Below are positions 1 through 49,042 of a stretch of 49,042 nucleotides of DNA, in pieces. The stretch is from positions 1 through 49,042 of the IMG/VR virus record IMGVR_UViG_3300027896_000064; one strand, given 5' to 3'. The notes below the pieces were generated by a model. The model saw only the letters and a list, made by a program, of their open reading frames with translations. It was not told where the DNA came from and ran no database searches. The position numbers and the translations under genes are program-made. The number at the start of each line of letters is the position of its first letter. Position 1 is the first letter of the stretch. The DNA comes from a virus.

Positions 1-1549
1 CACCCAATTTGGCATTCTCCTTTGCCTTTGCCCTTGCCTCAAATCCCGCTCCCAATCCGTGTATTCCACCAAACAGAATGTCTGGAACAGCTTGTTCAAT
101 TGTGGGCATGGCATTCTGTCCTTGAGCCGCACGAATGCCAGCAGATGTAGCCAAATTAACTCCAGCGGCGGCTGTGCCTCCAACAAGCCCCTTAACAAGC
201 GGCGTAGCTCCTTTTAACAACGCACTCGTTGCTTTAGAAGTAAGTTCTCCACCAACTGTATATGCGGCAAGTGCAGGAACTGTGGCTAATGCCGCTTCAC
301 TTCCTGCCTTATGTCCAGCGGCATCCAATTGTGCTTGATCAGTAACACCCTGCTGTTTTAATTCAGCAACCTTGGCATCATATCCTTCACCATAGGCTTG
401 ACTGCCACCCATAACTGCCATCGTTGGCAATGCCAATGGCCCTGTTAACATAGCTGGAGCTAATCCAACAACATTACCAAAACCTCTTCCAAGCTGTGCC
501 GCTATGGATGTGTCCTTTTGAGATACTCCCAATGCAGGAAACATTCCAGCGGCTTGTTCACTTAATGCTCCCGCTTGCTGACCAAGCTGTTTTCTTTCCT
601 GTATCAATGCTTGCTGTTGAACATCAGAAGCGTATTGAGGAAGTTTAAGCGTCTCTTCTTTCTGTGCTTGGAGATCACCAATCTCTCTTTGGAGATCGTT
701 AATCTGATTTCCATATTCAGCAGTAGAGAATCCTTGTTTCTTAACGATGCCTTGGATGGCATCCAATGCCGCTTGTTTGTCTGCAATAGCAGTATCAAAT
801 GCAGTGGTAGCTTCTTGGGTAGTTGCTCCTCTCTGGAATGGAGCGTTGATTCCAGAAACATCCGTTACAGGTGCGGCTCCTGCCCTTTCAAATCCACCAG
901 CAGTTTGAATTGCTCCAGCGGCGGTTTGTGCGGCGGCTTGTTTAAAGAAATTCTCATATCCCGGCATAGCAGGAAGATTAATCGTTTTGCCAGTTTGTTC
1001 TTGCTGTGGAAGTTGATTTGCTTGTTGTCCTTTAGTGTAAAGATCAGCAAATGGATCAGCATTTATTTGTTTTTGCGGAGTACTTGTTCCTCTATCAACA
1101 AAACTATATTCAACTGGAGTCAATCCTGTACCGCCAATCGCTTGATTTGTGGCATGAGTAAGATCAATCCTATCTTTTAATCTTTCAGATGGGCCTTTAT
1201 CAATAATTGGAGCAACAATGCTTTGACCTGTATCTGGATTAGTAACACGAACTAATTGATTGTGAGCCGCATTCTCATCACCAAAATGGGAACGAAGTAC
1301 GCTAATCGGCAAAGATACTCCATGAACATTCGGATCATTAGTAATATCATTCCAAGCACCCACTCCATTATCTTGTGGGTCATTATATCCAAAAGTAGAA
1401 GCAATTGCTGAAGTTCCTTTAGGGTAAAGGTCAGAAAATGGGTCTTGGCTTGATGCTCTTGACGCACCAGTTACTCCAGATTGAGTTTGTTGCTGACCTT
1501 GATCTGATGTTCCTTGGGGATAAAGATCAGCAAATGGATCAGTTGCCAT
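1..1549 (-). CDS. Internal virion protein with RlpA-like DPBB domain (partial, C-terminus off window)
   Basis: Open from an ATG at 1549 to the left edge, giving 516 codons with no stop. Residues about 48-150 form a double-psi beta-barrel (RlpA/lytic-transglycosylase-like) domain: STFGYNDPQDNGVGAW near 51-66, an APIIDKGP block at 113-120 and a DRIDLT block at 126-131. This is the usual layout of peptidoglycan-acting DPBB domains, so I infer local wall digestion or remodelling during DNA ejection. Three copies of a short DPF(A/S)DLY motif sit at residues 4-10, 36-42 and 165-171, flanking the domain. Residues about 270-340 are Q/E-rich and helical. Further on are Ala/Gly hydrophobic stretches (about 355-385 and 415-470) resembling membrane-active parts of ejection proteins. 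The gene lies 6 bases after the preceding internal-protein gene. Family function is inferred; the coding call is secure. Confidence 0.8.
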   Translation of the reverse strand, partial: MATDPFADLYPQGTSDQGQQQTQSGVTGASRASSQDPFSDLYPKGTSAIASTFGYNDPQDNGVGAWNDITNDPNVHGVSLPISVLRSHFGDENAAHNQLVRVTNPDTGQSIVAPIIDKGPSERLKDRIDLTHATNQAIGGTGLTPVEYSFVDRGTSTPQKQINADPFADLYTKGQQANQLPQQEQTGKTINLPAMPGYENFFKQAAAQTAAGAIQTAGGFERAGAAPVTDVSGINAPFQRGATTQEATTAFDTAIADKQAALDAIQGIVKKQGFSTAEYGNQINDLQREIGDLQAQKEETLKLPQYASDVQQQALIQERKQLGQQAGALSEQAAGMFPALGVSQKDTSIAAQLGRGFGNVVGLAPAMLTGPLALPTMAVMGGSQAYGEGYDAKVAELKQQGVTDQAQLDAAGHKAGSEAALATVPALAAYTVGGELTSKATSALLKGATPLVKGLVGGTAAAGVNLATSAGIRAAQGQNAMPTIEQAVPDILFGGIHGLGAGFEARAKAKENAKLG

Positions 1550-1555
1550 AAATTA

Positions 1556-2662
1556 CTATGCTCCCTGCATCGCAGGAAGTTGATTTGAAGGAGCAGGAGT
1601 TGGAGAAGCTTGTGCTTGAGGTGGGGCTTGAGGTGGAGCTTCTTGTTGATTTTGTTTATTCAAAACAGATGGGTCAATACCAAGTTTCTTAAGACGATCC
1701 TCAACTGCATTTTGTGGTATTCCATTTTGTAATGCTTTTTGAGCATATTGAAGTGCCATTGGATTTTTAGCCAATGCAAAGTTATTAGCAGCAGCATCAA
1801 TGTTTTGTTTTTGTTCAGCAAGACTTGTTCTTTTACCGAAAAATCCAAAAAAAGGATGAGAACTTTTACCTTCTTCCGTTACATCTTCTGGACTTGTTCC
1901 TTTAGGTAATGCGCTAATCTTTTTATTAATTTCTTCTTGAGCATCTGCAATATGATTTTGAACCTTATTTGCGGCAGCATCTAATTCATCATTATTAATA
2001 GCATTCGGCCCCATAGCTGATTGGATGTCTTTGTATTTAGTCAAAGCAGAAGCAAATCCTCTAATGTCTTCTGGATTCGCTGGCTTACCTTCCTTAATTG
2101 CTGCATCAAGATTTTCTGCATATGTAGAAGCCCCAGTAACCCCTGCACTATTTGGGGTTGCGGGAATGCCATTCCAAATATTGTTATAAGTTCCAACTTG
2201 CTTTGCTGCCATCTGCGTTTGCTGGAACTGATTCATTTGCTTAACAATTGGATTCCCTTGAGCGTCCGTAGGGTGAGCAAGGTTTGCAGCATATGTTTTT
2301 CCTGCCAAATTCATCCCTGCTGTTTGAAGTCGCGTATCAGTCAAAAGTTGATTGCGATAATTCTCATTAGCTTGAGTCGCTCCAGCAATGAATTGATTGG
2401 ACAAATGTTGAGTCAATGGATTTTGACCAGCAAGTCCTGCTGCTTGTGTCACATCAGCAATTCCCGTTGAATCTCCAGAAGAGATTTTTTGCATTCCAGT
2501 TGCGTATTGACTTTGGATAACAGGCAACATGGCTTTTGCCGATTGCGCTGCTGCTTGATTTTCAATTGTCTGACCAATTTGTTGACCAAGACCAGCAAGC
2601 GAATTGGCAACCGTTTGATTACCTGCCATGATTGGCGAAAAGTTGTAATATCCTAATGCCAT
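1556..2662 (-). CDS. Putative internal virion (ejection) protein, Q/A-rich
   Basis: 368 aa. I recognise no named family. The protein is Ala/Gln/Asn-rich and mostly predicted helical, with a long amphipathic region in the N-terminal two thirds, a charged segment around residues 240-290 and a Pro/Gln/Ala tail (PPQAPPQAQASPTPAPS). The composition and the position between the 362-aa internal protein and the DPBB protein fit the internal/ejection proteins that podoviruses encode after the tail nozzle and adaptor. It starts 4 bases after the previous stop, within one transcription unit. Upstream of the ATG there is no Shine-Dalgarno sequence. The role as an internal virion protein is an inference from composition and synteny. 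Confidence 0.65.
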   Translation of the reverse strand: MALGYYNFSPIMAGNQTVANSLAGLGQQIGQTIENQAAAQSAKAMLPVIQSQYATGMQKISSGDSTGIADVTQAAGLAGQNPLTQHLSNQFIAGATQANENYRNQLLTDTRLQTAGMNLAGKTYAANLAHPTDAQGNPIVKQMNQFQQTQMAAKQVGTYNNIWNGIPATPNSAGVTGASTYAENLDAAIKEGKPANPEDIRGFASALTKYKDIQSAMGPNAINNDELDAAANKVQNHIADAQEEINKKISALPKGTSPEDVTEEGKSSHPFFGFFGKRTSLAEQKQNIDAAANNFALAKNPMALQYAQKALQNGIPQNAVEDRLKKLGIDPSVLNKQNQQEAPPQAPPQAQASPTPAPSNQLPAMQGA

Positions 2663-2666
2663 ATAA

Positions 2667-3755
2667 TTATTGCATGAAATTGAATGCTGGATTTAGACCA
2701 CTAGCAAAACTTTGATTCCCAGAATATGCTGCTGGAATTTGAGAAGCTTGTTGAGAGAATGGAGTTGTTGCTGCTGCTGATGTATATCCAGTTCCCATCA
2801 GTGTATTAAATGATCCTTGTGCGGGATTATAACTAGAAGTGTTTGCTGGAGTAGTTCCAGCACCAAGTCCATCATAATAATTAGCCATTGCTCCTGCATT
2901 GGCAATACCTAATCCAGCACTTCCCAATCCTGCAAGTCCTTGAGCCATTCCCTGATTTGCTGCTTGAGTCGCACCATATTGATTCATTCCTGCTTGATAT
3001 TGATTTTCAGCAGAAGTCATTCCCAACCCTGCTGCTTGCATACCCAATCCAGCAGCACCAAGAACCTGTTGGTTTCCAATACCTGCTGCTTGCATTCCAA
3101 GTTGCGCTCCCGTGACAGGAGATACAACCATGCTATTCGCCAATTGCTGCCAAGTAGGAGCAGCAGACAATCCATATTGAGAGATGCCCAAAGATGTTTG
3201 TCCAATGTCACGGGCAAACGCTGAAGGAGCCTGTCCTCCACCACTGAATGGATTGTATCCACCACCAAATCCTTGAGCTATTGCGCGTTGTGCATTTTGT
3301 TGCACATCAAGGGGAACTTGACCTTGGATATATTGGTTAAGTTGTTGTTGAGCTAGTTCGCGTTGAGCAGAAGATCCCGGCGTAACTTTGTTTTGGAGAG
3401 CAATCTGCTGTGCTGTTCCCTGTTGAGCAAATTGTTGAGCAAATCCCTGTGATGGATTATATCCTGTACCAAGAATGTTTTGTTCTTGTGCTTGTTGGGC
3501 TGATGCAAATTGTGCTGGCGTTGGAACATATCCTTTTGCCTCTGTTGCATATTGACCACCTTGATAACTTGGCAAGCCTTTGCCTGTTTTAGATAAATTA
3601 TAAGCGTCCATTCCCAAGCTTCCAGCAGTACCAAGAATTGCGGCACCAGCACCAAGACCAATTGCCGTAGTTGCACTTATACCTAAAGTTTCATAAACAG
3701 GCATTTCACGATGCTTGTATTCAGAAAATGTCTGGGAAGGAATTAGAAAATTCAT
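2667..3755 (-). CDS. Putative internal virion protein with N-terminal Gly/Ala membrane-like segment
   Basis: 362 aa, extremely rich in Gln, Ala and Gly, with no Trp- or Cys-based catalytic pattern visible. Residues about 25-50 (ISATTAIGLGAGAAILGTAG) form a GxxxG-type hydrophobic helix that could insert in a membrane. The central region repeats short QQ/AQ/GMQAAG(L/I)G blocks, for example GMQAAGIG and GMQAAGLG around 225-260. The ATG at 3755 overlaps the cupin-gene stop as ATGA, supporting this start; an internal Met at residue 18 (MPVYETL) is the alternative. Podoviral ejection proteins often have this Gly/Ala helix plus Gln-rich layout, so I infer a structural role inside the capsid or in the trans-envelope channel. 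Confidence 0.65.
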   Translation of the reverse strand: MNFLIPSQTFSEYKHREMPVYETLGISATTAIGLGAGAAILGTAGSLGMDAYNLSKTGKGLPSYQGGQYATEAKGYVPTPAQFASAQQAQEQNILGTGYNPSQGFAQQFAQQGTAQQIALQNKVTPGSSAQRELAQQQLNQYIQGQVPLDVQQNAQRAIAQGFGGGYNPFSGGGQAPSAFARDIGQTSLGISQYGLSAAPTWQQLANSMVVSPVTGAQLGMQAAGIGNQQVLGAAGLGMQAAGLGMTSAENQYQAGMNQYGATQAANQGMAQGLAGLGSAGLGIANAGAMANYYDGLGAGTTPANTSSYNPAQGSFNTLMGTGYTSAAATTPFSQQASQIPAAYSGNQSFASGLNPAFNFMQ

Positions 3756-4240
3756 GCTAGTTGAAGTTCTTTATGTATAATGCTAGGACTGACATCTTTT
3801 TTCCACATACTAAACCGTGGATCTTCAGTATCAATCAATGGATTTTGATTTGGTTCAGAAAGTTTTAACACAATTACATCAGGATCTTCAATGTTATCTG
3901 GATTAGAATGACAAGTAACCCATATTGTATCTTCAATATTGTAAAGAAACCTTTTTGTGTTTGGTTTGGTTATTCCCATATCTCCCGCTTCATACAAAGC
4001 TTCTCTTTCAAAATTTCCTTCTTTTGTTTCTTTAAGAACAGCAACCTTGCCTTTAAGAATAAAAAAAGGATGCGTTGTTTTATGCTTCATAGAAACAACA
4101 AGAGATCCTGCTGGCATAAATATCTTTCGTGTATAAAGATTTGGAGTAAAGAAATGTTCTAAAGGACATTGAACTTGAGGAGCGTTTCCAATTTCGCACT
4201 CAAGACGATCCATCGCAGTAACTTGTGACAACTCTTTCAT
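3752..4240 (-). CDS. Cupin-fold protein in the tail module
   Basis: 162 aa from the ATG at 4240, which follows the adaptor stop by one base (TGATATG). An in-frame ATG at 4294 would overlap the adaptor gene by 53 bases and is less likely. The core has the alternating strand pattern of a small cupin barrel: KIFMPAGSLVVSMKHKTTHP, then FFILKGKVAVL, EALYEAGDMGITKPNTKRFL and DTIWVTCH. The KHKTTH pair and the second-half Pro-Asn-Thr turn sit where cupin motifs 1 and 2 usually lie, but the canonical metal-binding His/Glu set is incomplete. An enzymatic role is therefore unclear, and a sugar-binding or structural virion role is possible. Placement between adaptor and internal proteins favours a virion-associated protein. 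Confidence 0.6.
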   Translation of the reverse strand: MKELSQVTAMDRLECEIGNAPQVQCPLEHFFTPNLYTRKIFMPAGSLVVSMKHKTTHPFFILKGKVAVLKETKEGNFEREALYEAGDMGITKPNTKRFLYNIEDTIWVTCHSNPDNIEDPDVIVLKLSEPNQNPLIDTEDPRFSMWKKDVSPSIIHKELQLA

Positions 4241-4241
4241 A

Positions 4242-5252
4242 TCAATAAGGCCACGATGCGCCATCATCCCAAACGTATGTGGGAATAAGGGCATTCAACA
4301 TCATGTTGTTTGAGAATTGACGAATAACACTTCCAGTAGGTTCTTCTTGATCAGCAGTCTCACGGTTAACTTCAAAAATAGCATTCTGGAGAGACTTCGC
4401 ATAGAGATCATCACTGCCTTTGTTCTCACGATAAACGACTGCCATTACAGCAGAAATCATTGCCTCTGGAGTAAACTCAACTTGATCTGTAAGACTGATT
4501 AAATCTTGATAATTCTTTTTGCAGTAAAGAATTACAGAATCCTTAACTCTTCCTTGGACGGCATACTTTCGGAAAGAAGGATTTATGTCATACGGTTGGT
4601 ATACTGCCATCAACATCCTAATGCTTTGATCGGGATCATAAGCATACAAACGAACCCTTCCGTTTGTTTGAGCCTTGGTACAAGCAAATACAGTCTTGAA
4701 GAAATTTACTGAAAACGTAAAGGAAGGAGCAAGACCCAGAGTGAGAGTCTCACTAATGCGAGTTCCATATGCATCTTCCCCAAAAAAAGTAATTTGAGAT
4801 CCTGCATCCAATGGAGATTCAGCTTCTATGGCAAGTTGATATGGTGCTGCATCATAGTTTTGGAAAGTTACGTGCTTTCCTCCAATCTCAATGAATTTCT
4901 TATTGCCACCATTCCATCCGTATCCTTGGCCCCATCCATTCCCATATCCATTTCCACTTGTTCCTCCACCTACAGAATCTTGAGGGATAGATTGATACCA
5001 TTCGTTTCCAAGAGATACGGGGCTTCCATCAATCCAAGCAAGCCTAACCTGTTTATAGAGGCTAGGAAGCGTTAGAATGTTTCCTACGCATTTGATGCAC
5101 ACATATTCGCAAGTAGCATCAGAGTCTGTCTTGTTCCAGAGCAGACTTCTTGCTTTATTCATGTACTGCAATTGCAATGTTTGATTGCAAGTGCCACTAT
5201 TTCCCGCATACGGGCGAATAGTGTTCAGAATATATGCGACATCAAAGAGCAT
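4242..5252 (-). CDS. Head-to-tail adaptor / tail tubular protein A-like
   Basis: 336 aa. I assign it as the podoviral tail adaptor (T7 gp11-like role) from gene order and architecture. The N-terminal region carries four Cys residues (Cys22, then a C-x3-C-x2-C group about 48-55). A Gly/Asn/Tyr-rich insert (GNGYGNGWGQGYGWNGGNK) occupies about residues 99-118. Mixed beta strands follow, and then a helical C-terminal third containing QDLISLTDQVEFTPEAMISA, which resembles the helical packing segment of TTPA proteins. The gene sits between small virion proteins and the internal proteins, downstream of the nozzle in the same operon. The glycine insert is unusual. Family assignment is inference. Confidence 0.6.
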   Translation of the reverse strand: MLFDVAYILNTIRPYAGNSGTCNQTLQLQYMNKARSLLWNKTDSDATCEYVCIKCVGNILTLPSLYKQVRLAWIDGSPVSLGNEWYQSIPQDSVGGGTSGNGYGNGWGQGYGWNGGNKKFIEIGGKHVTFQNYDAAPYQLAIEAESPLDAGSQITFFGEDAYGTRISETLTLGLAPSFTFSVNFFKTVFACTKAQTNGRVRLYAYDPDQSIRMLMAVYQPYDINPSFRKYAVQGRVKDSVILYCKKNYQDLISLTDQVEFTPEAMISAVMAVVYRENKGSDDLYAKSLQNAIFEVNRETADQEEPTGSVIRQFSNNMMLNALIPTYVWDDGASWPY

Positions 5253-5255
5253 AGA

Positions 5256-5438
5256 CTAAATGCCTTTCATTCCACGACGATTAGCTTTGCCAGAAGCATA
5301 GCCACGCATCGCACCTTTGGGAGATCCAACCATAGTTTTAAGCTTCCCCATCTTGAGAGATGGAGCAGTTTTAGCTTTGATCATCTTCCCCTTCATCGTC
5401 CCAAGTTTTGGGAGCTTTGAGAGTTTGGGAAGTGCCAT
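5256..5438 (-). CDS. Small Lys/Gly-rich basic protein
   Basis: 60 aa from the ATG at 5438. A longer in-frame reading from 5630 exists but would run through the upstream 78-aa gene. The upstream gene stops at 5440-5442, so the two are separated by one base, the tight spacing seen throughout this operon. The protein is strongly basic (KLSKLPKLGTMKGKMIKAKT, then repeated KxGK/GxxKG motifs and RGYASGKANRRGMKG). No enzymatic motif is visible. A DNA- or RNA-binding packaged peptide, or a small virion protein, would fit the charge and location, but this is inference. Confidence 0.6.
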   Translation of the reverse strand: MALPKLSKLPKLGTMKGKMIKAKTAPSLKMGKLKTMVGSPKGAMRGYASGKANRRGMKGI

Positions 5439-5439
5439 A

Positions 5440-5676
5440 TTAAAGCCAATCGCTACGGAAAGGAGTTCCACGCCCCATTGCTGTCTCATTAGCCATACCG
5501 CGAGAAGTAGCGTGTTGATTGCCAGCATCTCCAATGGCTTTAATGCGAGCAGTACGAGCATCCTTATAACCACGAATGGTAGGAATATCACCTTTGATTT
5601 GTGCCGCTTGCATAGGTTGCGGAGTGGCAAAATCAGAGACGATACCCTTTTCGGTATTGTCGTATGTGTATTGCAT
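5440..5676 (-). CDS. Hypothetical small virion-region protein
   Basis: 78 aa, start overlapping the preceding stop as TAATG at 5676, so translation is probably coupled. Sequence begins MQYTYDNTEKGIVSDFATPQ and ends MGRGTPFRSDWL. Charged and helical in the middle with several Arg residues; no recognised family, no signal peptide, no membrane segment. Its position among tail and internal protein genes suggests a minor virion component or assembly factor. Confidence 0.55.
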   Translation of the reverse strand: MQYTYDNTEKGIVSDFATPQPMQAAQIKGDIPTIRGYKDARTARIKAIGDAGNQHATSRGMANETAMGRGTPFRSDWL

Positions 5677-5858
5677 TACTTTTTGGAGCTACCACGTCCG
5701 GGGGACGTAGGTTCTGGTTGGAGTTTGCCAGCATAGAAAATGCCAGAGAACTCGGTTCCCTTTGGATGGTTACTCATGCCTTCCTTGATGTCTCCACGAG
5801 TAGAGAAGCCTTCGTTTTGTAGTTTGGGTTGAGTTGCCCTGTTGATGTCTTTAGCCAT
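5676..5858 (-). CDS. Hypothetical 60-aa basic protein
   Basis: 60 aa, MAKDINRATQPKLQNEGFST at the start and a Pro/Gly/Ser/Lys C-terminus (PTSPGRGSSKK). No domain is recognised. The start is preceded by an A/C-rich leader (aacaccaacactaaactaca) typical of this genome. The stop overlaps the next gene's start. It probably belongs to the cluster of three small proteins between the 160-aa tail protein and the adaptor. Confidence 0.5.
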   Translation of the reverse strand: MAKDINRATQPKLQNEGFSTRGDIKEGMSNHPKGTEFSGIFYAGKLQPEPTSPGRGSSKK

Positions 5859-5883
5859 TGTAGTTTAGTGTTGGTGTTTCATT

Positions 5884-6366
5884 TTAGGTTGGTGAAATAG
5901 AAGATACTGACCAATTAAATCCAGTTATAGAAGATGTAGTTGCATCAGTAAATAGAATCTGGAATCCAGTTGTTGTTTTTGTCCCGCTAATTATTGCCCA
6001 AGACCATGTTCCAACAGTGCTTGTAGATGCCGTAAGTGGCTCAATGACTACTTCATATGTTGTATTTGGCATTGCCGTTCCAAAAGTAACAGTATAAACC
6101 CTTGATGTTCCAGAGGTAATAGAAGTTGTTCCTTGCTGAAAATTTACAGCAAGAGAATTGTATTCATTTTGGAGATTCTGGATGTTTTGATTAATCGTTT
6201 GAATCTGTTGCGGCGTAACTTGTCCCAATCCGGGGATATTAATTGTACCATTATTGAGGTATAATTGAATAAAGCTATTAAAAATATCACTCCACGTCCC
6301 ATCTGGACAGTAGTTATTCGGCACAGTAGGGAAAAGCAATTGTGCTGGTGATGATTGATTCTGCAT
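5884..6366 (-). CDS. Putative tail/fibre-associated protein with C-terminal beta domain
   Basis: 160 aa. N-terminal residues about 1-75 include a helical Gln/Asn stretch (QQIQTINQNIQNLQNEYNSL) that could trimerise. The C-terminal half (TYEVVIEPLTASTSTVGTWS to the end) is beta-rich with Thr/Ser and PNTTYEVVIEP, a pattern common in small phage adhesin heads and collar proteins. It is encoded just downstream of the nozzle gene. No catalytic motif is seen. I infer a trimeric tail accessory or receptor-contact protein. Confidence 0.5.
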   Translation of the reverse strand: MQNQSSPAQLLFPTVPNNYCPDGTWSDIFNSFIQLYLNNGTINIPGLGQVTPQQIQTINQNIQNLQNEYNSLAVNFQQGTTSITSGTSRVYTVTFGTAMPNTTYEVVIEPLTASTSTVGTWSWAIISGTKTTTGFQILFTDATTSSITGFNWSVSSISPT

Positions 6367-6410
6367 AATTAGTTAATTTATACTCTGGTTTTTATTTACT
6401 AGCAATGATT

Positions 6411-8615
6411 TTAACCAAAAACGGATTTAACAGCAGTTACTAAAGGAACAATGCGATAGTAATCAAGATCGGGTTCACATCCGCATTGAACTGGTTCTGG
6501 ATCATTATAAAATGTATCTGGACAATCCCCTTGAGGAAGATCCAAATCAGAATTTAACAATGCAGCAAGACGAACTCGGTCTACAATGCAGGAGCCAGAA
6601 ATATCTATTTTTAATTGGAACTCTGCCCCCTCTTGAAGCGTAATATCTCCAAATGTTTGACAATCATTAATGTCTGGAGATGGGAATTTTAATTGTTGAT
6701 AGCGCGGCTGTGATACTGCTGGAACACAATTCTTTGTTAATGGAATGCATTCATCAAATCCAATGCTGATTGGTTGAGAAAGTGTCGTGAAGCAAGCATA
6801 AGAATCAGGACGATATTCACAACTTACCGTGACTGCTTCTTTTAAGTTTGAAATCCAAACTTCTCCACCTGCAAGTTGTTTGCGAATAAATTTAGAAGCA
6901 CCCGGATTAGGTGTAAAATCAAATCTCTTGGTAATAAAATAAGAACCAATGGGAACATTACCATACGCAACTGAATAATCATCTATACCAGTAAGAAGTG
7001 AACTGCTGTTTTGGAGTTCATACAGTCTATTCACATTGTCTGCATCAAATGAAAATGCAAACCCTCGTTCTACTCCATTGATTTGAGCCGTTGCCAGTTG
7101 AGTTGGTTGTGGCCCCTCCCACAAACCATTCCAACGTGCAGGAAGAGATGCGTCTGGAGAGATTTGACTTTCTTGTTCTGCATCCAACACAATCATTGCC
7201 CTGCTTGGACGATGGAGTCCGTTTGTAGTAGGGTCTCCTGTTGATACCGTAAATGGAGATACAGTCGCAATGATTCGATTATCAAAGAACATTGCACTCT
7301 CAAACTGCCTCAACCAAGGAGTATCATAATTTACCCAAGGTTGAACCTCACGGGAGATTTTACGGAAAGAAAGAGCCTCATAGAAGTCTACTTGAGCATT
7401 GTTGTAAAATGCCCATCCATCATCAGAACGGAAATAGACATCATTGTTTACCCCGCAAATACTCCAAGGAGATCGGCAACCACGTCCAATCAATGAGACC
7501 TTTTGAATGTTATTGGCTTGCCACGTTGTCCTGTCTTGAGAAAGATCAAGCGTGAATGAACCATTTTCACAAAACACTACAAGTTCACCTTGCCCACGAA
7601 CATTGATATTCAAAGAAGGCATAATTCGCATTCCTGTAATCAATCCAAGATTTGCGGGAGGAGTGAATGAACCACCTTCAGCCCAATAAGTTTGTTCTGT
7701 AAAGTTTTGAGTATTGGATGTCGTTGTAAATCCGTTTCCGTAAATGATGTCAGAAACATAAATATTGTTATATGCATCACTTACCGCAACTCGACCATAG
7801 GCATATGCCATGATTGTCCCAATCGGCATCTGTTGCTTGACGGGATTTAGTCTGAAGACAGTGTTTGGTTGTGCCGTTGTAATGGTTTCGGTTGCCGCTG
7901 AAGTAGTGGCAATGTTTGACCAAGGGGTAGATGAACCATCTGGAAACACACTTCTTACTTGGAAAGCATACGAAGTAGAAGATGATGTTGTTTTAAAATT
8001 ATAACTTGTTTGAGAAAAAGGAACTAAAGCAATAGTTTCAAAAACACTTCCGTTATATTGAACTTGAATTTCATTTTGAACTGCACCTTTGGCATTATCT
8101 GTCCAAGTCAAAGTGATTTTATTTGATCCATTTCCAACTGCTTGTAGATTTGTGGGAACTCCAGAAATATCACCACTCCATGCAATAGGATCTTGATAAC
8201 CATTTTGGATATAGATCCAATCTTCAGCTTGCACAAACCATGTATGCATCATGGTTGGATCATTTCCACTAATTAACTGATAGAGCGTCCCAATGTTGTT
8301 TACAATCGAAAGAAAATAGATTGTTCCAGCAACCGCAATAACAAATCCATCAACTGATCCTGTTTTAATTGCGCGATACGGAATTGCTCCTTGGAAATTA
8401 CCCGTCTGGAAACTTTTTAAAATAGATGGATCTTGTCCATATGCTGGACTAATAGGAATTTCAGTAAATGGAGGACGTGTTCCATTTATTCCTTGTCGGA
8501 AAGAACGGTTTACACATGATGAAACAAATGTGGGAGGCAATACAGAAGGATGCGTTTCAGCATCCATTGCTATTGTTACACTTGTTCCATCATAAATCCT
8601 GCCATCTTGGGCCAT
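6411..8615 (-). CDS. Tail nozzle / tail tubular protein B-like with an inserted FN3 domain
   Basis: 734 aa, the size range of podoviral nozzle proteins. The N-terminal part (RIYDGTSVTIAMDAETHPSV onward) and the beta-propeller-like mid and C-terminal strands (GRGCRSPWSICGVNNDVYFR, GWAFYNN, NRIIATVSPF) match the layout of TTPB-type proteins that scan through blades with short repeated D-V-Y-F motifs. Residues about 152-240 form a clear fibronectin type III module: an opening GVPTNLQAVGNGSNKITLTW, a central TSYNFKTTSSSTSYAFQVRS and a closing PWSNIATTS. The C-terminus carries several Cys residues (DECIPLTKNC, CGCEPD). Two bases separate it from the fibre gene upstream. Nozzle assignment is inferred from size, order and strand pattern; the FN3 call is from sequence. 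Confidence 0.7.
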   Translation of the reverse strand: MAQDGRIYDGTSVTIAMDAETHPSVLPPTFVSSCVNRSFRQGINGTRPPFTEIPISPAYGQDPSILKSFQTGNFQGAIPYRAIKTGSVDGFVIAVAGTIYFLSIVNNIGTLYQLISGNDPTMMHTWFVQAEDWIYIQNGYQDPIAWSGDISGVPTNLQAVGNGSNKITLTWTDNAKGAVQNEIQVQYNGSVFETIALVPFSQTSYNFKTTSSSTSYAFQVRSVFPDGSSTPWSNIATTSAATETITTAQPNTVFRLNPVKQQMPIGTIMAYAYGRVAVSDAYNNIYVSDIIYGNGFTTTSNTQNFTEQTYWAEGGSFTPPANLGLITGMRIMPSLNINVRGQGELVVFCENGSFTLDLSQDRTTWQANNIQKVSLIGRGCRSPWSICGVNNDVYFRSDDGWAFYNNAQVDFYEALSFRKISREVQPWVNYDTPWLRQFESAMFFDNRIIATVSPFTVSTGDPTTNGLHRPSRAMIVLDAEQESQISPDASLPARWNGLWEGPQPTQLATAQINGVERGFAFSFDADNVNRLYELQNSSSLLTGIDDYSVAYGNVPIGSYFITKRFDFTPNPGASKFIRKQLAGGEVWISNLKEAVTVSCEYRPDSYACFTTLSQPISIGFDECIPLTKNCVPAVSQPRYQQLKFPSPDINDCQTFGDITLQEGAEFQLKIDISGSCIVDRVRLAALLNSDLDLPQGDCPDTFYNDPEPVQCGCEPDLDYYRIVPLVTAVKSVFG

Positions 8616-8616
8616 A

Positions 8617-9963
8617 TTACAGGAAGCTTAATTCGTAACCAGAGATTTGAAGGGCAAATGAATCACCAGTTCCAAGAACAGCAGTAGTATAAATGTTAAA
8701 ATAACAATTAAAAGCATTTGGAATAACGCAATTCATGCTTCCATAAACCGAATTGGTTGATGTTCCGTATGCAGGAGAAGCAGTAAGCGCACCATATACT
8801 TCATTTGTTGTTGCAAGAGGAGGTTGAGTCCCTCCCGTGCTTCCAGCAGTCGTGCTAGAAATAATGACGTTTGCTGTTTGAGTCGTAGAAGCTCCAACAA
8901 GACTAAAGCGATAGTATGCCCTGTTAACATATTGATACGGAGCATATGTAACAGTTCCAGACCAATATTTATTGGTAGCTTGAGTTGATTGACTAGATAC
9001 AACTACGTTTGCCGTTTGTCCAAGATTAACTTCTCTTCCATTTTGATTATAGAAGGCATCAATTTGAGAAGAAGAGTTTGTTCTAAACAATCCAATCAAT
9101 CGAAAATATGTATAATTTGTTGGAAGTGTTGGAAGTGTTGGATTTGTTGGGCTTACAGAAGCTAGTGTTGCTAATGCGGAACCAGTAGAATTGTAAATGG
9201 CAAAAACATAATAATATGTGTTTGCTACCAAAGATCCCGTATCAAGACCATTTGGCAGACTGTTTGTGCCAAGATTAAGCGTATATGTGGATGAGTTAGA
9301 AACTGAAATACTTTCTCCTGATATATTGGTTACAACCAATTGACCAAAATTTACGTTCAATGAATACACGCTTGCGTAAGAAATATTAATAGATCGTGCA
9401 TCAATAAATGCTGAATTTGATGGAGTTGCAAATGCGGGAACTCCACTTGAATTCATCGTAAGAACCTGACCAGTAGTTCCAAGTGATGCTTGAGCTACAA
9501 TATTTGAAGAGTTCTTATAAACAACTCCTTGATTCGGAATGATGTTCTCAATGGTTCCCCATGCAGTTGTGCTTGAACTTGGTGATACAATAGGAAATTG
9601 CGTTTCCGTACTTGTTGTGGGATTAAATTCAACTAACTGTCCAGTGGGAGTTGTCCCTTGAATTGCACCAACCGTTGTAGATGTTGCTTGGCTTCCATTG
9701 CCAAGAAAGATTGGATACGAGCTAGTTCCATCAGCCCAATTTGTTAATCCAGTCGAAGCATTATAAGAAAGAATGCTATTAGATAAAGGGGTTGGAATCG
9801 TATATTTGCAATAATTGGAATCCTCTCCAACTACTCTTTGAATAACTCCCTGTCCAAGAGCAGTGCAAGTTGTCGGGAAATTGGGATTGCAAGCGGGAGG
9901 TGCATATTGCACGGTTCCGCATCCGCATCCACCACCCCATCCATAGTTATTTCCACATGACAT
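8617..9963 (-). CDS. Tail fibre / adhesin paralogue 3
   Basis: 448 aa. It has a Cys/Gly-rich N-terminus (MSCGNNYGWGGGCGCG), then the module shared with its two upstream neighbours: a P-L-S-N-S-I-L-x-Y-N stretch, WADGTSSYPIFLGN, and one GTTGQVLTMNSSGVPAF repeat unit of the kind found in many phage fibres. The remainder is Ser/Thr/Asn-rich beta sequence ending in NCYFNIYTTAVLGTGDSFAL and GYELSFL. The C-terminal domain is unrelated to those of the neighbours, so the gene is a modular receptor-binding candidate. No hydrolase motif is visible. Confidence 0.7.
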   Translation of the reverse strand: MSCGNNYGWGGGCGCGTVQYAPPACNPNFPTTCTALGQGVIQRVVGEDSNYCKYTIPTPLSNSILSYNASTGLTNWADGTSSYPIFLGNGSQATSTTVGAIQGTTPTGQLVEFNPTTSTETQFPIVSPSSSTTAWGTIENIIPNQGVVYKNSSNIVAQASLGTTGQVLTMNSSGVPAFATPSNSAFIDARSINISYASVYSLNVNFGQLVVTNISGESISVSNSSTYTLNLGTNSLPNGLDTGSLVANTYYYVFAIYNSTGSALATLASVSPTNPTLPTLPTNYTYFRLIGLFRTNSSSQIDAFYNQNGREVNLGQTANVVVSSQSTQATNKYWSGTVTYAPYQYVNRAYYRFSLVGASTTQTANVIISSTTAGSTGGTQPPLATTNEVYGALTASPAYGTSTNSVYGSMNCVIPNAFNCYFNIYTTAVLGTGDSFALQISGYELSFL

Positions 9964-9980
9964 ATTTATTAAAGTTGTAT

Positions 9981-11087
9981 TTAAGCAATGAAAGTACCAG
10001 AAGAATTAAAAGTATGCACCCAAAATGTTGAACCATTTAAAACATATGATGTGACAATTCCTCCAGTAGCGATTTGAGTTGGAGAATTGTAAGAAACAAT
10101 AACAATTCCACTACCACCATTTCCAGCAACATAAGAACTGACGTTGTTATCAGTTCCTCCTCCTCCACCACCTGTATTTGTTGCTCCAGAGGTAGCTAAA
10201 GTAGAAGTATTTGCCCACCCGTTTCCTCCACCACCATTTCCACCAAGGGGAATATTTGTAGGAGACCCTGTATCACGGTTAGATCCACCACCACCCCCAC
10301 CATAATATTGAATAGTTCCATTATAAATTGAACTGGCAATGCCAAGACCTCCCGCGCCACCTCCACCAGCCGCTATATTTGTTCCAGCAGTGCCAACTGC
10401 ACCTGCCCCACCACCTCCTCCTGATCCAGAAAATGTTCCAGTACTTCCTGCGCCACCAGAGTTTCCTTGATTAGAAGTTCCAGCACCACCAGATCCTGCT
10501 GTGCCAGATGTAATGCCACCACCACCACCACCAGAGCCACCGTTAAGCCCAGAAACGCCAGAACTTATTCCATACCCACCACCACCTCCACCAATGGCAT
10601 TAAAGGTTCCAAAACTTGTATTCCCACCATTCACTCCTAATGCAGATGATGCCGAAACAATTCCACCAGAACCAATGATGACGCTATACGTTGCTCCAGT
10701 TACAAGGGGAGATGCAATTTGGATAACTCCACCCCCACCCCCACCTGCACCTCTTGCACCACCAGTCCCACCTCCTGATCCACCTCCACCAACAACAAGG
10801 ATGTTGGCTGCATATCCGATAACAGGAGTTTTAAACAATACACCACTTCCATTTACAGCAAGGTAATATGCGGCTTGAGTGGAAGATTGTTGAATATTTG
10901 GAAGCGTGATTGGAGAAAGTGCTGAACCATCAGCCCAAGAAGATGCTCCCGCATTATAAAGAAACAAAGAATTATTAAGAGGAGTATTAAGCCTGTTGAT
11001 TTGATTGCCATTTTGCCAAACCAACGGCCCCATACCTTTTGCGGTTGGAGCAATAATGCTAAATGGAACTGTATTATAACATGGCAT
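9981..11087 (-). CDS. Glycine-rich tail adhesin (paralogue 2)
   Basis: 368 aa from the ATG at 11087 (MPCYNTVPFS). An in-frame ATG at 11114 would overlap the upstream gene. The N-terminal module (LNTPLNNSLFLYN, SSWADGSALSPITLPNIQQ) is shared with the two flanking fibre genes. From about residue 100 to 340 the protein is dominated by poly-Gly runs separated by short linkers, ending with GNGGSGIVIVSYNSP. Glycine-rich repeats of this type form polyglycine-II sandwich domains in phage adhesins, where the loops between Gly runs make the receptor-binding surface. The last 30 residues form a separate beta segment. I infer a receptor-binding protein with a rapidly evolving tip. Confidence 0.72.
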   Translation of the reverse strand: MPCYNTVPFSIIAPTAKGMGPLVWQNGNQINRLNTPLNNSLFLYNAGASSWADGSALSPITLPNIQQSSTQAAYYLAVNGSGVLFKTPVIGYAANILVVGGGGSGGGTGGARGAGGGGGGVIQIASPLVTGATYSVIIGSGGIVSASSALGVNGGNTSFGTFNAIGGGGGGYGISSGVSGLNGGSGGGGGGITSGTAGSGGAGTSNQGNSGGAGSTGTFSGSGGGGGAGAVGTAGTNIAAGGGGAGGLGIASSIYNGTIQYYGGGGGGSNRDTGSPTNIPLGGNGGGGNGWANTSTLATSGATNTGGGGGGTDNNVSSYVAGNGGSGIVIVSYNSPTQIATGGIVTSYVLNGSTFWVHTFNSSGTFIA

Positions 11088-11091
11088 AATT

Positions 11092-12525
11092 TTATCGCAT
11101 CCTTCGTGCTTCAATGTTTCCGTAAGCCTTCAAATATCCACCACCACCAACAGTAAAATTAGCATATACTCCAAGATAAAGAGTAGTTGATGTTGAAAGT
11201 GAAACTCTCATTGTTTTTGTCGGAATACACAAATCAGTAGACCCCAATGTTGTCGTTTGATTTGATGAATTAGATGCATTTAAAGTTGATCCATAGCTAT
11301 CAAGCGACCCACTTGGAAGAGCAAATGCAGAACTTGATGTGCTTATTCCAATTTTAAGATTAGTTAGACTACAAGCATTTAAGTTAAATTGACCTAATGC
11401 GCGAATATCCCAATCTCCAGCAGTAAGACTTATTGAAATAATATTCGCTTGAACTCCAGTACTAATAGTAACCAGAGTTCCACTTGAAAGAAGTGAAACA
11501 TTACCCCATTCTCCGACATATCCACCAGCAGCATTTGACCCATCTTTAACTCCAATGATTCCAGTTTGCCATATTGGAGCAGTTGCCCCACTGTTGGTAG
11601 TAAGAAGTTGGTTTGCAGTCCCAATTCCTAAAGTTGTAGTCGTTGCAGATGCTGTTTGATATGGCAATGATCCAGCAGCACCTCCTGTAATGTTGGTTGC
11701 GGTTGTAGCAGTTGTCGCAGTCGTTGCAGTTGCTGGAGTTCCCCATGTGGGAATTCCCGTTCCTCCAGATAGCAAGGATTGACCTGTAGTTCCAGCAGCA
11801 GTAAATCCAGTTGTTCCACTGGCAGATTGATAAACAATTTCACCAGCAGCCCCTCCTGTTACATTGGTTGCTGTTGTGGCCGTTGTTGCAGTAGTAGCAG
11901 TAGTTGCGGTTGTGGCAGTTGTCGCAGTGTTTGCAGTAAGTGCCGTTGTAGCAGTAGTAGCAGTTGCTGCATTGCCAGAAATATTGGTTGACCATACTGG
12001 AGTTCCTGTACCTCCACTGGTTAAAACTTGTCCAGCAATACCCGTTGCGGTAAATGAAGTAATGCTTGGAGCAGATTGGTAAACAACTTGTCCATAAGAT
12101 CCTCCAGCAATTGTAGTTGCAGTAGGAGCAAGTGGAACATCCCACTCTGGAAGACCAGAAACACCAACTTTTAATACTGTTCCTGTTGCGCCAATTGGCA
12201 ACATGACTGTTGTGCTGGGCGCAATTTGATAAGGGATTGATCCTGCTTGTCCATCAAATACATTTTTTGCAATGTCTGCATATGCTGGACTATAATATGC
12301 AAGTTTCCCTGTATTATCTGCACCTACAAAATATGTTGCTCCATCTGGATTTGTCTGAAGATTGGGAAGGTAAATTGGAAGCTGGACAGAACCATCAGCA
12401 ACTACAAATGTTTGTCCATTCCATGTCTGTAATGCTGGAGTTGACCCCGGAACAATAGGATATGGTGATCCACACCCACAAAAAGTGGTTTCTCCACAGC
12501 AAGATTGTCCATTTTGATAATTCAT
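11092..12525 (-). CDS. Tail fibre with tandem YQ/GP-W repeats (paralogue 1)
   Basis: 477 aa, start overlapping the endolysin stop as TAATG. The N-terminus is Cys-rich (SCCGETTFCGCGSPYP), followed by the shared adhesin module (VADGSVQLPIYLPN). Residues about 90-330 hold four imperfect units of about 45 aa, each with a YQ strand near its start and a Gly-x-Pro-x-Trp closing turn (SGLPEW, GTGTPVW, GTGIPTW, SGATAPIW), a fibre repeat widespread in tailed phages. Between them run Thr/Ala-only linkers (TATTATTATT...). The C-terminal about 130 residues form a different beta domain, probably the receptor-binding head. No enzymatic residues are seen. Confidence 0.72.
   Translation of the reverse strand: MNYQNGQSCCGETTFCGCGSPYPIVPGSTPALQTWNGQTFVVADGSVQLPIYLPNLQTNPDGATYFVGADNTGKLAYYSPAYADIAKNVFDGQAGSIPYQIAPSTTVMLPIGATGTVLKVGVSGLPEWDVPLAPTATTIAGGSYGQVVYQSAPSITSFTATGIAGQVLTSGGTGTPVWSTNISGNAATATTATTALTANTATTATTATTATTATTATTATNVTGGAAGEIVYQSASGTTGFTAAGTTGQSLLSGGTGIPTWGTPATATTATTATTATNITGGAAGSLPYQTASATTTTLGIGTANQLLTTNSGATAPIWQTGIIGVKDGSNAAGGYVGEWGNVSLLSSGTLVTISTGVQANIISISLTAGDWDIRALGQFNLNACSLTNLKIGISTSSSAFALPSGSLDSYGSTLNASNSSNQTTTLGSTDLCIPTKTMRVSLSTSTTLYLGVYANFTVGGGGYLKAYGNIEARRMR
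11690..11972. repeat. Degenerate triplet/hexanucleotide tracts coding Thr-Ala linkers
   Basis: Two tracts (about 11692-11736 and 11864-11972) consist of repeating GTT/GTA-GCA/GCC triplets on the plus strand, which read as Thr-Ala-Thr-Thr-Ala-Thr on the coding strand. The codons are partly varied, so selection on protein and some slippage are both plausible. They separate fibre repeat units. Confidence 0.7.
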
Positions 12526-13082
12526 TAAGCAAAGGTTTGGATCATTTGTTGATCTCGATTAAGCCAACCTCGCAGATTATTACTCAAGTCGAGTCTTCTG
12601 TCAGCAATTTGTTTATAATGCTCGTCGTTATATAAACCAATCTTGATGCAAAGAGAATGAGCATCTTCTTGAAATGCTGCGCCTTCAGTTAAAGATCCAA
12701 TTTTACCATCAATATTAATATGAACTCCTAATGAATTAATTGATTCTTGAAGTATTTTAAAAGCAGTTCCCAATCCTTCATTAACAGCAATGTTGGCAAC
12801 CTCTTCTCCCACTCCTTTTGGCAATAAATCTGCACTAGATTCAGCCCAATAATTGTCGTGATATTTATCTGCAAACCATTGTGGTGTAGGATTATCTGGC
12901 AAATAATCATCTTTTTGATTTAATCCACACATGGTTATACCTGCGCCATCATGATCATCTTCTTTTACAATATTTCCTTGATGATCAACCGTTGCTTCTA
13001 CGTTGCAAATAAAACGCAACCAAAAACAAAATCTGTCAGGAAATTTTGTATGTGCCGCTTCTATGATGTCATCAATTGTCAT
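12525..13082 (-). CDS. Endolysin, GH108-type N-acetylmuramidase
   Basis: 185 aa. It fits the glycoside hydrolase 108 family with a C-terminal peptidoglycan-binding region. The catalytic Glu candidate is E29 in CNVEATVD, followed by DHDGAGITMCGLNQ at about 43-56, equivalent to the family's D-x-G-G-x-T-x-x-G-I block with one Gly changed. The C-terminal region, from about NIAVNEGLGTAFKILQESIN to INIDGKIGSLTEGA, matches the PG-binding-3 layout (N-x-G...A...LQ...G...DG..G). It should cleave glycan strands of peptidoglycan. The start overlaps the upstream membrane-protein stop as ATGA, part of the lysis cassette. No signal peptide is seen, so it needs a holin for release. Confidence 0.85.
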   Translation of the reverse strand: MTIDDIIEAAHTKFPDRFCFWLRFICNVEATVDHQGNIVKEDDHDGAGITMCGLNQKDDYLPDNPTPQWFADKYHDNYWAESSADLLPKGVGEEVANIAVNEGLGTAFKILQESINSLGVHINIDGKIGSLTEGAAFQEDAHSLCIKIGLYNDEHYKQIADRRLDLSNNLRGWLNRDQQMIQTFA

Positions 13083-13384
13083 AAATCTTTAGCTTGAATT
13101 GGATGAGTCGGCTCTTGATTTTCCTCAAAATCACTGACCGAATCAGATTCAAATGGTTTCTGAATAAGCTTTGATCCACGATTAGCCGCAAATATGGAAG
13201 CAACCCAAGTCAAAGCAGAGGATGGATTAAATGGAGTTTCTGGATTGTGGTAATGAGAATATACGGTGTATCCAATAAGAACTCCGAATGCACAAACAAG
13301 AATAATCTCCCAGACTAAAAACGAAATACGAAGGCTTGATGGAGTGCCGTTTGTTTCGCTGACAATCCCCTGTAGGAAGTTCAT
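13079..13384 (-). CDS. Small membrane protein of the lysis cassette (holin candidate)
   Basis: 101 aa from the ATG at 13384, which overlaps the upstream stop as ATGA; an ATG at 13405 is also in frame. It has a strong transmembrane helix about residues 23-43 (LVWEIILVCAFGVLIGYTVY) and a weaker hydrophobic stretch near 56-68 (SSALTWVASIFAA), then a polar acidic tail. Its place directly before the endolysin makes it a holin candidate. The 95-aa membrane protein three genes upstream is the competing candidate. Confidence 0.6.
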   Translation of the reverse strand: MNFLQGIVSETNGTPSSLRISFLVWEIILVCAFGVLIGYTVYSHYHNPETPFNPSSALTWVASIFAANRGSKLIQKPFESDSVSDFEENQEPTHPIQAKDL

Positions 13385-13818
13385 GGAATGAAATGTGCCA
13401 TCCATGCCAAAAAGTATCTTCCAGCAGCATAGGCGGCAGTAAAACCCATTACAAAGAATCCTAGCTCAATCACCCACTTCCAAGGAGGTAGAATAGGAAG
13501 TTGAAATCCTTGATACCCAGAAAGAAACCAAAATCCACAAATGATACTAAACAAATAAATCAAAACGTCTCTTTGTTTTGCGTTGTTGTGTGCCTCTAAT
13601 TGCCATTTGTCAGCAAGAATAGTCTGTTCTTGGAGCTTTGTTAATTCTTCTTGATAGTCCGATTGTGCTTTTTGGAGTTGGATTTTCTCATCTTTTGCCA
13701 ACAATTGCATATGTCGGACAGTCTCAATAATCTCTGATCGGCTTATTTCTGCTTTTGACGTATATAGAAATGTCGAAAACATCGACATGACGGAAATGAT
13801 ATGTACAAGTTTTTTCAT
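13381..13818 (-). CDS. Signal-anchored coiled-coil membrane protein of the lysis cassette (spanin- or holin-like)
   Basis: 145 aa. N-terminal signal-like segment (KKLVHIISVMSMFSTFLYTS), then a charged coiled coil about 25-82 (ETVRHMQLLAKDEKIQLQKA onward, with LTKLQEQ), and two hydrophobic helices near the C-terminus (about 85-103 and 115-140). The coiled coil in the periplasm resembles an inner-membrane spanin, but classical i-spanins have only an N-terminal anchor. The two C-terminal helices are unusual, so holin-like or fusion roles are open. It starts on the ATGA overlap with the small lipoprotein gene. Confidence 0.6.
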   Translation of the reverse strand: MKKLVHIISVMSMFSTFLYTSKAEISRSEIIETVRHMQLLAKDEKIQLQKAQSDYQEELTKLQEQTILADKWQLEAHNNAKQRDVLIYLFSIICGFWFLSGYQGFQLPILPPWKWVIELGFFVMGFTAAYAAGRYFLAWMAHFIP

Positions 13819-13979
13819 TTTGTAGACATTAGATATTTTTCAACAACCACTGCCTTGCCATCTATGCGATCACTATCGGAGATAGCTGCATTAATATGTA
13901 TATCTTGTGTGGGAATTACACGCACGGGGGCATGGGCGCATCCAAAAAACAATATAGCAACAAACGGAAAATATCTCAT
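13815..13979 (-). CDS. Short lipoprotein, o-spanin candidate
   Basis: 54 aa, short enough to be overlooked. Begins MRYFPFVAILFFGCAHAPVR: a short signal peptide with lipobox FFGC, so mature lipoprotein would start at Cys14. The mature part is about 41 residues. Both ends overlap neighbours as ATGA (13976-13979 and 13815-13818). Gram-negative phages use small outer-membrane lipoproteins as o-spanins to fuse inner and outer membranes at the last step of lysis, and the location between two membrane-protein genes and upstream of an endolysin supports that role. Confidence 0.7.
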   Translation of the reverse strand: MRYFPFVAILFFGCAHAPVRVIPTQDIHINAAISDSDRIDGKAVVVEKYLMSTK

Positions 13980-14263
13980 CGTCCAGAAGGTGATTCACCT
14001 TTAACGTGATTTTGGGTTGCGTCTACGCTTTCTGACATATCAGGATGACTTTTGTACCATAGCGATTGAACTCTAGGTTTCATCCAATCCGAATCTTCTT
14101 CTACTCGCACAAGGCTGAAGTGATCTACCAGAACAAACCAAACTCCAGCAAAGAAAATACACAATGTAGCTAATCCATACGCTTTAAGATAACCAAGGAT
14201 TACATTAAGTATTGCGGCAACCTCATCTTTTGAGCGTTGATCTGAAGAGATATCGTTTGCCAT
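13976..14263 (-). CDS. Single-span membrane protein of the lysis cassette (holin/antiholin candidate)
   Basis: 95 aa. A polar N-terminus (MANDISSDQRSKDEVAAILN) is followed by one transmembrane helix at about 31-50 (LATLCIFFAGVWFVLVDHFS) and a hydrophilic C-terminal tail of about 45 residues. One-span N-in/C-out proteins of this size serve as class III holins, and others are antiholins. It is the first gene of the ATGA-coupled lysis cassette. No family is recognised with certainty. Confidence 0.55.
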   Translation of the reverse strand: MANDISSDQRSKDEVAAILNVILGYLKAYGLATLCIFFAGVWFVLVDHFSLVRVEEDSDWMKPRVQSLWYKSHPDMSESVDATQNHVKGESPSGR

Positions 14264-14266
14264 AAA

Positions 14267-14638
14267 TTAGGTTGTTGGCGAAACGGCTGGTTTAACTGGA
14301 ACCACTGGAGGGGTTTTATAAAGAGCAAGCAGTGATGCGGAAATTTTTTCTGGAGTTGATCCAAGAAGTTCAATAAGCCTCGCATTTACATCCGCATCAG
14401 TAAATTCTCCAGCAGCAATATAAGAAGATTTAGACCAAAGTATTACTTTATGGTTTACTTGTTTAATAACTGCAAAAGCAATTTGTGCTATATTGTCATA
14501 AGTAACTTGATAATTCAATTCACCAGAAATTGTAATGGTAGGAAAGATTTTACCATTAAGAGGAGGAGGTGTTACAACTACTGGAGAAGTTAAAGCGATC
14601 CCTCCACTTGAAGTTGGTATTGAAGATATGAAACTCAT
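14267..14638 (-). CDS. Hypothetical protein between repeat fibre and lysis genes
   Basis: 123 aa. No domain recognised. Begins MSFISSIPTSSGGIALTSPV, has a Pro/Val-rich segment, then a beta section (TISGELNYQVTYDNIAQIAF) and a helical C-terminal half ending in PPVVPVKPAVSPTT. It is encoded two bases from the 607-aa repeat protein, so it may be its chaperone or a small structural protein. This is inference from position only. Confidence 0.5.
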   Translation of the reverse strand: MSFISSIPTSSGGIALTSPVVVTPPPLNGKIFPTITISGELNYQVTYDNIAQIAFAVIKQVNHKVILWSKSSYIAAGEFTDADVNARLIELLGSTPEKISASLLALYKTPPVVPVKPAVSPTT

Positions 14639-14640
14639 AA

Positions 14641-16464
14641 TTATTTGTTAATGAAAAATGGCAATTTAAGCAATGAAGAAGTTCCAAATGGTTTAACTTT
14701 TCCTAAAATATAATTCAAAGGAAATGGAAAATTCAACATCACATAAATGTTAATTGATGGAGTTGATGGAGCATGATAAGTAATTGTTCCAAGAACTGTT
14801 GCTTGAAGTGGCTTTTGTGCTGGAGAATAGACATCAGCATTTCCCGTAATCAAGCATACTGAAATTCCACTTGCTCCTGTACTTCCAACAAATATAGCAT
14901 TTCCTGTAACAGTTGCACCAGACTGCATGAAATCAGTCCCTTGGAACTTCCAAGTCGTGATGACATTGTTTGCGGAGTCGTAGGTTATTCCATTGACCGG
15001 GCCGTTTGCGTATCCTGTAATGTCTACAGCAACGCCGCTAGTTGCGGTCACATAACGGAAACGAGCATTTCCAGTTATTAGTCCGATATTGATTGAGGTA
15101 TCGTTAAAATCTCCATTGGAAATTGCTGATGGACTTGTTGATCCAATTACTCCTTGGTTTTGGGAAGCATCGTGGAAAGATGCCGTAGTGCCTCCAGCAG
15201 TTCCTACTTGTCCAGAGTTGTAGGAATTGCCATAGAAAGCACTTGTTCCTGTTACAACGCCAGCATTGTGGGAGTTGTCTTGGAAAGTAAGGGATAAGCC
15301 ATAGCCAGTACCGGGATAACTGATTGTCCCATTATTGTAGCTGTTGTTAAAAAACTGAACAGTTCCATTGGTTAGCGTTCCAGCATTGTAACTGGAATTA
15401 TAGAACCGTACATTTTCACTACTTCCAGTAGACCCTGTGCTGGCAAAAACCGATGTGTTGTAAAATTCTACATCACCTGCAATTGAAATAGGAATAGCAA
15501 ATTGAGTAGGGCCATAAAGAGTTAGTCCTAAAAGAGATGCGCTTCCAGATGAGTCTTGTGTAGGCCAGCAGTCAAAAAAAGTTACTTGGTCATCATTTGA
15601 TGCTGTTGGAATTGGTGCGCCATATGTTCCGTTAGTATCAAACCAATTATTTGTATCACCCCAATCTCCATTTTGATCTCCTCCCGGCCCAAGGTCGCTA
15701 AAATAAGTTCCATATCCTATATAAATTGCTCCTTTATTTCCTCCTCCAGCATATTCTCCACCCACAACAACATTAGGATTAGGATAAATTACAGTAGGAT
15801 ATGCATCTAAAAACCCAAAATTTTGGGAGTAGTCGTATAAAGAAATACTACCAAAAATATAAGCATAATTAGCTGTGGAATTGTAGAAATTAATAGCAAC
15901 ATCTCCAGAATCGCCATTTTCATTTTCCATGTAACCACCGCTTTCAAAATTAGTGGTTTCAAAATTAACAATTTGAATTAAATGATTAGCAGAATCATAG
16001 GCTCCATTAATCGACACTCCAACTCCATACCCAGTAACATCAGTTATTTGATATATACTACCATTTAATGTTGCTGTAAGGTAATTAAATGTTGATTTTC
16101 CAACAACTATTGAACGGTTAGTTGCTGTATTGTTAAAAACAGCATTTCCTGTTAATCCATTTAGGGAGTCAATACCAGAAGAATTGTCTAAATAAGAATT
16201 TCCATTAAATGTAGCTAAATTGCAAGATAGGTCATATCCATAATAAGTACTAGCTAAATATGTATTATCGTTAAAGATTGCAGTATTTACGCCAGTGTTA
16301 TCAGCATTTGAATCTGATTGCATTGGAGTTTGGACAATAATATCGTCCGAAACGGTTGGGATTACTCCAGCGGGAACCGTAGCTCCTACATCTGTCCACC
16401 AATTTGCTACATTACTATAGGTTTCATCCCCACTTGAGGTAGCGTTAAAATAAAGAGTTGCCAT
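14641..16464 (-). CDS. Large repeat-containing beta-helix protein (tailspike/fibre-like)
   Basis: 607 aa, low in charge and very rich in Asn, Ser, Thr, Gly and Tyr. The middle, about residues 330-460, carries a ladder of imperfect 17-20-residue repeats with the form F-x-(N/D)-x-S-x-N-x-G-x-(I/V/L): FYNSSYNAGTLTNGTVQFFN, then SYNNGTI, FQDNSHNAGVVTGTSAF, FYGNSYNSGQV, FHDASQNQGVIG and FNDTSINIGLITGNARFR. Such regular short repeats are expected to form a right-handed beta-helix or solenoid. Related but weaker versions occur near residues 65-130 (AIFNDN, ATFNGNSY, AVFNNTATN). The C-terminus becomes hydrophobic and aromatic (MLNFPFPLNYIL). A virion-surface spike or head fibre is likely. No depolymerase catalytic pair can be pointed to. 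Confidence 0.6.
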   Translation of the reverse strand: MATLYFNATSSGDETYSNVANWWTDVGATVPAGVIPTVSDDIIVQTPMQSDSNADNTGVNTAIFNDNTYLASTYYGYDLSCNLATFNGNSYLDNSSGIDSLNGLTGNAVFNNTATNRSIVVGKSTFNYLTATLNGSIYQITDVTGYGVGVSINGAYDSANHLIQIVNFETTNFESGGYMENENGDSGDVAINFYNSTANYAYIFGSISLYDYSQNFGFLDAYPTVIYPNPNVVVGGEYAGGGNKGAIYIGYGTYFSDLGPGGDQNGDWGDTNNWFDTNGTYGAPIPTASNDDQVTFFDCWPTQDSSGSASLLGLTLYGPTQFAIPISIAGDVEFYNTSVFASTGSTGSSENVRFYNSSYNAGTLTNGTVQFFNNSYNNGTISYPGTGYGLSLTFQDNSHNAGVVTGTSAFYGNSYNSGQVGTAGGTTASFHDASQNQGVIGSTSPSAISNGDFNDTSINIGLITGNARFRYVTATSGVAVDITGYANGPVNGITYDSANNVITTWKFQGTDFMQSGATVTGNAIFVGSTGASGISVCLITGNADVYSPAQKPLQATVLGTITYHAPSTPSINIYVMLNFPFPLNYILGKVKPFGTSSLLKLPFFINK

Positions 16465-16472
16465 AAGTTGCC

Positions 16473-16712
16473 CTAGCTACGGACAACCGAAGTCAGATTG
16501 CCGCTACCATCGTAAGTAAGGGTCAATGTCAAAACGACACTACCATTGGCATCAAAATACTGAACCGTGCCGGGATTGGTTCCCGAATAATTAGAAAGGG
16601 TAATGCTTGTCCAAGCTGGATTGGTTCCAGAGATAGCATTAAAAATCTGCCAATTTTGTTCACTACTTGTGGTATCAACAAATGGGGCGAATGCAAGAGG
16701 AGTATAAGACAT
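16473..16712 (-). CDS. Small Ser/Thr-rich beta protein
   Basis: 79 aa, MSYTPLAFAPFVDTTSSEQN at the start, then strands YSGTNPGTVQYFDANGSVVL and TYDGSGNLTSVVRS. The last segment resembles a YD-type hairpin turn. No signal peptide or membrane helix is present. Located between the 225-aa head protein and the 607-aa repeat protein; a small capsid or head-fibre component is the simplest guess. Confidence 0.55.
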   Translation of the reverse strand: MSYTPLAFAPFVDTTSSEQNWQIFNAISGTNPAWTSITLSNYSGTNPGTVQYFDANGSVVLTLTLTYDGSGNLTSVVRS

Positions 16713-16731
16713 GACAGATTATAGTTGGATG

Positions 16732-16757
16732 TAGCGGGGGCTTTTACACCCCCGCTA
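16732..16757. other. GC-rich hairpin between head genes
   Basis: TAGCGGGGG and CCCCCGCTA form a perfect 9-bp stem with an 8-base loop in the 58-base gap between two minus-strand genes. No U-tract follows on the minus strand, so it is not a standard intrinsic terminator. It could act as an mRNA processing or stability element, or a weak attenuator. Confidence 0.6.
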
Positions 16758-16770
16758 TATCAATCAGAGT

Positions 16771-17448
16771 TTACTGAAGAAGACCAACAACATACACATC
16801 ACCATAGATAGCACCAATGCGACCAGCAGTATCAGCCGTGGAAGCTTCGGTAACAACCGATGGATTGTAGTACGAAAAGGTCGTAGCGGTTACGGAAAGA
16901 ACCGTAACAAGACCATTGTAGCCAGCATTTCCCATAGTGAGAACCTTGACCTTTGCTCCAGCAACCAACCAAGCGGGAACACTAGCAACCGTGATGGTGC
17001 TGATGTTATTTGCCGTGGCGCGGTTAGTGGAAGCAAGCGCAGGGATCGCAGCAGTGGTCACATTGACTCGCAGAGTTTGAGTCGCAGCAGCACCATTGCT
17101 AGGAACAGAAGTCGAGACTGGAATCTGACCAAACACATAACCATTCGTTGCAGGAGTGAAAACCGTCTGGGAAAGATTTCCAGAGACAGTTGTCTGAACA
17201 GGGGTCAGGGGCAAGGTTGCAGTGGAGATATTTTCTCCAGTTGTACCATCGTCAATCGTGACAACAGCAGCAGTTCCATTGGTTCCAAGGGCATTCTGAT
17301 ATACTACGAACGAAGCAGTCGGGATAAAGACATTTTCGTCGTATTCAAGCTGACCAAGGGTGTAAGTATTTGCCACCGTGAAATCAACGGGCAAAGGCCC
17401 GAAGCGCACAAGTGTCAAATTGTTAGGAGTAGGTTGAGGAACGGACAT
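16771..17448 (-). CDS. Putative head decoration / capsid-associated protein
   Basis: 225 aa, Thr/Val/Ala/Asn-rich and almost entirely beta-predicted, with no catalytic motif. Sequence features include VANTYTLGQLEYDENVFIPT near the N-terminus and a C-terminal GAKVKVLTMGNAGYNGLVTV block resembling a small OB- or Ig-like barrel. It follows the 108-aa protein and major capsid gene, the standard place for decoration or cement proteins. Base composition is more balanced than in neighbouring fibre genes, like that of the capsid gene, suggesting high expression. Confidence 0.55.
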   Translation of the reverse strand: MSVPQPTPNNLTLVRFGPLPVDFTVANTYTLGQLEYDENVFIPTASFVVYQNALGTNGTAAVVTIDDGTTGENISTATLPLTPVQTTVSGNLSQTVFTPATNGYVFGQIPVSTSVPSNGAAATQTLRVNVTTAAIPALASTNRATANNISTITVASVPAWLVAGAKVKVLTMGNAGYNGLVTVLSVTATTFSYYNPSVVTEASTADTAGRIGAIYGDVYVVGLLQ

Positions 17449-17468
17449 ATAATTAGTTTTGGTTGATA

Positions 17469-17795
17469 TTAATAGTAACTAGGAGTGTTGTACACAACAT
17501 TATTGAGAGTATAGCTGACATAGACAGAATCCGATCCAACATCAGAAACCGTAATAGCAGTGAACAATGGCCCACTACCAGACAGCGAAATTGCGCCAGA
17601 CATCGAAACTCCATTGACCGTGCAAGAACCGCTACCATTAGCAGTAATCGACCAAGTGATGGCACTCGTAGGAATGGTGAAAGATGTTCCAGTAGCAACT
17701 TGAACAAAGTACGGAGTCAACGGTTGACCCGACCCCGCATATAGCAGGGCCGGGGCATTGAGAACATCCGATGGAGCGTAATTAGATGGATTCAT
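17469..17795 (-). CDS. Small Ig/beta-sandwich-like capsid-associated protein
   Basis: 108 aa. The N-terminus (MNPSNYAPSDVLNAPALLYA) is followed by strands SFTIPTSAITWSITANGSGS, SCTVNGVSMSGAISLSGSG and DVGSDSVYVSYTLNNVVYN, an Ig-like alternation. It is encoded 21 bases after the major capsid gene, so a decoration or minor head protein is likely. Family not recognised. Confidence 0.55.
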   Translation of the reverse strand: MNPSNYAPSDVLNAPALLYAGSGQPLTPYFVQVATGTSFTIPTSAITWSITANGSGSCTVNGVSMSGAISLSGSGPLFTAITVSDVGSDSVYVSYTLNNVVYNTPSYY

Positions 17796-17816
17796 CGAAT
17801 TGTTTTGTTATTCCGT

Positions 17817-19226
17817 TTAGATAGGTTGAGTAACCACGCTAGAGCAAGCATAGCAATCAGGAGTGTATTGCGGTGCATAGTTCGTTGCGAGATTGCAAGG
17901 AGCAGGAACGATCAAGTTCGACGTATTAAGCCTGTGAAGGATCGAATGCATCAGAGTTGGATCTTGGAACTGCATACCCATACGGAACTGGTTCCAGAAG
18001 AAACCTTGATCACGCTTGATGTTGCACTCCCAATCTGGATTTTTCCACTCCCAATCGCCAGCGTAGTTCTGGGTCATGCCTTGTGCTTCGCCGATTCCAC
18101 TCTGGGAAGGACTGATCCACTTGATCATTGCCTTGTTAACCCAAGGATTCGTGATTCCGTAATCTGCTTGATTGTAAGCAGGGTTCTGGATGTATTTGCA
18201 ACCAAGTTCCGTAGTAACGGGGATATATGGAAGCACACGAACCAGACGGGGCCAAGTCGTAGGATCATTCGCATTGAACGTAGGAAGAGAAGCATTGTAT
18301 GCCCAATCCGTAGTCAGACGAACACCGTTGATGTCGTTGCAGAAAGCGTAGTTACCAATGACGCGATCAATACCGAGAGAGTACTGAAGCTGCTTGTCAT
18401 CAAAGTCACTAACACTCTCCCACCATCCACCACTCTGCTTGGCATACTGCCAAAGCTGACGGAGAACGCGAGAATCTGGGACGATAACCTCAAGAAGAGG
18501 GCGACCAGCGGCTTCGGAAACGTCGAGACGATAAGCGTCATCTTCACGCTGAAGGTTGATGAGAATGTCATCAAGCGTATCCAGAGAGAGGAGACCGATA
18601 TTGTTGAGTTGAGTCGCAGGAAGTTTCACATAGACATAGCCCATGTTGAAGCTACCTTCGTTCGTGCCTTCAAACGGCTGAACGATGAACATCTGATCAT
18701 CCTGTGCAACACAAGAGACAAGGCTCTGACCGTTGGAGATAGGACACCACTTGTGACCAGCACCCCCGATCCAGTTGGAACGAGAGAACTCCTCATGGAC
18801 GTTCTTGGTGATGTTAACATTGGTAGCCATGATGTGATCCATCTCCTCTTGAGGAAACAGACGATACATGAAATCCGTAAGCTGATACCAATCCGTACGC
18901 ATCGCCTTGGTGAAAAGGCTGAAGCTATACGATTCAGTTCCGGGGTGAGCAATGGTCTCAAACTGAACGTCATCAGCATTCTGGATGCAACGTCCACTTT
19001 GAACTTCCTGCCAAGGCTGATCAGGGTTATACCATCCACGCCCGAAGCGGAAAGCTTTCTGCGTAGGAAGGGTATTAAGGGGCCAAGTTTCAGTCTCAAG
19101 ACGACCATAATAGATCGAATTGATTGCCATTTTCTTAATGAAGAAAGGATTGTAGTACGTCCTCGCCTCGCGGAACAAAGTGTCCACGTCTTGGCAAGAA
19201 CTAAAGGTAACGCCATTCTGGGCCAT
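17817..19226 (-). CDS. Major capsid protein
   Basis: 469 aa. Assigned from its position directly downstream of the scaffold gene, size, and composition: evenly mixed, Trp- and aromatic-rich, without low-complexity sequence, and with codon use that is visibly less AT-biased than the neighbouring fibre genes. Features include FFIKKMAINSIYYGR near the N-terminus, a helical region resembling an HK97 spine (NIGLLSLDTLDDILINLQRE), and a C-terminal Cys cluster (TPDCYACSSVV). I do not see a protease site or a recognised subfamily signature. It is preceded by an unusually long 274-base untranslated leader with several hairpins. There is no SD; the A/C-rich stretch ACTAACCAAAACAAC precedes the ATG. Confidence 0.72.
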   Translation of the reverse strand: MAQNGVTFSSCQDVDTLFREARTYYNPFFIKKMAINSIYYGRLETETWPLNTLPTQKAFRFGRGWYNPDQPWQEVQSGRCIQNADDVQFETIAHPGTESYSFSLFTKAMRTDWYQLTDFMYRLFPQEEMDHIMATNVNITKNVHEEFSRSNWIGGAGHKWCPISNGQSLVSCVAQDDQMFIVQPFEGTNEGSFNMGYVYVKLPATQLNNIGLLSLDTLDDILINLQREDDAYRLDVSEAAGRPLLEVIVPDSRVLRQLWQYAKQSGGWWESVSDFDDKQLQYSLGIDRVIGNYAFCNDINGVRLTTDWAYNASLPTFNANDPTTWPRLVRVLPYIPVTTELGCKYIQNPAYNQADYGITNPWVNKAMIKWISPSQSGIGEAQGMTQNYAGDWEWKNPDWECNIKRDQGFFWNQFRMGMQFQDPTLMHSILHRLNTSNLIVPAPCNLATNYAPQYTPDCYACSSVVTQPI

Positions 19227-19500
19227 AATTTTAAGTTGTTTTGGTTAGTGTTTGTCCCAAAAGGAATCGCTCCCCTTTAGAACATGGTTAGTGTTTTTAG
19301 GTTTGCGATCTGGCAACCATCGCGGGTCTTATTTAAAGACCCCACTATTCTTTAGTTTGGCGATCTGCTTGTTATTTTATGTCGGTCGCTATCCGACTCA
19401 TCGCTTCCACCAAGAACAGTTGGGTATTCAAAACCGACCATTCCAGTTAAAATGTCATTTGAACTACTAGGAGTTTATTATAAGTTTGTCAACTACTTAT
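19227..19500 (-). ncRNA. Structured 5' leader of the capsid gene (candidate cis-regulatory RNA)
   Basis: The 274 bases between scaffold stop and capsid start contain no ORF on the minus strand but several perfect hairpins: GTCGG/CCGAC at 19381-19397, GGGTCTT/AAGACCC with a 5-base loop at 19324-19342, GCGAT/ATCGC at 19305-19323 (directly abutting the previous one, so they could stack), and AAAGG/CCTTT at 19260-19278. Short direct repeats (GGTTAGTGTTT at about 19243 and 19286; a GCGATCTG element at about 19305 and 19360) also occur. On the minus strand TTGACA (19487-19492) and TATAAT (19477-19482) occur at the upstream end, but too close together to form one promoter. I infer an independently transcribed, structured leader for the capsid mRNA; a stand-alone small RNA is also possible. 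Confidence 0.45.
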
Positions 19501-20829
19501 TTATCTATTTCTAAATTTAGCAAACAAACCAGCAGGGGTGTAGTCATCAGACTGACTTGTTTTGCCAGAAGCAGATGACCCAACGCTTCCCTCCGAAGTA
19601 GATGAGCCGCGCATTTTCTTAATGGTTTCTTTAAGTTCAGCATTCTCTTTTTTAAGAGCAAAACTAAATGCCCGTGCCTTTTTAAATTTAGCTCCCTGCT
19701 GAAGAATGCGGGTGATTTGCTCTGGAGTATAGTTGGAATTTTCACGCAATGCGGCTTCAGCAATCATCTCATCTTCTGATGTGTCATCATCAATGTTTTG
19801 GGAAGAAATGATTTTGGCAATATCTTCTGGATACTTAATGGCATCATCAAGTTGCTGCTTGGCATGAGAGAAAGCATCGCTCCACCGTTTGGTAAGCTGA
19901 CTTTTATTGTTGTTTTGGCGACGAGAGTTTTCTTCGTCTGTTCTTGCCTTGGTTGTCTCCCAATCTTGCAATGCCAAGTTCCTTAATTCTACTTTACCAA
20001 GAATATCATATGCGGTAGTATTAAATTTGGCTTGCTCCATTGGAGACAAAATTTCGTAAATAGAATCAAATGTCTGCTTGGAAATCTCACGCTGTCTGAT
20101 CTTTTCATTCTGATCATTTGTGCGAAGAGACGCTTCATATGCAGCAACTCCTTTTTGAAATTCAGTAAGAGTAGTTTGATCATCATTTAAGATCATCCTT
20201 ACTTGGTTGTATCCTTGAAGGATTGGAGTATCAAAGGTCTCTTTAAATACTGGAGCAGCAGGAAGATTCAAATAAGCATTTGCCTTGCGAAGTTGCTCAA
20301 GATCATTTGACAAAGCTTCTTCCCTTTCTTGACCTTCTTTAATTGTTTCATCAAGTTGCTTTTGAAGAGCCTCCATTTGTTTGCGAGTTCCCCCGTCATC
20401 CATTTTGGAACGCAGCTCCTGTAGTTCCTTTTCGTATTCTGGAAGTTTTTTGCTTTTGTATTCCTCAACTTCAGCCTTTAGTTCCGCTGCCTCTTTGGCA
20501 AGCTGATCATTTGTTTGCTTTAGCGACTTGATGTATCCGGGCTTTTTGTCATCTTCAACCAAAGATGCTTTTGATTTTGGCTCATCATTATCTTTAAGAT
20601 TTGCGGAACGAATTTCTTCTTTTTCCAAATCAATCCTATCTTGATGTTGTGCCGTATCTTGATTGAGCTTTTCTGCCATCTTTTTAAACAAATCAGATGG
20701 GTTGCCTTTTGGAGCTTCTTTAATGTCTCCCTTGAAAAAGTTATCTGCTTGCTTCAATGCGGCATCTCTTGCGGCTTTATCTGCTGCTGCTTCGGTCATT
20801 ACTGGTGCTGCTGTTTGTGTGTCGGACAT
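19501..20829 (-). CDS. Scaffolding protein
   Basis: 442 aa, highly charged and helical, with long coiled coils around residues 85-200 (KQTNDQLAKEAAELKAEVEE; KQMEALQKQLDETIKEGQER) and a basic C-terminal part (ALKKENAELKETIKKMRG, ending PAGLFAKFRNR). Scaffolding proteins of P22-type phages are coiled coils with a short basic C-terminal capsid-binding helix, and the gene lies between portal and major capsid genes. Five Lys/Arg residues in the last 60 positions and a Ser/Gly linker (SSTSEGSVGSSASGK) precede the terminal helix. It should direct procapsid assembly and leave before DNA packaging. Confidence 0.78.
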   Translation of the reverse strand: MSDTQTAAPVMTEAAADKAARDAALKQADNFFKGDIKEAPKGNPSDLFKKMAEKLNQDTAQHQDRIDLEKEEIRSANLKDNDEPKSKASLVEDDKKPGYIKSLKQTNDQLAKEAAELKAEVEEYKSKKLPEYEKELQELRSKMDDGGTRKQMEALQKQLDETIKEGQEREEALSNDLEQLRKANAYLNLPAAPVFKETFDTPILQGYNQVRMILNDDQTTLTEFQKGVAAYEASLRTNDQNEKIRQREISKQTFDSIYEILSPMEQAKFNTTAYDILGKVELRNLALQDWETTKARTDEENSRRQNNNKSQLTKRWSDAFSHAKQQLDDAIKYPEDIAKIISSQNIDDDTSEDEMIAEAALRENSNYTPEQITRILQQGAKFKKARAFSFALKKENAELKETIKKMRGSSTSEGSVGSSASGKTSQSDDYTPAGLFAKFRNR

Positions 20830-20849
20830 ATTATTGTGTGGTTGTTTTA

Positions 20850-21134
20850 TTAGATGCGTTGAGAAAGTTCTTCTTGAGTTAAACTATCATCCAAATCTGG
20901 ATCAAGATCCAAATCATGTGTGCCAATTTTGGCAGTCATCATTTTTGGCTTATCTGATAAATTAAACTTATTGTCATTTGCCTCTGTTGCATATTCTTGT
21001 AGTGCCTTAAATACAGCAACAACAGTAGCATGATCGTTTTTTACCAACTCTTCATAAATAGCGGTTTTTAATTCGCTATATCTTTTGTCATTAATAATTG
21101 ATGCTGCCAAATTGGTTACATTTTGGTTTTCCAT
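20850..21134 (-). CDS. Hypothetical small acidic protein between portal and scaffold
   Basis: 94 aa from the ATG at 21134 (MENQNVTNLAASIINDKRYS). A TTG at 21149 extends it by five residues and is less likely. The body is helical (ELKTAIYEELVKNDHATVVA) and the C-terminus is acidic (DLDLDPDLDDSLTQEELSQR). No family is recognised. Its position suggests a head-assembly role. Confidence 0.6.
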   Translation of the reverse strand: MENQNVTNLAASIINDKRYSELKTAIYEELVKNDHATVVAVFKALQEYATEANDNKFNLSDKPKMMTAKIGTHDLDLDPDLDDSLTQEELSQRI

Positions 21135-21164
21135 GATATTTAATTCCAATCACCTTGCTTTAAA

Positions 21165-23789
21165 TCACCCATTTTCTTGTCCAAGTTGCGGGTTGCTTTG
21201 TGCTAGTTGTTCCTGTTGTGCGACTGCTGCTTGTTGAGCTTGTTGCTCTTGGGCATTAGCCTGTTCATTCTGATTCATTTCCTGATTATGCTGATCCTGC
21301 ATCGCTTGCATATTGTGAGAAGCTTCTGCCCGATGAATTTGGATGTCATTTACTGCTTTTGCTCGTTTAGTAGCAAGGTCAGTTGATGCTTTCTCCATTG
21401 CATTTGCGTTATGGAGATGTGCTTTTTGAGCCATAGCTGCAAGTTTTATGTCTTCTTTCTTTTTAAGTGAATCTGTTTGGATAGCTTCCTTGGCAACCAA
21501 TGCATGAAGTTTAATATCTTCTGGAGACATATTTCCTTGTCCACCATCTTGCTGCTGTTGCTGCTGTTTAGCTTGTTCCATTTGGGCAAGTTGGCTTCCA
21601 AGCTCATCAACACCACGTTGGAGTTGTTGCATCTGTTGACCAAATTGTTTTGCCATTTCCTTCTTGGAAGGATCTTTCTGGATGAACCCAAGATGCGCCA
21701 CAAGATGTGGGCCTTTGAATCGCATAAGACACGCATAGATGTCTTTGATAAGGTCAACGGCTTCCTCTGACACGTTGTTTGTTGCCTGTTGTCTTGTAGG
21801 GGCATTCTGGTTAACTCCAGCACTTTGAAGTGCCTGTTGAGCTTCTTGCATAGATGCTCCTGCATCTTGGAAATGACCCTTAAAGTGTTCAACATGGTTT
21901 TGATCAGGATACACCCTAAAGTTTGCAGCATTTCCTTTAGGATCAGTCATACCAATGTTCTCCATTGAGATGATTCCTTGTTCATCAGGGATGTCTACCT
22001 TTGTATGTTGGAAATAACGGTTAACATTTTGGCGACCGTTGAGTGCTGCAATGGCATCTTCAATCGCATTAGCTTGTCCATCATTCATAGGAGTCATTCC
22101 CGTAAGTGAAACAGTCTGCTGTGCTGCCATCAGCTTGTATGATGGGCTTCCAGAACCAGAAAGCATATTACTTTCAAGACTTTCAATGTTTTCCCATTTC
22201 CATGCTTCTTCTGGAACTTCATTCTCTTCCATGAAATCAACAAACCTTTGTTTCAGCTTGTAGCCATAACCACCTTTTGTGGTTCGGCTCATGCGCTTAT
22301 AAAGAAGTTTTAGCCAGCGGGTCTGGTTGTCATTGAATCGACGAATTTGTGTGCCTTGAAGTTTTGCAGATTCAGCCGCATCCATTTGAGCTTCACTTTT
22401 TGTGCGAGACTTTCCAGTTTTGGAATAACTTCCAATATTGTAAGCACCAATGCCTTTATAAAGATCAGCTTGATAAAATTGAATACCAGAAAGAATCTCA
22501 TTAAATGGAATATTAATTGATACCTGTTGCGGTTCAACGTCTTGTGGCAAAACCATAAATGGCATCCATTCCATTTGTTTAAGTTTTTTGGTAGATTCAG
22601 CAGAACCACCCTTGAACATCAGACGAGTATTCCAATCCACTGCATCCATGAAGCGATTCATGTGAATGTCATATGCACGACACTGAATGAAAATAGCTTC
22701 AGCAAGTCCTTGAATTTCATGCCAGATTCCACTTCCCGTAGAGTCTGTCATTGGGGCAATAATGTCTTCCCAACCATCTTCGTCTTTTTCTACCCAATCC
22801 TTTTTATAATAAAGGAAACCAGTTTGATCACGATACTCTTCTTCTGTGAGATCCTTGCGTCCGTTTTCTTTGTATCCCAAAACAAGTCCCCCGTAATTCT
22901 GGAGAAGAAGCATTTTTGAAATAGAACCATTGAACTCCATAATGTAGAGTTCATACAATTCAATGCGAAGCGTATAAAGGCGGGAAAGATTTAGGTTTCC
23001 ACTGGCGACATCACGCAACCATTCCGTATTTGTATAAGTGTTACGGTAGTTGGTTGTGAACATACGAAGAGCATCGACACAAGCCCAAAAATTCCAACCC
23101 ATATCGGTTGCGTGTTGTTGTGCTTTTTCTGGATCTTCTTCGCCGCCTGTAATTTTTAGCCAAAACTCTAGTGGAGTATAAGAACGCTTAATGCAAAGTT
23201 CACCAAGGTTAGTTAGATCAGCATATGTTTTATCAGGTATAAGAACATTGGAATTGTGGAAGCTTTTTGTAGGCCATCCATCCCGATCTTCAGCGATCTC
23301 AAAACCTTTTCCATAAAGACTCATTTCCTCAACATCCAATTCAACATTGTAGTTATAGGAAGTCCAAGAACGAAGCATCCGATCAAATCCAACAGCAATA
23401 AGATCACCCCAAATTTTCTTTTCAGTTGGATTGCCAATCTTTGTAGTAATCGTTGCGGCACTATTGCGCTCCATAACCATATCAACAAACGAAGATTTTT
23501 GGTTATCAATAATGAATTTCATTTGTCGGAACGGAACATTGCTTTGTCCTGACAATTGCTTTGATGCTACTTGAGAATAATCTGTAGGAGGAAATCCCTT
23601 GTAGCATTTATATATACGACCCCACTTGCGTTCACGTCCTGCATTATCAAGACGAAGATTCCAACAAATAGTAAAGGCATCGTTTGCCGTTTGAACACGA
23701 CTTGTGGGAGCAACACCATTTGAGTTGATGGTATTAAAACCCCAACTTGATACTCCCTCACGATTTACGATCTTTTTTGTTTTAGCCAT
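21165..23789 (-). CDS. Portal protein
   Basis: 874 aa, in the range of podoviral portals carrying a C-terminal barrel. The first about 600 residues contain the wing/stem-like mixed region, with FIIDNQKSSFVDMVMERNSA near residue 95 typical of P22-type portals. From about residue 690 the protein becomes a long Gln/Ala/Met helical barrel (QQALQSAGVNQNAP, KQFGQQMQQLQRGVDELGSQ, EQAKQQQQQQDGG, MQAMQDQHNQEMNQNEQANA), as in portals with an extended helical barrel into the capsid. It forms the dodecameric DNA gate and terminase docking site. Its ATG shares its first base with the upstream gene's stop codon region at 23789. Confidence 0.82.
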   Translation of the reverse strand: MAKTKKIVNREGVSSWGFNTINSNGVAPTSRVQTANDAFTICWNLRLDNAGRERKWGRIYKCYKGFPPTDYSQVASKQLSGQSNVPFRQMKFIIDNQKSSFVDMVMERNSAATITTKIGNPTEKKIWGDLIAVGFDRMLRSWTSYNYNVELDVEEMSLYGKGFEIAEDRDGWPTKSFHNSNVLIPDKTYADLTNLGELCIKRSYTPLEFWLKITGGEEDPEKAQQHATDMGWNFWACVDALRMFTTNYRNTYTNTEWLRDVASGNLNLSRLYTLRIELYELYIMEFNGSISKMLLLQNYGGLVLGYKENGRKDLTEEEYRDQTGFLYYKKDWVEKDEDGWEDIIAPMTDSTGSGIWHEIQGLAEAIFIQCRAYDIHMNRFMDAVDWNTRLMFKGGSAESTKKLKQMEWMPFMVLPQDVEPQQVSINIPFNEILSGIQFYQADLYKGIGAYNIGSYSKTGKSRTKSEAQMDAAESAKLQGTQIRRFNDNQTRWLKLLYKRMSRTTKGGYGYKLKQRFVDFMEENEVPEEAWKWENIESLESNMLSGSGSPSYKLMAAQQTVSLTGMTPMNDGQANAIEDAIAALNGRQNVNRYFQHTKVDIPDEQGIISMENIGMTDPKGNAANFRVYPDQNHVEHFKGHFQDAGASMQEAQQALQSAGVNQNAPTRQQATNNVSEEAVDLIKDIYACLMRFKGPHLVAHLGFIQKDPSKKEMAKQFGQQMQQLQRGVDELGSQLAQMEQAKQQQQQQDGGQGNMSPEDIKLHALVAKEAIQTDSLKKKEDIKLAAMAQKAHLHNANAMEKASTDLATKRAKAVNDIQIHRAEASHNMQAMQDQHNQEMNQNEQANAQEQQAQQAAVAQQEQLAQSNPQLGQENG

Positions 23790-24178
23790 TATCCGATTGT
23801 TTGATTCATTGCTTGTCTACGTTTTTGACAAGCAGTACAACCTTTTGCTGCTTTCTCAAGGTTAGTATTAACCCCAAGACTAGCAGCAACACGATCACCA
23901 AGGCTTGCAAACGTATGAATTACATTTGCTACCTTGTCTCCTGCTTCTTGCCAACAATATTGATTGGAGATCCTGCCACAAATTTGTTGTTCTATCAAGT
24001 AATCTAAATTTTCTGGCACAGAAACATTATTAACTTTCATGTCACTTGCCACTTTATTTGCAAATGTTTTGCCATAAACGGACTCCATTCCATTTACGCG
24101 ATACTTAATTCCTTTGTCATCACTATATTCATACCACAACCCATTAGGGATTGGGCCGTTTTTATCTTTTAGTCGCAT
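23789..24178 (-). CDS. Hypothetical protein at the head of the structural operon
   Basis: 129 aa, first gene of the minus-strand structural unit, starting 53 bases from the divergent terminase gene. N-terminal NGLWYEYSDDKGIKYRVNG; five Cys residues including a C-terminal C-T-A-C pair (GCTACQKRRQAMNQ) and two mid-protein Cys, so metal binding is possible. No membrane helix. No family recognised. The location suggests a packaging or head-assembly accessory. Confidence 0.6.
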   Translation of the reverse strand: MRLKDKNGPIPNGLWYEYSDDKGIKYRVNGMESVYGKTFANKVASDMKVNNVSVPENLDYLIEQQICGRISNQYCWQEAGDKVANVIHTFASLGDRVAASLGVNTNLEKAAKGCTACQKRRQAMNQTIG

Positions 24179-24180
24179 AG

Positions 24181-24210
24181 TTGACCCAATGACTTGCCTT
24201 TATTTATAAA
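24181..24210 (+). promoter_or_regulatory. Candidate promoter for terminase in the divergent intergenic region
   Basis: TTGACC (24181-24186) and TATAAA (24205-24210) are separated by 18 bases, close to sigma-70 consensus, with the terminase ATG 22 bases further on. The same 53-base gap must also drive the minus-strand head operon; a TTGACA occurs on that strand but without a well-spaced -10. Confidence 0.45.
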
Positions 24211-24231
24211 AGTTGTCAATAGTTAATCCAC

Positions 24232-26157
24232 ATGAATTACAAAGGATTTTCTTTAGACGAACCACAAGATACAGATTACGGCATTCCGTTTTTTAATACT
24301 CTACCACAATTTGTAAGAGAGTTAACTGCTTATAGATTGACCCGTGGAGAGTTTGGAAGACGCGAAAGGATTAAGTTTAAAATAAAACTTGAGGAAACTA
24401 CGCTTAAAAATCCTGCACAACACATGATTAATTGTTTCCAATTAATTTATGGGGATGATGTGTTGTTAAAATCTCAAGGAATACCAAACAATTATGCTTT
24501 AGACATCATTGATTTGTTCTGTAATGAGAACGATTGGGGCATTGCGGGGTGCGCAAGTAGTGGAAAAACCTTTTCAGTTGCTGCGTGTATCGTAATTGAT
24601 TGGCTATGTGCTCCAGATTGCACCTCAACGTATGTTGCATCAACGTCTTTGGATGCCTCTGAAGACCGTTTGTGGGGCAAAGTTTGTACCCTTTATCGGA
24701 TTGCAATGAAGAATTTAGCGTCTAAATATGGCAAAGATTCAGCCATTGGAAACCTTGTTGAGTACCGTAGGATGATTGTTTTTGAAACAATTGATACCAA
24801 AGATACGGAAAGAGACTATACAAATGCAATTAAAGCATTGGCATTTCCCCGTGGAGGTGAAGGAAAGCGTTCTGTTGAGAACACAAGAGGAAGAAAGAAT
24901 GCAAGAATGCGATTATTTTTGGATGAGTTGGCTGAAATGGATCTTTATGCCCTTGATACCCGTGTAAACTTAGGAGCAAATCCAGATTTTATCTTTGGAG
25001 GCATGGCAAATCCTTCATCAACAACAAATAATCCCCATACTGAACTATGCCAACCATCAGATCCTTTAGAATGGGATGCTGTTACCCGTTATACAAAGAA
25101 ATGGGAAACAAGAACTGGCGTTGCTTTGCACTTATCGGGAGAAGATAGTCCAAATTTTCAGTTACCTGACGCAGAGGTTCCTCCATTTGATAGGTTTTTA
25201 ACAATTGCAGGTGAAGCAGCAACACTAAAACGATGCTATGGCAATAAAAATGCCCTTGAATATTGGAGAAACGTATATGGATGGTGGCCTGATAGTTCTG
25301 TTGAGCTTACTATTTTCTCAAAACAGTTCATTCAAGCCTGTGAATTGAACTTTGAACCAGTTTGGAGTAGCAGAACACGGGTAGTTTGCGGATTTGACCC
25401 TGCATTTACTGCTGGAGGAGATAGATGTGCTGCTACATTTTGCCGATTTGGGCCAAATGATAGCGGTAGAAACCTTGGATTCTATTTAGGAACCCGTGAA
25501 TATACCTCTTCTGTTGGAGAAGTGTTTGAAGAGTCGATTGCCATTCAATTAATTAAAGATTGTATTGAATTTGGCGTTCACCCAAGGGATTTCGGGTTGG
25601 ATATTTCGGGTGATGGTGGAAAAATGATGAGAGCAATCATCATTGAATGGAGTAAATTCCATCCAGAAGCCATGTTTGTGTTCCCAATTTCTTCAATGGG
25701 AATGCCTACAGAGAGAAAAATCTCCAATTTGGATAAAAGAACGTGCAAAGAAGCTTATGATCGGTTGGTTACGGAATACTGGTTTGCCGTTCATACAGCA
25801 TTTTCTACCCGTTCATTGGTTGGAATCAACGTAGATGACCATTCGCAGGTCATAAATGAGCTTTGCAGTCGCCTTTATTACCACAAGGGGAGAAAGGTCG
25901 CAGTTGAGAAAAAACTTGATATGAAGCATCGTCTGAAGAAATCTCCCGATTTGGCAGATTCTTTAGTTTATGCCGTTCAAATGCTTCGTCGTGCTGGACT
26001 AGAGTTCAATTTTGAAGAAGAGACTGAATCTCTGGATATCCAAGAAATTAAAGATTGGGAGCACCGATTGATCCACAGCAAGCACAATGCTGAAGAACAA
26101 GCGGCTGAAGATGATTGGGGATACGGTGGACACGGAACAGACGAAGATGGATTTTGA
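24232..26157 (+). CDS. terL: Terminase large subunit
   Basis: 641 aa. ATPase: Walker A GCASSGKT at residues 106-113, Walker B RLFLDE at 227-232 with D231/E232, and a coupling motif region near MANPSSTTNNP (258-268). RNase H-like nuclease: D389 in VCGFDPAFTAGGDRCA, D457 in GLDISGDGGK, and a C-terminal Asp pair D573/D576 in SPDLADSLVYA. This is the packaging motor and headful or site nuclease. It stands alone: the small subunit lies about 5.7 kb away on the other strand, whereas the two are usually adjacent. The ATG at 24232 follows the candidate promoter and lacks an SD. Confidence 0.93.
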   Translation: MNYKGFSLDEPQDTDYGIPFFNTLPQFVRELTAYRLTRGEFGRRERIKFKIKLEETTLKNPAQHMINCFQLIYGDDVLLKSQGIPNNYALDIIDLFCNENDWGIAGCASSGKTFSVAACIVIDWLCAPDCTSTYVASTSLDASEDRLWGKVCTLYRIAMKNLASKYGKDSAIGNLVEYRRMIVFETIDTKDTERDYTNAIKALAFPRGGEGKRSVENTRGRKNARMRLFLDELAEMDLYALDTRVNLGANPDFIFGGMANPSSTTNNPHTELCQPSDPLEWDAVTRYTKKWETRTGVALHLSGEDSPNFQLPDAEVPPFDRFLTIAGEAATLKRCYGNKNALEYWRNVYGWWPDSSVELTIFSKQFIQACELNFEPVWSSRTRVVCGFDPAFTAGGDRCAATFCRFGPNDSGRNLGFYLGTREYTSSVGEVFEESIAIQLIKDCIEFGVHPRDFGLDISGDGGKMMRAIIIEWSKFHPEAMFVFPISSMGMPTERKISNLDKRTCKEAYDRLVTEYWFAVHTAFSTRSLVGINVDDHSQVINELCSRLYYHKGRKVAVEKKLDMKHRLKKSPDLADSLVYAVQMLRRAGLEFNFEEETESLDIQEIKDWEHRLIHSKHNAEEQAAEDDWGYGGHGTDEDGF

Positions 26158-26179
26158 CGCTTGACACATTGATTCATCA

Positions 26180-26317
26180 ATGGAAGATTTTAAAAATCAA
26201 TCAAGATTGAGGCCAAGCATGAATGCGTCCCATGTAGGCCAAGAAAACGGCAATAACGAACCAAAACGCTATTCCCGTCTGCTAGGAGAAAAATGTTCTG
26301 CCTTCAGCTATTGTTGA
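26180..26317 (+). CDS. Doubtful 45-aa ORF downstream of terminase
   Basis: MEDFKNQSRLRPSMNASHVG at the start, ending GEKCSAFSYC. It is in the terminase direction, 22 bases after its stop. No family, no SD, no A/C-rich leader. It is listed because this 301-base gap (26158-26458) otherwise holds only a TTGATTCATCAA palindrome, two runs of six G at 26350-26363, a T-run and the promoter of the next gene. Treat as weak. Confidence 0.2.
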   Translation: MEDFKNQSRLRPSMNASHVGQENGNNEPKRYSRLLGEKCSAFSYC

Positions 26318-26418
26318 GGGTAGCGATTTTTCACCAGCAAATCTTTTCTGGGGGGTAGGGGGGTTTGTTGGACTTTTTAGCCACGGGTGTATTTCTTTTT
26401 TTTAACAGTAAGTTAGAA

Positions 26419-26447
26419 TTGACGCAAAATTTAAACATAGGCATACT
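26419..26447 (+). promoter_or_regulatory. Candidate sigma-70 promoter for the pentein enzyme gene
   Basis: TTGACG (26419-26424), 17-base spacer, CATACT (26442-26447), and the ATG at 26459. The predicted transcription start would fall about 5 bases before the ATG, giving a nearly leaderless mRNA. This implies that the gene is expressed independently of terminase. Confidence 0.45.
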
Positions 26448-26458
26448 TTTGTTCACTT

Positions 26459-27439
26459 ATGGCAAAGTTTTCACCACAGGATTATAAAAATAGTTCATCT
26501 ATCCCATCTGTTCTTGTGGGGTCTCCTAAAATGGATACTTCCATATCATCTATACTCAAAGGTTCTTCTAACGGTATTGCACCTAACCATACCACAGGGG
26601 AACTCTACAAAAGGAAACCACAATTCGTAATGTGTCCACCCAAGTTTCTGTCTACTCGCATTGCAAACAATGTGTTTATGAAACAGGAGAAGGTGGATAC
26701 GGAAAGAGCCATGCGTCAGTATGCCAGAATCAAAAGAATGATGACGGCACTTGATGTTCAAGTTCTTGAAGTTCCTCCCCAAAAAGATTGCCAAGATCAA
26801 CACTACACCGCAAACCTTGCGATAGCTTTAAACCCATTCATTGTGCTTGCAAAAATGAGTGCTGAAGGAAGGACTGAAGAAGAAGCTCCGGGTCGTAGGT
26901 TTTTTGAGGGTCGCGGCTATACTGTGATTCAGCCCCCACACGCATTTGAGGGAGAAGCCGACCTCAAGAAATGGAAAGATGGGGTGTACTTTGGTGGACA
27001 TGGTAAATTTTCGGATTGGAAAGCTCACGAATGGATTTCCAAAAAAACTGGCATTGAGATCATTCCTATTCGGGAAACCAGTGATTCTCTTTACCATCTT
27101 GATTGTTCTTTGTTTGTTCTGGATAAAGAAAACTTTATGGTATGCCGTGGAGGAATGGATAAAGAATCTTTCCGAAGGCTTGAGAAGGTTGCCAACATTA
27201 TTGACGTGCCACAGGATGTCATGTCTACGGGAGCAACCAACATGGTCAAAATCCCCGGCAATAAAAAAATTGTTCTCTCTGGAATGTTTTTCCCCGAAGA
27301 AAAGAAATACCAAAAGAGCATGGAATGGATGCTCACTACAATGGACAAGTTCAATTACTCCGTTATTTTCTGTGACATTGACGAAGCTGATAAATCTGGT
27401 GCAGACATCAGTTGTACAGTGATGCATCTGGACTTTTAA
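26459..27439 (+). CDS. DDAH/amidinotransferase-like pentein enzyme
   Basis: 326 aa, full length for the dimethylarginine dimethylaminohydrolase/amidinotransferase branch of the pentein fold. The first substrate-side acidic motif is FEGEAD at residues 163-168 (family FEGxxD), the catalytic His is H213 in LYHLDCSLFVL, and the catalytic Cys is C319 in SGADISCTVMHLDF. The His-to-Cys spacing of 106 residues and the C-terminal location of the Cys are as in DDAH and arginine deiminases. Supporting blocks are HYTANLAIAL (115-124), GVYFGGHGKFSD (175-186) and GATNMVKIPGNKKIVL (258-273). These enzymes hydrolyse or transfer groups at guanidinium carbon. Substrate here is unknown: methylated arginine, arginine or an amidino-acceptor are options. 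It follows terminase with its own promoter candidate. A catalytic pentein in a phage genome is unusual. Confidence 0.8.
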   Translation: MAKFSPQDYKNSSSIPSVLVGSPKMDTSISSILKGSSNGIAPNHTTGELYKRKPQFVMCPPKFLSTRIANNVFMKQEKVDTERAMRQYARIKRMMTALDVQVLEVPPQKDCQDQHYTANLAIALNPFIVLAKMSAEGRTEEEAPGRRFFEGRGYTVIQPPHAFEGEADLKKWKDGVYFGGHGKFSDWKAHEWISKKTGIEIIPIRETSDSLYHLDCSLFVLDKENFMVCRGGMDKESFRRLEKVANIIDVPQDVMSTGATNMVKIPGNKKIVLSGMFFPEEKKYQKSMEWMLTTMDKFNYSVIFCDIDEADKSGADISCTVMHLDF

Positions 27440-27440
27440 A

Positions 27441-27611
27441 ATGATGCGTCTCTTCAAATGGTTTATTGGAGGGATTGCTTATTGGAATGGTTATTGTCCT
27501 GAATGCCAAAAAGAATTGAATGCTTGCCATGAATATCCGTGCCATGTATGCAATGTCGCAGGAACGATTCGACCAACAAAAGTTTGGCATAGATTTGTTT
27601 CTTCAAAATGA
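27441..27611 (+). CDS. Zinc-ribbon miniprotein
   Basis: 56 aa, starting one base after the pentein stop. Sequence MMRLFKWFIGGIAYWNGYCP then CPEC, and C-x4-C-x2-C later (ACHEYPCHVCNV), followed by a basic tail. Two Cys pairs suggest a zinc ribbon or treble-clef fragment; the hydrophobic N-terminus could be a membrane anchor. Its stop overlaps the next ATG. Confidence 0.55.
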   Translation: MMRLFKWFIGGIAYWNGYCPECQKELNACHEYPCHVCNVAGTIRPTKVWHRFVSSK

Positions 27612-27718
27612 ACAAGACAACCACAACCACGAATGCAAAACCAAGTGCTTCGCTTCGTCCTGCTAGAATCGGATATGGAGTTCAAAAAAAGACCAAACGA
27701 AAGTCTAAAAAAAAGTAA
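27608..27718 (+). CDS. Lys-rich 36-aa peptide
   Basis: MNKTTTTTNAKPSASLRPAR at the start and KKTKRKSKKK at the end, so the tail is strongly cationic. Starts on an ATGA overlap and ends one base before the next ATG, which argues it is translated. A nucleic-acid-binding peptide is possible. Function unknown. Confidence 0.4.
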   Translation: MNKTTTTTNAKPSASLRPARIGYGVQKKTKRKSKKK

Positions 27719-27719
27719 C

Positions 27720-28037
27720 ATGAATCCCCAAGAAGATGCTTTTGAAATTTGGCAGGATGCATCAACTTCTGGAATTGCAAAATATCACAAGGGAAGCAAA
27801 GAGCATAAAACTCAATTTTGGACTGCTGGTGCTGGATGGTATGCTCAAAACCTTAAAGACGAGCAATTGGATTTGATCAGTTATCTTTATCACCTTTCCG
27901 AAAGGATCAACTCCATTCAACTTCTTGCTCAAATGATGGAAGAAGATAATGTTTCTTTGCGTGATGCGGCAACGATACTTAAAGAGTTATGTTCCAACAA
28001 CGCACCAAAGAAAATCTCCTATCAATCAAATGACTAA
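27720..28037 (+). CDS. Hypothetical helical protein (weakly MazG-like)
   Basis: 105 aa from the ATG at 27720; an upstream in-frame ATG would overlap two other genes. The central helix QNLKDEQLDLISYLYHLSER resembles the E-x-x-D-x-x-x-Y helix of all-alpha nucleotide pyrophosphohydrolases, but the other acidic motif is not evident. It overlaps the phosphoesterase start by 8 bases. Pyrophosphohydrolase activity is a weak inference. Confidence 0.55.
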   Translation: MNPQEDAFEIWQDASTSGIAKYHKGSKEHKTQFWTAGAGWYAQNLKDEQLDLISYLYHLSERINSIQLLAQMMEEDNVSLRDAATILKELCSNNAPKKISYQSND

Positions 28038-28833
28038 AAGAAAAATTGTCGGTGCTGTAGTTGTAAGTGATCTTCACTGTGGTTCCGAAGTTGGGTTGTG
28101 GCCTGATGGATTTGAAACCAAAAGCGGAAACAAAATCGGATTGGGAAACAATCTCCATCAGCAATGGTTGTGGCAATGCTGGCAGGATGGTGTATTAAAA
28201 GGCATCAAGCATTTTGGTAAAGATGGATTTGCCTTGCTGCTTAATGGTGATCTTCTTGAGGGAAGGCATCATGGAACAGATCAGATTGTTGCTGCTGATT
28301 GTCTTGATCATTCAAATGCTGCCATTAAATGCCTTGAGCCTTTGGTTAATGCAGCTTCAGTTATTTATTTGACTGCTGGAACGGAATGCCATGTAAAAAA
28401 TTGGGAAGAATATATCTGCAAAAAAATTGGTGGCAAATGGTGTGGCGACAAAGGATTGATTGAAATCAATGGATGCCTGATTGATATGGCTCATCATATG
28501 CCAACGAGTTCTAGGGCATACCTTGAGGCAGGAGCAATGTCTATTACGATGGGCAATGCTCGCCAGAATTACTCCCGTGTTGGTCATAGGGTTCCCAAAA
28601 TATATTTACGAGGACACAGACACACGGGAGGAATCTTTAACGATGGATCAGGAATCTTTATGGTTACTCCCGCTTGGCAATTGTTGACGCGATATGCCCA
28701 TAAAGTAGTTGGAGATTCTATTTGCCGTCCCAGTATTGGCATCCTAGATTGGCGCGGATGTGATGAAGGAGAATTACCAGCAACCAAAATTATTCAGTAT
28801 GAACCAAAAGAAACTCGACCCATCAGAAGCTGA
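28030..28833 (+). CDS. Calcineurin-like metallophosphoesterase
   Basis: 267 aa from the ATG at 28030. Metallophosphoesterase motifs in order: SDLH (13-16), NGDLLEG (72-78), GTECHV (117-122, at the GNH(D/E) position), a His pair DMAHHMP (153-158), and RGHRHTGG (194-201). These provide two-metal coordination for phosphomonoester or phosphodiester hydrolysis. The GNHE motif is altered to GTECH, which might change the substrate. Candidate targets are nucleic acids, cyclic nucleotides or phosphoproteins. It overlaps genes on both sides and belongs to the early plus-strand operon downstream of the pentein gene. Confidence 0.82.
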   Translation: MTKRKIVGAVVVSDLHCGSEVGLWPDGFETKSGNKIGLGNNLHQQWLWQCWQDGVLKGIKHFGKDGFALLLNGDLLEGRHHGTDQIVAADCLDHSNAAIKCLEPLVNAASVIYLTAGTECHVKNWEEYICKKIGGKWCGDKGLIEINGCLIDMAHHMPTSSRAYLEAGAMSITMGNARQNYSRVGHRVPKIYLRGHRHTGGIFNDGSGIFMVTPAWQLLTRYAHKVVGDSICRPSIGILDWRGCDEGELPATKIIQYEPKETRPIRS

Positions 28834-29092
28834 TTTAAGAACAAGTATTCTTGATTCAATAGCAAAGATTATAAATAGACCGACTGAAGAAGAACTTTCA
28901 GTTGATGGGTGGATAACAGCAAAACAATTGGCTTCTCATTTGAGTGTTACTTACGATTCCGTTTCAAAGAAATTACAAAAACAAGTTGAGAAAGGAGAGA
29001 TGGAGTCAAAACAAGAAATATGTAAATGTGGTAATTCTGTTGTTTCAGTAAACTTCTATAGAATAGCAAATGAAATTACCCGTGCGTATTAA
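28799..29092 (+). CDS. Winged-helix-like small protein
   Basis: 97 aa from the ATG at 28799, inside the end of the phosphoesterase gene. The stretch DGWITAKQLASHLSVTYDSV, then SKKLQKQVEKGEMESKQE, reads as a winged helix-turn-helix (first helix, turn, recognition helix, wing), followed by a C-K-C pair (ICKCGNS). DNA binding or regulation is likely; the target is unknown. Overlaps the next gene by 23 bases. Confidence 0.6.
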   Translation: MNQKKLDPSEADLRTSILDSIAKIINRPTEEELSVDGWITAKQLASHLSVTYDSVSKKLQKQVEKGEMESKQEICKCGNSVVSVNFYRIANEITRAY

Positions 29093-29321
29093 GCTTGAAG
29101 ATAAAAAGCTCGGCAGGGAAAGCAATTGGGGCCAAGCTATCTTTGCTGATGGGAAGATAGAAGTAGATCCACGCCAGTCACCCAAAAGAAGACTCAATGT
29201 TGTTCTCCATGAGGGAATACACATTCTTGACCCTAACCTTTCAGAATTAAAAGTAAGAGCCTATGCCAATCGCTTATGCGATCTTCTTTGGAAAGACCGT
29301 TGGCGAAGGCTTGATAAATAA
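29070..29321 (+). CDS. Minimal HExxH metallopeptidase
   Basis: 83 aa. Residues 47-51 are HEGIH (HExxH) in NVVLHEGIHILDPNLSELKV, with E59 as third zinc-ligand candidate. This is the arrangement of the small phage metallopeptidases related to ImmA/IrrE and SprT-like proteins, reduced to its core. It could process a host regulator or act as a zinc-dependent protease on phage proteins. It is the last gene before a convergent minus-strand gene. Confidence 0.65.
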   Translation: MKLPVRIKLEDKKLGRESNWGQAIFADGKIEVDPRQSPKRRLNVVLHEGIHILDPNLSELKVRAYANRLCDLLWKDRWRRLDK

Positions 29322-29501
29322 TTAAGAGAACTGGAGAAGATTACCTTGTTGATGAGCAATCAATTGGAGTATAGCTTTACCCTCGTCAGTTGCAATGTGA
29401 CCCGTGCCATTGCATTTCCAACATGGTACTCCCTGACCCTCATCGTAGTAATCACGACCAGTGCCTCCGCATTCATCACAAGATTTTTCTAGTGTTGTCA
29501 T
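29322..29501 (-). CDS. DnaJ-type zinc-finger miniprotein
   Basis: 59 aa on the minus strand, isolated in a plus-strand region. Two CxxCxGxG motifs: CDECGGTG at residues 8-15 and CWKCNGTG at 27-34, the signature of the DnaJ zinc-binding domain, which needs two such pairs to bind one zinc. The remainder is MTTLEKS before, and ATDEGKAILQLIAHQQGNLL after. It converges on the metallopeptidase (stop codons adjacent at 29321/29322). Role unknown; chaperone-like or nucleic-acid binding. Confidence 0.65.
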   Translation of the reverse strand: MTTLEKSCDECGGTGRDYYDEGQGVPCWKCNGTGHIATDEGKAILQLIAHQQGNLLQFS

Positions 29502-29558
29502 ACGTAAATATCATCTAATGGATTTTTTTATTTGAGTCAATACTTTTTTATTTTGTAA

Positions 29559-29780
29559 ATGAAAACACAAGAGGAAGTTTATCAAGAGGCTAGAACACTA
29601 GCGGCACAGGGTGAGGAATATGCTCATTTGATTCGCGGGATGGGAATGCATCATGTGGATATGCTCAAACATTTTGTCTGTTGCTTGCCAGAAGATATTG
29701 CCAACAAGACAATTTACGGTATGTTGGCAGTCAGAAGCCGCGCCATTATACCCAAAGGGCGAGGAAGACCACGCAAATGA
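29559..29780 (+). CDS. Small protein with C-terminal AT-hook-like tail
   Basis: 73 aa. A helical body (ARTLAAQGEEYAHLIRGMGM) ends in PKGRGRPRK, which contains the AT-hook core RGRP. AT-hooks bind the minor groove of AT-rich DNA. The stop overlaps the next gene as ATGA. Possibly a DNA-binding regulator; inference from the tail only. Confidence 0.55.
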   Translation: MKTQEEVYQEARTLAAQGEEYAHLIRGMGMHHVDMLKHFVCCLPEDIANKTIYGMLAVRSRAIIPKGRGRPRK

Positions 29781-29917
29781 AAGAGCCAAATTTCAAACAA
29801 AGACGCACCCACATATGCCCATCATGCGGCAACTTGTGCCAACCTCATTCTTGTAAGCATTGTTATGAGAGAACAGCAGAAGCAGGGAATAGGATGGATA
29901 CTAAAAAGAAACAATGA
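29777..29917 (+). CDS. 46-aa zinc-ribbon protein
   Basis: ATGA overlaps at both ends. Two Cys pairs, CPSC and CKHC (RTHICPSCGNLCQPHSCKHC), with a basic N-terminus and a Lys-rich tail. This resembles a ribosomal-protein-L32-like or general zinc ribbon. Function unknown. Confidence 0.5.
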   Translation: MKEPNFKQRRTHICPSCGNLCQPHSCKHCYERTAEAGNRMDTKKKQ

Positions 29918-30231
29918 CAACTAAAACAATGTGCGCCCGACTCGCCTCCGCGCTAGAGGAACCAACTACCGTGGAATCCTCATTAGTTGAATCCGACACG
30001 CCCCGCACGGATGAACAAATCTGGACGACTCAAGATCACCATAAGTTTTGTGATGTTGTGGACAAGGAATTTGCCCAGCAGCTTGAACGTGAACTTGCGG
30101 TCTCTTTAGAAAACCAACTTATTGCAGCAGAGGAAAACAAGAAACTTCGTAATCTGTTGCAGGAACTCATCCACGGAAACAGTCGAATGACGAAAGAGAA
30201 CATCGACAAATACAGCCGACTAACAAAATGA
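29914..30231 (+). CDS. Coiled-coil protein with TPRTDE motif
   Basis: 105 aa. It contains SDTPRTDEQ and the helix FAQQLERELAVSLENQLIAA, an arrangement I recognise from many phage hypothetical proteins (a TPRTD motif followed by an L-E-R-E-L helix). Rich in charged residues, with no catalytic motif. The base composition is richer in G+C than most of the window. Paralogous sequence elements recur at about 40600-40720. Confidence 0.6.
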   Translation: MTTKTMCARLASALEEPTTVESSLVESDTPRTDEQIWTTQDHHKFCDVVDKEFAQQLERELAVSLENQLIAAEENKKLRNLLQELIHGNSRMTKENIDKYSRLTK

Positions 30232-30608
30232 ACCCCGACACCAACAAATGCCCACATTGCGGTGCTAAACCTTGGAAGGAAGATACTGGTTTCCAATGCG
30301 GCTCTGACTTTTTAAGCGATGAAGACAAGACCATTTACCGAAGCTCAATTTGCTTCGCTAATGAAAATTTCAAACTCAAAAGCGAGGTCGCAAGTCTTTG
30401 TGATGATTATTACCCCGGAAAAGGGTGTGAATGTTCTGTTCATAATAGAAGTGAATGCGGTTGTGATGTAGATTGGACTGACCCGCGCATTTATAAGCTT
30501 GAGCGGGAACTCACCGAGAAAACTAACGAGGTCGCAAGGCTCCGTGAGCAGTTAGCAAAAGCGCGCGAAGAACTTTTTCACGCTGTACTAAAGGAATATG
30601 GAAATTGA
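30228..30608 (+). CDS. Cys-rich / coiled-coil protein
   Basis: 126 aa. N-terminal zinc-ribbon-like MNPDTNKCPHCGAKPWKED, a Cys cluster (GKGCECSVHNRSECGCD) in the middle, and a C-terminal coiled coil ERELTEKTNEVARLREQL that is near-identical in DNA to segments at about 40690. ATGA overlap with the previous gene. Probably a mosaic of a zinc domain with a recombining coiled-coil cassette. Confidence 0.6.
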   Translation: MNPDTNKCPHCGAKPWKEDTGFQCGSDFLSDEDKTIYRSSICFANENFKLKSEVASLCDDYYPGKGCECSVHNRSECGCDVDWTDPRIYKLERELTEKTNEVARLREQLAKAREELFHAVLKEYGN

Positions 30609-30701
30609 AATAAAATGTGGCAATACATTTTGATTCACTTTCACCCATTCTTTGATCTTGTCCATCATGGATACGGATTGATTTTATCTTATAAATTTTA
30701 A

Positions 30702-30775
30702 TACCCTTTGGTGTAACGGTAGCACAGGGGACTTTGACTCCCCTAGTCATGGTTCAAATCCATGAGGGGTAGCCA
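30702..30775 (+). tRNA. tRNA-Gln (UUG)
   Basis: Acceptor TACCCTT pairs with AGGGGTA (one G-T), followed by discriminator G and an encoded CCA. Anticodon stem GGGGA/TCCCC encloses CTTTGAC with anticodon TTG. T stem CATGG/CCATG encloses TTCAAAT. Complete 74-nt cloverleaf. Confidence 0.9.
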
Positions 30776-30776
30776 T

Positions 30777-30851
30777 TCCAACATAGCTCAACGGTAGAGC
30801 AGCGCACTGTTAATGCGCGGGTTGTAGGTTCAAATCCTACTGTTGGAGCCA
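30777..30851 (+). tRNA. tRNA-Asn (GUU)
   Basis: Acceptor TCCAACA/TGTTGGA, discriminator G, encoded CCA. Anticodon stem GCGCA/TGCGC, loop CTGTTAA with anticodon GTT. T stem GTAGG/CCTAC. One base separates it from tRNA-Gln, so they are probably one transcript. Confidence 0.92.
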
Positions 30852-30929
30852 ATAGTTCCATATATTAATTCGTCAATAAAAACGAGTTAAAGCAACTTGA
30901 ATGGGGAGTTGTCGCCATTGAAGACGATT

Positions 30930-30957
30930 AAAGCACCAAAGAAGGTGCTTTGTTTTT
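30930..30957 (+). terminator. Rho-independent terminator after the tRNA pair
   Basis: Stem AAAGCACC/GGTGCTTT (8 bp), loop AAAGAA, then G and five T. It ends the tRNA transcript. The rest of 30852-31165 holds no convincing gene. Confidence 0.8.
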
Positions 30958-31165
30958 GGGGCATTTCATTCACATATTTTCTCTATCGGTAGCATTAACA
31001 CTACAATTCCCATGCACTCCACAGCTGCTCAATGTAGTGAGCAAAATTGCTTTGTTTATTGAAAAGTGGGGAAATGAAACATGAGTTGATTAGCAGACGC
31101 TGGGATAATCCCCGATGAGGGAAATTTTATTTTTAATTCCAAACGGATAAGTATAGTTATGAAAT

Positions 31166-31241
31166 TGGCACGGCCCCTAGGAATCGAACCTAGCCAGTCG
31201 GCCTTGGAGACCAACTCGCCTACCCTGGAACATTGGGCCGT
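31166..31241 (-). tRNA. tRNA-Trp (CCA), with an atypical D-arm
   Basis: Read on the minus strand: acceptor ACGGCCC/GGGCCGT, discriminator G, CCA encoded. Anticodon stem TTGGT/GCCGA with loop CTCCAAG, anticodon CCA. T stem CTAGG/CCTAG with loop TTCGATT. Length 76 nt. The D region does not form a normal 4-bp stem (only about 3 bp, TTC/GAG, with a GGGTAGG-containing loop), and position 8 is A, not T. It may be functional but unusual, or decayed. Confidence 0.72.
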
Positions 31242-31381
31242 GATGAAATTGGGCTGATCAGAACAGGTCGCTAGGATTGCAGAACGCGGCATGAAGCCGT
31301 CTTTGTCTGTGTTCCCCCCTCTTTGCTGTCAGCACACAAACTCTATTTAAGAAACTTCAGCTTGTAAATATAAAAATAAAC

Positions 31382-31597
31382 TCATTCCAAGTGGCTGATC
31401 ATATCACGATCCCAATCACTCAACCTAGCATCCTCTAAATTCGCCTTCAGTGCCTCTGTGAGTCGCTTTCTTTCCATCTTAAGCCCACCATACCCCCCCG
31501 GCTCTTTCCCCACACTCAAGCCCAACTCATGCGCCAAACTCCGCAACAACATAATGCTCGGTCTTGTAAAGTCACTTTCTGGATATCTCAATGTCAT
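31382..31597 (-). CDS. Small hypothetical protein on the minus strand (possible regulator)
   Basis: 71 aa from the ATG at 31597 (MTLRYPESDFTRPSIMLLRS). Upstream in-frame starts lie within the promoter region. Contains SLAHELGLSVGKEPGGYGGL and a charged C-terminus (MERKRLTEALKANLEDARLS). No family recognised. It has its own promoter with an operator-like palindrome, and lies beside the terminase small subunit gene in the same direction, suggesting a regulatory or early role. Confidence 0.45.
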   Translation of the reverse strand: MTLRYPESDFTRPSIMLLRSLAHELGLSVGKEPGGYGGLKMERKRLTEALKANLEDARLSDWDRDMISHLE

Positions 31598-31606
31598 GTA
31601 AACAAA

Positions 31607-31635
31607 AGATTGCATAAACAGCAAACTGTTGTCAA
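31607..31635 (-). promoter_or_regulatory. Promoter with embedded operator-like palindrome
   Basis: On the minus strand TTGACA (31630-31635), 17-base spacer, weak -10 CAATCT (31607-31612). AACAG-CAAA-CTGTT (31617-31630) is a perfect inverted repeat occupying the spacer, where a repressor would block polymerase. The start codon at 31597 is only about ten bases downstream. Confidence 0.4.
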
Positions 31636-31811
31636 CTGATTGGTTGATTGAAAGAAACTAAAATGAGAAGAACTTTTCAAATATGGATATTTTTTCAGTG
31701 GGGTCTATCGTTCATCACCGCCCCATATATAAGTGACGTTATACCCCCCCACCACCCGTAGTCATTCTTATAGGATTCCCCACCATGTTACTTGCCTTGG
31801 ATTTGTCGCGC

Positions 31812-32393
31812 CTACTCGCCAGACTCGACCGCATCACCCGCGTCATGGAGCGCGACCGTCTCAACGTCTACCGTGCTGGCATGGTGACGCTCGCCTAGTT
31901 GCGCTAGGCTATCGGCAGTCTGACGTGACAGGCTAACGAGAAATAAAAACGGGTTAGTTTGTTGCGTAGTCTGGGAGTCTCTCCATTCATGACCCGCCAT
32001 CTTATTATCAATATTAATTGCTTCTAGTTTGCTCACTAATTTAATCCTCTTACTTGACCCGCTTTCCCCGTGCGTCTCTACCATCTCTTGTATCAAATCG
32101 GCATCGGGTGAGGAGACATCGGCACGGACTGCGCGAGCTAGGAAAGCGCGCTTTTCCTGAAGTGAGAGTAACTGTTTAGCAAATCCTGCATCTCTCAAGG
32201 TTGAGATATAGTTACTCACTCTGTGATCATCTTCCAATTTGCAAGCTGCACTTCCCGCCTGTGTTGAATTGCTGGCCTTGTATCCCGCTTTAAGGTATGA
32301 TTGCGCTTTGTTCTCTCCTTGGGCACGAAGGCTACAATAGGCAAGTTGCTTGGTTGTCAAGCTAGGTATAGAAGTGGTTTTTTTCTTGTTCAT
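31812..32393 (-). CDS. terS: Terminase small subunit
   Basis: 193 aa. N-terminal helix-turn-helix region LTTKQLAYCSLRAQGENKAQ, then SYLKAGYKASNSTQAGSAAC and KLEDDHRVSNYISTLRD, matches the Terminase_2 pattern (LTxKQ...G.N..QA...AGY......A..LL....V..YI). The middle FLARAVRADV and RIKLVSKLEAINIDNKMAGHE are the usual linker and oligomerisation helices. It recognises the phage DNA for packaging and stimulates the large subunit. Placement is unusual, about 5.7 kb from and opposite to the large subunit. Its C-terminal third is richer in G+C than the flanks. Confidence 0.82.
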   Translation of the reverse strand: MNKKKTTSIPSLTTKQLAYCSLRAQGENKAQSYLKAGYKASNSTQAGSAACKLEDDHRVSNYISTLRDAGFAKQLLSLQEKRAFLARAVRADVSSPDADLIQEMVETHGESGSSKRIKLVSKLEAINIDNKMAGHEWRDSQTTQQTNPFLFLVSLSRQTADSLAQLGERHHASTVDVETVALHDAGDAVESGE

Positions 32394-32660
32394 TTTCTTA
32401 TCTTTTACCTACTCACTTCGATTGTGTCAAATCTTCGCTTTTATCCCCTTCCATTCGCTTCGCTCACTGCGCGGCCTTCGGCCTTTCAGGATATATTAAA
32501 ACATTGGCACGGTATTTGATTTTGATCTCATTCTCATCATCTAATACTGAAAAGCGAAAACCCCCTTTGTTCCTCGCTGAGGCTCGGAGTGTAATCAATC
32601 AGTGATTTTGTGTCAAGCCTTTCGCTCGCTTTGTATTGCATGTGACCTTTTGCGCTAGTG

Positions 32661-32675
32661 TTTATGCAGCATAAA
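32661..32675. promoter_or_regulatory. Operator-like palindrome TTTATGC-A-GCATAAA
   Basis: Perfect 7-bp inverted repeat with one central base, 68 bases before the first gene of the right-hand plus-strand cluster. Weak promoter-like boxes (TTGCGC at 32650, TAAAAA at 32672) overlap it. The rest of 32394-32743 has a GGCC-TTC-GGCC-type hairpin near 32475 and no gene. Confidence 0.4.
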
Positions 32676-32743
32676 AATAGTTTGCAGGATTTTAAAAAGT
32701 GGACTAGGGTTGATCCATGACAAACACCACCACCACAAACACA

Positions 32744-32962
32744 ATGAACACAATGAACACAGAAGAAAAGAATGCGGTATTGAAGCGGAAACTGGCGAAT
32801 GCAATGAAGACACAGTATGGAAGCTTAGGACGCGGCAAATCATTTAGGAATCAGTGCCTGGCAGAAGAATATCGCGCCACGTTGGAGGCTCTGGGGGTCA
32901 CAATCCCGAATCAGTGGGAATTGCTCGAACTTGGAACCTTCAACGGGAGGGGGTCTTGCTAA
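32744..32962 (+). CDS. Hypothetical 72-aa protein
   Basis: Start chosen at 32744 because it follows an A/C-rich leader and the context aaacacaATGAACAC is repeated at the next gene; ATGs at 32717 and 32753 are alternatives. Sequence MNTMNTEEKNAVLKRKLANA, then a basic middle (YGSLGRGKSFRNQCLAEEYR) and LGVTIPNQWELLEL. Unrecognised; small basic protein, first of the cluster. Confidence 0.5.
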   Translation: MNTMNTEEKNAVLKRKLANAMKTQYGSLGRGKSFRNQCLAEEYRATLEALGVTIPNQWELLELGTFNGRGSC

Positions 32963-33019
32963 TGACCGCCGGGCAGTTTGCATAATTATCACCAAACAAC
33001 CAACAACAACGAAAACACA

Positions 33020-33451
33020 ATGAACACGAAAACAGAAAAAGCCTTGATCCTTTCAACCCTGATGAAGTTTGCTTCTCAGCCTCCACGGCTGGAGGTGGGA
33101 AACTATGTCTCTTACAATGATAACGGAAGAGGATGGCGAGCCTATAAAGATGAGAGGCGAGACATCATGCGCGATCTAAAGACGGTAAAGATGCTTTTCC
33201 CGCTTGTCGCTGAAATTGTCACCCTTGAAACACTAAAAGAATCATTTAGGGCGTACTCTGGCCGCTTAGAGTGGGACGGGAAAAGGCTTAAATACACAGC
33301 CGGACAATATTTCCCTACCGAATACCGAAAAGCGGTTTGTGCCGTTTTTTCGATGGCTATCTGGTATACTTGGAGAGATTCGGGATTGTCACCCATTGAA
33401 ACTGCAAAGGAAACCTTTCCCCATTCTATCTCGTCAACTTGGTTCAACTAA
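33020..33451 (+). CDS. Hypothetical 143-aa protein
   Basis: Start at 33020 after the leader accaaccaacaacaacgaaa-type sequence; upstream in-frame TTG is ignored. MNTKTEKALILSTLMKFASQ, a basic central stretch and FPTEYRKAVCAVFSMAIWYT, helical and Trp-rich at the C-terminus. No family recognised. Part of a run of small early-type genes. Confidence 0.55.
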   Translation: MNTKTEKALILSTLMKFASQPPRLEVGNYVSYNDNGRGWRAYKDERRDIMRDLKTVKMLFPLVAEIVTLETLKESFRAYSGRLEWDGKRLKYTAGQYFPTEYRKAVCAVFSMAIWYTWRDSGLSPIETAKETFPHSISSTWFN

Positions 33452-33468
33452 AACAAAAAAGAAACATA

Positions 33469-33660
33469 ATGAATGCACAAATACACCGAAAAAACGACAA
33501 GGTGGCAATATATTTAGATGGAGGCGAAACGGTTTACCTATCTGCCGAAAATGCCTACATGATTGCAAGAGCAATCAAGGATTGCGCCCATAACATAAAC
33601 ACACAACCAGACTTCTCTAGTTCCATTTTCTCCACTCGTGACTTCATAGGATTAGAATAA
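33469..33660 (+). CDS. Hypothetical 63-aa protein
   Basis: MNAQIHRKNDKVAIYLDGGE then TVYLSAENAYMIARAIKDCA: one beta hairpin followed by a helix. Leader AAAACAAAAAAGAAACATA has no SD. Two bases separate its stop from the next start. Unrecognised. Confidence 0.55.
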   Translation: MNAQIHRKNDKVAIYLDGGETVYLSAENAYMIARAIKDCAHNINTQPDFSSSIFSTRDFIGLE

Positions 33661-33661
33661 A

Positions 33662-33748
33662 ATGCACCCAGACGAAATCAACCCGTATTTCTTGCTTTTT
33701 ATTATAGCAATTACAGCGTCATTCTTAATATATAAACACATTAAATAA
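33662..33748 (+). CDS. 28-aa single-span membrane microprotein
   Basis: MHPDEINPYFLLFIIAITAS, ending FLIYKHIK: a short polar N-terminus, a hydrophobic helix of about 16 residues and a basic end. Placed with 1-base gaps between two genes, so translation looks real. Function unknown. Confidence 0.4.
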   Translation: MHPDEINPYFLLFIIAITASFLIYKHIK

Positions 33749-33749
33749 C

Positions 33750-33938
33750 ATGGAAAATATAATCTTTTATTATGCTAAAAAATTCCCACTGGATTGTTTT
33801 ACAATGGCAATGCCTACGGAAACGAAAGTGATTGGACAAATCACTTGCAAAGAATCTGGAGATACACCGAGAAGGGAGCCTACAGGAAAAAGGAACTTTT
33901 CCCCGTCATGTTTTCAGATTGCACGGTGGAAAGGCTAA
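33750..33938 (+). CDS. Hypothetical 62-aa protein
   Basis: MENIIFYYAKKFPLDCFTMA then a basic Pro/Arg region (DTPRREPTGKRNF). Starts one base after the previous stop. No family. Weakly supported. Confidence 0.35.
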   Translation: MENIIFYYAKKFPLDCFTMAMPTETKVIGQITCKESGDTPRREPTGKRNFSPSCFQIARWKG

Positions 33939-33952
33939 CAAATTAAAATAAT

Positions 33953-34114
33953 ATGATAACGCATGAAAATCTACTTGCAGAGTATCTGGATTATATCAAT
34001 AACTATTTGACTATTGATCTCTTTGCAGAGCATCGGGGACTATATATTTCACAAGCAAAAGTTTTGCTTGAATTAGCCGAGCAAGTTTACAACACGCCAC
34101 ACCCCGAAGCATGA
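33953..34114 (+). CDS. Hypothetical 53-aa helical protein
   Basis: MITHENLLAEYLDYINNYLT then IDLFAEHRGLYISQAKVLLE and a short tail. The FAEHRGLYISQAKVLL part looks like a small helix-turn-helix. Similar short proteins occur widely in phage small-gene clusters. ATGA overlap with the next gene. Confidence 0.6.
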   Translation: MITHENLLAEYLDYINNYLTIDLFAEHRGLYISQAKVLLELAEQVYNTPHPEA

Positions 34115-34296
34115 ACGCATTAAAAACACTCCAAAAGATAGAACATCCCCACCCGCTAGGCTGGCAAGTAATTCCACCCCCCGACCTGTGGACGATAGAA
34201 AAGAGCCTTGCAAGGTTAACCTTGGCAAGTGACAAGATGGCGCAATTGCTGGAGCAAATGCGAGAAACAATTGACCGAATGGAAAAACGTAGGTAA
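34111..34296 (+). CDS. Hypothetical 61-aa protein
   Basis: MNALKTLQKIEHPHPLGWQV, then IEKSLARLTLASDKMAQLLE and a basic coiled end (RETIDRMEKRR). Coupled to the previous gene by ATGA. Helical; unrecognised. Confidence 0.5.
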   Translation: MNALKTLQKIEHPHPLGWQVIPPPDLWTIEKSLARLTLASDKMAQLLEQMRETIDRMEKRR

Positions 34297-34301
34297 AGCC
34301 T

Positions 34302-34442
34302 GTGAAAGAAATCCACCCACCTTGTGATTGTGGAAATCCTTACGCTTACTGGCAAACATTCAACGTCACCCGGCGAGAGTTCGCCTGTGAAAAGTGCCAC
34401 CATGCAACCGCAAAAAAATTGATAACCAAAAAAAGCCAATAA
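34302..34442 (+). CDS. GTG-start zinc-ribbon miniprotein
   Basis: 46 aa beginning with GTG. Two Cys pairs, CDC (PPCDCGNPYAYW) and CEKC (FACEKCHHATAKK), in the geometry of a zinc ribbon, with a Lys-rich tail. Fits the 5-base gap after the previous stop. Confidence 0.5.
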   Translation: MKEIHPPCDCGNPYAYWQTFNVTRREFACEKCHHATAKKLITKKSQ

Positions 34443-34457
34443 TAAAACCGCCGCAAT

Positions 34458-34682
34458 ATGAAAACGCAATACGAATGCAAAAATGATGAATGTCAAAAAA
34501 CTTTTGACGTAGAATACCATGAAGGAACTCCAGACTCTGGAATGTCCGGGCCTTGGTGTGAAGCTGAACAAGGAACCGCCGCAGAGTGCGAGCCTTCCCA
34601 TTGTCCACACTGTCAAGATGAGGTTGACATGGAAACCGTAGAAAAAGACTTTGAGCAAGACCCCGACTATTATCAACAATGA
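34458..34682 (+). CDS. Acidic zinc-ribbon protein
   Basis: 74 aa. Cys at C-x4-C (ECKNDECQ), a mid Cys pair region (PWCEAEQGTAAEC) and CPHC (SHCPHCQDEVD), then a strongly acidic C-terminus. A zinc ribbon with a negative surface might mimic DNA. Inference only. Confidence 0.55.
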   Translation: MKTQYECKNDECQKTFDVEYHEGTPDSGMSGPWCEAEQGTAAECEPSHCPHCQDEVDMETVEKDFEQDPDYYQQ

Positions 34683-34867
34683 AATTCCAATCCTTGAAGC
34701 AGTATACTCTGCCACAATCATCAGGCCACAAGCAGTGCATTAACTGGTACTCTTTTTTGATTCACCTTGGACAAAACCGCCATCTGTCAGATGTTCCCCA
34801 ATTCAAAAAAACAACATACCCTTCAAAAAATAACTTGCAACCGCTTGCAGTTTCAACAACACTCTAA
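34679..34867 (+). CDS. Doubtful 62-aa ORF
   Basis: ATGA overlap with the zinc-ribbon gene supports it; composition (Ser/Gln/Pro/Leu, no domain) does not. It fills the gap to the next convincing gene. Low confidence. Confidence 0.3.
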   Translation: MKFQSLKQYTLPQSSGHKQCINWYSFLIHLGQNRHLSDVPQFKKTTYPSKNNLQPLAVSTTL

Positions 34868-34872
34868 ACCCC

Positions 34873-35082
34873 ATGACAACTGAAATTCACTCCACTACTG
34901 AAACCGCCACCAGCACCGCCGCACCAGAGCCAATCATTTCCGGGAAAAACAATGTCTTCCTAGGTCTTTATTTTCCTCGAGAACTCAAAGAAAAGCTTGC
35001 TACCGCCGCAAAAAACGCCGACTGTTCAATGAGTAAGTACGCTGTGCGTCTTTTCAAGCAGCATCTTGAATCTCTTTCTTAA
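34873..35082 (+). CDS. Ribbon-helix-helix protein
   Basis: 69 aa. After a Thr/Ala/Pro N-terminal tail, NVFLGLYFPRELKEKLATAA forms the strand and first helix, and DCSMSKYAVRLFKQHLESL the second helix of an Arc/CopG-like ribbon-helix-helix. Such dimers bind operator DNA. Probably an early regulator of this cluster. Preceded by a leader rich in A and C. Confidence 0.7.
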   Translation: MTTEIHSTTETATSTAAPEPIISGKNNVFLGLYFPRELKEKLATAAKNADCSMSKYAVRLFKQHLESLS

Positions 35083-35153
35083 TGAGTTCCCGATTCGTTG
35101 CTGCTATTATTTTAATTATCGCTCTGATAACTTTAGCACTTTGTACCCTATGA
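35082..35153 (+). CDS. 23-aa membrane microprotein
   Basis: MSSRFVAAIILIIALITLAL, ending CTL. Nearly all one transmembrane helix. TAATG overlap with the RHH gene and ATGA overlap with the next gene place it exactly in a coupled run, so translation is likely despite the size. Confidence 0.42.
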   Translation: MSSRFVAAIILIIALITLALCTL

Positions 35154-35410
35154 CTGAAGCATGGACAAAGAAGGAAGGCAAGAATCCCAAGGGAGGACTT
35201 AATGCCAAGGGACGAGCAAGCTACAATAAGGCTCATGGAGCTAATCTAAAGCCTCCCGCCCCTAATCCTAAAACCAAAGCAGACGCAGGACGCAAGGCAT
35301 CATTCTGTGCCCGAATGAAGGGTATGAAGGCAAAGCTTACTAGCGCAAAGACAGCAAAAGACCCAGACTCTCGCATTAATAAGTCCCTTCGGACTTGGAA
35401 ATGCAAGTAA
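35150..35410 (+). CDS. DUF6321-like basic protein
   Basis: 86 aa from the ATG at 35150. Sequence TEAWTKKEGKNPKGGLNAKG, then RASYNKAHGANLKPPAPNPK, and ASFCARMKGMKAKL near the C-terminus, closing with a basic KSLRTWKCK. This combination (KxGKNPxGGLNxKGRxSY and FCARMxGM) is the signature I associate with the DUF6321 family of phage proteins. Strongly basic, so nucleic-acid binding is probable; the role is unknown. Confidence 0.6.
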   Translation: MTEAWTKKEGKNPKGGLNAKGRASYNKAHGANLKPPAPNPKTKADAGRKASFCARMKGMKAKLTSAKTAKDPDSRINKSLRTWKCK

Positions 35411-35433
35411 AACAAACAACAACAACAAAACTG

Positions 35434-35604
35434 ATGACACTCGCAGAACTAAACGAAAAAGCGCAAGAGATTGCAAACAAGCTCGGTCACATTCCCCAAG
35501 AACTCCTCCTTGAAGTTCACACTCTCCTCCACAAGAAGGATGAATGCTGCAAGGGAACTAACTGCACCGCCGCTGACGAAGCCGCGCCAACTGTTGTCTC
35601 CTAA
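35434..35604 (+). CDS. Hypothetical 56-aa protein
   Basis: Start at 35434 because the upstream stop and the A/C-rich leader (aaaacaaacaacaacaacaa) lie between 35408 and 35433; an in-frame ATG at 35395 is inside the upstream gene. Sequence MTLAELNEKAQEIANKLGHI, then a Cys-containing segment (KKDECCKGTNC). Helical. Unrecognised. Confidence 0.5.
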   Translation: MTLAELNEKAQEIANKLGHIPQELLLEVHTLLHKKDECCKGTNCTAADEAAPTVVS

Positions 35605-35801
35605 TGCTCAAGGCAATTATTGACGCAATTCGCGCAAAGAAACCACAACTCAACCATACTGTAATTGATACAAAACATATGAAGAAGACAACCGCCACAA
35701 AGGTTAAGATGGAAGCCAAGGGGAAGCCTATGACGAAGGGCAAGAAGCCCATGATTTCCAAGGCAAAGATGAACAAGCCAACCCGAAGCAAGAAGGACTA
35801 A
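35604..35801 (+). CDS. Lys-rich basic protein
   Basis: 65 aa. TAATG overlap. N-terminal helix (MLKAIIDAIRAKKPQLNHTV), then repeats of K-x-K-x-x-K-G-K-P-M (KMEAKGKPMTKGKKPMISKA). Resembles small nucleoid-like or histone-tail-like basic proteins; DNA binding is inferred. Confidence 0.55.
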   Translation: MLKAIIDAIRAKKPQLNHTVIDTKHMKKTTATKVKMEAKGKPMTKGKKPMISKAKMNKPTRSKKD

Positions 35802-35807
35802 AATAGA

Positions 35808-35840
35808 ATCGGCGGGGGCCATGAACAAACCCCCGCCGAT
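35808..35840. other. Perfect 11-bp GC-rich intergenic hairpin
   Basis: ATCGGCGGGGG and CCCCCGCCGAT pair perfectly around an 11-base loop, between the basic-protein gene and the ERF gene. There is no U-tract after it, so it is more likely an attenuator, processing or protection site than a terminator. Its GCGGGGG/CCCCCGC core matches the hairpin at 16732-16757. Confidence 0.65.
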
Positions 35841-35873
35841 CTTGAGCAACGCAACCACGCAATTACCAAAAAC

Positions 35874-36542
35874 ATGACTACAACAACGCAACCATCAAGT
35901 CAACTAAACGCATCATTTGTTAAAGCTTTGGGAGAGTTGAGGAACGTAGCAAAGAATGCTATTAACCCTCACTTCAGAAACCGTTATGCATCGTTGGATG
36001 CCATTCTGGATGATGTTCGTCCAATACTTGCAGGAAATAACCTTGGCATCTCTCAAGAGCCTATTTTTGAGGATGGCAAAGCAGGAGTAGTAACCCGTAT
36101 TATTCATATTTCGGGAGAAACAAGGGAATCAACTCTTTTGCTTCCAATTAAGGATCAGACAGCACAGGGGGTAGGGTCAGCATTGACCTATGCAAAAAGG
36201 TACGCAATCAGCAGCATTTTAGGAATTACCGCTGACGATGATGATGATGGTGAGATTGCCAGCAAGCCAGCAGTTCAGAAGCCAATCAAGGTTGAACCGC
36301 CGAAGATTAAAGCAACACCATCAGAGCCTACTCCAACGAAGGAACTCCCGACAAGTGGAGTTGATATGCTTATCGGCATGATGGAAGCAGACAAGGTAAC
36401 GGATGACCATGTTCTCCACTTTCTGTATGCTAAAAAGGCAATTCCAGATCGCAACGTATATATGTTCGATCTTCCTGAAAAGGTGATTAGCCGCCTCATT
36501 GAGAAATGGGATGACGTAAAGGCATTTAAACCAGCACTTTAA
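35874..36542 (+). CDS. ERF-family single-strand annealing recombinase
   Basis: 222 aa. ERF core: KNAINPHFRNRYASLDAILD at about 28-47, GISQEPIFEDGK, VVTRIIHISGETRESTLLLP (72-91), then QGVGSALTYAKRYAISSILG (98-117), the classic GSA-x-TYA(K/R)RY motif, followed by DDDDDGE. The C-terminal half has a Pro/Lys linker (KPIKVEPPKIKATPSEPTPT) and a helical end. It anneals complementary single strands in phage recombination, working with the adjacent nuclease and SSB-like protein. TAATG overlap to the nuclease gene. Confidence 0.85.
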   Translation: MTTTTQPSSQLNASFVKALGELRNVAKNAINPHFRNRYASLDAILDDVRPILAGNNLGISQEPIFEDGKAGVVTRIIHISGETRESTLLLPIKDQTAQGVGSALTYAKRYAISSILGITADDDDDGEIASKPAVQKPIKVEPPKIKATPSEPTPTKELPTSGVDMLIGMMEADKVTDDHVLHFLYAKKAIPDRNVYMFDLPEKVISRLIEKWDDVKAFKPAL

Positions 36543-37615
36543 TGACTGACGAGCGCGAAGGCAAACCATCAGCAAGCGGGTTTTCCCGCCTTGCTTTATG
36601 CTCTGGCAGTTGGAACCTAGAGTCTACACTCCCACCACAAGAGGCAAATAAGTATATGCAGCTTGGCTCGGACGTTCATAGCGTTCTTGCAGGATTGAAA
36701 GATTTTGAGCTTCTTTCTCAAGAAGGTCAGGACATTGCGACACGGTGCTTGTCAGAGTTTTCTGATATGATCAGGCAACTGGATCTTGGTGAACGTACAA
36801 AGGAAATTGTCGAAGAACGGTACTGGTACAATGATCTCTTTTCTGGAGCGATTGATCGGATCGACTTTTTTGGCGAGGAAACGGCAGTTGTAACAGATTA
36901 TAAAACAGGTCGAGTTGCACAGTCTGGAGCAGCAGAAAATTATCAACTTCGCGCATATGCTGTTCTCGTCAAGAAAGCATTCCCGAAACTGAAGACGGTT
37001 TTCGTTGCGATCATTCAACCCCTAGCTGCTGGAAAAACCATTGCCGAATACAATGAGGCTGAACTATCACAAGCAGAAGAGGAAATTGTTGGTATCGTTA
37101 ATGCTTCCCAAAAGCATGATGCTCCAAGAACTCCTTCAACTGACGCTTGCAAGTGGTGTCGTGCTAAAGACATTTGCCCTGATAGGCATGAGAATGCTAA
37201 AGCTAGGACAAAAGAGTTAACAGTAATCTCTGGCGCGATGGTAAAGGTATTAAGCAATGCCGAATTGGTATCCATTGATGACAATGCGGGAGTAGTTGAA
37301 GACTTCATTTCCGAAGTCAGGACTGAACTCAAAAATAGATTGCTTGCAGGTGCTGAAATTGCTGGACGATCCCTTACCAAAGGACGTACAAGTAGAAATG
37401 TACCAGACGCAGCTTCCGCTTATAATGCGCTTTCTGGTGTTCTTAAATCAGATGAGTTTCTGGCTTGCACAAAAGTATCAGTCACTGCTCTTGAAAAAGC
37501 AGTTGCCAAAGCAAAAGGAATCAAGGCAAAAGATGCCAAGCAATCGCTCGACGATGCCCTTGGTTGGCTCATTGAGTCAAAAGAAGGGGAACCATCCATC
37601 AGGCGTGACAAGTGA
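36542..37615 (+). CDS. Cas4/RecB-like PD-(D/E)XK nuclease with four-Cys signature
   Basis: 357 aa. Nuclease motifs: H46 (LGSDVHS), D105 (SGAIDRIDFFG), then D119 and K121 in VVTDYKTGR, Q135 and Y139 (NYQLRAYA). The Cys set C20 (LALCSGS), C203, C206 and C212 (DACKWCRAKDICPDR) has the spacing used by Cas4/AddB nucleases to hold a 4Fe-4S cluster. The C-terminal third (from LTVISGAMVKVL) is helical and of unknown role; phage proteins with this layout are often labelled DUF2800. It should produce recessed ends for the ERF annealing protein. Confidence 0.82.
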   Translation: MTDEREGKPSASGFSRLALCSGSWNLESTLPPQEANKYMQLGSDVHSVLAGLKDFELLSQEGQDIATRCLSEFSDMIRQLDLGERTKEIVEERYWYNDLFSGAIDRIDFFGEETAVVTDYKTGRVAQSGAAENYQLRAYAVLVKKAFPKLKTVFVAIIQPLAAGKTIAEYNEAELSQAEEEIVGIVNASQKHDAPRTPSTDACKWCRAKDICPDRHENAKARTKELTVISGAMVKVLSNAELVSIDDNAGVVEDFISEVRTELKNRLLAGAEIAGRSLTKGRTSRNVPDAASAYNALSGVLKSDEFLACTKVSVTALEKAVAKAKGIKAKDAKQSLDDALGWLIESKEGEPSIRRDK

Positions 37616-37805
37616 AGATGATGACGATTCTAGGGCGTTGTGGATACTCTTTAAAGGTAGAGAATGGATTGTTCTTTGGAAAGACAGTTCATTTATGGCA
37701 ACACCCGGAGATAATCGCAAAGTCGAAGAGTCCGAAGTAAAAAATTTGTTTCGTTACTTGAATGATGAAGGTTTTATCAACAAGGACGAACCAATGAAAA
37801 AATAA
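37605..37805 (+). CDS. Small GTG-start protein
   Basis: 66 aa, GTG at 37605 overlapping the nuclease stop by 11 bases. Starts VTSEDDDDSRALWILFKGRE; later VKNLFRYLNDEGFINKDE. No alternative ATG exists before residue 31. Compact beta/alpha; unrecognised. Confidence 0.45.
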   Translation: MTSEDDDDSRALWILFKGREWIVLWKDSSFMATPGDNRKVEESEVKNLFRYLNDEGFINKDEPMKK

Positions 37806-37810
37806 AATTA

Positions 37811-37815
37811 AGGAG
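37811..37815 (+). promoter_or_regulatory. Clear Shine-Dalgarno sequence before the methyltransferase remnant
   Basis: AGGAG in TTAAGGAGAATATGAATG. It is 3 bases from the first ATG (37819) but 7 bases from a second ATG (37823) that is in another frame. It is the clearest SD I found in the window; most other starts follow A/C-rich leaders. Confidence 0.6.
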
Positions 37816-37818
37816 AAT

Positions 37819-38241
37819 ATGAATGAGCTACATTTATTTGCAGGAGCAGGAGGAGGGATCTTGGGAGGAATGCTCCTCGGACATACCCCAGTTTGTGCTG
37901 TGGAAATTGAACCATATTGTCGCAGAGTTTTACTCCAACGCCAACGAGATGGAATCTTGCCCAAGTTCCCAATCTGGATACTCGCTGATGCGGCCAACAG
38001 CTTCGGATGGTTTGCGCCACAAGTTCAAGCTCTCAAGTTTAGTCAGAAAGGGTCATCAAGACGGCAATTTAACAGAGCAATTAGCGCGTGTTCATCAGAA
38101 GAAGCTCACGCCGAACGCCTCGGAAATTCTGATGCGCTTTCCAGAGACGTGGACAGACTTAAGGCCATTGGAAATGGACAAGTTCCAATTGTGGCAGCAA
38201 CATCATTCAGAATACTTTCAGAATCAGTAGTCAGTAAATAA
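37819..38241 (+). pseudogene. Truncated, frame-disrupted cytosine-C5 DNA methyltransferase
   Basis: In frame from 37819: MNELHLFAGAGGGILGGMLL is motif I with the SAM-binding FAGAGG, and CAVEIEPYCRRVL is motif II. About residue 52 the similarity stops: catalytic motif IV (PCQ) and motifs VI and VIII are missing. In the second frame (37823-38230, 135 aa) the DNA then reads LMRPTASDGLRHKF and LTPNASEILMRFPETWTDL, a typical C-terminal region of phage C5 methyltransferases. The first frame at the same place reads DRLKAIGNGQVPIVAATSFR, which is a motif X. The gene is thus a deletion/frameshift relic without catalytic core, though either frame might still yield a peptide. Confidence 0.72.
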
Positions 38242-38265
38242 AATAAACAAACAAAATAAACGAAA

Positions 38266-38595
38266 ATGATAAAAGGCAAAATTGATGTAACGAAGATCCT
38301 CAAGGATGAACTTTACCAAGGCAAGACCGCAAAGTATCTTGATCTTGTGATGTTCCCAAATACGAATGAGTTGGGAGATGAGGTTCCTGATCAGTACGGG
38401 CAGACGGGAGTGATTAAGCAGTCGCTTTCAAAGACAAGTCGGGAAGCGGGAATGAAGTCCCCAATCCTTGGGAATTATACCATCACTGAGAAGAATCCTA
38501 GCGGGTTTGTTCCCAAAATGGGAACTGCATTCAAAAAGCGTACTCCAGCACCTGCACCAGCAGCCGTTGAAGACGAGGATGAAATTCCTTTTTAA
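38266..38595 (+). CDS. SSB-like single-strand-DNA-binding protein
   Basis: 109 aa. Begins MIKGKIDVTKILKDELYQGK and has YLDLVMFPNTNELGD, then GVIKQSLSKTSREAGMKSPI and LGNYTITEKNPSG, a pattern I associate with small phage SSB-like proteins in recombination modules. The C-terminus, a Pro/Ala linker followed by EDEDEIPF, is the acidic-hydrophobic tip through which SSB proteins recruit partners. Leader aaataaacaaacaaaataaa has no SD. Works with ERF and nuclease. Confidence 0.68.
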   Translation: MIKGKIDVTKILKDELYQGKTAKYLDLVMFPNTNELGDEVPDQYGQTGVIKQSLSKTSREAGMKSPILGNYTITEKNPSGFVPKMGTAFKKRTPAPAPAAVEDEDEIPF

Positions 38596-38629
38596 TCTAA
38601 CCTAAACCAAACCGCAACCAACCACGCAA

Positions 38630-38866
38630 ATGCCCACTAAAAAGTCACAAACACAAGGAGAAAAGCTTCTCCTTCTTGAAGCAGGTTTGGATTTCCAAAA
38701 CAGGGAATCCAAGCACATTCTTGAAACAGTCCGTTATCATCATACTGAAATTCTTGAACTACAGGAAAAGGTCGACGATCTTCTATCTGTTGTTCGTATT
38801 TTCTTTGTTGCCGTTATCCTTTCGGTAATTGTTATCGTAACAATTTATACTTACCACGCAAAATGA
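38630..38866 (+). CDS. Coiled-coil plus C-terminal membrane helix protein
   Basis: 78 aa. Charged helix ETVRYHHTEILELQEKVDDL followed by a C-terminal transmembrane helix (IFFVAVILSVIVIVTIYTYH). Tail-anchored topology. Leader accgcaaccaaccacgcaa is A/C-rich. Spacing by ATGA to the next gene. Function unknown. Confidence 0.6.
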   Translation: MPTKKSQTQGEKLLLLEAGLDFQNRESKHILETVRYHHTEILELQEKVDDLLSVVRIFFVAVILSVIVIVTIYTYHAK

Positions 38867-39090
38867 TGATTCCACGCTTTTGTAATTGTCTGGAAGTCGC
38901 CTTCCTGCAAGAAGTTCCCGAATGGCATGACTGCGAATACATCAGGCAACGGAATGAACTCATTCCAAATGCGGAATCTGAAGCAAAGCTAATGGCGAGA
39001 ACGATTGATGGAGAAATGGATTCAAATCATTTCACTTATTTGTTTTCAACCTACATGGATACAGCAGCAAAAAAGGCAAAAATTGTATGA
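38863..39090 (+). CDS. Hypothetical 75-aa protein
   Basis: MMIPRFCNCLEVAFLQEVPE, then an acidic/basic helical segment (NAESEAKLMARTIDGEMDSN) and YLFSTYMDTAAKKAKIV. Cys pair C-N-C near the N-terminus. ATGA overlaps at both ends. Unrecognised. Confidence 0.5.
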   Translation: MMIPRFCNCLEVAFLQEVPEWHDCEYIRQRNELIPNAESEAKLMARTIDGEMDSNHFTYLFSTYMDTAAKKAKIV

Positions 39091-39305
39091 GCTATAGCAA
39101 AGAGGCTTACGATTATTTAAACAGTGATCACATTCGATTGCTAACGGATGATAATAAAGTTCCTAGCATCGAAGACAGAGTAATGTCTGCCTTTGATGCG
39201 GGAGCAAAATCACATCATAGGAAAAATTGGCTTAACGCATTTAAGCAATTAGATTCCGTTGCAGGAGACAAATGCAAAATCAACTTCCCTAAAACCAATG
39301 ATTGA
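39087..39305 (+). CDS. Hypothetical 72-aa protein
   Basis: MSYSKEAYDYLNSDHIRLLT, helical, ending KCKINFPKTND. ATGA overlap with the previous gene and 8 bases of overlap with the next. Unrecognised. Confidence 0.5.
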   Translation: MSYSKEAYDYLNSDHIRLLTDDNKVPSIEDRVMSAFDAGAKSHHRKNWLNAFKQLDSVAGDKCKINFPKTND

Positions 39306-39633
39306 TCAATTTGATTTTGACTTTTCACCAATTACTCCAGAATCAGATGACAAGTCTCTTGCTTCTAGGTTTGAACGGTTCCATGAAAACAATCCTGTTG
39401 TTTATAAGAACCTAGTTGGTCTTGCCAGACAGTTTAGAGAGAAACGACCAAACGCAATCATGGGTATTGGTATGCTGTATGAAGTTCTTCGTTGGAACTA
39501 TTATATGGGCATTGATACTGATGAGGATTATAAGCTGAACAATGACTTTTGCGCTCCCTATGCGAGACTTATTATGAAGCAGGAACCAGACTTGGAGAAT
39601 GCCTTTAAGCTTCGCGCAAGCATCATTGATTAA
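39298..39633 (+). CDS. Conserved phage hypothetical (ERF/nuclease-module accessory)
   Basis: 111 aa from the ATG at 39298. Helical segments SRFERFHENNPVVYKNLVGL, GIGMLYEVLRWNYYMGIDTD and YKLNNDFCAPYARLIMKQEP form a pattern that I recognise from proteins encoded next to phage recombination genes. No catalytic motif; function unknown. It directly abuts the DUF1064-like nuclease. Confidence 0.6.
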   Translation: MIDQFDFDFSPITPESDDKSLASRFERFHENNPVVYKNLVGLARQFREKRPNAIMGIGMLYEVLRWNYYMGIDTDEDYKLNNDFCAPYARLIMKQEPDLENAFKLRASIID

Positions 39634-39975
39634 ATGAGAACCTTTAGGGCAAAAGGAAATACGACCCGTCGAGTGGCGGGAAAGATGAACAAGACTGAGG
39701 AAGCATATTCTTTGGTTCTTGAGCAACGCCGATTGGCTGGAGAGATCCATCATTGGGCATTTGAGGCTATGGCATTAAGGTTGGCAGATAGGACAACCTA
39801 TACTCCAGATTTCTTTGTCATCAACAAGGATGGGAATATCTCATTCTTTGAAGTCAAAGGATTCTGGCATCAAGCCGGGAGAATTAAAATAAAAGTAGCA
39901 GCAGAAAATCATCCTTGGTTTGATTTCCAAGCTATTCAACTGAAAAAAAAGGAGTGGATCTATGAACAGTTCTAA
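39634..39975 (+). CDS. DUF1064-like PD-(D/E)XK endonuclease
   Basis: 113 aa. Motifs: an E pair at 22-23 (KTEEAYSLV), D59 in TYTPDFFV, E73 and K75 in FFEVKGFW, then RIKIKVAAEN. This is the TPDF...FxEVKG arrangement of DUF1064-type phage nucleases, similar in plan to Holliday-junction resolvases. It may resolve branched DNA before packaging. Starts directly at the previous stop. Confidence 0.78.
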   Translation: MRTFRAKGNTTRRVAGKMNKTEEAYSLVLEQRRLAGEIHHWAFEAMALRLADRTTYTPDFFVINKDGNISFFEVKGFWHQAGRIKIKVAAENHPWFDFQAIQLKKKEWIYEQF

Positions 39976-40453
39976 TGAAGAAAGTTGCCCTTGCTGCGGC
40001 AGAGCATATGAATTGGTAGAGAAGAAGCCTAGACGCAATCTGAAAGCCGTTGAAGAGGCTTTTGAGGCATTCTGGCAAGCTTACCCCCGCAAGACAGGAA
40101 AAGGTGCTGCAAGGGCAGCATGGGCCAAGAACAATCTTCCTCCCATTGAAGAGATCCTAATTGCATTAAGGAAAGCAATTCAGAGTCAAGATTGGCAAAA
40201 GGAAAGGGGAAAGTTTATTCCTCACCCTTCTACATGGATCAATCAAGCTAGATATGAGGACGAAGGAATGGACTATGCGGCATTAAGTCAAAGGCCACAG
40301 AGACCAGTATTCAATACGCCAGTAACTAATACGGATGCACGGGCATTCAGAGAGTGGATGATTGGACAGGGTTATCCAGCCCAATTTTTCGATACTCCAT
40401 ACAGGGATTGTCCTAGCCATGTTCAGCAACAATACAACAACCGAAACAAATGA
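39962..40453 (+). CDS. Zinc-ribbon / replication-helper-like protein
   Basis: 163 aa. N-terminal CPCCGR, then AFEAFWQAYPRKTGKGAARA and KFIPHPSTWINQARYEDEG. The FWxxYPRKxGKxxA ... FIPHPxTWLNxxR signature is common in the C-terminal part of phage replication-initiation and helicase-loader proteins. It could help recruit the host helicase. The rest (PVTNTDARAFREWMIGQGYP) is of unknown role. Overlaps neighbours by 14 and 4 bases. Confidence 0.7.
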   Translation: MNSSNEESCPCCGRAYELVEKKPRRNLKAVEEAFEAFWQAYPRKTGKGAARAAWAKNNLPPIEEILIALRKAIQSQDWQKERGKFIPHPSTWINQARYEDEGMDYAALSQRPQRPVFNTPVTNTDARAFREWMIGQGYPAQFFDTPYRDCPSHVQQQYNNRNK

Positions 40454-40914
40454 TTGAAGATACGCAAACAGAATTAGAATCAGAACTACGACTCAAGATC
40501 ATCTATCTTGAGGAAGTGATCAAAAAAGTTATGGAGTTCAATAGCCTTTTGTGCAACGGCATTGGAAAACATGGAGGAAATGAAATGAACCCCGACACCA
40601 CACCAACGCCGAGGACGGATTTTCTAGCCCATTTAGGAATGATGCACAACGAATACATCGACCGAATGACTATGCTCTCTCGTAATCTTGAGCGCGAACT
40701 CGCCGAGAAAACCAATGAGGTCGCAAGGCTCCGAAATCTGTTAGAAAACATGACGCAATCAAGAGACACCATGATTGAAGATAGAAACCTACTAGACAAC
40801 GAGGTCGCAAGGCTTCGTGAGATCGTGGAAAGATACCGAGTCTGGGCAACTAGCGACAACCCAACCCAAATGGAACTGGATAACTTAAAACAAAAATACG
40901 ATGAACTCAACTAA
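40450..40914 (+). CDS. Coiled-coil protein carrying the TPRTD / NEVARLR module
   Basis: 154 aa from ATG 40450; an alternative start is the MNPDTTPTPRTDFL Met at 40585. It has a coiled coil through most of its length, with ERELAEKTNEVARLR and NEVARLREIVERYR. The ERELAEKTNEVARLR segment is nearly identical to one at 30500, and the second copy appears again in the next gene. Charged, no enzyme motif. Confidence 0.6.
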   Translation: MIEDTQTELESELRLKIIYLEEVIKKVMEFNSLLCNGIGKHGGNEMNPDTTPTPRTDFLAHLGMMHNEYIDRMTMLSRNLERELAEKTNEVARLRNLLENMTQSRDTMIEDRNLLDNEVARLREIVERYRVWATSDNPTQMELDNLKQKYDELN

Positions 40915-41452
40915 CGAACAAATCAATGAGGTCGAAAGGCTCCGTGAGCTTCTGAACCGAGCGATTGGATACACAAAGGATGCCCTGTTCTTTGCTCGCT
41001 CTTACGAGAACAAAAATCAATGGAACGAAATTGATAAATTGTGGGATTTGATTCGTGATCTTGAAAAAGAAACACTTGCGCCAGAGGAAACCCAAGACGG
41101 GGCAACGATGTCAGAATGGTATGGAGGCTTTTCAAAGATCGAAAGCACCGACCCAGTTCCGACCCAGTTACCGACCCAGACCGAATGGCGAAAGCTTGGA
41201 TTAAACGAGGTGATCCAAGAGGGGGATGAGTATAATTCAATCGGTCAAAAGTGGATTCCCGTTCATCATTGGGCCATCGGTAAAAATCCATCATATTTTA
41301 CCCTCAAATTCCGCACCTGCCGCCAGTTGCCGAAACCTACTCTTACCCGCGAATCGTACGATGAGGATTGGAACCTAAAGACAAAGCAGGAGGAGGTGCC
41401 GCTCCATGAGATTTCTCAAACAGCATTGGATAATATGAAGGAAATGAAATGA
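40901..41452 (+). CDS. Hypothetical 183-aa protein with WRKLGxxEVIQEGDE domain
   Basis: N-terminal coiled piece (NEVERLRELLNRAIG) shared with the upstream gene, then acidic middle, a repeated PTQLPTQ stretch and EWRKLGLNEVIQEGDEYNSI, which I know from phage proteins that form a small beta domain. It ends in a charged helix (QTALDNMKEMK). Function unknown. ATGA overlap with the next gene. Confidence 0.6.
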   Translation: MNSTNEQINEVERLRELLNRAIGYTKDALFFARSYENKNQWNEIDKLWDLIRDLEKETLAPEETQDGATMSEWYGGFSKIESTDPVPTQLPTQTEWRKLGLNEVIQEGDEYNSIGQKWIPVHHWAIGKNPSYFTLKFRTCRQLPKPTLTRESYDEDWNLKTKQEEVPLHEISQTALDNMKEMK

Positions 41453-41781
41453 CACTTTTACCAATCATCATTCCGATATTCATTGTAGAGATACTTACAA
41501 ACTCTGTTTGGGTAGCAGTTAGTTATGATCCTCGCATTCGATCCAATGTGACTCTGTGTTATTGTCTTTCCATAATTGCAGGGGGGTTATCTGGTTGGGC
41601 ATGGGCATACATGGCAATGGCTATGCAGAAAAACCAAATGTTCGTAGCCAACTTGTGGTGGGATTTTATGGTAACAATGATATTTATCTCTTTACCAATC
41701 CTGTTCTACGGGGTCAGATTGGATCTTCAAACCTCCATTGGAACAGCACTTGCTGTCATTGGTTTACTCTTAATAAAATGA
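41449..41781 (+). CDS. Four-span small membrane protein (SMR/DMT-like)
   Basis: 110 aa. Four hydrophobic segments: PIIIPIFIVEILTNSVWVAV (about 4-25), LCYCLSIIAGGLSGWAWAYM (36-57), MVTMIFISLPILFYGV (74-90) and SIGTALAVIGLLLIK (95-110). The final G-x-A-L-x-x-I-G-L-L-L-I helix resembles that of small multidrug-resistance-type transporters, but the conserved membrane Glu of EmrE is only matched loosely by E14. A phage-encoded small transporter or membrane modulator. Confidence 0.55.
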   Translation: MTLLPIIIPIFIVEILTNSVWVAVSYDPRIRSNVTLCYCLSIIAGGLSGWAWAYMAMAMQKNQMFVANLWWDFMVTMIFISLPILFYGVRLDLQTSIGTALAVIGLLLIK

Positions 41782-41960
41782 ACGAAAACACAGAACCAAC
41801 AATGCAGGAAAGACTAGACAAAGCGAATCATTATCGTGTTCGCGCAATGGCAATATGTGAAGCAATGATGGCATGGGAAACTCCAGCAGACGCTAGGAAA
41901 ACATCCATTGATCTATCTAAACTTAAAAAGGAAATCATGGAAAATGAGCAAAGCAATTGA
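41778..41960 (+). CDS. Hypothetical 60-aa protein
   Basis: MNENTEPTMQERLDKANHYR and then KLKKEIMENEQSN. Helical, charged. ATGA overlap with the membrane protein gene, 17-base overlap with the next. Unrecognised. Confidence 0.5.
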   Translation: MNENTEPTMQERLDKANHYRVRAMAICEAMMAWETPADARKTSIDLSKLKKEIMENEQSN

Positions 41961-42231
41961 CGATATATTAAAAGAATTAGGTTATGAGACTCCAGAACTT
42001 CCTCCTGTAAACAAACGAGAGGCACTTCAGCAGGGGCTTATTAAAGGCCAAGAACGACCTACAACGGGCGTTTGCGGCAAATCCTCATACACCTCTGAAG
42101 CAAAATGCAATCAAGCTATAAACCATCTATTGAAAAATGGAGGAACCAACACGAGTTTTCTTCGCGCATACAAATGTGACCAATGCAAAGGTGCTTGGCA
42201 TATGTCATCCTTCAACCCAAATAAACGATAA
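41944..42231 (+). CDS. Zinc-ribbon phage protein
   Basis: 95 aa from the ATG at 41944. C-terminal half carries SYTSEAKCNQAINHLLKNGG and YKCDQCKGAWHMSSF, a C-x2-C ... C pattern with a Trp-His end seen in several phage zinc proteins. The first half (DDILKELGYETPELPPVNKR) is helical. Function unknown. Confidence 0.6.
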   Translation: MSKAIDDILKELGYETPELPPVNKREALQQGLIKGQERPTTGVCGKSSYTSEAKCNQAINHLLKNGGTNTSFLRAYKCDQCKGAWHMSSFNPNKR

Positions 42232-42449
42232 TGAATCCACTATATTCAATCTTTACAGCAGGAATGTTGTCCACAATTCCCGTTCAACAAACTCAAACAA
42301 TTTACGTTGCCAACCTTTCAGCGGATGATGAACGTGATAGCGGTAGCTTCTACCAAGTTACAACAATCCCTCAAATCATAACGCAACCCGTTACAGTCTT
42401 GGCAATGACAATTCATCCAATTATTGAAGACAATGATGACAAAGATTAA
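42231..42449 (+). CDS. Hypothetical 72-aa protein
   Basis: MNPLYSIFTAGMLSTIPVQQ, then acidic (ADDERDSGSF) and beta-like segments. TAATG overlap with the previous gene, 26-base overlap with the next. A hydrophobic N-terminus may be a weak signal. Unrecognised. Confidence 0.45.
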   Translation: MNPLYSIFTAGMLSTIPVQQTQTIYVANLSADDERDSGSFYQVTTIPQIITQPVTVLAMTIHPIIEDNDDKD

Positions 42450-42648
42450 GCAGCCAAAATCAGCAGCGGGATTGAAGAAACATAAATATTCTATCAGTCC
42501 CCGGATGCCACAAGGTCAGAAATATGATCCAAATCTATGCGGCTGGATTGTCGTAGACGAACGCTCTAAAACCAATTGGCAATGCTCTCGACCTAATGGG
42601 AAAGGCAACGATCAGCTTTGGTGTCCAACTCACGCTACGCGAGTATAA
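42424..42648 (+). CDS. Hypothetical small Cys protein
   Basis: 74 aa; Met codons at 42433 and 42436 are alternative starts. Sequence KIKQPKSAAGLKKHKYSISP then GWIVVDERSKTNWQCSRPNG and QLWCPTHATRV. Three Cys and a His suggest metal binding. Last gene of the plus-strand cluster, converging on the glycosyltransferase with a one-base gap. Confidence 0.5.
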   Translation: MKTMMTKIKQPKSAAGLKKHKYSISPRMPQGQKYDPNLCGWIVVDERSKTNWQCSRPNGKGNDQLWCPTHATRV

Positions 42649-42649
42649 T

Positions 42650-44167
42650 CTATTTCTTAAAATTAGGACGCTTAAACTTTCCCTCATAGTTTAAGCTTTC
42701 TAGTTCTAACAAAGGAATATTTCTTTCTTTAAGCCACTCTCTTGCTAATCGGCAATTGCGTAAATTAGATGCATCTCTATTTAATCCATGCCCCTCCCAT
42801 CCAGATGGATGCCATTCATGGTAAATGATATTCTCAATCTCTCTTCCATTAGCAATCTTTATTAGTTCTCGCATGATCCTGTCCCATGAATGCCTCCCAA
42901 GAACCATGTCTGGGAAAAGATAATGATTACTTCTCCACCATCCAACTCTCATTACAAACAAATCACATCCCGCATATTTTGTTCCTGCACTAATGCGATC
43001 ATAAGGGATTGGATTGTCTATTCTTTTAAAATCATGCCTGTAAGCATATGCAGGAAGGATTCCTTCAAATCTTTGTAACACATTTGAAGCAATACAAGTG
43101 TCCGTATTGGTAAGAACTAAAACATCTGAATCATTTCTTCCGACACAAGCCAATCGAAGCATATCCTTAATCATTGGGATTCTTCGCCTTTCATCTGGTA
43201 TTACTTCGAGGGAGCTTCGGACAAAACAGTTGTCATCCAAACCAAGATCAACCCATCCAATCCCATCCCAAGATTTTTCAGCTACATTGTTGCGGCGTTT
43301 TTCATCTCCTACTGACCAAGGAGTCCGTTGATATACATGAACAACATTTGGGATGGTTGATCTTGATTTTGGATTCCTAATCAAGTCAAGGATTCGGGTC
43401 ACATCTCTTGGAAAGTTCCTATATCGCGTGTACGAGGCGTAGGATGGTCTCCATGCTGTCCCGTGCCACAATGAGGGTGAATCTGTTACTATCGCATGAA
43501 CGGGAGTTTTAGAGGCATATGAGAGGTGTAATGGCCCACTGTCCGTTAAGATCATTGCATGGGTGTTTGGATGATCCATGATGCCAAGCAAGTCATAGAA
43601 CTTTTCAGCCTTTATCTTACTTAAATCAACAATGTGAAATTCTGGCAAAGAATGATTAAGTATCTCCCAGAGCAATTCTGAATATTGGAACGGTGATGAA
43701 TTTCCTCCTGTAGATACAACTATCCACGGCTTATCTTTAGGAATCCCTTTGGTCAGTTTCTTTTCCCTTTTACTATCTCTTTGATCAAAGACTAGAGGAA
43801 GTTGTTTGGGCCAAAGATCCAACTTCCCCGCAAGCCTCCAAGCATCCATTTGGAAACTATCGCATACAATTTTTGGCCCAACATGATTTCCATATACTTG
43901 ACTTACTACAATTTCGGAAACACCAACAACTTGAGTTGTTGTTACATCTTCTGACAAATCTTTTGCAAACTTTAATGCTCCTACAATGTCTTCAAATGGC
44001 CCATCAAAAACAATTTTCTCAACATAAGAAACACCATCAAGGATGTCTTGGAAGTCTTTAGAAATAATCAAGCTTGGCTTCTTTCCTGTCTCATCATACT
44101 CATTTTTGAGAACAGGAAGAAACGAACAGACATCTCCATACCTACCAAGATTAAGGAAGATACTCAT
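42650..44167 (-). CDS. Two-domain glycosyltransferase (GT9-like plus C-terminal GT-A-like)
   Basis: 505 aa. Residues about 1-265 follow a GT-B heptosyltransferase plan: LNLGRYGDV at 5-13 for the N-terminal Rossmann start, ending in LTDSGPLHLSYASKTPVHAI (207-226), the family's DSGPxHLA-type donor-site motif, with the Ala/Gly positions substituted. Residues about 273-440 (NVVHVYQRTPWSVGDEKRRN to SWDRIMRELI) form a second module with VLVLTNTDTC (349-358), a possible D-x-D variant, and AGCDLFVMRVGWW. It should transfer sugars to LPS-like, protein or other phage/host acceptors. It lies beside the large virion gene, not with small early genes. Acceptor and donor are unknown. Confidence 0.68.
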   Translation of the reverse strand: MSIFLNLGRYGDVCSFLPVLKNEYDETGKKPSLIISKDFQDILDGVSYVEKIVFDGPFEDIVGALKFAKDLSEDVTTTQVVGVSEIVVSQVYGNHVGPKIVCDSFQMDAWRLAGKLDLWPKQLPLVFDQRDSKREKKLTKGIPKDKPWIVVSTGGNSSPFQYSELLWEILNHSLPEFHIVDLSKIKAEKFYDLLGIMDHPNTHAMILTDSGPLHLSYASKTPVHAIVTDSPSLWHGTAWRPSYASYTRYRNFPRDVTRILDLIRNPKSRSTIPNVVHVYQRTPWSVGDEKRRNNVAEKSWDGIGWVDLGLDDNCFVRSSLEVIPDERRRIPMIKDMLRLACVGRNDSDVLVLTNTDTCIASNVLQRFEGILPAYAYRHDFKRIDNPIPYDRISAGTKYAGCDLFVMRVGWWRSNHYLFPDMVLGRHSWDRIMRELIKIANGREIENIIYHEWHPSGWEGHGLNRDASNLRNCRLAREWLKERNIPLLELESLNYEGKFKRPNFKK

Positions 44168-44176
44168 CCTTCCTTA

Positions 44177-44473
44177 TTAATAAGTCTTATGCGTAATCCT
44201 TTTAGGGGATTCCTCTACTTCAGGAGTCCCAAGTTGTTCTTGCTGTTCATCAGGAGGAAGTGAACCAAACTTTTTGGCATACCTCAACGTCTCAACAACA
44301 AAGTAATTCCTCTGTTCAAGCAAGGCAATAACGATTGCTTGGTAAAAGCTTACTTCTGGAAGTTTGTTTTTCTCACCTTGTTCACGAATTTCACGAAGAT
44401 TAATGTCGCCGGGAAATTCAGATTGCTCAAAAGGATATTTAAGAGATGGAGGAAGAATGTATTTTTTGCTCAT
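44177..44473 (-). CDS. Hypothetical 98-aa protein
   Basis: MSKKYILPPSLKYPFEQSEF at the start, then EQGEKNKLPEVSFYQAIVIA and LLEQRNYFVVETLRYAKKFG as helices, and a Pro/Glu-rich end. No family recognised. Encoded 57 bases after the giant polyvalent gene and 9 before the glycosyltransferase. The gap upstream (44474-44530) shows no clear terminator. Confidence 0.55.
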   Translation of the reverse strand: MSKKYILPPSLKYPFEQSEFPGDINLREIREQGEKNKLPEVSFYQAIVIALLEQRNYFVVETLRYAKKFGSLPPDEQQEQLGTPEVEESPKRITHKTY

Positions 44474-44530
44474 AGTGGTTGCTGTTGATTGCGTATACTT
44501 TCCGAAAACTAATAAGCAATCAAGGTTTAT

Positions 44531-47500
44531 TTAAAAAGAACCAAATGATTCATTCTTGTTAGATAATGGCAAAGAGAACGATCCTAAATCTGAACTACTT
44601 TTTGCGCTTCTAGCTTTTGATTGCATGGACTTTTTGTATTCCTCCAAATCTTGAGGAGTCTCAATCCTATCTCCACGCAATACGGCAGTTCCTGCTTTAA
44701 TAACTGCTGGCAACCCTTCTTTTTGAGTAGATGCCTCTGATATAGGAATAGGAGAGAAGTTTTGAACAATATATTCACTCCACGTCAGTTTTCTTCGACC
44801 ACGATCTGGTTGATCATTAGACCAAGGAACAACATTACCAACATAATCTTTTCTATCAACGGCAACTGCAATGTCTCTTGCCAATGGGCTTAATCCACTT
44901 TTGATATATTTCATAAAATCTTGAACCATAATATCAGAACGCCTTCCTTTTGCTTTTTCAAAACGAGAAAGTTCGCCAAATGCATCATGTGATTCTTGAA
45001 ACAACAATCGTGCGATTCGTGTAATTGCTCCAACAGTCTGAAGTTGATAACCAAATCCCTTGTATGCAAGCCAATCATATTCTCTTGGATGCAAGAAATT
45101 GATTTTTTGATCACTTCCAGACATTTGTAGCAACAATTGATTAACACTTAATGCCGCTACTAAACCAGACATGAATTTTATTTTGTTAACCAACTCAAAA
45201 TTTGCTCCCATTCTTTCAGCCAAAGTAGTTCTTTGACCTGTAGCCATTTTTGTATATGTCCCCAACATTTTGATTGGATCAGCAATCATCCAATTTAACC
45301 TTGATTTAACAAGTTTTGCAGCAAACAACAATGCTTTAACAACAGGACTATTCACAATTGAACCACCTTTATTAAATCCAGTAGCATTATTGGTTTGTTC
45401 AGAAATAATCTTTGCCATTTCTGGAGTTTTTTGAGTAATGCTTAATTTATTCCATCTTTTTTCAAACATTTCTTGACGAAGATGATAAAGAGCATCAAAT
45501 CCTCTGCCTCCAGTTATTACATCTAATGCTCTTCCAAAAACATTTTGACTGTTTTCTCTAATTGGATTTTCAGAAGAATGAGAAAAAGGATCATTTTCTA
45601 ATCCTGCTTCATTAGCGACTCTCCAAGTTGGTCTGTTAATCAAATCAATATTATCTACATAATTTTTTATCCTGCCATTTTTACCATAAAACGAATACTT
45701 GAATCCTTGTAACCATGCTTTAAATGAAAGAATTGGATTTGTATATCTAACTGATGGTGCGTGAGTTCCCAAGAATGCAGTACCATGACCAAAAATTGCT
45801 AACTTAAATGCTCTTGCGGCGGCTTTACCATAAATCTTTTGAATGATATTTGCCTGTTCTCCAACTAACCACATTCTTGCATTATTCAATGCATCCCTTC
45901 TAGCTATTTGAGCAAGATACATTTTATCGGTAACATTTCTAACTCCCTTCTGTGAAGCAAATGCTTCTCTGATTTGTTTTGGAGTAAGACCAAAATCATC
46001 AGCCATGTCATTGATCATCTTATCAATGTCACGCTCACCCTTATCCAGATAGAATTTCTTTGCTGTTTCCCAAAGTGTTTTAGCTTGTTCTGGATTCAGC
46101 TTCTGACCAACTTCCTCGACTCTTGGTTGGAGTAAATTCTCTCGTTGTTTTCCAACCAAACGAGATTCCTTCAACTCATCTTGTTTCTTTTTATATTCTT
46201 CCTCAAGACGCTTGATCTCATCATTGGTAACTTTCTCTACATCTTTTGGAGTCGAAACTTTACCATTATTAATGTCATCAATTTTCTTTTGAGCTTGCTC
46301 AATGCGTTTGCGTAATGATTCGGCGGATTTCTCCGCTGGACTCATTTTTGAAACAGGCTTTGCCTTAATTTTTGCTTTTGCTTTGGTTTCAGATTTTACA
46401 GTCTTGATTGCCTTTTCACCACCAACTTCACCTTTGATTAACTCATGTGCTTTGTCCCAAGCATCTTTGAGATATGGCTTAATTTTATCACCAAACTTAT
46501 CAAGCAATAATTTAGAGGATTCAGCAAAATCAAGACCAAGCTCACCAATTTGACCACGGATAATTCTAGCAAGAGTAGCAACAATGGAAATATCTGGAGT
46601 TGTTCCCAATTGACCACTCAATTGTTTGCTTAATAGTTTTTCTGCTTCTTTAGCATCAGCTTTCCAACGATCAACAATCTTTCTGGCTTGCTCAAAAACT
46701 TCCTTTCCATATTTGGGAACCTTATCCAATTGATCTTGGAGATCTTTAATTTTGGCCTCGTAGTATTCTTTTAATGCACTTGCATCTTGATTTGTCTCTC
46801 TGGCTTGTTTGATTTCCTCAAGATCTTTCTTGGTTTGCTCAAGTTCTTTATTTAAACGCTCAATTTCTGCTTTTGCTTTCTTTCCAGCGGAATCAGAAAG
46901 ATCACCAACTTGATCACGGGCATCTTCAACAGATTCTGGAGTCTTTACTTCCACATCCGACATGGAATTATCCATTGCATCAACCCAATCATTGCTTGTG
47001 GTTTCTGCATCATTAATAGTTTTCTCAACCAGTTCGGCCTTTTTTTGCATCCCGTCAAGTTGAGATTTAGATGGTTCTTGACCTGTGTTTTTTATGAACT
47101 CTGCTGTCATATCAGCAACATTCGTTAGATCAGTTTCTCCTTGGAAAGATGCAAGTGCTTCAGATGCTTTTGTTCCAGCCTCACGAATTCCTTCGTAGTA
47201 TTCCTGCCTCTTTGCTACTGCTGATTTGTATTGTTCAGAATCCGCACCATACTTTTTAAGAGTATCATTTACTTGTTTAGCCAAAATCTGGTCATAAGCT
47301 TTTGCTGTAGCAATGCCATCTGGATCACCATTCTTTGCTCTTTCTAATGCTTCGTAAGGATCTGCTCCAGCATTTAGATTTGCTCGTCCTTTTTGTAAAA
47401 CTTGTTCACCAGAAAGCCTTGTTCCAGCAGGAACAACTGCTGTAAGAAGACCCCTTCTGACTTGATCGTTTTGATCTTTTTTACGAATGGAAATCATCTC

Positions 47501-49042
47501 TGGAGTTTCTTCTCCAGTTGTTGTGGGAGTAACAGCTTGTGGTGGTTCTGGCTTGGCTTTTCCAGATGCTTTTTCATAAGCATTACCAATCTCTTTAGAA
47601 GTAATTCCGGGGAATTTCTTTGCTACAGCATTTGCTATTTCACCTTCCGTTGCGGGTCTTCCAAGGTTTTTAGTTAAAGCATCATATGCTCTTTTTGCAT
47701 ATGCTTCTTGAGGAGAAGGTGGCCCATATTTATTTTTTGTGGATTGAGATTCTTGTGCTTCTGCTGGCTTTACTTCCGTACCTTCACCTTGTGCTGGTGC
47801 AGTTCCTTCTTTAGCTTTTCCTTCTGGCTTGGTTTCAGCGGAGACACCTTCGACAGGAGGTATCCCACTTGTTTCTGAGACTTTACTTTCGGGGCTGATT
47901 TCTTTTTCACTTGGTTCCTCGGTTAGTTGTTTTGGCTCTCTAATCATGGAGCCATCTTCTTGCTCCACAAATCCATTTCTTGAATACCAATCTTTTAATT
48001 GCTGATTCGTAAGACCTTCAGATGTAAATTTTTCGGTATCAAGAACAAGAGAAACTTCTTCTTGATCTGCTAATCTTATAATTAAATTTAGAGCATCTTT
48101 TCCAGCACCAACTCCTCTTTCAAATGCTCTAATGGAATGTATTCTTGCTATACCACCTAAATCTTCTACATCAATAGCGGCATTGCGATTTACAATTCTT
48201 TCTCTTGGATCAAGCTGGTTCTCTTCTGTTTCTTTTTCAATAGAATCAATAAGTCTTGATCCCGCTTCAGAATCACTTTTTCCAAATCCAGTTAATTTAA
48301 CAACTTTAGGTTGTTCTTCAGCTACAGGAGCTTCAGCGGGTTTTTCTTCTGACTTGTAAATTATTTCATTATTATTTACCTCATTTTGCATGAGATTAAT
48401 TGCGGAATCTAACCCATTTATACCATCTTCTCTTGCTCTTTTTAGGTCATGTAACTTATCTTCATCATCTTGATTTATCCAGTTACTTAAATCTAAACTC
48501 TTTGTATTATCTGGGTCTGTTTTAAGCCAGTTATTGAAATCATTTACAACATCTTCTGGTATTTTAACAATTGGAACAGAAATATTTGCTTGCTTGGCGG
48601 CGGCAAGGCGATGACTTCCTGTTATAGCTTCATCATCAACAACCAACAATGGCCTTCCTAACCATCCATTTGTTTTCATTGAGTTAGCCATTGAAACAAC
48701 TTCTCGTTCCCTTTTTTTATCAATAAGATGTGGCGGTATAATATTATTAGGATCTACATTTTCTATTGGTTGTGATGGTTCTTCACCTGTAGGTTCTACA
48801 GTAGGAGCGGCAAGAGCTTCAGCGGGTTTTTGTAAAGCATCAATCTGTTGCTGAGCAACAAGATCGGAAATCTTTGCGCGGTTTAATTCCTCTGGAGTTG
48901 CGGCAGGGATATTAATCGTAGGGCCGGTAACCTCACCGGGGGGCGGGAGAGCCTCATGCAGATCATCCGCTTTGGAGATAATTGCCGCTTCTTTTGAGTC
49001 AACGCCAGGGACGGTAGATGGAGCAACCTCTGGAGCGGGGCC
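44531..49042 (-). CDS. Giant polyvalent virion protein (5'-partial): ParB-like, GNAT-like, coiled coil and ejection-type C-terminus
   Basis: Open through the right edge (1503 residues visible; an ATG at 48691 is internal, because the frame remains open up to 49042). Order of visible parts: a Pro/Glu-rich leader; a ParB-like nuclease/CTPase fold at about 100-165 (KREREVVSMANSMKTNGWLG, LLVVDDEAITGSHRLAAAKQ); a GNAT-like acetyltransferase stretch at about 285-370 (HSIRAFERGVGAGKDALNLI, QLKDWYSRNGFVEQ); long Glu/Lys/Gln coiled coils up to about residue 970; and a C-terminal 450 residues of phage polyvalent-protein type (GLTPKQIREAF, GTAFLGTHAPSVRYTNPILS, KSRLNWMIADP). Such proteins are packaged and injected. 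I infer a multi-enzyme ejection protein. Confidence 0.72.
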   Translation of the reverse strand, partial: GPAPEVAPSTVPGVDSKEAAIISKADDLHEALPPPGEVTGPTINIPAATPEELNRAKISDLVAQQQIDALQKPAEALAAPTVEPTGEEPSQPIENVDPNNIIPPHLIDKKREREVVSMANSMKTNGWLGRPLLVVDDEAITGSHRLAAAKQANISVPIVKIPEDVVNDFNNWLKTDPDNTKSLDLSNWINQDDEDKLHDLKRAREDGINGLDSAINLMQNEVNNNEIIYKSEEKPAEAPVAEEQPKVVKLTGFGKSDSEAGSRLIDSIEKETEENQLDPRERIVNRNAAIDVEDLGGIARIHSIRAFERGVGAGKDALNLIIRLADQEEVSLVLDTEKFTSEGLTNQQLKDWYSRNGFVEQEDGSMIREPKQLTEEPSEKEISPESKVSETSGIPPVEGVSAETKPEGKAKEGTAPAQGEGTEVKPAEAQESQSTKNKYGPPSPQEAYAKRAYDALTKNLGRPATEGEIANAVAKKFPGITSKEIGNAYEKASGKAKPEPPQAVTPTTTGEETPEMISIRKKDQNDQVRRGLLTAVVPAGTRLSGEQVLQKGRANLNAGADPYEALERAKNGDPDGIATAKAYDQILAKQVNDTLKKYGADSEQYKSAVAKRQEYYEGIREAGTKASEALASFQGETDLTNVADMTAEFIKNTGQEPSKSQLDGMQKKAELVEKTINDAETTSNDWVDAMDNSMSDVEVKTPESVEDARDQVGDLSDSAGKKAKAEIERLNKELEQTKKDLEEIKQARETNQDASALKEYYEAKIKDLQDQLDKVPKYGKEVFEQARKIVDRWKADAKEAEKLLSKQLSGQLGTTPDISIVATLARIIRGQIGELGLDFAESSKLLLDKFGDKIKPYLKDAWDKAHELIKGEVGGEKAIKTVKSETKAKAKIKAKPVSKMSPAEKSAESLRKRIEQAQKKIDDINNGKVSTPKDVEKVTNDEIKRLEEEYKKKQDELKESRLVGKQRENLLQPRVEEVGQKLNPEQAKTLWETAKKFYLDKGERDIDKMINDMADDFGLTPKQIREAFASQKGVRNVTDKMYLAQIARRDALNNARMWLVGEQANIIQKIYGKAAARAFKLAIFGHGTAFLGTHAPSVRYTNPILSFKAWLQGFKYSFYGKNGRIKNYVDNIDLINRPTWRVANEAGLENDPFSHSSENPIRENSQNVFGRALDVITGGRGFDALYHLRQEMFEKRWNKLSITQKTPEMAKIISEQTNNATGFNKGGSIVNSPVVKALLFAAKLVKSRLNWMIADPIKMLGTYTKMATGQRTTLAERMGANFELVNKIKFMSGLVAALSVNQLLLQMSGSDQKINFLHPREYDWLAYKGFGYQLQTVGAITRIARLLFQESHDAFGELSRFEKAKGRRSDIMVQDFMKYIKSGLSPLARDIAVAVDRKDYVGNVVPWSNDQPDRGRRKLTWSEYIVQNFSPIPISEASTQKEGLPAVIKAGTAVLRGDRIETPQDLEEYKKSMQSKARSAKSSSDLGSFSLPLSNKNESFGSF

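Follow-up and report, generated by a model that had tools for sequence, protein, structure and literature searches.

The window analysed here is the whole of virus record IMGVR_UViG_3300027896_000064, a contig of 49,042 bases from a lake phage, and the gene of interest lies directly downstream of the terminase gene. The features at the locus are as follows, by position in the window:

24232-26157, + strand: terminase large subunit (phrog_2, E 1.8e-12), directly upstream of the pentein gene; synteny in the window's own phage group
26419-26447, + strand: candidate promoter, TTGACG-17-CATACT, retained in part ahead of the relatives' penteins, no excess over shuffles
26459-27439, + strand: pentein gene, 326 aa, ArgZ-type guanidino-modifying, signature [FW]EGEA[DE]xK (ORF, Pfam, PHROG, sequence and fold searches)
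26459-26608, + strand: N-terminal extension of about 50 residues ahead of the catalytic domain (residues 1-50 with pLDDT < 50; alignment)
26669-26671, + strand: Asn71 codon, AgrE Asn22 position
26813-26815, + strand: Asn119 codon, AgrE/ArgZ Asn71 position (the N71S ArgZ intermediate structure 6juz is among the fold matches)
26870-26872, + strand: Arg138 codon, AgrE Arg90 position, invariant (156/156)
26948-26950, + strand: Glu164 codon, catalytic acid position, AgrE Glu118
27008-27010, + strand: Phe184 codon, AgrE Arg139 position
27095-27103, + strand: His213-x-Asp215 codons, catalytic His and its partner, AgrE His168 and Asp170
27413-27415, + strand: Cys319 codon, catalytic nucleophile position (alignment of 156)
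28030-28833, + strand: conserved gene with metallophosphoesterase-like motifs (DLH, GD and GHRH by eye; synteny in 8 loci)

Downstream of the pentein gene follow an ORF of 134 residues and the gene with metallophosphoesterase-like motifs, whose start was chosen by hand as an ATG that overlaps the stop codon of ORF 27633-28037 and whose product gave no match in Pfam, PHROG or the PDB. To the left of the terminase gene, the big genes lie on the opposite strand. The gene order around the pentein is shared with relatives from other metagenomes. Searched against 50,697 isolate-phage records, the window terminase finds no match that would point to a host. Shine-Dalgarno-like leaders are rare, preceding 3 of 39 window genes, and similarly rare in one Bacteroides phage (2 of 23), which hints at a Bacteroidota host.

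The initial annotation had proposed that the gene has its own promoter right after terminase. Two sigma-70-like matches do lie upstream of the pentein, and a TTGAC...CATA block is partially conserved in relatives, but the region totals 7 matches versus 9.0 expected in shuffled sequence and hence shows no excess. The gap between terminase and pentein also holds two runs of six G (GGGGGGTAGGGGGG, 26349-26364, + strand; chance expectation in the window 0.06), and most loci of the window's clade show a similar pattern ahead of the pentein gene; it may represent a packaging site, a G-quadruplex or a regulatory element. Elsewhere in the window, tRNA-Gln and tRNA-Asn (30702-30851) were detected by both ARAGORN and Rfam, and a tRNA-Trp (31166-31241, - strand) by ARAGORN, not by Rfam at its threshold. 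A short ORF at 37819-38241 (+ strand) matches just part of DNA methyltransferase families; it could be a remnant, or belong to a gene that is divided over overlapping frames. Two large genes, at 42650-44167 (- strand, 505 aa) and 44531-48691 (- strand, 1386 aa), have no convincing family matches; the product of the former has a relative in phage L056 (33% over 297 aa), a phage that has little else but the pentein in common with the window.

Profile and fold searches both identify the 326-residue product as a pentein. It scores well above the gathering threshold of PF19420, a broad Pfam model (46.2 versus 23 bits, E 4.8e-12), and matches phrog_12759, a PHROG family of unknown function, at E 8.9e-20. 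Its AlphaFold2 model (mean pLDDT 83.6) displays the alpha/beta-propeller pentein fold, with 124 PDB matches at E <= 0.001 in Foldseek, including ArgZ, DDAH, NnhA, AGAT and ADI. The arginine dihydrolases ArgZ/AgrE match best (ArgZ 6jv0: E 7.6e-24, TM 0.90 over the target, rmsd 1.7); below them, DDAH structures start at ~1.7e-15, and NnhA, SxtG, HsvA and AGAT appear at ~1e-11. Sequence searches agree, with ArgZ/AgrE nearest and DDAH second. The initial label 'DDAH/amidinotransferase-like' was therefore imprecise: DDAH is indeed a close second, but amidinotransferases are clearly further away, and no amidinotransferase Pfam family occurs among the matches of the pentein down to E 0.1. PF04371 (agmatine deiminase) matches neither the pentein nor anything else in the window. 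With the more specific NCBIfam models, the arginine dihydrolase model NF052232 gives 75.7 bits against a cut-off of 450, and the DDAH equivalog models give 89.9, 33.6 and 29.7 bits against cut-offs of 300-450, none of which is reached. The ORF is a real pentein gene under strong purifying selection, as comparison with its closest phage relative yields a dN of 0.11, a dS of 1.5 and a dN/dS of ~0.07.

The motifs from which an active Cys-His-acid pentein had initially been predicted, FEGEAD (163-168), His213 and Cys319, are confirmed; together with the predicted fold and the low dN/dS, they support that prediction. The Asn-Asn-Glu-His-Asp-Cys site is complete and near-invariant in 156 aligned relatives. 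Glu164, His213 and Asp215 are identical in all 156 sequences and Cys319 in 154; Arg138, Gly165, Glu166, Ala167 and Lys170 are invariant as well, and Asn71 and Asn119 nearly so. AgrE Asn22, Asn71, Arg90, Glu118, His168 and Asp170 correspond to Asn71, Asn119, Arg138, Glu164, His213 and Asp215 of the window enzyme, and the nucleophilic Cys is retained at Cys319. Both members of the Asn pair of arginine dihydrolases are thus present. Of the substrate-side Arg pair of AgrE (Arg90 and Arg139), the first is retained as Arg138, and the second position is occupied by Phe184 throughout the window's clade. In ArgZ/AgrE, these two arginines presumably bind the alpha-carboxylate of the substrate, like Arg85 and Arg132, respectively, in Pseudomonas DDAH.

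The closest known system is the N-terminal domain of cyanobacterial ArgZ/AgrE, with which the window pentein shares its fold, the six-residue site and the Arg90 equivalent. It differs in its low identity (22-24%), the lack of an ornithine cyclodeaminase domain, a score far below the NCBIfam cut-off, Phe184 in place of Arg139, and an additional Glu166/Lys170 signature that is not found in AgrE. It also carries a predicted disordered N-terminal extension, which is partly kept in the window's clade; most other members, phage or cellular, have a short one or none. DDAH (Pseudomonas, human and M. tuberculosis models) has the pentein fold, a PF19420 match above the gathering score and the Cys-His-Glu site in common with the window pentein, at ~16-18% identity; where the window pentein has Asn, DDAH has an acidic residue beside the substrate.

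The window pentein carries all motifs of the phrog_12759 family ([FW]EGEA[DE]xK, NN, YHxDC and GAxxSC). The Fletchervirus 'amidinotransferase' and proteins of the Bacteroides DAC-group phages belong to the same family, with FEGEA, LYHxDC and GAxxSC in common and 27-31% identity over the full domain. Unlike the window, these phages encode a PSD-like decarboxylase and have Arg at position 184. Alignment-based scans found relatives in 209 viral stretches (best 80 kept) and 87 bacterial ones (80 kept); a single-sequence scan of bacterial genomes, in contrast, recovered none, and the single-sequence approach, repeated on viral contigs, added no loci to those already found. Among the 50,697 isolate-phage records, 47 carry the pentein, namely 40 from Campylobacter phages (Fletchervirus), six from Bacteroides phages (DAC/SJC) and a distant one from a Xanthomonas phage. 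The Campylobacter phage genes have long been annotated as 'amidinotransferase' and 'phosphatidylserine decarboxylase', and we found no description of the [FW]EGEA[DE]xK family as a system. We know of no enzyme of this EGEA-type family that has been assayed so far. The window gene hence belongs to a phage pentein family that is known but unstudied, and within it to a clade whose substrate site has changed.

A survey of co-clustering genes, as suggested initially, ties a PSD-like decarboxylase (PF02666) to the family outside the window's clade. The decarboxylase gene directly follows the pentein in 20 of 24 non-window phage loci, many of them in T4-like phages with the gp23 major capsid gene before the locus and PhoH after it. 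Viewed from the decarboxylase, the pentein lies immediately upstream on the same strand in 76 of 76 assessable viral loci, a ratio valid for the 80 best-scoring of 230 matches, in four of which the contig starts too close to assess. The PSD-like gene occurs in 45 isolate-phage records (39 Campylobacter, six Bacteroides), nearly the same ones that carry the pentein. In Campylobacter phage NCTC12673, the two genes are ~42 kb apart, so linkage alone does not explain their co-occurrence; as Fletchervirus genomes are closely related, the isolate records represent about two lineages. The initial statement that no standard phage module contains the enzyme therefore fails for the family, most of whose other phage members are paired with the decarboxylase, and holds for the window's clade, where no partner was found.

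The pairing extends to cellular genomes, in which the PSD-like gene is near the pentein in ~60 of the 80 loci kept from 87, mostly immediately adjacent and commonly with a MATE or ABC exporter. Compact operons of decarboxylase, pentein and exporter (MATE/ABC) are seen in Sulfurimonas, Xenorhabdus, Photorhabdus, Verrucomicrobia, actinobacteria and Bacteroides, the Bacteroides versions adding a penicillin-amidase-family gene; these operons are candidates for an undescribed small-molecule pathway. Of 15 bacterial genomes with the pentein-linked PSD, 13 also encode a canonical PSD with a higher score at another locus. The divergent linked copy is hence an additional one rather than the sole phospholipid enzyme, and a phospholipid role for it is disfavored. 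A PDB fold search with the model of the partner returned no match, not even PSD, and its identity as a PSD thus rests on sequence profiles. At four cyanobacterial loci, a PLP-dependent decarboxylase of the Orn/DAP/Arg type stands beside the pentein with no PSD, three of them also with an agmatine-deiminase-family gene, and the three of the corresponding genomes that were checked have no PSD anywhere. A putative agmatine-deiminase/PAD-family gene (PF04371, below NCBIfam cut-offs) is also third in the row after pentein and PSD in phages L070 and L083, and is found elsewhere in the genome of Bacteroides phage DAC19 (3339-4391 of locus L166), which also carries pentein and PSD. Replacement of PSD by a PLP decarboxylase, together with the recurrent agmatine-deiminase-family genes, favors a reading around arginine, ornithine and agmatine. 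Against a role in polyamine synthesis, 16 phage records yielded neither AdoMetDC nor an Orn/Arg decarboxylase.

The window's clade departs from this pattern. It comprises 50 sequences, is monophyletic with a support of 100/100 and sits on a long stem branch; among its members are L054 and L056, which bear little resemblance to the window in their other proteins. PSD (PF02666) is absent from all 18 records of the clade (the window and 17 others), seven of which are 49-55 kb, though records may be incomplete; the window itself has no match to PF02666, PF04371, PF02675 or PF02784. Position 184 is Phe in 50 of 50 sequences of the clade and Arg in 105 of 106 other members, including all 76 PSD-adjacent viral penteins. 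Of the 12 positions that are switched throughout the clade, it alone can be placed in the active site. The Arg-to-Phe change and the absence of PSD each represent one phylogenetic event, and calling the latter a loss assumes that the ancestor possessed PSD. On our reading, the enzymes of this clade would most likely act on a guanidino compound without that carboxylate. Retention of Arg138 means that a substrate carboxylate might still be bound.

We hypothesize that the PSD-paired pentein hydrolyses arginine, most likely to ornithine (arginine dihydrolases convert arginine to ornithine, CO2 and ammonia), and that the PSD-like pyruvoyl decarboxylase would convert the product intracellularly to an amine, probably ornithine to putrescine, with an exporter usually added in bacteria and not in phages. 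In the window's clade, the decarboxylase would have been lost and the Arg expected to hold the alpha-carboxylate swapped for Phe, so that the enzyme could take an already decarboxylated guanidino compound, for example host agmatine, which it would convert to putrescine or N-carbamoylputrescine late in infection. We put the probability of this reading, an ArgZ-type guanidino hydrolase whose family makes an amine from arginine together with PSD and whose window clade has shifted to a decarboxylated guanidine, at roughly 0.37. Of the roles considered in the initial annotation, a rewired arginine/polyamine supply is the one most compatible with the genomic surroundings of the family; this analysis gives no support to a modification of nucleobases or host proteins. 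For the bacterial exporters, a secreted natural product is at least as good an explanation as a polyamine.

As an amidinotransferase, the pentein would move the amidino group of arginine to an amine or amino acid, and the decarboxylase would trim the donor or the product, giving a guanidinylated small molecule that is exported by bacteria or kept inside by phages, for instance in a modified base or as a polycation. We regard this as unlikely, as AGAT, SxtG and HsvA rank far below ArgZ and DDAH in the fold search and are larger, and as Asn at the position of ADI Asp166 is presumably the dihydrolase state. The annotation of the Campylobacter phage members points toward transfer, as do the MATE/ABC exporters, which make the bacterial loci resemble small natural-product operons, and the CP220/CPt10 phages, with a putative glycine amidinotransferase in radical-SAM clusters (PMC2853527). 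The Campylobacter phages also prompted us to consider the amidine-to-amide step of 7-deazaguanine DNA modification; this candidate was rejected, since in the papers examined that contain both terms 'amidinotransferase' refers only to the archaeal tRNA enzyme.

Alternatively, the window enzyme could still be an arginine hydrolase (dihydrolase or deiminase) that serves nitrogen or ornithine supply or arginine depletion, with a host decarboxylase acting downstream and Phe184 merely tuning affinity. The proximity of ArgZ in both sequence and fold and the retained Arg138 are in line with this, but the complete fixation of Phe184 together with the missing partner, and the long stem branch of the clade, make it unlikely. 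Action on protein arginine or methylarginine (host or virion) or on free methylarginine is improbable. The pentein superfamily does include DDAH and peptidylarginine deiminases, and the highest NCBIfam score is that of a DDAH model (89.9 bits, cut-off 300); however, no DDAH cut-off is reached, the family context of decarboxylase and exporter is that of small molecules, and no link to a protein-modification system was seen. Least probable of all is a lipid pathway in which the pentein modifies an amine head group supplied by the PSD-like enzyme, the window enzyme acting alone. In its favor are the match of the partner to PSD profiles, the ABC and MATE partners that could transport lipids and the reading of phage psd as a phospholipid gene in an ocean AMG survey (PMC11360552). 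Against it, the linked PSD is divergent and extra to the canonical one in 13 of 15 genomes, and in four cyanobacteria a PLP amino-acid decarboxylase takes its place.

A survey of polyamine enzymes encoded by viruses (Li et al. 2023, PMC9992855) found arginase in none of the phages, and AIH and NCPAH in chloroviruses alone; its text mentions neither an arginine dihydrolase nor a PSD-type decarboxylase. The enzymes it covers likewise lead from arginine toward putrescine, through enzyme families that differ from that of the window. The PF04371 genes of L070, L083 and DAC19 stand beside its statement that AIH homologs are confined to chloroviruses. In the open-licence full texts examined that name both enzymes, the pentein/PSD pair is not described. 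It is possible, if tentative, that an ArgZ-type pentein and a PSD-type pyruvoyl decarboxylase form an undescribed two-enzyme route from arginine to an amine without arginase or classical ornithine decarboxylase, present in T4-like environmental phages, Fletchervirus, Bacteroides DAC-group phages and many bacteria. The window's clade would derive from this route and act alone on a decarboxylated guanidine, agmatine being one candidate.

Distant phage groups and many bacterial phyla share this gene pair, yet its phage copies carry the scattered labels 'amidinotransferase', 'phosphatidylserine decarboxylase' and 'hypothetical protein'. Recognizing them as one module would correct these labels and the lipid reading, name a candidate phage amine route and offer a simple assay. 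The window's clade is a natural experiment within this family: the partner is absent and one active-site Arg has become Phe, which directly predicts a substrate shift. The distribution of the pentein and PSD, together with the exception formed by this clade, suggests an unrecognized phage amine pathway with a branch that has acquired a new substrate.
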